From Candidatus Kerfeldbacteria bacterium RIFCSPHIGHO2_12_FULL_48_17 (GTDB lineage: Bacteria; Patescibacteriota; Patescibacteriia; HO2-48-17), in assembly GCA_001818775.1 (NCBI GenBank), contig MHKD01000009.1:1-33408 (forward strand): 33,408 bases of DNA. The letters are read 5' to 3'. Shown piece after piece: positions 1 through 33,408 of the stretch. The notes under the pieces are model-generated. The model did no database searches. It had not been told where the DNA came from and saw only the letters and a program-made list of their open reading frames with translations. The position numbers and the translations under genes are program-made. Numbering within the stretch: the first letter of the stretch is position 1; each line of letters begins with the position of its first letter.

Positions 1-96
1 TCTTTTTATTTTTATACAGCCGGGATTCGGGCAGATGGGCTCGTGAATCCGGTTTCCCACAATTTACATGGCGGGAATTGTAAATAAATTAACCAT

Positions 97-561
97 ATGA
101 ATATTTTTACAAATAAAAATCGTGTACTCATAATTATACTTTGCGTATTTGCCTTTATAGAACTTATAGGGCTTTTTTATATGCAATTTTTCAGAAGCTT
201 TGATCATCAAGATGTAAAGAAAAATAACGATTTTCAATACAGAGAAACCTTGACATGTCACGTTATTCATACGACGCGTACTCGTGGTGGTCTTTATTTA
301 CCGTATTATGATGAAAAAACATTTGTACTAACAAAACTCAATACAGATACACCTGAATTTTTACGTGCAGAAGGTCAAACATGGGGAAAGTATAATCAAA
401 AATACGATGGAGAAGGCTATATAACCCTAGAGATGGAGTCGTCTTGGGATTCAGATGTAATCGGTCTCAATAAGGATACTGGAACGTTTGTCCGTACCAT
501 GCAAGGTATCGAGGGTGGAAAATTTCAATATGCTATTGCTCAGAAGGGGTACTGTGAATAA
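97..561 (+). CDS. Hypothetical N-terminally anchored protein (copy 1 of a duplicated gene)
   Basis: 154-aa ORF, N-terminal hydrophobic helix LIIILCVFAFIELIGLFYM; near-identical paralog at 5503-5967. Confidence 0.8.
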   Translation: MNIFTNKNRVLIIILCVFAFIELIGLFYMQFFRSFDHQDVKKNNDFQYRETLTCHVIHTTRTRGGLYLPYYDEKTFVLTKLNTDTPEFLRAEGQTWGKYNQKYDGEGYITLEMESSWDSDVIGLNKDTGTFVRTMQGIEGGKFQYAIAQKGYCE

Positions 562-592
562 AAAATCGACAACCTCGTTAAAGAACAACCTG
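562..592 (+). repeat. Partial copy of the recurrent intergenic element (left end only)
   Basis: aaaatcgacaacctcgttaaa directly after the stop codon at 559-561 matches the left end of copies at 1112, 3123 and 5088. Confidence 0.65.
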
Positions 593-681
593 TATTGATT
601 GAACCTTGCTCGAGTGAGGAGATGCTATGGTACAATAAACATATCATCTCCTCCACTCCTTTATAACGTTAACATATTTTT

Positions 682-1110
682 ATGTACAAAAAAATAATTG
701 CACCTTTCGTCTATGGTATTTTTTTAATCGTAACTTTTTTTATTTATTTAGTGGTTATTGGATTTCTTGAAACCAATTTCGGTTTAGATAGTACGGCAGA
801 TAGTTACATATTTGTTGCCGGACTCCTGTTTCTTTTTATCGGGGGAATATGTTTGTATGGAGGCAACGTTTTTTCCTTTCGATCGGAGGACATAAAAACA
901 ATTTCTTTCACCGCTCATTTTCGGCAGAGCGCCGTCTGTTATGTGTTCCTCGCTCTAGAAGTAGCGGGGCTTATTATTCAATGGTATCAAAAGAGACTCG
1001 GTTTGGATCACACGCTTTTGACAGGTCTTGTATACCTCACGATATTTGCGATTGTGGCCAATGGTTTGTATCTCGCGCTCCGAAAACATTTTTCCGGAAA
1101 GGTAAAATAA
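682..1110 (+). CDS. Hypothetical multi-pass membrane protein
   Basis: 142-aa ORF with several hydrophobic segments. Confidence 0.7.
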   Translation: MYKKIIAPFVYGIFLIVTFFIYLVVIGFLETNFGLDSTADSYIFVAGLLFLFIGGICLYGGNVFSFRSEDIKTISFTAHFRQSAVCYVFLALEVAGLIIQWYQKRLGLDHTLLTGLVYLTIFAIVANGLYLALRKHFSGKVK

Positions 1111-1111
1111 C

Positions 1112-1325
1112 AAAATCGACAACCTCGTTAAACAGTAGGGTAGCCTCTTCGGCTGCGCCGCCCCGCCAACCGCAACACACTCAACAAAAATCATCGCGCT
1201 CAGTCGGCGATTTTTTTTGCCCCACCTTAGCAAATACACACAGCCGTCGCTGTAGCGCCATCGTCCTCTGTGAGGGCTGTGTACAACTTTTCGCTTGTAT
1301 TTCGGCCTGTATTTGTTACGATGGA
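1112..1325 (+). repeat. Recurrent intergenic element, full copy 1
   Basis: Shares ordered blocks atcgacaacctcgt(t/c)aaacagta..gcctcttcggc, terminator-like hairpin plus T-run, ccttagcaaa, cctctgtgagggctgtg.acaactttt and promoter-like end with copies 2 and 3. Confidence 0.85.
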
Positions 1326-1375
1326 TATGAATATTCTCAGGAACAAAGCTAATTTTTATGGGAGGAATACAGAAT

Positions 1376-2230
1376 ATGAAAACGATTATTGTTAAAAATG
1401 AAAAAAGTGATAATCTGATTGAACAGTTTATTGCTTTATACCTAACTCTCGTAGGCGTCAGTAAGAATGAAAAGGTGACATTTGATCTCACAGACACAGT
1501 CTGGCTCTACCCTATGGTAATCTTACCAATCGCATCATACATAATAAAAACAAAAAGTGAGTTTAAGAATAGTAAAAACGATAAAACAAAAGGATATTTA
1601 GACACAATAAAATTCCCTAAAGGGATAAATTCAATCAATGAGTTCAGTCTCAGAGCACAAACGCATAAAAACTATGTACCGATCAGCGCGCTCGAACGCA
1701 ACAAAGGTCTGGAAAGAGAAAAACTGGAAACCATGTTTTCCGAAATGATGATCAAGTCATTAGGCTCCGTAAAAGGAGCTGAAAGTGCCATACTGTATCC
1801 GATTGGAGAATTGATAACAAATATATTTGAACACAGCAACGATGACTTGGGTCTTGTATTTGGCCAATACTATCCTAAAAAATCATTCTTAGATATTTGT
1901 ATCGTTGACTCAGGGAGAGGATTGCGGCGTGCCTACGCAGAAGATAAAAATATTCAGGTACGAGATGATGAGGCGATAAAAAAAGTCCTGGAGGGTGAAT
2001 CGATAAAGGCCGGAAAAGACCGCGGTTATGGTGTCTGGACATCCAAAAGAATGGTATGTGAAGCCCTGGGTGGCCAATTTATATTGATATCGGGATCAGC
2101 AGCATTTATAGCATCTCAAAAAAAACAGAAACTGCTAAATATGCCAAATTTCTACTGGGAAGGCGTAATCATCAGCTACAGGATACCAAAACCAGCACAT
2201 AAAATTGACATAACCCCATATTTGGAGTAA
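1376..2230 (+). CDS. GHKL/HATPase-fold ATP-binding protein
   Basis: N-box-like ELITNIFEHS, G1-like DSGRGL, G2-like DRGYGVWTSKRMV; start chosen at 1376 because gggagg precedes it (longest ORF begins 1358). Confidence 0.75.
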   Translation: MKTIIVKNEKSDNLIEQFIALYLTLVGVSKNEKVTFDLTDTVWLYPMVILPIASYIIKTKSEFKNSKNDKTKGYLDTIKFPKGINSINEFSLRAQTHKNYVPISALERNKGLEREKLETMFSEMMIKSLGSVKGAESAILYPIGELITNIFEHSNDDLGLVFGQYYPKKSFLDICIVDSGRGLRRAYAEDKNIQVRDDEAIKKVLEGESIKAGKDRGYGVWTSKRMVCEALGGQFILISGSAAFIASQKKQKLLNMPNFYWEGVIISYRIPKPAHKIDITPYLE

Positions 2231-2244
2231 AATAGCGTGTCTGT

Positions 2245-2250
2245 TATAAT
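2245..2250 (+). promoter_or_regulatory. Putative -10 box (TATAAT) upstream of STAS-like gene
   Basis: tctgTTATAATtcat 27 nt upstream of ATG at 2277. Confidence 0.4.
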
Positions 2251-2276
2251 TCATAAACAATCACCCATCAAAACCT

Positions 2277-2645
2277 ATGACTAAAAACGAAAAAAATAGC
2301 CTTCTCATTGCGACTGAAATAGCGAAAATAGTATCTTCGCGTGATTTAGTGAGGAGTCTAAAAAATAAAATAACCAGAATGAAAACAAAGGAGGTAAAAT
2401 TGGATTTCAGTGATGTTGAATTTGTTTCTCGATCAGCAGTTCATGAATTTTTATCACTGCGGAATCAGTTACAAAAAAAATCCTGGAAGAAAAAAAACAT
2501 AGAATTCACGAACACAAATGAGAGTGTTAAGGAAATGTTTAGAACAGTAGCAGCAAATATAGCCATACCAAAAAATAAAAGATTGTTGGAAAAAATCGAA
2601 AAAATCGACATCCAGACACTGATAAAAAAGACCTCCAACTCTTAA
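2277..2645 (+). CDS. STAS-like (DUF4325-type) domain protein
   Basis: 122 aa; VKLDFSDVEFVSRSAVHEFL resembles the STAS-like core; follows the GHKL gene. Confidence 0.65.
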   Translation: MTKNEKNSLLIATEIAKIVSSRDLVRSLKNKITRMKTKEVKLDFSDVEFVSRSAVHEFLSLRNQLQKKSWKKKNIEFTNTNESVKEMFRTVAANIAIPKNKRLLEKIEKIDIQTLIKKTSNS

Positions 2646-2741
2646 TTGAATAAAAAAATTAATTTCGATGTATTTTTACAGATAGATCATTCCTGAGTAT
2701 GTTATACTTTCAACATATAAAGATTCGATCTATTCTTTTTT

Positions 2742-3119
2742 ATGATCACCTATCAGTACAGCCCGACGAAAGACGTCACTGCGGCCTGGCAGACACTCAA
2801 AAATTGGCATTGGCTTCGTAAAAACAGGATGATATTTTTTCTGCCGACACCGGTTCGGTTTTTCAGACTTTTTTTCAGACAGCCACGGCCACTGCAGATA
2901 ACCTGCAAGGAAAATATTCAACTGTTTTGGGTATCATCGGGAACATGGGGAAGTTATGAATTACCGAATTCTATCTTTATTTGTCCATGGGGCATAAAAG
3001 ACATGAAGTCGGTTATCACGCATGAAATCGCTCACCTGAAACATGAAGATAACGCAGGCGGCCTATCGCACGAAGACAAAGAAAAATACATTGCATCGAG
3101 AATGACTGACAGATTATGA
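2742..3119 (+). CDS. Small putative zinc metalloprotease (HExxH)
   Basis: 125 aa; SVITHEIAHLKHEDN contains HEIAH; putative -10 TATACT at 2703-2708. Confidence 0.55.
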   Translation: MITYQYSPTKDVTAAWQTLKNWHWLRKNRMIFFLPTPVRFFRLFFRQPRPLQITCKENIQLFWVSSGTWGSYELPNSIFICPWGIKDMKSVITHEIAHLKHEDNAGGLSHEDKEKYIASRMTDRL

Positions 3120-3122
3120 GAT

Positions 3123-3337
3123 GAAAGAAAGCCGTCGACAACCTCGTCAAACAGTACGGTTGCCTCTTCGGCCGCGCGCCGCGCCACCAACCAACAAAAA
3201 TTCGCGCCAAAAGTCATCGCCGCCCAGCGGTGATTTTTATTTTTGCCCCCACCTTAGCCAATGCATAGAGCCGTCGCGACGGCTGTGGACAACTTTTTCC
3301 TTGCATTTGCGGAAAAACATGCTAGTCTGAATATAGG
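3123..3337 (+). repeat. Recurrent intergenic element, full copy 2
   Basis: Same block order as 1112-1325; hairpin atcgccgc-cca-gcggtgat followed by tttttattttt; perfect palindrome agccgtcgcgacggct at 3269-3284. Confidence 0.88.
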
Positions 3338-3378
3338 ATTGTTTTATTGATGGCACATTACATTACAAGGAGATTGCT

Positions 3379-4587
3379 ATGCGACAATATCGTATCGCAC
3401 AAGTATTTTTACTTCTGTCTTGTTTTCTTATGCTCGTGGCTGCGAGTTATGAACAAGATAGAAATCTATCGAAGGGTTTTCTCACGCAGTCGTTTGTAGA
3501 CCGATTTGATTCGGGAAATATCGTTGATTCTTTGCAGTTCCGCACCTTACCCTACATAACCGTTGAAGATGTTTGGGGTATGGTCAGTAAGTATCATCTC
3601 ACACTCGTTCGTATCGAAACCGACTACATGATGGGCGATAGAGAATGGTTTGATACTGTGTATTCTCCACAAGCTCGTTCTTCTCAAGAGCTCTATGAGG
3701 AAATTATACAGGCCAGAAGAGAAATATGGGGAAACATTTGTAAAGAGGATCCTTTATCTTCTGACGAAGAGACACAATATCAAGCAGGTATTGATTTTCT
3801 TCAGATGGCCGATGATGAAATCGACGCTCCTCAGATTTTTTCTGTATTTCTTGCAGGCACAAGGCCAGGCCTTCGAGCAGCAGTCAACACACTGGCGCAG
3901 GATCAAGATGTTCCTTATCTATCAGAAGTCATAAATCAATTCCTGATGAATGACGAACCACCACCTGTCACGACAGCAGCTGCTCCGGATAAAGAAAAAT
4001 GGCTGCCTGAGGACGGTTCTGTTGTTACAGGACCATCGTCAACTTCAGGCTACCGTTATGTCACCCAAACATTGCGTTGGGATGATAAAAGTGGTTTTGC
4101 CGCCTCGGGTCACTATTCCACCTACGAACATGAATTCTTCCTATATAACTATACAGGTGGTTCATATCAGGCAGGAACATACCTCAGCGCAGCATCTACC
4201 GCTTGGCCAGCTTGTTATCCAAACCTGAAATCATCTTCCCATAACTACCCCGCATCTGCCTACGCCTACCTCGATACCCGTCTCACCTACAAAGGTAGCT
4301 GTCCTTCGAGTTTCAACGAAGTTGAATTCACCCATGGACTGGTTTTTGCTTCAAAAATCAGTGCTTGGACCAATTACAAAGTCACTATGACGGTTGCGAA
4401 TGGTAATACATCTACTGATGAATTTAAGCTTCAGGGAGATATTGGTTACTGCACATCATCGGCTTCTACTTGCGCCGCTAATCTTACCTGGGGCGTATAT
4501 TCTGAAAATCTTCACGAAAGAATAGAGCCTGATAGTTCAGGAGTGTGGAATAAAACCGTTCCAGGAACCAAATATTGGACAGAATAA
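3379..4587 (+). CDS. Hypothetical secreted protein
   Basis: 402 aa with N-terminal signal-like segment IAQVFLLLSCFLMLVAASY. Confidence 0.75.
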   Translation: MRQYRIAQVFLLLSCFLMLVAASYEQDRNLSKGFLTQSFVDRFDSGNIVDSLQFRTLPYITVEDVWGMVSKYHLTLVRIETDYMMGDREWFDTVYSPQARSSQELYEEIIQARREIWGNICKEDPLSSDEETQYQAGIDFLQMADDEIDAPQIFSVFLAGTRPGLRAAVNTLAQDQDVPYLSEVINQFLMNDEPPPVTTAAAPDKEKWLPEDGSVVTGPSSTSGYRYVTQTLRWDDKSGFAASGHYSTYEHEFFLYNYTGGSYQAGTYLSAASTAWPACYPNLKSSSHNYPASAYAYLDTRLTYKGSCPSSFNEVEFTHGLVFASKISAWTNYKVTMTVANGNTSTDEFKLQGDIGYCTSSASTCAANLTWGVYSENLHERIEPDSSGVWNKTVPGTKYWTE

Positions 4588-4720
4588 TCGTTCTTTTTTC
4601 CTTCCGCTACTTTCTTCTGGGTCACCATTGTTTTTATCATTAACTTTGGTGGCCTTTTTCCCTTTTACGCTATAATAAAGTTATTAAGTAATTTTTAAGA
4701 GGCTTTAAATATTTTTCCAT

Positions 4721-5074
4721 ATGTCGGGTATAAAAAATAAAAAAGTTTTATTCATTCTTGGCGGAATTTTACTGCTAGTCGTGATTTTGTTATTTTTAAC
4801 CATCGCAAAACACAAAACGGTTACTACGTTGCTATACTGTACTGATCATGGAATTAAGACGAGTCAAGGGCAGTTTTATTTTGTGCCAAATTTGGGACGT
4901 GAGCCGTTCCTCATTTTGATTCGTGATCAAAACGGTCAGGCTTCCGATTCCTTATCTTCGCACCAGTTGTGTGACTCAGGCAAAGAATCAGCGGAATTTC
5001 GATCGCGTATTATCGCGGTCGAGAGTAATTGGTTGGGATTTTTAACGGGTGTTTATATTGGTAAAGAAAATTAA
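4721..5074 (+). CDS. Hypothetical single-pass membrane-anchored protein
   Basis: 117 aa; VLFILGGILLLVVILLFLTI helix then a short domain with two cysteines. Confidence 0.7.
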   Translation: MSGIKNKKVLFILGGILLLVVILLFLTIAKHKTVTTLLYCTDHGIKTSQGQFYFVPNLGREPFLILIRDQNGQASDSLSSHQLCDSGKESAEFRSRIIAVESNWLGFLTGVYIGKEN

Positions 5075-5087
5075 AATCAACGGTGAC

Positions 5088-5342
5088 AAAAAGAAAGCCA
5101 TCGACAACCTCGTCAAACAGTACGGTCGCCTCTTCAGCCGCGCGCCGCACCGCCAACCGCGAGGCGCCGCAACACACCAAGGCCAACCAACAAAACCCAC
5201 AACCAAAAAGTCATCGCACACGGCGGTAATTTTTATTTTTGCCCTATCTTAGCAAAATCATACAGCCGTCGCGACGGCCTGTCCTCTGTGAGGGCTGTGG
5301 ACAACTTTTCCCTTGCTATCCGTAACACATTTGCTACCATAA
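5088..5342 (+). repeat. Recurrent intergenic element, full copy 3
   Basis: Same ordered blocks; agccgtcgcgacggc at 5264-5278; tgtggacaacttttcccttgc near the right end. Confidence 0.88.
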
Positions 5343-5502
5343 AAACAGATAGAGCGTCGCTATCATACGCTCATTGATAATAAACATATTACTCTAAACT
5401 TCATCACCCGGTGAAAATTTAGAAAGAAATGGAGAAAAGCATGAAACGATCAATATGGTTATCTTGCATTTTTACTGCACTTATCATAACTAAATTAAGC
5501 AT

Positions 5503-5967
5503 ATGAATATTTTTACAAATAAAAATCGTGTACTCATAATTATACTTTGCGTATTTGTCTTTATAGAACTTATAGGGCTTTTTTATATGCAATTTTTTAG
5601 AAGCTTTGATCATCAAGATGTAAAGAAAAATAACGACTTTCAATACAGAGAAACCTTGATGTGTCACGTTATTCATACAACACGTACTCGTGGTGGTCTT
5701 TATTTACCGTATTATGATGAAAAAACATTTGTACTAACAAAACTCAATACAGACACACCTGAATTTTTACGTGCAGAAGGTCAAACATGGGGAAAATATA
5801 ATAAAAAATACGATGGAGAAGGCTATATAACCCTAGAGATGGAGTCGTCTTGGGATTCAGATGTGATCGGTATAAATAAAACGGCAGGAACCTTTGTAAG
5901 AACTATTCAAGGTATTGAGGGAGGAAAATTTCAGTATGCCATTGCTCAGAAGGGGTACTGTGAATAA
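5503..5967 (+). CDS. Hypothetical N-terminally anchored protein (copy 2)
   Basis: 154 aa, 7 amino-acid differences from the 97-561 product by eye. Confidence 0.8.
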   Translation: MNIFTNKNRVLIIILCVFVFIELIGLFYMQFFRSFDHQDVKKNNDFQYRETLMCHVIHTTRTRGGLYLPYYDEKTFVLTKLNTDTPEFLRAEGQTWGKYNKKYDGEGYITLEMESSWDSDVIGINKTAGTFVRTIQGIEGGKFQYAIAQKGYCE

Positions 5968-6007
5968 TTTTGGTTTAACGTGCTATACATGCTTGTGTAA
6001 ATATTTT

Positions 6008-6760
6008 ATGTTTATAGCCTTCATAGTTTTCGACATTTTTATTCTCATCGGTTACTTTTCAGCCTACTTTATCAAAGTAGATTTTTTCATATTCAGAATT
6101 TTTTGGGGCGTGTATCAACTTCCGATCATGATTCCAAGTTTCCTCATCGAGAGCGGGAAAGATGATACCATGTATATCGCGGTCCTGACACTTCTGATTA
6201 TTTTTCTTTCTGTAGTTACGGCTTTGCATATTTGGTTTATGTATAAACTGCGAAAGCAAAAAAATTTTGTCTCTGTTTTGGCAACCAGTCTGGCGCTGTT
6301 TATAGTTTCATTTCTTGTTATTCCGCACAAAACCATAGAGTACACGGGTTTCTCTTCCGAGTGGCGAGTCCAGCGCGTCACAACCAGGCGGACAGAAACA
6401 AATAATCCTTTCAAAAATTATTATTACTGGGGCGGTGAAAAACTTTCTTTAGGGCCTTCATATAGATTTCAGGGCTGGTCATCGTCGGATGAATTTATAT
6501 TTTCAGATAAGGAGCGTGCCTATGTTTATGCCGCGGGGCAAGAAAAATTCGTGAATCAAGACGCCTCAGATAACAATCTCAGTGCGAATACGTCACAGCC
6601 GGCACAGACACTCGACAAGGAGCTCAGGAATCAGGCAGCCCAACAAGGTGTCCTCGTGGGCGATGTCATGGTTTCGCCTGACGCGTCCATGATAATGGTA
6701 AGTGTTGGCGCTAGCCATGGTTCGGCTCCTCAGGAAGTTTTTTTGCTCAAGAAGAAATAA
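6008..6760 (+). CDS. Hypothetical multi-pass membrane protein
   Basis: Start at ATG 6008 (MFIAFIVFDIFILIGYF) preferred over 5915, which overlaps the upstream gene; several hydrophobic segments. Confidence 0.6.
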   Translation: MFIAFIVFDIFILIGYFSAYFIKVDFFIFRIFWGVYQLPIMIPSFLIESGKDDTMYIAVLTLLIIFLSVVTALHIWFMYKLRKQKNFVSVLATSLALFIVSFLVIPHKTIEYTGFSSEWRVQRVTTRRTETNNPFKNYYYWGGEKLSLGPSYRFQGWSSSDEFIFSDKERAYVYAAGQEKFVNQDASDNNLSANTSQPAQTLDKELRNQAAQQGVLVGDVMVSPDASMIMVSVGASHGSAPQEVFLLKKK

Positions 6761-6763
6761 CAC

Positions 6764-6830
6764 GATCGATAGCCTGCAAAACTGAAGTAGCCTTCTTGGC
6801 CAAAAGAATCAATCAAAACCGCGCCAATCT
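6764..6830 (+). repeat. Degenerate left-end copy of the recurrent intergenic element
   Basis: cgatcgatagcctgcaaaactgaagtagccttcttggcc aligns loosely with atcgacaacctcgtcaaacagtacggttgcctcttcggcc. Confidence 0.4.
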
Positions 6831-6833
6831 GAG

Positions 6834-8348
6834 CTACTCCGCCTTCAACGGCACTGACTTCCCTATTGCCGCCTGATATTCCGCACTGCCGCGCCACTCT
6901 GACCACTTCACCGTCTCACTCACCGTTGCAAAATCATACAACCCGGCACGAACAATCGCTTCAACCGGATAACCGCCATATACATACGCCTTCACCAACT
7001 TCGGCCAGTTGTCAAAACTGATACCTAAACGTGGGCTATCGTACTGACTGTAAATCGCCTGCTGCAGTTCGCGCGACTTGGCCACTTCTGTATCAAACAA
7101 CTGTCGCGGCTGGCCATACGCATACACCAACCGCCCCTCGTTCCAATTTTTGCCGATGAAGCCCTTGTACTCATCCGTATTTTTCCACGAATCCCAACCA
7201 ATACTGGGATGCACCGTCTTGCCGCCAAACCGCGCCGCCTGCACCAGCGCCTGCACCGGATAGCCGCCATACACATACGCCGACACAAACTGCGGCCAAT
7301 TCTCTGCCGACACCGGAATCAAACCCGCGCCAAACGAATGTTCCATCCGCCGCCGTAAGTCAGCCGCGCGCTCCTCTTCTTTACCCAGACCCGTCCGCTC
7401 CTTATCATACGGTCCGATCAAAATCAACGAATACCAATCCCAGGCCGGCAACGGCTTCATGTCCACCGTCAACAACCCAAAATTATTCTCATACTCATTC
7501 ACCTCTTCGCGATTACGGATATTGTACAAAAAAACTTTCTTCACCCATGGATACGTAAAAACAATGTCGAGCATGTCTTTATTGTACTGCAGCGCCGCCG
7601 CCTGACTGATGCCGCCGGAAGCCGAACAGCCGGCTTCGGTAATCCACACCTGCTCGCCCGGGTTGTGCGCCTGAATAACGGCATCAACTTCACTCAACTG
7701 ACGCCGCAAAAGATCATGGTTGGGTTCGCGGCAGGTATAAATATGCATGGCAATACCGTCGAACGAGCCGTCAGCATCAGTGTACAACCGTTCCACCCAC
7801 GACCGATTGAGCTGCGACAAACCGCCGGTGAGGACCGTGGCGGTCGGATCAACTTCTTTAATAACTTCGTACGCCGATTTCAACAGCGGCACATAATGTT
7901 CCGGATTATTGGGCTCCAAAAAATCGGGTGAGTCAGGTTCGTTCCATATTTCCCACACGCGAACGGAAGACGTATACCGCTTGACCGTACTGCGTACATA
8001 ATTTTCCCATTCCTGCTGCGTTGGCGGCGAAAAATCACCGTGCTCCGTGCCGTACGCCAGCATTCCCACCACCGAAATGCCAAGATCACGGTAGTTGTTC
8101 ATGGTCTGATCATAACGTGACAACCAGGCGCCGCGGTCCGGACCCATAAGGACTTCATGATAAAAATGCTCGCGCACCCACTTGGTGCGACTTTCATCAA
8201 GCCGTTTTTCATATTTACTGTCTTTGCCAAAACCGCCCAGGGCCCAATGGGCATTCAACCCAACCTGCTCTTTGCTGTAGGCCAAAGCTTGGGTGGTTGG
8301 GGCGAAGATGAAAACAAGACTGAGAAAAAGAAAAAAATATTTGCGCAT
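6834..8348 (-). CDS. Secreted glycoside hydrolase-like protein (GH-A clan-like, possibly GH39-like)
   Basis: Signal peptide; VWEIWNEPDSPD (WNEP) and VWITEAG (ITEAG) resemble GH-A acid/base and nucleophile motifs; two C-terminal ~50-aa repeats. Confidence 0.7.
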   Translation of the reverse strand: MRKYFFLFLSLVFIFAPTTQALAYSKEQVGLNAHWALGGFGKDSKYEKRLDESRTKWVREHFYHEVLMGPDRGAWLSRYDQTMNNYRDLGISVVGMLAYGTEHGDFSPPTQQEWENYVRSTVKRYTSSVRVWEIWNEPDSPDFLEPNNPEHYVPLLKSAYEVIKEVDPTATVLTGGLSQLNRSWVERLYTDADGSFDGIAMHIYTCREPNHDLLRRQLSEVDAVIQAHNPGEQVWITEAGCSASGGISQAAALQYNKDMLDIVFTYPWVKKVFLYNIRNREEVNEYENNFGLLTVDMKPLPAWDWYSLILIGPYDKERTGLGKEEERAADLRRRMEHSFGAGLIPVSAENWPQFVSAYVYGGYPVQALVQAARFGGKTVHPSIGWDSWKNTDEYKGFIGKNWNEGRLVYAYGQPRQLFDTEVAKSRELQQAIYSQYDSPRLGISFDNWPKLVKAYVYGGYPVEAIVRAGLYDFATVSETVKWSEWRGSAEYQAAIGKSVPLKAE

Positions 8349-8402
8349 AGGTGGTCGAATTGCGCCTGCCGTGGCAAGTGTCTGTAGGCCGGGCGCGCCA
8401 AT

Positions 8403-8705
8403 TTATGAAGAAAAGGTGAAAATAAGGAGCGGGACAATGCCGCCGAAAAAAGCGATACCGGCGCCAAATCCCCAGGCCAGAGAAATATTCTTTTTGCGGT
8501 AGGCAATTCCCAAACTCAAGAATACTATAACCAGCACAAGATGGCCAGAGGAAAGTATTTCGACAAGTGCGACCGATGGATTGGGCACGATTTGCAGGAT
8601 GAGCGCGAGTACGACAGTCCAGGCGACCACGGCAGCAGCATAGCACAAAAAACCACGGGCGAACGGCGCTAGGTGAAACGGAGAGGACTTTTTAGAGCGT
8701 GACAT
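8403..8705 (-). CDS. Small hypothetical membrane protein
   Basis: 100 aa with about three hydrophobic segments. Confidence 0.6.
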   Translation of the reverse strand: MSRSKKSSPFHLAPFARGFLCYAAAVVAWTVVLALILQIVPNPSVALVEILSSGHLVLVIVFLSLGIAYRKKNISLAWGFGAGIAFFGGIVPLLIFTFSS

Positions 8706-8765
8706 GGTTATGACAAAAATTACTTCAGGGACAGACCCTTCAGGGATGTAGCAAAAATAGAAGTT

Positions 8766-9362
8766 CTACACGCCTTGGATGACGTAGCTGTTGAGAATTT
8801 CGGGTTGGAGTTTGCGGTTGACGCGCATTTCCAGCGCATGGGCCGGATGATCAATCTGCTGCGGATCATCACTGATGGCATGAATTTCTTTGAGCCAGGT
8901 GCCGATGACACGACCATGAGCAACGATCATGATACGATCTTCATCTGACGCCAGAATTTTTTCGAAGGTTTGATGAACGCGACGAACAAAATCTTCATAT
9001 TTTTCACCCTGGAGTGCATGGGAGCGGTAGTAGGCCAACTTGCGAACTTCTTCCGGGTAATGACGCTGCGCCTGTTCCGGTGTGAGACCGGTGAGCAGAC
9101 CTTCACGGTTCCAATCAGTGAGACCACCTTCGACAATGATGTTGGCCAGAACATAACGGCCAATGATGCGGGCAGCTTCGTGTGCGCGCTCGAGTGGACT
9201 GACATAAATAGCATCAAGCGGCGTGACATGAAAACGAAAACCGATGTGATGCATCTGTTTTTGACCCTGCTCGGTGAGCGGGTGATCGGAATGGCCGGAA
9301 AACCAGCCCTCAGCTTCGTCGCGGCTTTCGCCATGACGAATAAAATAGAGTGTTTTTTTCAT
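8766..9362 (-). CDS. Histidine phosphatase family (phosphoglycerate mutase-like) protein
   Basis: FIRHGESRDEAEGWFSGHSDHPLTEQG and IMIVAHGRVI motifs. Confidence 0.85.
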   Translation of the reverse strand: MKKTLYFIRHGESRDEAEGWFSGHSDHPLTEQGQKQMHHIGFRFHVTPLDAIYVSPLERAHEAARIIGRYVLANIIVEGGLTDWNREGLLTGLTPEQAQRHYPEEVRKLAYYRSHALQGEKYEDFVRRVHQTFEKILASDEDRIMIVAHGRVIGTWLKEIHAISDDPQQIDHPAHALEMRVNRKLQPEILNSYVIQGV

Positions 9363-9525
9363 TGTTTTTCGACAAGCGGGTGAATGTGTTTATTATAGAG
9401 TATGACGGGATTTTTGTCATGGTGCGGTAGTTGACCCATAAAGGGCTTTGTGGTATTTTGATGACATTGTTGGCCGAAAATGCGCTGAAACATACGCGTT
9501 ATATATGTGCGGCCGGCGATAGTAT

Positions 9526-9817
9526 TCCGGGGTAGCTCAGCGGTAGAGCAATCGGCTGTGAACCATAAACGCAGCTTCCAAAGGAAACTTTGGCTGAAAC
9601 TCTTTGGGATAACGGTGAAGCCCTCCTGTGAAATTTGCCTTGTGCGAAAAAACAAAGGGTAATACCGTGGGAACTCCATTCGTGGAGAGCGCCGTAGAGA
9701 CTAGATACCAAAGCACCTACAGCGAAAGCTATGGTGAAGATATAGTCCACCCCTTATAGAAACATAAGGATACGTGTAACCGATGGGTCGTGGGTTCGAA
9801 TCCCACCCCCGGAGCCA
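9526..9817 (+). tRNA. tRNA-Asn(GUU) interrupted by a group I-like intron (exons 9526-9559 and 9777-9817, CCA encoded)
   Basis: Joined exons TCCGGGG TA GCTC AGCGGTA GAGC A ATCGG CTGTTAA CCGAT GGGTC GTGGG TTCGAAT CCCAC CCCCGGA G CCA form a complete cloverleaf with anticodon GTT and discriminator G. Confidence 0.9.
9560..9776 (+). ncRNA. Group I self-splicing intron (predicted), ~217 nt, no ORF
   Basis: 5' exon ends in U and intron ends in G; exon GCUGU pairs with intron GCAGC 9571-9575 (terminal U.G); P2-like CCAAAG-GAAA-CTTTGG 9578-9593; CTCCA-TTCG-TGGAG 9674-9687; P7-like GACTA 9699-9703 / TAGTC 9743-9747 in the aagatatagtcc context; P9-like CCTTAT/ATAAGG 9752-9769. Confidence 0.88.
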
Positions 9818-9823
9818 AATATA

Positions 9824-9850
9824 AAAAAACTCGCCACGGGCGGGTTTTTT
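9824..9850 (+). terminator. Rho-independent terminator after the tRNA
   Basis: AACTCGCC-ACG-GGCGGGTT plus T-run. Confidence 0.8.
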
Positions 9851-9943
9851 ATATAGGGCTCCCGAATTAAAACCTTCACAAACTTTTGAAATTATTTTAC
9901 CAAATCTGATACACAAATCCAAAAAGCGAAATCTGAAATGATG

Positions 9944-10037
9944 CGCCCCGCCACTATTTTTCTTTTCTGGGACAAAGGAGGCGGGGCGACGGACTCGCCC
10001 GCGCGGAGGAGGGGTCTGGGGAGGAATCCGCGCGGGC
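9944..10037. other. GC-rich structured non-coding segment with two perfect inverted repeats
   Basis: CGCCCCGCC 9944-9952 / GGCGGGGCG 9980-9988, and GCCCGCGCGGA 9997-10007 / TCCGCGCGGGC 10027-10037. Confidence 0.7.
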
Positions 10038-10067
10038 TTCGGTTTTCCTTTTTGAGAAAATTGGCGA

Positions 10068-10820
10068 CTATTCTTTTTCTATAAACAATTTTTCTAAAGC
10101 TATCGCCACTCCATCCTCTGCTACAGAAGGCGCTACCATGTCGGCTTTATTTTTTAATTCCTCTGAACCATTTTCCATCGCAATTTTGTAGCCAGCGAGT
10201 TCAAAAAGCGGCAAATCATTATTGCTATCTCCAATAGCAACCACTTCGCTTTTTTGAACTTTCAATATCTCAAGGAGTATCTCCAGTGAATGACGCTTGG
10301 TTGCTTCGGAATGTGTGATATGAATGTCAAAGCGGTGAGGTGTCCAAGAAATAACTTTGTGAGCTGTAACATCTGGAATTTTGCTTAGTCTTTCAAGAAT
10401 AATTTCCGTGTCTTCTTTTGTTACGGGTTCAATATAAATTATTCTTTCTCTATTTTTAATAATTTTTGATTTGGGGTGCTCGCCTTCTAACTCATCGCCA
10501 AAGAGAACCGGATAATGATACTCTCTTGCGACCTCCATTATTTTTTCCACTTGAGATTTATCTAATTCTTTTTCCCATATAATTTTTTCAGTAATTGGGT
10601 CAACAATTCTCGTTCCACCGTTCACGATACAAGGTGAAGTTAAGCCTAAACTTTTTAAAATTTCCTTACAGCCATTTAAACCCCTGCCAGTAGCGACGCT
10701 AATTGAAACATGTCCTCGGAGTTGATGAATAATATCTATTACTCGCTTGGATGGCATACCATCTTTTCTGTTTGGTATAGTTGTGCCGTCTAAGTCTAAA
10801 ATTACAGCTTTAAATTTCAT
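10068..10820 (-). CDS. HAD-superfamily phosphatase (Cof-like)
   Basis: VILDLDGTTIPN at the N-terminus; VVAIGDSNNDLPLFELAG near the C-terminus. Confidence 0.85.
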   Translation of the reverse strand: MKFKAVILDLDGTTIPNRKDGMPSKRVIDIIHQLRGHVSISVATGRGLNGCKEILKSLGLTSPCIVNGGTRIVDPITEKIIWEKELDKSQVEKIMEVAREYHYPVLFGDELEGEHPKSKIIKNRERIIYIEPVTKEDTEIILERLSKIPDVTAHKVISWTPHRFDIHITHSEATKRHSLEILLEILKVQKSEVVAIGDSNNDLPLFELAGYKIAMENGSEELKNKADMVAPSVAEDGVAIALEKLFIEKE

Positions 10821-10954
10821 AATTAGTATCCTATCTCCTTTTTGATATTAGATAAATAACTTTCTGCACGGGTCTTCAATTCTTTCACCTTTTCATTTGA
10901 TTTTTTAATAAACTTTTGAAAATATTTATCGGCTAGAGCAACTATCTTCCATAT

Positions 10955-11161
10955 TTATTTCAATAATTCATCTGCCGATACTTTAAGCGCATCGGCTAAT
11001 TTTTGAATTGTCGCAAGCGTGAGATTTTTCTTTCCGCTTTCAATGTTGCTGATATAACCTCTATCAACTTCTAACGCACGAGCAATGTCGCCTTGCGACA
11101 TATTCTTTTTCGTTCTAATACGCTTCATATTTTGCCCTAACTTTGATGATATGTTTGCCAT
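10955..11161 (-). CDS. XRE-family HTH transcriptional regulator
   Basis: 68 aa; LGQNMKRIRTKKNMSQGDIARALEVDRGYISNIESGKKNLTLATIQKLADAL. Confidence 0.88.
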   Translation of the reverse strand: MANISSKLGQNMKRIRTKKNMSQGDIARALEVDRGYISNIESGKKNLTLATIQKLADALKVSADELLK

Positions 11162-11166
11162 ACAAA

Positions 11167-11733
11167 TTATTTTTCCAAAATTTTTAAAACCTTATCTCTT
11201 AATTTCTCAAACTTTAGGTAGCCAGCTCTTTTGTTGAAGTGTCCGGCGTTCGGTATAAAAGAAAGCTCAACGCCAAGATTTTTTGAAGGTTCTTCCCCAT
11301 TTTCTAAACCGACATAAGGGTCGTTGTCAGATTGAAAAACATCAAAATGTTGAGCTTTCTTTTTGATTGCTTCCCAATCGAAAATAAAACCGCTAAAATT
11401 ACTATCTCTGTCATAATTTGCAATAGGTTGAACGCCGACAGGCGTTCCAGCAAAAAAAGCAGCTTTTATAGGATGTTCTAATTTTTCAAGTATTCGCAAA
11501 GCGAATATTCCACCTAAACTATGACCAATAAGAATAGTATTTTCATTTATGTATTGCTCATAGTTTTTTAGAACATCAAACCACTCTGCTATTTTTGCTG
11601 GCACTATTGGTGGCGATGGAAATTGTGGCACAAAGACCTTACAGCCCTTTTACTCCAATTCTTGTTTTAGCCACGGAAACCAGTTTTCTTCGGGGCATCC
11701 CTCTGTTCCGTGGAAAATAAATACATTATTCAT
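11167..11733 (-). pseudogene. RBBP9/YdeN-like alpha/beta hydrolase with an in-frame TAA at codon 28
   Basis: ATG at 11733 gives MNNVFIFHGTEGCPEENWFPWLKQELE*KGCKVFVPQFPSPP in one frame, continuing into the 154-aa ORF with LIGHSLGGIFALRIL. Confidence 0.75.
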
Positions 11734-11847
11734 AGATATTCACATCTTATCATTTTGTTATATTGCCAGACAATGTTATACTACAATACACCATGTATGT
11801 ATTTATGAATTTAGTCGCCATTCCCGGCGACTTTATGGCGCAAAATC

Positions 11848-12084
11848 TTAAGCCTCTGGCAACGCGTTAAAGCCCTGTTTAAAATCTTCGTACCACTTAT
11901 GTTGGTCTTCCTGACTGAGTTGCATCATGCTTTCCATAGCGGCTTTATGTGCTTCATCCCCGGAGTTTACCATCTCCATAACATGCTTCTTAGAATTCTC
12001 TCCCATCTCTTCGGCCGTTGCGCCCTGAATCTCAGCATCACAGGCGCCACGAAGATTCTTGCAGGTTGTTTTCTTCATACACAA
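11848..12084 (-). CDS. Small DUF1059-like protein
   Basis: MKKTTCKNLRGACDAEIQGATAEEMGENSKKHVMEM pattern. Confidence 0.6.
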   Translation of the reverse strand: MCMKKTTCKNLRGACDAEIQGATAEEMGENSKKHVMEMVNSGDEAHKAAMESMMQLSQEDQHKWYEDFKQGFNALPEA

Positions 12085-12180
12085 ATGGTTAAATATTATT
12101 AAGCAAGCTTAGCATACAAAAATCAAAAAGGACATCAACTGGATTTTCGTTCCGAAATCACGACCTGAATCAAATGGCAC

Positions 12181-12215
12181 GCGAAATGACACGCGAAATG
12201 GCATCGTGGTATACT
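12181..12215 (+). promoter_or_regulatory. Promoter with tandem 12-nt units (gcgaaatgacac gcgaaatggcat) and -10 TATACT
   Basis: Units at 12181-12192 and 12193-12204; TATACT 12210-12215; -35-like ATGACA with 18-nt spacer; same layout at 13767-13801. Confidence 0.6.
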
Positions 12216-12254
12216 TAATGATATAAAATAAAAACACATAACGCACCAAATCAT

Positions 12255-13766
12255 ATGTCAAAAACAAAATTAGTCGGAATAGTCGGCGTCATCATAGTCC
12301 TGATTGCCGGTGTGCTCGTGTGGAAATTTGTATTTACCGGAAAGACCGTATTCACCGATAACCCCAACCCCTTAACGGTGACGCCGACTCTTGCTGAAAG
12401 TGTAACGGTGGCAAAGTCCATTGATCAAACCGGCGGCGCCATAGATCTCGACATAACCGCCGCTCAGGTGAACCTGCAGCTCCCGGCCAACGCCGTATTT
12501 GACGCTACCGACATGAGCCTCACAAAAATCGCCAGCCTGAACGGATTACCAACCGGAACAGAGCTGATAGCCGGAGTCCAGGCACAACCCAATGGCTTAC
12601 AACTCAATCAAGCGAGCAATCTACAATTTACGCTGCCGGAAAACATGACCGCAACCAAGGCCGTGGTGGGTTTTGGCTACAGTGACGATGGCCAGGAATT
12701 TCATTACCTCCCGGTCAAATGGAACGACACAACGGCCACGCTGTCCCTGACGGGATTCAGTGGTTACGGTTTGATCGTCATTCCCGATTATGTTGAAAAC
12801 ACGTACACACCATCGGCACAGGGCGCTCAGGCCACGCAAAAATTGGCAATAATTACCCAAAATCAACTTAAAGATGGAGGTACTATAGACGCAGCGACTA
12901 CGCAACAGATTATTGATATTTTACGCAACTGGTACAAGGCGGCAGTGAAAAAACAGACGCAGGCAGCTGCCGGCGATGACGCGCTGTTTGAACAGGCCTA
13001 TCATGAATACCTGAGCTGGCGAAGCGTGATTCAGTCCTATGGTTACGAGGATAATCTCCGTTCAGAACTCAGTGAAGCCGATGCATTGCTGGAAAAAGCT
13101 TTTACCTTCGCTGTTGATCAATCCAGCAAACGTTGTCGCGAAAAGAAAGATATCACCGAAGCAGCCCGTTTGATGTGGCTGGCAAAATTTGCCCAGGTCC
13201 ACGGCATCGGTGACGAAAAAAACGCCTTGGACAAAGCGTTCCAGTGCACGAATTTTGAGCTCTCTATTACCTCTACCACCGACGATTTCGGATCAATAGC
13301 AAGTCTGTCCGGCACAGTACCACTGACAATCGATGAAAACACGCTGAAATTAACCGGCACCAACACCATCCCCGAAACAAATCCCAAAAGCGGCGATAAC
13401 CCATGTTCATCAGCCGTGGTAAACCAAACATTCACCGTGGAGCCAACAACTTTTTCAGTACAAACCGGAACCCAACCGAAAATAGAATTACCACTCAAGA
13501 TCACTGACAACGGCGCGGCAACATACGATTGTTCCACATCAGATTATGAATTACTTGTCCACGATTCACGTTTTTGGTTGAATGGATTTTTTTCTGCGCA
13601 TCGTTCTGAAATGACAAAAATTCATAGTGAGAACAGCGCCACCTTCCTTCTCCAGGATTGGGAGATAGTCAATAGTGGTGGCGTCTTTGCGCGCAAGGTG
13701 TATGACCGTTCGGTTGAAGGCGTTGCTGAGCAGACAACATTTGAGTTGCTCCATAAGCCGCAATAA
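12255..13766 (+). CDS. Hypothetical membrane-anchored extracytoplasmic protein
   Basis: 503 aa with N-terminal TM helix VGIVGVIIVLIAGVLVWKFVF. Confidence 0.8.
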   Translation: MSKTKLVGIVGVIIVLIAGVLVWKFVFTGKTVFTDNPNPLTVTPTLAESVTVAKSIDQTGGAIDLDITAAQVNLQLPANAVFDATDMSLTKIASLNGLPTGTELIAGVQAQPNGLQLNQASNLQFTLPENMTATKAVVGFGYSDDGQEFHYLPVKWNDTTATLSLTGFSGYGLIVIPDYVENTYTPSAQGAQATQKLAIITQNQLKDGGTIDAATTQQIIDILRNWYKAAVKKQTQAAAGDDALFEQAYHEYLSWRSVIQSYGYEDNLRSELSEADALLEKAFTFAVDQSSKRCREKKDITEAARLMWLAKFAQVHGIGDEKNALDKAFQCTNFELSITSTTDDFGSIASLSGTVPLTIDENTLKLTGTNTIPETNPKSGDNPCSSAVVNQTFTVEPTTFSVQTGTQPKIELPLKITDNGAATYDCSTSDYELLVHDSRFWLNGFFSAHRSEMTKIHSENSATFLLQDWEIVNSGGVFARKVYDRSVEGVAEQTTFELLHKPQ

Positions 13767-13801
13767 GCGAAATGACAGGCGAAATGGAGCTGTGCTATAC
13801 T
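13767..13801 (+). promoter_or_regulatory. Promoter with tandem 12-nt units (gcgaaatgacag gcgaaatggagc) and -10 TATACT
   Basis: Units 13767-13778 and 13779-13790; TATACT 13796-13801. Confidence 0.6.
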
Positions 13802-13832
13802 TACGACAGTATTAAAAATAAAAAATAATCAT

Positions 13833-15179
13833 ATGAGAAAACGCGCTTTCCTAAGTCTCGGATTGGGGCTGTTTTTTGGTCTCATTTTTTTTCTGCCGCA
13901 CAAGACATCGGCCGAAACCACACTGGGGGTCACACCCGCCGGCTACGACGACATGGGCGCTGTACTCACGTCCATGGGTTTCTCAGCGGATGTCATCGCC
14001 GAAACCGACCTGGCCGATCTGGACACGCTGAAAAAATATTCAGCGCTGTACCTGAACTGTTCCGACGCCATCGACGCCGTAATCGACAGTGCAGCGCCGG
14101 TGTTGCGCCAGTACGTGGAAGAAGGCGGCGTGGTCTATGCTTCCGATTACACCGAAGGCCTGATAAGTGCGGCCTTCCCCGGTCAAATCAGTTTTTATCA
14201 GGGTGAATCAATCCTCGGGGGCGCTTCTTCCGCGCGCATGGGTAACATGGGAACCCTTTCAGCCAAAGTGACGGATGCCGGTCTCGGTGCCACCATCGGC
14301 CGCGGTCGGGTTGACATCACTTTCGATCTGCCCAACTGGGTCGTGATGACGGGCACAGCCGGTCGTGTCTATATGCGCGGTCCGGCGCCCATCATTGATT
14401 TTTCAAAAGCGATGGAAAATTTCGATCTTTCCCAGCTTGATCTTTCGAACCCCGAAAATCTGGACGATCTGAACATCACCTTTCCCACCGGTGAAACATT
14501 GGAGGATGTTCCCTATGTGGTTTCTTTCGAGGCCGGAGAAGGTGAAGTTTTGTACACGAGTTTTCACGATGAAGCGCAGGTTTCCGCCGATGTCAGTCAA
14601 ATTTTAAACTGGTTCGCGACGCGGGCACAGGCGGCGGAACTGGCCGAGACTGCACGCGGCTTGAGCGGCGAAAATGAAGATGCGCTGGTGGAAATAGTGG
14701 ACAGCATTCAAAAGGGAGAGGCACAGGCGTATACATTCACAGCCACGGGTGACGGTGATTTTGATGTTGTCCTCAACTTTGGTGGCAGCGCGCTCGATCT
14801 GAAAATCACCGATCCCAAAGGGAAAGTAGTGACGGAAGAATCCGTTTCACAACCACCCTTTACCTATACCGTTACTGATGCCATGTCCGGAAAATATATT
14901 CTGGAAGTCTTTGGCCGCGATGTGCCGACCGCCAACTATCCGTTTGTGTTAACGGTGTTGGGCGAACCCGCAGCTGCCGGCACGCAGGATTCTGCGACCG
15001 TTGCTGCATCAACCCCGTCTTCGGCGGGCGCAAAAAACACTACGTATAAAGATTGGTTGAAAAATTACAAAATCGTAGTGCCGGTCGTGGCTGGAATTAT
15101 AGTGGTCATCGTCATCGTGGGAGTCATGATGAAGAAAAAAAACAGTACCCCAAATATCAGAAAAAACAAAAAAGTGTAA
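13833..15179 (+). CDS. Secreted or anchored protein with C-terminal TM helix and PPC-like beta domain
   Basis: Signal peptide; GEAQAYTFTATGDGDFDVVLNFGGSALDLKITDPKGKVV; C-terminal VVPVVAGIIVVIVIVGVMMKKK. Confidence 0.75.
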   Translation: MRKRAFLSLGLGLFFGLIFFLPHKTSAETTLGVTPAGYDDMGAVLTSMGFSADVIAETDLADLDTLKKYSALYLNCSDAIDAVIDSAAPVLRQYVEEGGVVYASDYTEGLISAAFPGQISFYQGESILGGASSARMGNMGTLSAKVTDAGLGATIGRGRVDITFDLPNWVVMTGTAGRVYMRGPAPIIDFSKAMENFDLSQLDLSNPENLDDLNITFPTGETLEDVPYVVSFEAGEGEVLYTSFHDEAQVSADVSQILNWFATRAQAAELAETARGLSGENEDALVEIVDSIQKGEAQAYTFTATGDGDFDVVLNFGGSALDLKITDPKGKVVTEESVSQPPFTYTVTDAMSGKYILEVFGRDVPTANYPFVLTVLGEPAAAGTQDSATVAASTPSSAGAKNTTYKDWLKNYKIVVPVVAGIIVVIVIVGVMMKKKNSTPNIRKNKKV

Positions 15180-15229
15180 AATAAAAAATCTCTCTGCTTA
15201 GCGGACGCGAAGAATCGAAAAATTTTTCG

Positions 15230-16489
15230 TTATTTTTCCACAGTGGTCAAATTCTCACCGTCGCTTTCGATAAGTTTACACTCGAGAACGTATCCATATT
15301 TATCAACCGACACAGAGTATCTCTGCTGGGCTGTACTCACTTTCGCCTTTTTAGGAAATCTCCCGAAATATCTCTGAAACTCTTCTCCTTTTGATATGGC
15401 ACCTGCATGAGAATATTCCCCCTCAACCACACTTCTGCGCATAACTTCTCTCAATTCATCACCCGATTTTACCGGATCATCACTGATTTTCTCAAGTGGG
15501 GTTATAATGACACCCTGCGGATACTCCCTTGAGATAGGTATAACGAAAAGATTAAAAAGACCCCTTGGTGTAAGAAGCACACCATCAACACAGGCAATGC
15601 CCGCTTTCGGCACATCTTCCACATCTTCCTCTTCCTCAAAAGTCTTACCCATACCTTTTACGTGCTTATATTCTTTTCCAAATAACGAAACTCTCTGCGC
15701 TTTTTTTCCGGAAAATTTGATCTCTTCCTCGCTTTCCCGTACACGATGCTGAAGCGCCTGCAATTTTTCTTCTTTCATGCCGAAAACACTTAATCGCCTG
15801 CCAGTTCGATATGCTGATGTTTTGCGGGCCATAAAATCAATCCATTTTTTGTCGGTTAAGTTGAAAGATGTCACACCTGGATCGTAACCGGCGTATTGTA
15901 CGGCGAGCTCGTGCACATCTTCATAAGTCCGATCCTCCAGGCCCTCTTTTGAGGCGTAATCTGACGGTTCAGATGCCCAGTAAAGAAATGGCTCGCCCTT
16001 CGATAGTTCTTTTCCATATCTTTGAAACATATTTGCGAGTTGGGAATACGGTATATGCTCTCTCACGCCTTTGATGGCATCGAAACCACAAAAGGCACAA
16101 CCTTTCGAACACCCAAACGTAAGCTGAATTGCTTTCACATTGGAAAAAATCATTTCCAACTGTTTCTCAGTGAATTTCTTTTCCAATTCAAGCGGCAGGG
16201 ATTCACTTTTGAGAGGATAAATCTCTTTTTTTCTATCAATGATCTTTTCAAGGAGGGCTTGTTGATCTTTCTCGAGCCACTTTTCCCAATAGCTCAAGTG
16301 GGCTTTCAGAGCTTCATCCTCAGCAGCGTCCTCCAAAAAACTTTCCAGATCTCCTGTCTCTTCAAGAGAACCAAGGTAATTCACCGTCTCCTGAGGAGAT
16401 AAATTTAATATACGATCTCTGGATAATGGCTCATCCGTATGTTGCGGAACCTCCCGTTCCGGTCTAAATTTCATTTCAGGATTTGCCAT
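15230..16489 (-). CDS. Radical SAM-like protein
   Basis: LTFGCSKGCAFCGFDAIKG contains CxxxCxxC. Confidence 0.7.
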   Translation of the reverse strand: MANPEMKFRPEREVPQHTDEPLSRDRILNLSPQETVNYLGSLEETGDLESFLEDAAEDEALKAHLSYWEKWLEKDQQALLEKIIDRKKEIYPLKSESLPLELEKKFTEKQLEMIFSNVKAIQLTFGCSKGCAFCGFDAIKGVREHIPYSQLANMFQRYGKELSKGEPFLYWASEPSDYASKEGLEDRTYEDVHELAVQYAGYDPGVTSFNLTDKKWIDFMARKTSAYRTGRRLSVFGMKEEKLQALQHRVRESEEEIKFSGKKAQRVSLFGKEYKHVKGMGKTFEEEEDVEDVPKAGIACVDGVLLTPRGLFNLFVIPISREYPQGVIITPLEKISDDPVKSGDELREVMRRSVVEGEYSHAGAISKGEEFQRYFGRFPKKAKVSTAQQRYSVSVDKYGYVLECKLIESDGENLTTVEK

Positions 16490-16625
16490 AGGAATTGTAT
16501 TTCTTTCTTACTTCCTGAATCTTTTGCCCATACAGATCAAGCTGACTGAGTCGCATGATTAAAGACTTTCTGATGCGGAGAAGTTGCTTTATTTTTTCTA
16601 TTTCCTGGCTGTTTCTTTGGGCCAT
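16476..16625 (-). CDS. Small ORF (49 aa) overlapping the start of the radical SAM gene
   Basis: MAQRNSQEIEKIKQLLRIRKSLIMRLSQLDLYGQKIQEVRKKYNSYGKS; stop overlaps the downstream start by 14 nt; below the ORF-track size cutoff. Confidence 0.55.
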   Translation of the reverse strand: MAQRNSQEIEKIKQLLRIRKSLIMRLSQLDLYGQKIQEVRKKYNSYGKS

Positions 16626-16806
16626 AATTTTTTAGTTTGGACAGTCTTCCTGACTGCAAAAACATATCTCAAAAAAATTTTGCATACATTTAACTATCCA
16701 TACTCTAACAGGAGTATGTCGAAAAGACAAATTTCCAAACACTATCTCGTATCTCGCAAACGCAATAAAGGAATAAAGCTTCGGCAATCGAAAAATCCAC
16801 CAAAAA

Positions 16807-16994
16807 GTGTTACAATACAAGCAAATCAAAAATTCACACCGTATGAATAAAAAACACATTGTCTGGTTTTTCCTTGGCACGGTCGCAACCAAACCGTCTA
16901 ACTCACTTCCGATGAAGACAACAGAAACGCCGTACCGCAAAACCCGAACGACTTTAATGACAGCGACCGGAAATATCAATCTTTGTTCATAACT
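16807..16994 (+). pseudogene. Composite remnant of anchored-protein genes
   Basis: Leader plus MNKKHIVWFFLGTV matches 18861-18940; shifted frame DEDNRNAVPQNPN matches 21348-21386; FNDSDRKYQSLFIT matches 21819-21866. Confidence 0.7.
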
Positions 16995-17429
16995 ATGAAA
17001 AAAGACCAGGGATTCTTTGAGTATATTTCCGGTGAAATTTTTGCCGATATGGCGGATATCAGCTGGCGGCCGATGTTCGGCGGCTGGGGATTTTACAAAA
17101 ACGGCGTGATTTTCGGCATTATCGCCGACGGCGAACTGTATTTCAAAGTTGATGAACAGAATCGCGCTGACTACGAAGCCGTGGGCAGCAAACCTTTCGT
17201 GTATTCCATGAAAAACGGCAAAGAAACTTCCCTCACCTATTGGCAGCTGCCTGAAGATATTCTGGAAAATAAACGGGCACTGGCGAAGTGGATCGACAAA
17301 GCCGTGGCGGCCAGTCTGCGCGCCAAAGCCGATAAAAAATCAAAAAGAAACCCACGGCAAAAAAAAATAAATATTCTCCAAAGCCACCGCGTGCTTTGGA
17401 GAATAAAAACCATTTATTTCGATTTGTGA
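16995..17429 (+). CDS. TfoX N-terminal-domain-like protein
   Basis: RPMFGGWGFYKNGVIFGIIADGELYFKVDEQNRADYEAVGSKPFVY. Confidence 0.8.
   Translation: MKKDQGFFEYISGEIFADMADISWRPMFGGWGFYKNGVIFGIIADGELYFKVDEQNRADYEAVGSKPFVYSMKNGKETSLTYWQLPEDILENKRALAKWIDKAVAASLRAKADKKSKRNPRQKKINILQSHRVLWRIKTIYFDL
17372..17405. terminator. Bidirectional terminator-like hairpin between convergent genes
   Basis: 13-bp arms TATTCTCCAAAGC / GCTTTGGAGAATA with A/T-rich flanks. Confidence 0.75.
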
Positions 17430-17935
17430 AGGTGCAATGCCTGGATAATCCCCTCCAAAGGAGATGCATACAAAGGTGAAATATATCCTGGACTTTTGGC
17501 GGACTCATCCTGAAAATGGCGGGTGGCAATGAGACTGCAATTACGTTGCTCACATAAAGCCCGGAGATAACCCTGAAATTCACCACTGCAGGCATACATC
17601 TCATCTAACAGGAAAAGGAGCTTATCGCCGTACTGCTGAATCCGAAGCTCTTGCACAATGACATACCTCAGCCATGAGGAACTCACTTTGGACGAAATTC
17701 CCTGAATTCCAAGCTCCTCAGCAATGACTAAAAAACCAGTATCCGTAGCCGAACCAACTATCAACCCATTAATATAGATCACTTTTTTTCTCTGCTGTTC
17801 ATAGTGCTGCCACAATGCCATCAAAAGCGTTGTCTTGCCTGAACCATGTTCCCCTCGAATGGCAAAACGCTGACGGGTATCATTACTCTTCGTAATTTTC
17901 TCAAAAACTTTTTGTTGGTAATCGTATAATTGCAT
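17414..17935 (-). CDS. P-loop NTPase (AAA-like)
   Basis: Walker A GEHGSGKTT; Walker B-like LLFLLDEMY. Confidence 0.75.
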   Translation of the reverse strand: MQLYDYQQKVFEKITKSNDTRQRFAIRGEHGSGKTTLLMALWQHYEQQRKKVIYINGLIVGSATDTGFLVIAEELGIQGISSKVSSSWLRYVIVQELRIQQYGDKLLFLLDEMYACSGEFQGYLRALCEQRNCSLIATRHFQDESAKSPGYISPLYASPLEGIIQALHLHKSK

Positions 17936-18071
17936 ACTGCCTCCGTTATTTATGTTAAAGAACTAACACGATTGACAAGCTCCCGTATGATAAAGTAAGG
18001 TCTTTGAGTGGCCAACAGCACCTTGGGGTGCTATCTATCACCACCTTATACATTCAGCCAATAAAAACCTT

Positions 18072-18833
18072 ATGTACAGCCCTATTTTCGAACAGATCGG
18101 CCTCTCCCCCAACGAAGCCAAAATCTACGAAACCCTCATCAAAAGCGGTGAAACTTCGGTTTCCACTATTGCCAAGCAGGGCAACATCCACCGCCGCAAT
18201 GTCTACGATGCCCTCAACCGCTTGCTGGAAAAAGGCCTCGTGTTTCAAATCTTTCAAAAAGGTGAAAATATCTACCGCGCCGTCCACCCCAACAAACTCC
18301 TCGAAGTCGTCACCGAAAAACAGCGCGCATTGCAAAATATTCTCCCCCGACTCACGCAACTTTACGAAACCAAACCCGCCACCGAAGCTGCCTATATTTA
18401 CAAAGGCATCGAGGGCTTTAAAAACTACATGCGCGATGTCGCCCGCATCGGTGAAGAAACCTATTTTCTCGGCGCCAAGGGTTTATGGTTCACACCAACC
18501 ATCGACCAACGTTTCCTGCGCGATTTTCAAAAAGAAATGGCGCGCAAAAAAGTAAATTACTATACATTGTATGATCACCGTGTCAGCGAAACGCTGCCCG
18601 ACGTGTTGAAAAAAGTCGGTGGTCAATACAAAATTCTGCCCAAGGAATATTCGACATCAGCCGTGCTCGATATTTTCGGCGATCATGTCGTTACCTTCAC
18701 GAGCGTCGACGTGGGAAATTTCGGGGAAAATGGAACGATTTTTGTGATGATCAACCAGGAACTGGCCGACAGTTTCAAAACCTGGTTCCAGATGCTGTGG
18801 GATTGGTGTCCGGATAAAAAAGCTAAAAAATAG
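18072..18833 (+). CDS. TrmB-family-like transcriptional regulator
   Basis: N-terminal wHTH IGLSPNEAKIYETLIKSGETSVSTIAKQGNIHRRNVYDALNRLLEKGLV. Confidence 0.85.
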   Translation: MYSPIFEQIGLSPNEAKIYETLIKSGETSVSTIAKQGNIHRRNVYDALNRLLEKGLVFQIFQKGENIYRAVHPNKLLEVVTEKQRALQNILPRLTQLYETKPATEAAYIYKGIEGFKNYMRDVARIGEETYFLGAKGLWFTPTIDQRFLRDFQKEMARKKVNYYTLYDHRVSETLPDVLKKVGGQYKILPKEYSTSAVLDIFGDHVVTFTSVDVGNFGENGTIFVMINQELADSFKTWFQMLWDWCPDKKAKK

Positions 18834-18864
18834 CGGTCGGATCGAAAAAGCAGACAAAACGTGA

Positions 18865-18870
18865 TATAAT
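18865..18870 (+). promoter_or_regulatory. Putative -10 box TATAAT for the S8 protease operon
   Basis: acgtgaTATAATagacg 25 nt upstream of ATG 18896. Confidence 0.45.
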
Positions 18871-18895
18871 AGACGCAAATCAAAAATCATACCCT

Positions 18896-21133
18896 ATGAA
18901 CAAAAAACATATCCTTTGGTTTGTCCTCGGCACCGTCGGTGTCATCATCATCGGTCTGGGCTTGGGGCTTGTTTTATTTTACCTGAACGGCGATCGCGAT
19001 GAACAGCGCGGACAAAAAGTGACCATCACCGGAACGGTGGCCGACATCACCGACACGCCACTTCCGGGCCAAAGCGTCCAACTCAGCTCGGGCACGGACA
19101 ATTTTTCCGTAGCGGCCGACAGTGAGGGCAACTTCACGTTTCCCAATGTCCCCGTCGGCGCCTATATCCTCTCCTCCGGATACGGCGGCACCGACGCAAA
19201 CAGTGAAACCCAATTAGAAGACATTATTGTCTCGGAAAACGGCCAGCACTTTGCCATTAACATTCCCGTTCTGACGGGCGAATTCGATTTCATGCCACCG
19301 ACCGAAGAAAAAGATGTCATCACGCGTAAAGACGGCACACCCGCCATCAAAAACGAACTCGTCATACGCTGGACCGAAGACGCGACCGGCACGGAGCGCA
19401 CCGCTCTGGAAGCCAAACACAAACTCACGCTGGTGGCCGACACGCCGGAAATTTTACTGTCCACCTTCACCACCAAAGCCGATGTTGACGAGACCATCGC
19501 AAAAATCAACAAAGAATCCAAAGTCGTCGCGGCCATACCGTCATATATATTGGGAGAAAATGTGATACCCAAAGACCCCGACTACGCCAGCGCAAAAAAT
19601 AACTGGTGGCTGAAAAAAATCAACGCCGAACCGGCCTGGGAAATCGAACTCGGCCGCTCGTCAACGCTCGTCGGTGTTGTTGATGCCGGTTTTGATTTCA
19701 AGCACCCCGACCTGGGTGGCACATTCACCGTGGCACGTGCCAATTACAGCAATGAAGACCTGAAAATAAGCAACAACCACGGCACCCACGTTTCCGGCAT
19801 CATAGCCATGCAACTCAACAACGACCGCGGCATGACGGGGATTGCTCCGCGCACGCGTATCGTCCCTGCTAAAACCCACAGCATGGCCCGCGTCGCCGAT
19901 GCCTTCCGATTTTTCGCCCGCTGCCCCAGCGTCAAAGTTATTTCCATAAGCATGGGCAACAACTGGTGGTCTACCAACGCCTGGCGGGCGCAGAACAACC
20001 TCCCCGCCCTCACCGCTGCCGAAAAGAAAAAAATCAGCGATGATATTGACGTGATCCTCGCGCCGGCCGTCACACTCCTGGCGCAAAAAGACAAACTGAT
20101 TGTGCACAGCGCCGGCAATGATGCCGGTGATGCCACCCTCAACACTTTGAATTTCGACTCGGTTGTCACCGTCGCCGCCACCGACACAACCGATGCACTG
20201 GCAAATTTCTCCAACAAAGGTCCGCGCGTTGATATCGCTGCACCCGGCAAAGACATCTACAGCACGATTACGGACAAATATGACTACATGAGCGGCACGT
20301 CCATGGCCACACCACTCGTCGCCGGAGTGGCGGCACTGATTCGCGCTGAACGACCGGCCCTGACCGCTGCTCAGGTCAAAGAAATTCTCACCGATACCGC
20401 CGAACCGGCCGCTGCCCTGGCTGCCGAATCCTTCGGGCGCGTTGATGCCTGGCGCGCTTTACTCAAAGCCACTCATCAGATGGGCGTGGAAGGAACGGTC
20501 TATGACGAAGACACGGGTGCAGTGGTAGCCAAAGCCGATGTCACCGACGACGCTTCGACAGGTGTAACCGCCGACAAAGATGGTTTTTACCAGATTGCGG
20601 CATTGCCCTGGCGGACAGTAGAGCTGCGCGCATTTGCGGGTGACTTAGAAGACAAACAGACCGTGTCAGCGCCGCAGTTTGATGTGGTGCAGAGTTTGAT
20701 TGATTTTGAACTCAAGAAAGAAGAAGAGAAAGACACGAATGCAAACAACAACACGAATAGCGCTGATGAAGGCAGTGAGAATGAAAACGTGAATGCTGAT
20801 GACGATTCAGAAGACGAAGAAAGCAACGGTAATGTGAATGCTGATGATGACGGCACAACGGATGAGAACGGGAATAAACTTTTGGATAACGGTATTGTGG
20901 TGTCGAGCAGTGGCTGCGCGATCGGAGGCTACCCGGACTTACCACCAGCGGAAGGTGACTGCCCGGAAGGATTTTACTTTTCGCGTGAAACCATTGCCTG
21001 CGAGCAAAAAACCTGTCCTGAAGGCGTCGGCCGCACCTATACCCTTGAATGCAAATGCCCCGAAGGAACCAGCGCGCTCTATATATGCAACAAACCGGGC
21101 TATGTCGTCGCCTGCGTAGCCAATAAACCGTAA
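18896..21133 (+). CDS. S8 (subtilisin-like) serine protease, membrane-anchored, with carboxypeptidase-regulatory-like repeats
   Basis: Catalytic motifs VGVVDAGFDFKHPD, NNHGTHVSGI, SGTSMATPLVAGVAAL; N-terminal TM; Cys-rich C-terminus. Confidence 0.9.
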   Translation: MNKKHILWFVLGTVGVIIIGLGLGLVLFYLNGDRDEQRGQKVTITGTVADITDTPLPGQSVQLSSGTDNFSVAADSEGNFTFPNVPVGAYILSSGYGGTDANSETQLEDIIVSENGQHFAINIPVLTGEFDFMPPTEEKDVITRKDGTPAIKNELVIRWTEDATGTERTALEAKHKLTLVADTPEILLSTFTTKADVDETIAKINKESKVVAAIPSYILGENVIPKDPDYASAKNNWWLKKINAEPAWEIELGRSSTLVGVVDAGFDFKHPDLGGTFTVARANYSNEDLKISNNHGTHVSGIIAMQLNNDRGMTGIAPRTRIVPAKTHSMARVADAFRFFARCPSVKVISISMGNNWWSTNAWRAQNNLPALTAAEKKKISDDIDVILAPAVTLLAQKDKLIVHSAGNDAGDATLNTLNFDSVVTVAATDTTDALANFSNKGPRVDIAAPGKDIYSTITDKYDYMSGTSMATPLVAGVAALIRAERPALTAAQVKEILTDTAEPAAALAAESFGRVDAWRALLKATHQMGVEGTVYDEDTGAVVAKADVTDDASTGVTADKDGFYQIAALPWRTVELRAFAGDLEDKQTVSAPQFDVVQSLIDFELKKEEEKDTNANNNTNSADEGSENENVNADDDSEDEESNGNVNADDDGTTDENGNKLLDNGIVVSSSGCAIGGYPDLPPAEGDCPEGFYFSRETIACEQKTCPEGVGRTYTLECKCPEGTSALYICNKPGYVVACVANKP

Positions 21134-21137
21134 AGAT

Positions 21138-21935
21138 ATGGCAAAACCCAACGCCAAACAAAAATCTCTAACCACGCCGGCACCGGCGGCAAAAAGCGCG
21201 GAGCAACCGAGCGCAAAAATAGCGCAAAAACCCACGACCCCCCTATCACCAAAAAACAGACAAACATGGCATACTCTTTTTATCGTTGCTGGTGGTATAC
21301 TGTTACTGGGCATAAGCGCGACGGGCATGTACTTCGGCCTGCGCCTGGATGAACAGAATAAAAACGCCGTGCCACAAACGCCAAACCGCAGCAGCAGCAT
21401 CACGACCACGCCAAACGAAGACACCACCATTGCCGACGTGCCATCTCGAAAAGAAACCAACACCACGGCCGCATTGCGCCAGTCAAACAGCAACACCAAA
21501 GTCAAAACAAACACCAACTCGGACACCAGCGACGACTGGAAAACCCTAACTGATAAACAATACGGATTTTCCCTGCAGTATCCAAAAAACTGGGACCCGC
21601 TCGTCGCAGAAATCAACGCTGAGGAAAATACTTTCCTTCTCACCATTACGCCCACTACCAACGAAACCGACGACGAAACTTTTATTTTCGCACGCCAAAT
21701 CACCGGCTTTGAAGACGTGGAAACGCTGAATGAAGAAACCATCACGATCGCCGGCGGCACAGCAAAAAAAATAACGGCCACCGATCCGGAACAACCCGGA
21801 ACAAAATTCGTCATCATCTTCTTTAACGACAGCAACCCGAAAAAATATCAATCCCTGTTTATCACTTACGCCATCAATACCCCAACATTCACAAAACAAT
21901 ACGAAAAAATCGTAAACAGTATAAAAATTTTATAA
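21138..21935 (+). CDS. Hypothetical anchored protein with PsbP-like C-terminal domain
   Basis: TM helix, low-complexity linker, then KQYGFSLQYPKNWDPL...VNSIKIL. Confidence 0.65.
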   Translation: MAKPNAKQKSLTTPAPAAKSAEQPSAKIAQKPTTPLSPKNRQTWHTLFIVAGGILLLGISATGMYFGLRLDEQNKNAVPQTPNRSSSITTTPNEDTTIADVPSRKETNTTAALRQSNSNTKVKTNTNSDTSDDWKTLTDKQYGFSLQYPKNWDPLVAEINAEENTFLLTITPTTNETDDETFIFARQITGFEDVETLNEETITIAGGTAKKITATDPEQPGTKFVIIFFNDSNPKKYQSLFITYAINTPTFTKQYEKIVNSIKIL

Positions 21936-21945
21936 AATTTTTCCT

Positions 21946-23769
21946 ATGAAAAACATACGAAAGAAAATAAGCGCCCTCGTCATCGCCGCATTTTTCCTGG
22001 CGCTGACTCCCGGCCTGACACAGGCCAAGGAACCGATCCTTCCCGACCCAGGACTGACACCGGCAAATCCCTTTTACTTTCTGGATGTTTTCGGCGAATG
22101 GGTCCGTACCAACGCGCTGACCTTTAACGACGATAATCGCGCCCTGCAACAGCTTGATCACGCCGAAGAACGGGTGGCCGAAATGAAAAAACTGGCCGGG
22201 GAAGGGAAACTTAAAGCGAAATATGCCGCCAAACTGAGTGAAAAATACCAAAAACTGATCGAAAAATACGAACAACAAATCCAGGAAAAAATTCTCAGGG
22301 GCGAAGATGCGACCAAACTGGAAGAAAAACTCAAGGACATTATCGCCAAACACATCGACACCCTCGAATCGCTTGAAGACGAAATAAACGACGATGCCGC
22401 TGAAAACCACGTCGGTGACGCGCTTGATACGGCGGAAGATGAAGATGACAACATCCACGAACGCGAATTTGAAAATGAGGACAGCGATGCCGATTTCGCC
22501 GCCGAAGTGCAGAAAAAAATAACCAAAGCACAGGCAGAAATCGCTGCGGCTGAAACTTTTCTCGCAACCGAGGAAGCGGCCGGTGAAGATGCCAGCGCCG
22601 ACCGGACGCGTCTCGAAAAAGCCAAAAATTTCCTGGCGCAGTCACAGGAAGCGCTTGAGGACCAGAGATATGATGTTGCGTATGCACTCGCCAGGCAGGC
22701 CCGTGAAATTGCGAAACTCATTCAGCGTCCGGATTCAGGAAAAAAAGTTTTTATTGATGACCTGAGCGAAAAAGCCGTGGAAGAAATCATCAAAGCCGAA
22801 GAAAAAATCACCGAAGCGCAAAATCTCCTGCAAAACACCAACGCCGATGAGGCCACTAAAGCAACAGCTATCAGCTTTATTAATGAAGCGTCGAATTTCG
22901 TGACGCAGGCCCGTGCCTCGCTCGAGCAGGATGACTTTATCACCAGTCAGCTGCTTGGTAAGGAAGCCAGAAAACTCGCTGAAACGGCCATGGATATTTT
23001 AGAAGGTAAAAAAGTCGAACCGGAAGACGACGAAGATGAAGGCAAAGATTACTCCGAAGCTGCCACCCGCCGCATTGAAGACGCTGCCAAGAAAATCGAC
23101 CAGGCTGAAGAAAAAATAGCCGAAAGAGAAAAGGAGGGAAAAGATGTTACCCAGGGCAGAGCCATTCTGGAGCAGGCCAAAACCCAACTCGCGCAGGCAA
23201 ATCTGAAATTTGCTGAAGGCGATTTCTTCATGGCGTATATTTTCGCGCGTCAGGCCAAAACCTTTGCCAACGAAGCCAAAGAGGGTAAGTATGCCGAGAA
23301 ACCGAAAGACGGGGACGAGAATGGGGATAAAGAAGAGGGTAATGAGGATGAAGATAAAAACGAAGATGAAGATGGGGACGAACAGGAAAATGATGATGAC
23401 GAATTGAACGAAGATGACAGTGATGATGAAGATGAACAGGAGGATGAGAACGAAGACAAAGATGAGGATGAAAATGACCGCAACGAAGATGAAGAAGAGG
23501 AAGCTATTGAGGAAGAAGTGAAAAAAGAAGAAGAAAAACAAAAAGAAGCTGAAAAGAAGGCAAAAGAACAGGAGAAGGAATCCAAGAAACAGAAAGAAGA
23601 ACAGAAGAAAGAAGAAGAGGAAAAGAAAAAGGAGGAGGAGAAACAAAAGGAGGAAGAAGAAAAACAAAAAGAAGATGACGAAGACAAGGAAGATGAAGAT
23701 GATGAAGACGACGAGGACAAGAGCGATGATGACAAAGATGAGGACAACGGCGAGGATGAAGATAATTGA
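21946..23769 (+). CDS. Secreted DUF5667-like protein with hyperacidic D/E/K tail
   Basis: Signal peptide; LPDPGLTPANPFYFLDVFGEWVRTNALTFNDDNRALQQLDHAEERVAEM; tail from ~23280. Confidence 0.75.
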   Translation: MKNIRKKISALVIAAFFLALTPGLTQAKEPILPDPGLTPANPFYFLDVFGEWVRTNALTFNDDNRALQQLDHAEERVAEMKKLAGEGKLKAKYAAKLSEKYQKLIEKYEQQIQEKILRGEDATKLEEKLKDIIAKHIDTLESLEDEINDDAAENHVGDALDTAEDEDDNIHEREFENEDSDADFAAEVQKKITKAQAEIAAAETFLATEEAAGEDASADRTRLEKAKNFLAQSQEALEDQRYDVAYALARQAREIAKLIQRPDSGKKVFIDDLSEKAVEEIIKAEEKITEAQNLLQNTNADEATKATAISFINEASNFVTQARASLEQDDFITSQLLGKEARKLAETAMDILEGKKVEPEDDEDEGKDYSEAATRRIEDAAKKIDQAEEKIAEREKEGKDVTQGRAILEQAKTQLAQANLKFAEGDFFMAYIFARQAKTFANEAKEGKYAEKPKDGDENGDKEEGNEDEDKNEDEDGDEQENDDDELNEDDSDDEDEQEDENEDKDEDENDRNEDEEEEAIEEEVKKEEEKQKEAEKKAKEQEKESKKQKEEQKKEEEEKKKEEEKQKEEEEKQKEDDEDKEDEDDEDDEDKSDDDKDEDNGEDEDN

Positions 23770-23797
23770 AAAATGCCCGGGGAAACCCGGGTATTTT
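23770..23797 (+). terminator. Rho-independent terminator of the S8 operon
   Basis: CCCGGG-GAAA-CCCGGG then TATTTTTATT. Confidence 0.85.
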
Positions 23798-23911
23798 TAT
23801 TGTGGCGGCAGAAAAAAAATAAACTGGCGCGAGACAAACAAAGCGCCAGTTTTCCCACCAAAAGAGAACCGGAAAAATGTGAAGCGGCCTGAAACCGCAC
23901 GAAAATCCATG

Positions 23912-24928
23912 TCAACGAAACAAAAGGTTAAGAAGGTTATCGGAGATCATAGCTACGAGAAAGGCCAATACAGGACAGACGGCAAAAGTCAAAAGCCACG
24001 CCCGTACCAACTCCCAAACCACGCCCCAGTTCAGGGCGTGAGCGCCGCGGGCCCTTCCGGCTCCCATAATGGCCATATTGGCGGAATGGGTCGTACTCAA
24101 AGGGATTCCGAACATCGTGGCCAAAACAATGGCAATAGCTCCTGCTAGTTCAGCAGAACAACCCTGCCAATTTTCCAGGGTGGTCATCTGACAGCCTGTT
24201 TTGTAAATAATCGTCGCTCCACCGAACCATGTGCCCACGCCCATAACAAAAGCGCACAGCACAATAATCCACGGAGCAATAATCACTTCTGGAGTCATCC
24301 CGCCCAGGTGCCACGCCAGGGAAAAAACGCCGATAAATTTCATACCGTCATTCATTCCATGTGCCCAGGCCATACCGGCTGCGGTAAAAATCTGCACGGT
24401 GCTGAAAAATCTTTTGCAGCGCGCTGGATTCCGGGTGGCGCAGGTTTTGATGACAAGTGTGGCTAAAACGTATGCCAAAACCCCAGCAAGAAATATCGGC
24501 ACCACCAATCCTATCCCGACCTTTATCCAGCCGCCTACCAATAAAAGATCAGCGCCGCCAACATACAATGCCCCACCCGTCAAGCCCGCCACCAACCCAT
24601 GTGATTCACTTGTCGGAACGCCTCTGGTCGCTGCAAAGCTACTCCATAAAATAAGCGCCACCATCGCGGAAAAAACTGTCTCAAGGTTAATCGCACTGGC
24701 ATCGACAATCTCCTTTCCGATCGTTTGAGCAACTTTCTCACCAAAAAACATCGCGCCTATGACATTCCCAACAGCAGCCATAATTATCGCCTGCCGCAAC
24801 GACAGAACGCGAGTAACAACGACTGATGTGATGGCATTAGGAGCATCAGTCCAGCCATTCACCAGCTCAGCAACAAGGACAATCAATAAAACAATAATCA
24901 AACCCAAAACGGCGAAAAATCCCATCAC
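23912..24928 (-). CDS. Inorganic phosphate transporter (PiT family)
   Basis: VNGWTDAPNAITSVVVTRVLS and AAGMAWAHGMNDGMKFIGVFSLAW signatures. Confidence 0.9.
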   Translation of the reverse strand: MMGFFAVLGLIIVLLIVLVAELVNGWTDAPNAITSVVVTRVLSLRQAIIMAAVGNVIGAMFFGEKVAQTIGKEIVDASAINLETVFSAMVALILWSSFAATRGVPTSESHGLVAGLTGGALYVGGADLLLVGGWIKVGIGLVVPIFLAGVLAYVLATLVIKTCATRNPARCKRFFSTVQIFTAAGMAWAHGMNDGMKFIGVFSLAWHLGGMTPEVIIAPWIIVLCAFVMGVGTWFGGATIIYKTGCQMTTLENWQGCSAELAGAIAIVLATMFGIPLSTTHSANMAIMGAGRARGAHALNWGVVWELVRAWLLTFAVCPVLAFLVAMISDNLLNLLFR

Positions 24929-24937
24929 AACCTCCTT

Positions 24938-25642
24938 TCATGGGGAAACGCGTTTGCGCGCCATGGAAGCCAATTTTTCCATGACAGCCTTGCACAAATC
25001 GGTCACGTCCTCAAGTTCCTCAAAAACGCGCAGCCAGTTATTGTCACAGCGGTAGGCCTCTAAATTCTGGGCCTGACCGCCCACATATGACTTAATTGAG
25101 AGTGTCTCCTGACACTCAGTCAGTTTTTCATCAGCCTGTCTTTCCAGGGCCTTGATAATCTTCACTGATCCATTAAGAGACTGCGTTTTCATGGATCGGA
25201 TATCGCGGATATTATCAGCGAGACAGACAACCATCTGTAAAATTATCACGGCAAACTGCGGACCCTCCGGCCGGTCCTGAGGCGAAGGAATCAAATGAAA
25301 AGCCTTCATAGCATGCGCTACTCTCTTTATCCCATTCATAACCTGATCTTGCGCAGCTATTAGACCAAGCATATCTTCCCGTTCAAAAACAGTGGTGATG
25401 AATGTGCTTTCCAGAATTTTCACTGCCTGATCTTCAACACCGTCAGCCTCCCGCTCCAAATCAATAATTACCTGAACCAGTGTTGCAAACTCTCCACCTG
25501 CGCCCGGAAGATCAAATAATTTAACAAGTTTTTGACTGGCGTCCAAGCACAATCCGATATGATTCTGGAAAAGTTCAATCACCTTATCATCGCTGGAAGC
25601 ACCCCAATTGAGCCACCGACCTAACATTGTTAACAATTTCAT
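24938..25642 (-). CDS. DUF47/PhoU-like phosphate transport accessory protein
   Basis: Start at 25642 with aaaggagatggt RBS; helical protein with VIIDLEREADGVEDQAVKILESTFITTVFEREDMLGL; next to PiT. Confidence 0.85.
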   Translation of the reverse strand: MKLLTMLGRWLNWGASSDDKVIELFQNHIGLCLDASQKLVKLFDLPGAGGEFATLVQVIIDLEREADGVEDQAVKILESTFITTVFEREDMLGLIAAQDQVMNGIKRVAHAMKAFHLIPSPQDRPEGPQFAVIILQMVVCLADNIRDIRSMKTQSLNGSVKIIKALERQADEKLTECQETLSIKSYVGGQAQNLEAYRCDNNWLRVFEELEDVTDLCKAVMEKLASMARKRVSP

Positions 25643-25848
25643 ACCATCTCCTTTCCGGATAATTTTTGTTACAAAAAAAGTTGCTTTTGTTTTTTCAAAG
25701 AGCAACAGACCAAAAAACACTCAATAAACTCTAGTCTCGCGACTATGCCTCGATACTACCACGCGCCACCGGGAAAGGCAAAACCATCGCCGCATCGCCG
25801 CCAAGCTCCCCCATTGCTGCAAACCAGCCGTCACGTTATGATATATTT

Positions 25849-27507
25849 ATGCCGCAAAAACACAGCAAAAGCAAAGGTTCCAACATATTCATCCGCGCCC
25901 TAGAAAACGAAGGCGTCTCCTACATCTTTGGCGTCCCCGGCGAAGAAAACCTTGATTTCCTCAACTCCCTGGCCCACTCCGGCATCCAGCTCATCACCAC
26001 CCGCCACGAACAATCCGCCGGTTTTATGGCCGCCACCATCGGCCGCCTCACCGGTAAAGCCGGCGTCGCGTTATCCACCCTCGGCCCCGGCGCCACCAAC
26101 CTGGCCACTCCGGCCGCTTACGCCACCCTCGGCGGTATGCCCATGATGATGATCACCGGCCAAAAACCGATCAAGCGCAGCAAGCAGGGCCATTTCCAAA
26201 TCATCGAAACGGTCAACTTCATGAAACCGATCACGAAATATACCGCGCAGATCGTCAATGCCGGTAACATTCCCTCGCGCGTGCGTGAAGCGATGCGCCT
26301 CGCCGAAGAAGAACGACCCGGAGCCGTGCACCTCGAGCTGCCCGAAGACGTCGCCTGCGAATCCACTGAAGCGGAAATTTTTCCCGTCAAAAAAGTCCGC
26401 CGCCCGGTGGCCGAAGCCAAAGCCATTGCCCAGGCCGCCAGCATGATCACGACCGCGCACCGTCCGCTGATTTTAATTGGGGCCGGTGCCAATCGCAAAC
26501 TCACTTCCAAAATGCTGCGCGAATTCATTGACGCCACCGGCATCCCCTTTTTCAATACGCAGATGGGCAAGGGCGTCGTGGATGAGCAGCATCCGTTATT
26601 TCTCGGTACAGCCGCATTGAGCGCGGGCGATTACGTTCACCATGCCCTGGAAAAAGCCGATCTCATTATCAACGTCGGTCACGATGTCGTCGAAAAACCG
26701 CCTTTTATTATGCAGCGCGGCAGCGCTCAGGTTATTCACATGAATTTTTTCACGGCCAAGGTTGATGATATTTATTTTCCGCAACTGGAAGTGGTGGGCG
26801 ATATTGCGAATGCGGTGTGGCAACTGAAAGAGCTCGTGAAGCCGCAGCCCCACTGGGATTTTGAACATTTTTTGCGCGTGAAGACGGCGTTTGTGGCGCA
26901 TGTCGCTGAAACGGCTGACGACGCGCGCTTCCCGATGATTCCCCAGCGGATTGTTGCCGACGTGCGGCGCGTAATGGGTGAAGAAGATATTGTGACGCTC
27001 GACAACGGCATGTACAAAATCTGGTTTGCGCGGCAGTATCAGGCGCGGCGAAAAAATACGTTGCTGCTCGATAATGCTCTGGCGACGATGGGCGCGGGGT
27101 TGCCGTCGGGCATGGCGGCCAAGCTGGTAATGCCGGAACGGCGGGTCTTGGTTGTGGCCGGCGACGGCGGGTTTATGATGAATTCGCAGGAATTGGAAAC
27201 GGCGGTACGACTGAAGTTGGATATCACCGTGCTGGTTTTGGTTGACCGGCAGTACGGCATGATTCGCTGGAAACAGGCGGCGAGCGGTTTTACGGACTTT
27301 GGCCTGGATTTTGGCAATCCGGATTTTGTGAAGTATGCAGCGGCCTATGGCGCGCATGGACATCGCGTGAGTACGGCGCGCGAGTTGGTGCCGTTGCTAG
27401 AAAAAACGTTTGTTGATGGCGGGGTTCACGTCGTTGAATTGCCGATTGATTATTCAGAAAATGAACGCGTGTTGAACCAGCTGAGTGCGATAACAAAAAA
27501 TATTTAG
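25849..27507 (+). CDS. Thiamine diphosphate enzyme, acetolactate synthase-like
   Basis: FGVPGEENLDFLNSL, HEQSAGFMA, GPGATNLATP, VVAGDGGFMMNSQELETAVR. Confidence 0.88.
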   Translation: MPQKHSKSKGSNIFIRALENEGVSYIFGVPGEENLDFLNSLAHSGIQLITTRHEQSAGFMAATIGRLTGKAGVALSTLGPGATNLATPAAYATLGGMPMMMITGQKPIKRSKQGHFQIIETVNFMKPITKYTAQIVNAGNIPSRVREAMRLAEEERPGAVHLELPEDVACESTEAEIFPVKKVRRPVAEAKAIAQAASMITTAHRPLILIGAGANRKLTSKMLREFIDATGIPFFNTQMGKGVVDEQHPLFLGTAALSAGDYVHHALEKADLIINVGHDVVEKPPFIMQRGSAQVIHMNFFTAKVDDIYFPQLEVVGDIANAVWQLKELVKPQPHWDFEHFLRVKTAFVAHVAETADDARFPMIPQRIVADVRRVMGEEDIVTLDNGMYKIWFARQYQARRKNTLLLDNALATMGAGLPSGMAAKLVMPERRVLVVAGDGGFMMNSQELETAVRLKLDITVLVLVDRQYGMIRWKQAASGFTDFGLDFGNPDFVKYAAAYGAHGHRVSTARELVPLLEKTFVDGGVHVVELPIDYSENERVLNQLSAITKNI

Positions 27508-27553
27508 ACGCGGGCGGGCGTAAGCACCGCATCAGCTTTTTAATGCAAAATAT

Positions 27554-28921
27554 ATGAAAAAATTTATTTCTGTAAATCCGACGACGGGTGAGACGATGGC
27601 GGAATTCGCTGAATTAAGTGATACTGAGTTGGAAAAAAAAATTGCGCAGGCGCAGGGCAGATTTATGCAGTGGCGGGAAACGACATTTACCGAACGACAG
27701 GTGTTGCTGCACAAGGTAGCTGTGTTGTTGCGCGAACGCAAGCAGCAGTATGGCGAAATGCTGACGAAGGAAATGGGCAAACCGGTGACGCAAGCCGTGG
27801 CCGAAGTGGAAAAGTGCGCCTGGGTGTGTGAATACTATGCTGATGAAACGGCCAAAATCGTGGCACCCGAAATGGTGAAAACGGACGCCAGCGAAAGTTA
27901 TGTGGCCTTTGAACCTTTGGGCATAGTGTTGGCCGTAATGCCGTGGAATTATGCCTTTTGGCAGGTCATGCGGTTTGCGGCACCGGCGGTCATGGCCGGC
28001 AATGTGGGTTTACTAAAACACGCTTCCAATGTGCCGCAGAGCGCGCAAACGTTGGAGCAGGTGTTTGTCGATGCCGGTTTTCCGGTGGGCGTGTTTCAAA
28101 ATCTGTTGATTGGGTCGGCGCGGGTAGATGCGTTGATCAGCGATGCGCGGGTGAAAGCCGTAACGCTGACGGGCAGTGAAGGCGCCGGTGTACAGGTGGG
28201 TGCGACGGCGGGACGGGAAATCAAACCGAGTGTCCTGGAACTTGGCGGCAGTGATCCGTTTATTATTTTAGCCGATGCTGATGTGGCGGCAGCCTGTGAA
28301 ATTGGCGTCACCGCCCGTTTGCAGAACAATGGGCAGAGCTGCATTGCGGCCAAACGATTTATTGTGGTGAGTGAACGCGCCGAGGAATTTGTAAAAATGT
28401 TTTGTGAAAAATTCACCGCATTGAAAATTGGCGATCCGCTCGATACAGCGACGCAGATTGGGCCCTTGGCAACAGAGCAAGGATTGAACGACATAGCTGC
28501 GCTGGTGGAAAAATCAGTGGCGGCCGGCGCGAAGCTGGTGTGCGGCGGCAAGCGCGTGGGTGGAAAAGGCTGGTTTTATGAACCGACGATTTTGACTGAT
28601 GTGCGGCCCGGCATGCCGGCCTACGACAAAGAAATGTTTGGCCCGGTAGCGGCGGTGATTACGGTGAAAGACGCCAACGAAGCGGTGAGGGTGGCCAATG
28701 ACACGCGTTTTGGTCTCGGCGCATCGATCTGGACCAAAAGCACCGAAACCGCTAAAAAACTCATCCCGCAAATTGAAGCCGGGGCCGTGTTTGTGAATGG
28801 CCTGGTGAAATCCGACCCACGTATGCCGTTTGGTGGCATCAAAAAATCAGGCTATGGCCGCGAACTCGCCAGCTACGGCATCAAAGCTTTTATGAATATC
28901 AAAACGGTCTGGATAAAATAA
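27554..28921 (+). CDS. Aldehyde dehydrogenase (NAD(P)-dependent, succinate-semialdehyde dehydrogenase-like)
   Basis: MPWNYAFWQVMR, VLELGGSDPFI, NNGQSCIAAKRFIV, MPFGGIKKSGYGRELA. Confidence 0.9.
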   Translation: MKKFISVNPTTGETMAEFAELSDTELEKKIAQAQGRFMQWRETTFTERQVLLHKVAVLLRERKQQYGEMLTKEMGKPVTQAVAEVEKCAWVCEYYADETAKIVAPEMVKTDASESYVAFEPLGIVLAVMPWNYAFWQVMRFAAPAVMAGNVGLLKHASNVPQSAQTLEQVFVDAGFPVGVFQNLLIGSARVDALISDARVKAVTLTGSEGAGVQVGATAGREIKPSVLELGGSDPFIILADADVAAACEIGVTARLQNNGQSCIAAKRFIVVSERAEEFVKMFCEKFTALKIGDPLDTATQIGPLATEQGLNDIAALVEKSVAAGAKLVCGGKRVGGKGWFYEPTILTDVRPGMPAYDKEMFGPVAAVITVKDANEAVRVANDTRFGLGASIWTKSTETAKKLIPQIEAGAVFVNGLVKSDPRMPFGGIKKSGYGRELASYGIKAFMNIKTVWIK

Positions 28922-28937
28922 TTCGCCCGCAGAAAAT

Positions 28938-28975
28938 AAAACAGGCCTGAAAGCATAAAGCGATCAGGTCTGTTT
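28938..28975. terminator. Bidirectional terminator-like hairpin between convergent genes
   Basis: AAACAGGCCTGA / TCAGGTCTGTTT inverted repeat flanked by A/T runs. Confidence 0.75.
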
Positions 28976-28998
28976 CAAAAAAACAGCCCGCAAAAATA

Positions 28999-30951
28999 TC
29001 AGAAGGACATGCCGCTGTAACCGTTGCCAACTCGGCTATAGCTGGTGCAAAACGCAGTGACCTTCGGTAACTCCCACTGAAAAAAATACCGAACCTGGAC
29101 AACCTTATCCAGATAAAAAGCACATTCGGGATCATTTTCAACGGCAGCATCATAGGCTTCGATGGTCGAATTATTCGCCTGATGAAATCTATGCTTCTCA
29201 TCAAGCGCCTTGTTGGCAGCCACCGCTCCTTTAAGCAACACGTACGAAAGCAACAAACGATTCATGGCTTCAACGAAAGCATACGACTGGCTCTTATAAT
29301 GCGCCAGAATGTGGGGTTGAACGGTCCGTTCTTCTTTTTTCTTTTTGGCGTCAACAAAAATCGAAACGAACTCAGCGACGATTTTTCCAAAGCCTTGAAA
29401 AAAATTAGCCAGACTTTGTGCCTCAGTCCTCAGGGTGTCAGCTTCCTGCCACTCCTCACACTCCGCCACCACCATCGCCTGCAGACCAGCCCAGATAGCG
29501 CCATTCGCGGAAGGGAGAACACGCTTTAGCACATGATCAACCATTACGGGATTGGCACCCTCATAAAGGTCGAACACATGACAGTCACGCAGCAGAGAAG
29601 CAATCCCTTCTACAAGGATATAGCCCCACCCACCCTTCACAGTCTTGCAACTATCAATCACTTTCTTGGCTGCATCGGACGCGCCCATCTTACAGAGTGG
29701 AGTTAACAAAGCCAATAACCCCTCCCACTGCATCTTCTGGACGCGGTCACCATTAAAATCAGCCAACTTGGCCATATCCTTGGCAAACGACGCTAAAAGA
29801 AGCAACGCCGTCCAGCCATCAATTTGACACTTACTCATGGTCAGGCGCCGACGAACATCCTCGAGATCAATCAATTTCCCTTCATAAATATCGCGTTCAC
29901 GGGCGTGCACAAGCGCGAGACGATATGCACGGGCCATGGTGCTGCAGGCCTGAATCCCGACAAAAAGCCGGGATTCATTCATCATGCTGATTAAAAGCTG
30001 CTTTAAACCCTTACCCAGTTCTCCAATCAAATAACCAATGCACTCCCCGCCGCCATTCCCGAAACCTATGGAGCACGTCGCCGACTCATCTAAGCCTAAT
30101 TTCTTCTCTATACCAAGGGTAGTACAACCGTTGGGACCCATGATATTCCCCTCCTCATCAACAAGAAACTTCGGCACCGCGAATAGACTGATCTCCCAAG
30201 TTCCATCAGGCATCTGTGTTTGGGCCAGCAAAAAATGAATAATATTTCCGGTGACGTCATGATCTCCACCTGAAATGAAAACCTTCTGCCCCTTTATCAG
30301 GAAAACATCTCCCTCTTTCCAGGTAGCAATCGTCTCCATGTCCGGGAGATTACTGCCAACCTTCTCTTCCGTCATGGTCATCGCCGCCAGCCACTCCTGC
30401 TTCACAAGTTTCGGCAAGAAAACTTTCTTCAACCATGGACTGCCGTATTTTTCAAGCACCCGTGCCCCCGAAAATGTAAGTCCGGGGAGTAAGGCGAACG
30501 GTGGATCAGCACCGACATAGGCAAGGGCCATAAGCGACTCAACATAATGCGGTAAGCCCAAACCCCCGTTTTCCGGCGAAATATCAATGCGCCCGAGACC
30601 GAGGTCATTAAAAAGCTTCAAGACCCGTCTGTATGGAGGTGGGACAAACACATTTCCATTCTCAAAATATGTACCCCTTTCTCCCGGTCCTAAACCGACA
30701 CCGGCATTGTACTTAAGATAGAGCGGGGCAATTTCATCAGCAGCGAACTCAACGGTCTGCTGCAAGAAATCCTGTATGAGCTCAGGAGAAATAGTACTTT
30801 TCATCTTCCCATCCTGAGACTCAAGGTCTGCAGTATCTTCCTTCCCGACTAGCTCTTCTGAAAGAAATGGCCAAGTCCTCAGGCTATCATCAAAGCCAAA
30901 AACTTTGGGCCAAAACATCAGATTTCGTTGGTCAACATAATAAGGCACCAT
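28999..30951 (-). CDS. Acyl-CoA dehydrogenase-like flavoprotein
   Basis: LGLGRIDISPENGGLGLPHY, WLAAMTMTEEKVGSNLPDMETIA, FISGGDHD, GWGYILVEGIASLLRDCHVFDLYEGAN. Confidence 0.85.
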   Translation of the reverse strand: MVPYYVDQRNLMFWPKVFGFDDSLRTWPFLSEELVGKEDTADLESQDGKMKSTISPELIQDFLQQTVEFAADEIAPLYLKYNAGVGLGPGERGTYFENGNVFVPPPYRRVLKLFNDLGLGRIDISPENGGLGLPHYVESLMALAYVGADPPFALLPGLTFSGARVLEKYGSPWLKKVFLPKLVKQEWLAAMTMTEEKVGSNLPDMETIATWKEGDVFLIKGQKVFISGGDHDVTGNIIHFLLAQTQMPDGTWEISLFAVPKFLVDEEGNIMGPNGCTTLGIEKKLGLDESATCSIGFGNGGGECIGYLIGELGKGLKQLLISMMNESRLFVGIQACSTMARAYRLALVHARERDIYEGKLIDLEDVRRRLTMSKCQIDGWTALLLLASFAKDMAKLADFNGDRVQKMQWEGLLALLTPLCKMGASDAAKKVIDSCKTVKGGWGYILVEGIASLLRDCHVFDLYEGANPVMVDHVLKRVLPSANGAIWAGLQAMVVAECEEWQEADTLRTEAQSLANFFQGFGKIVAEFVSIFVDAKKKKEERTVQPHILAHYKSQSYAFVEAMNRLLLSYVLLKGAVAANKALDEKHRFHQANNSTIEAYDAAVENDPECAFYLDKVVQVRYFFQWELPKVTAFCTSYSRVGNGYSGMSF

Positions 30952-31166
30952 GTTAGTTCTCCTTTGTCAAAGGGCATCAACAAAACCCCTCACCATTATT
31001 CTTCCCCGCGCTGGCCGGTGAGCACACACAGCACAGGTTGATATCATTGTGACAAATTTCCTATGAAAAACACAGGAGGCCGGATCAAAACCCGCCCCTC
31101 CCATTTGCCAAAATGCTAAGCGCATCATACGGATAAGTCCCCTTTTTGTCAAAAAACAACCTCTTT

Positions 31167-31195
31167 GCAGCATCGAACAAAAGGCTCTATAATAG
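31167..31195 (+). promoter_or_regulatory. Sigma70-like promoter
   Basis: TTGCAG 31167-31172, 17-nt spacer, TATAAT 31190-31195. Confidence 0.6.
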
Positions 31196-31217
31196 ATACA
31201 TCATTAACCCCCTATCT

Positions 31218-31592
31218 ATGGAAAAAAACTTCGAACGAAATATTTCTCCTCAAAATGACCAGGAAAAACCGGCAAAAATCACCGGTGATTTTTCAACAAC
31301 ATACAAAGGCGAAAAGATTCCTGAAACGGCCTCTCATGCCTTCGAAAAATCCATGGGCCTGGGCAGCGAAGGACTCAAGACAGCCCAGGATTTTTGGCAG
31401 ACAGAAATGAATTCACGCACTGATTCGGCACGATATAAGGTTCCTTATATCATTGAAGGAAAACTCGATGGCAACGTGGTCTACCGAGAGAAAGGTGGCT
31501 TAGGGAACCTTCCCAAAAATATAAACGACCTACCTGAGGGCCGCGAAGAGGAAATTCAGTACTTTATTGTTGGATACGACATTACGCGATAA
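31218..31592 (+). CDS. Hypothetical soluble protein
   Basis: 124 aa from ATG 31218 downstream of a good promoter; followed by a terminator. Confidence 0.65.
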   Translation: MEKNFERNISPQNDQEKPAKITGDFSTTYKGEKIPETASHAFEKSMGLGSEGLKTAQDFWQTEMNSRTDSARYKVPYIIEGKLDGNVVYREKGGLGNLPKNINDLPEGREEEIQYFIVGYDITR

Positions 31593-31635
31593 TAGCGAGC
31601 GTCCATCGCAAAACCCAGCCACTCACAGCAAACAA

Positions 31636-31662
31636 AAAGACCGACAATCCTTGCCGGTCTTT
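31636..31662. terminator. Rho-independent terminator
   Basis: AAAGACCG / CGGTCTTT hairpin. Confidence 0.7.
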
Positions 31663-31741
31663 ATTGATTGATCATTTCATTGCGGGCAATACGGTATATC
31701 CAAGAAAAAAATGACAAATCCGTATCAAAATCACGCTCGGA

Positions 31742-32563
31742 TTACTTTTTCCTGCGTTTTCTGGGTTTGCGGATCGATTTCGCCGGCGCACCAACCGACA
31801 TTTTATGTTGCCAACCCACCAGCGCCACCAACAAAAACGCCATGAGCGCGATCACCGTCAATTCCGCTGTACTGGAAATAATATACACGCCAGGAAACTT
31901 GGCGCGAATACCGATAATAGCCCACATCACCACCGCCACAAAAATAGCATCATGATGTTTGTATGCCATCAAACCAGCCACAATCGCTGCCACGACCATC
32001 ATCATCGCTGCCCATGTTTCCGGACCGACACCACAGTGCGACCACCCCAAAACATACAACGCCACCGAAATATTGGCGATCGTTGCCACGCTGATCCAAC
32101 CGAGATACAAACTGAACGGCGCATGCACCAACCACCAATCAGCCCGCGTAAATTTTTTCACCCGCCGCTCAATTTCCGCATAGGCCATCACCAAACTTAC
32201 CAGCAAAACAATCATCGGCACGACACTGGCCACCGGATATCCAAGATGCCACAAAAATATCCAGGTGCTGTTGGCAACCGCACCCAAAATAAACCACATG
32301 CGAATCATCTGCATATTTTCCAACCGGGATTTGTGAGCATGCAAGGAAAAAGTCTGGTAAATCGCAAAAGCGGTCAGCGCCACATAAATCAAACCCCAAA
32401 TAGAAAAGACATAGGCCGCCGGCACAAAAAATATGTCAAACTGATTGGAAATCTCGCCGGTCGTTTTGCCGCCAATGGGTAAATAATTCGCCATGGCATT
32501 CACAAACAAACTGAAAACCAGCAAAATCAATACCCAACCGCGCAAAAACGTATTCTGTTTCAT
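31742..32563 (-). CDS. TspO/MBR-like (tryptophan-rich) membrane protein
   Basis: Multi-TM; ANYLPIGGKTTGEISNQFDIFFVPAAYVFSIWGLIYVAL; LGWISVATIANISVALYVLGW. Confidence 0.75.
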   Translation of the reverse strand: MKQNTFLRGWVLILLVFSLFVNAMANYLPIGGKTTGEISNQFDIFFVPAAYVFSIWGLIYVALTAFAIYQTFSLHAHKSRLENMQMIRMWFILGAVANSTWIFLWHLGYPVASVVPMIVLLVSLVMAYAEIERRVKKFTRADWWLVHAPFSLYLGWISVATIANISVALYVLGWSHCGVGPETWAAMMMVVAAIVAGLMAYKHHDAIFVAVVMWAIIGIRAKFPGVYIISSTAELTVIALMAFLLVALVGWQHKMSVGAPAKSIRKPRKRRKK

Positions 32564-32590
32564 ATTTTTATTTATTTTTTTGGTGACCTT

Positions 32591-33295
32591 TTACCTATGT
32601 AGTATAACGCTATTATAGCGCTCATGCAAAACAATTCCCACCGCCTGTGCCACATTCAACGACTCCAGCGCCTGACTATGTGCAATAACCAAAGATATTC
32701 CCGGAGCCGACATACGAATACCCTTGCCTTCCGATCCGGCAATCACAATAATCTTCTGCTGCTTCTGCGCGCGCGCCGCATCAACCCCGACGCCACCGCT
32801 CACTTTCTCCAAACGAAACACCGGTCGCTCATCAGCAAATGACGCCACATATTCCTCCGCATCAGCGCGCGTCATCGGAAGCGACGGCACCTGAAACACA
32901 GCGCCAACTGACGAGCGCACCACCTTGGGACTGGCCGCATCAGCCGATTCCACCAACACCAAAGCCGCATCAAAACCCAAACATAGGCGCACAATCGTCC
33001 CCACATTCCCCGGATCCTGCACACCGTCAAGCACGACCAATGTCGGGGCGCGCTGAATATCAGCATCATCCCACTGCGGACAACGCGCCACAGCAGCAAT
33101 ATCCTGCGGCGTTTCGGTAGTAACCAGCGCAGCAAAATCACGACTATCCTTGGACGTGAAGGAAAACTCGACGGCGCGGGCTTCCGTAGCCACCCGCACC
33201 ACCTTGCGCCCCTCAACCAAACACAAACCACTGGCATCACGGCCTTTTTTGTTATGCAGCGAACGTATCAATTTTTCCTGCGATTGGGAAAGCAT
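32591..33295 (-). CDS. SpoU/TrmH-family RNA 2'-O-methyltransferase
   Basis: LVVLDGVQDPGNVGTIVRLCLGFDA, VIAGSEGKGIR, SLVIAHSQALESLNVAQAVGIVLHE. Confidence 0.88.
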   Translation of the reverse strand: MLSQSQEKLIRSLHNKKGRDASGLCLVEGRKVVRVATEARAVEFSFTSKDSRDFAALVTTETPQDIAAVARCPQWDDADIQRAPTLVVLDGVQDPGNVGTIVRLCLGFDAALVLVESADAASPKVVRSSVGAVFQVPSLPMTRADAEEYVASFADERPVFRLEKVSGGVGVDAARAQKQQKIIVIAGSEGKGIRMSAPGISLVIAHSQALESLNVAQAVGIVLHERYNSVILHR

Positions 33296-33315
33296 GCCTC
33301 AAGCATAGCATACGT

Positions 33316-33386
33316 GTCAACCGATATAATAAAGACACCGAAACGCCCTGAAAATCACACTGGTTGACCGATATAATATGACACCG
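33316..33386 (+). repeat. Direct repeat pair containing TATAAT
   Basis: gtcaaccgatataataaagacaccg (33316-33340) and gttgaccgatataatatgacaccg (33363-33386). Confidence 0.6.
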
Positions 33387-33408
33387 TGGAAGGCCTGAGT
33401 TGTTTAAG

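Follow-up and report, generated by a model that had tools for sequence, protein, structure and literature searches.

Group I introns of bacterial tRNA genes lie mostly at position 37/38 (review PMC4033280). One comparison is provided by the introns of tRNA-Leu(UAA), tRNA-fMet, tRNA-Ile(CAU) and tRNA-Arg(CCU) in bacteria and plastids, which, like the intron described here, are small ribozymes of the anticodon loop with a U.G pair at the 5' splice site and a terminal G. Their hosts and site, however, are unlike those of the present intron, which resides at position 35/36 of tRNA-Asn(GUU). In the CPR/Patescibacteria, the phylum to which the present genome belongs, group I introns have been described in rRNA genes (PMC11270868), and this genome also has matches in its 23S region. 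Those introns have rRNA hosts and often carry LAGLIDADG genes, whereas the present one has a tRNA host and relatives with HNH genes.

Two further reports concern tRNA genes of this phylum. Passages of a study of circularised CPR genomes state that some CPR tRNAs contain group I introns that hinder detection; neither the host tRNA nor the site or structure is named in these passages (PMC8172020). Recently, a novel tRNA insertion site of group I introns in Patescibacteria was announced by Nakagawa, Amikura, Omae and Suzuki (bioRxiv 10.1101/2025.07.03.662931, a reference in PMC12641178). Going by its title, which matches the present case in element class, phylum and tRNA genes, that work probably covers the same phenomenon. 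A search of the available literature for a bacterial tRNA-Asn group I intron turned up no paper. The intron is thus presented as a real example of a known element type at a little-described site, and the group to which it belongs has probably been described already.

The interrupted tRNA-Asn gene and its intron

The window is a stretch of 33,408 nucleotides (contig MHKD01000009.1, positions 1 to 33,408) from Candidatus Kerfeldbacteria bacterium RIFCSPHIGHO2_12_FULL_48_17, whose genome assembly comprises 1.22 Mb in 45 contigs and is 91% complete. On the sequence evidence, positions 9526-9559 and 9777-9817 are a tRNA-Asn(GUU) gene, and 9560-9776 is a group I intron. The gene is flanked by a histidine-phosphatase gene and a HAD-hydrolase gene. 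The features, all on the plus strand, are as follows.

9526..9559, +, 5' exon of tRNA-Asn(GUU), nucleotides 1-35 (ARAGORN on the spliced sequence)
9560..9776, +, group I intron of 217 nt at tRNA positions 35/36 (cmscan RF00028, E 2e-9; covariation)
9571..9576, +, internal guide sequence, forming P1 with exon 9554-9559, U9559.G9571 at the splice site (U.G, G-C, U-A and C-G invariant in 11 introns)
9578..9593, +, P2 hairpin with GAAA loop (compensatory change in 6/6 pairs)
9602..9607, +, P3 5' strand, partner 9708-9713 (compensatory change in 4/6 pairs; 100% paired)
9612..9668, +, P4 (9612-9616/9664-9668; 100% paired, one compensatory pair) and P5 (9621-9623/9657-9659; two compensatory pairs)
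9670..9693, +, P6/P6a (P6a with compensatory change in 4/5 pairs; P6 invariant)
9699..9703, +, P7 5' strand GACTA, partner 9743-9747, P3/P7 pseudoknot (100% paired in 11 introns, nearly invariant, with little covariation evidence)
9708..9713, +, P3 3' strand (11-intron covariation analysis)
9714..9736, +, P8 hairpin, 9714-9717/9733-9736 (compensatory change in 3/4 pairs, the fourth invariant)
9743..9747, +, P7 3' strand TAGTC (11-intron covariation analysis)
9749..9775, +, P9.0 (9749-9750/9774-9775) and P9 hairpin (9752-9757/9764-9769); P9.0 is AC/GU, GU/AC or AU/AU across relatives
9776..9776, +, terminal (omega) G (a G precedes the 3' exon in every aligned same-site group I intron)
9777..9817, +, 3' exon of tRNA-Asn(GUU), nucleotide 36 to the encoded CCA (ARAGORN on the spliced sequence)
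9830..9850, +, likely intrinsic terminator, CTCGCC ACG GGCGGG TTTTTT (read from the sequence; this hairpin was not reported by an automatic terminator scan)

A preliminary description, made from the DNA letters alone, had proposed that a cloverleaf appears only once 9560-9776 is removed, and ARAGORN bears this out: no tRNA is detected in the unspliced window, while excision yields tRNA-Asn(gtt) of 75 nt with every stem paired, including an acceptor of 7 bp. The cuts after U9559 and G9776 give the predicted loop CTGTTAA, anticodon GUU and discriminator G, and the CCA is encoded. The same description had suggested an Infernal search, which places Intron_gpI (RF00028) at 9549-9769 over the full model length. 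The match is significant (E = 2e-9), but its 43.5 bits fall below the Rfam gathering score of 50 bits. Taken alone, the window sequence therefore gives a borderline group I call on covariance-model score; it is the same-site relatives and their covariation that exclude chance.

Covariation was assessed in 11 window-type introns from the same site, using a P1-P9 structure with 52 proposed pairs, in which 90% of the cells are standard pairs. Compensatory changes occur in 28 of the 52 pairs, compared with a mean of 15 in shuffled sets, none of which (0/500) reaches 28, and sliding the pairing partners lowers the count to 6-11. Minimum free energy folding is only modestly better than that of shuffled sequences (z -2.1). 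The helices of a minimal group I core, as first outlined from the window, hold up, with strong covariation in P2, P3 and P8. The P7-like GACTA/TAGTC pairing was likewise located as described and, being nearly invariant, rests on conservation. Several relatives have weak P5 and P9 helices.

The pairing of exon GCUGU with intron GCAGC (9571-9575), leaving U.G at the splice site, had also been read correctly. Across the 11 introns the pairs of C32-U33-G34-U35 are invariant, and the adjoining pair is broken in six; since the invariant part of P1 is confined to C32-U35, the guide appears to recognise the loop, which is conserved, and not the variable stem. A guide directed at the loop can account for the ability of a single intron lineage to fit many tRNA-Asn genes. 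At the other end, both P9.0 pairs show compensatory changes, and because they change together, the 3' splice site is set after G9776; with the invariant U.G, both splice sites are thereby fixed. A P10 sought by eye gave no convincing pairing. Forward open reading frames over the intron reach at most 51 aa and none is endonuclease-like, as had been claimed, and an antisense frame of 106 aa (9359-9679) has no Pfam match.

Further group I matches were observed in the same genome. Its second split tRNA is tRNA-Phe(GAA) on contig C44 (L003:1469-1757, minus strand), interrupted at 33/34 with an RF00028 match of 59.5 bits, in which exon GGACU, as read from the sequence, pairs with GGUCC, leaving U33.G. 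In addition, the 23S rRNA gene on contig C5 (L070:5700-10300) is interrupted by eight group I matches, two of them above the cut-off.

Same-site relatives and the intron lineage

A DNA search over 57 related genomes, in most of which tRNA-Asn is uninterrupted, yielded introns at the same site, which were aligned by their exons. When 16 such relatives were scanned with RF00028, 13 matched at 45-93 bits, nine of them above the cut-off of 50, and several, like the window intron, fell just under it; for the aligned relatives L041, L247 and L258 no match was listed at E 0.001. The wider search for homologous genes that the preliminary description had recommended used a strict pattern of exons plus guide, in order. 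It recovered split tRNA-Asn genes in at least 36 of 381 genomes of the class (about one tenth) and at least 25 of 380 genomes of the phylum, with zero matches to a reversed-pattern control in each genome listed; these counts are lower bounds, as the pattern misses introns with an open reading frame between splice site and guide. The Asn host split at 35/36, which had been called less familiar, does fall outside the Leu, fMet, Ile and Arg set, but the site recurs beyond this genome.

Intact tRNA-Asn genes were sought with a similarly strict pattern, which matched 149 of the 381 class genomes. One match, in G344, is false, arising only because the intron there starts with TAATC, and was dropped. 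Separate pattern scans of genome and viral contigs had also picked up 111 intact tRNA-His(GUG) genes, which were filtered out with ARAGORN. An intact gene accompanies the split one in 2 of 36 genomes (G257 and G369), compared with 146 of the 345 other class genomes (Fisher p 3e-6), a test in which the pattern is strict, absence is not proof and the genomes are not independent. Co-occurrence being so rare, class genomes with a split gene appear, as a rule, to have no other source of tRNA-Asn. In the window's own genome, where a second intact tRNA-Asn(GUU) would have weighed against the split gene, none was found among 40 tRNA matches or by pattern in the 91%-complete assembly, from which such a copy could be absent. 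The gene is read as single-copy and as probably essential.

A tree built from 48 same-site introns places the window intron in a clade of 13 rows (support 100/100) covering ten family groups of the class and one further Patescibacteria record; deeper branches are poorly supported. Two introns of this clade, L044 and L262, exceed 500 nt. HNH genes lie inside three same-site introns, L044 within the clade and L046 and L048 outside it, in each case between the 5' splice site and the guide, in the loop of P1. Their identity comes from PHROGs (best E 2.4e-29; 2.8e-26 for L044); Pfam gave no significant match for the open reading frames of the relatives. The statement that there is no homing endonuclease is therefore true of the window copy, but not of its closest clade. 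As some of its relatives carry such genes and it does not, the best reading is that the window intron descends from a mobile lineage but lacks the endonuclease.

The L044 intron, from class member G013, is identical to that of L135, a Kerfeldbacteria record (PEXU01000006). Same-site tRNA-Asn introns were also observed in MAG records of Ignavibacteriota and Bacteroidota (L082 and L129), which group together with support 100/98 and reflect either horizontal transfer or misbinned contigs.

Phage elements at the tRNA-Asn junction

According to a 2014 review, no phage introns were known outside protein genes (PMC3984707). Here, tRNA-Asn genes of phages (L201, L207, L210, L216, L218, L222, L224 and L237) were found with introns of about 200-210 nt. 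The group I intron in L207 (3273-3477, minus strand) matches RF00028 at 58.8 bits, above the cut-off, and introns of the L201 type contain guide and P7-like motifs by sequence reading. A predicted tRNA-Ile(UAU) in a 485-kb phage (L275:479-765, LR745208.1) has an insert of 210 nt with a core that matches the window intron at 76% identity. RF00028 did not match the L201 locus or, at E 0.01, the L275 locus, so their assignment rests on sequence reading and similarity. In Salmonella phage SPLA3 (Seoulvirus; L276:1395-1662), 57 bases share 84% identity with the 3' part of the window intron. This stretch sits between two open reading frames annotated as RNA polymerase beta subunit, and a group I intron in that gene is likely.

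Viral contigs also contain a second kind of element at the tRNA-Asn 35/36 junction, namely nine sequence families of inserts of 43-109 nt (loci L196, L197, L211, L228, L230, L233, L282, L316 and L341) that are not group I introns. These inserts have a terminal acceptor-like helix and a hairpin resembling a T-arm, in most cases with an inner hairpin as well, and the L233 insert is almost a whole tRNA, ending in GCCA. Base-shuffled versions show the T-arm and terminal helix in 0.1-2% of cases (six families tested). A literature search revealed no such nested elements, and the inserts may represent small tRNA introns of a new kind. RNA ligase domains occur in six insert-bearing contigs and were not found in contigs of the L196 family; the association is only suggestive, since RNA ligase genes are common in large phages in any case. 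Tentatively, and with somewhat less than even confidence, the CUGU|U junction of tRNA-Asn(GUU) may be a hot spot shared by at least two unrelated kinds of anticodon-splitting element: group I introns in Patescibacteria, a few Bacteroidota and Ignavibacteriota records and phages, and the tRNA-like inserts of large phages, perhaps excised by enzymes that act on tRNA ends, with phage RNA ligases rejoining the cut RNA.

Proposed splicing and its consequences for Patescibacteria

The preferred reading, to which we assign a probability of about 0.94, is that a single-copy and probably essential tRNA-Asn(GUU) gene is interrupted by a compact group I intron, whose catalysis and homing history, like the essentiality of the gene, we infer. 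The anatomy of the intron lends support to splicing in two steps started by guanosine, as is usual for group I introns. The intron would fold within the precursor RNA, and the guide GCAGC would pair with CUGU of the anticodon loop and, in this case, the adjoining G. An external guanosine would then attack after U35, the freed U35 would attack after the omega G9776, and the exons would join to form the loop CUGUUAA. The lineage probably spread by endonuclease homing; the window copy is devoid of an endonuclease gene.

Whether such an intron would act strictly by itself is a separate matter. The present core is complete and compact, with P2 and P9 hairpins, and in this it resembles small tRNA introns known to splice without help. 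Against this, the weakness of P5 and P9 among the relatives would fit a need for a maturase or RNA chaperone, and such helpers are common for group I introns, CYT-18 being an example (PMC3984707); a group I intron dependent on a protein is therefore conceivable here, though rather unlikely. Removal by protein enzymes, as for archaeal and eukaryotic tRNA introns, agrees with the location of the insert within the anticodon loop, but it is very improbable given the group I model match, the guide with its U.G, P9.0 and the terminal G, together with a site at 35/36 rather than the canonical 37/38.

The intron might instead be dead within a decayed tRNA gene, with tRNA-Asn supplied by an intact gene that the incomplete assembly lacks. 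There is a precedent for such a pair in G257 (L255:1046-1606), where the split tRNA-Asn has an intact counterpart about 300 bases upstream. Nevertheless, the exons in the window are perfect, core pairs have been kept through compensatory change and split and intact genes seldom co-occur, leaving decay improbable. An assembly chimera or artefact, which the fragmentation into 45 contigs might invite, has a negligible probability, as identical junctions recur in dozens of independent genomes and in a separate contig collection.

For the interrupted, group I intron-bearing tRNA-Asn gene, several consequences follow. Standard tRNA finders can miss the sole tRNA-Asn gene in such genomes, and tRNA isotypes reported missing in Patescibacteria can be false absences. 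Because same-site relatives are many, some with an HNH gene and others without, it can be tested directly how tRNA introns spread and are lost. Furthermore, if splicing proceeds as proposed, these reduced cells, in order to read asparagine codons, would depend on a ribozyme that cuts within the anticodon.
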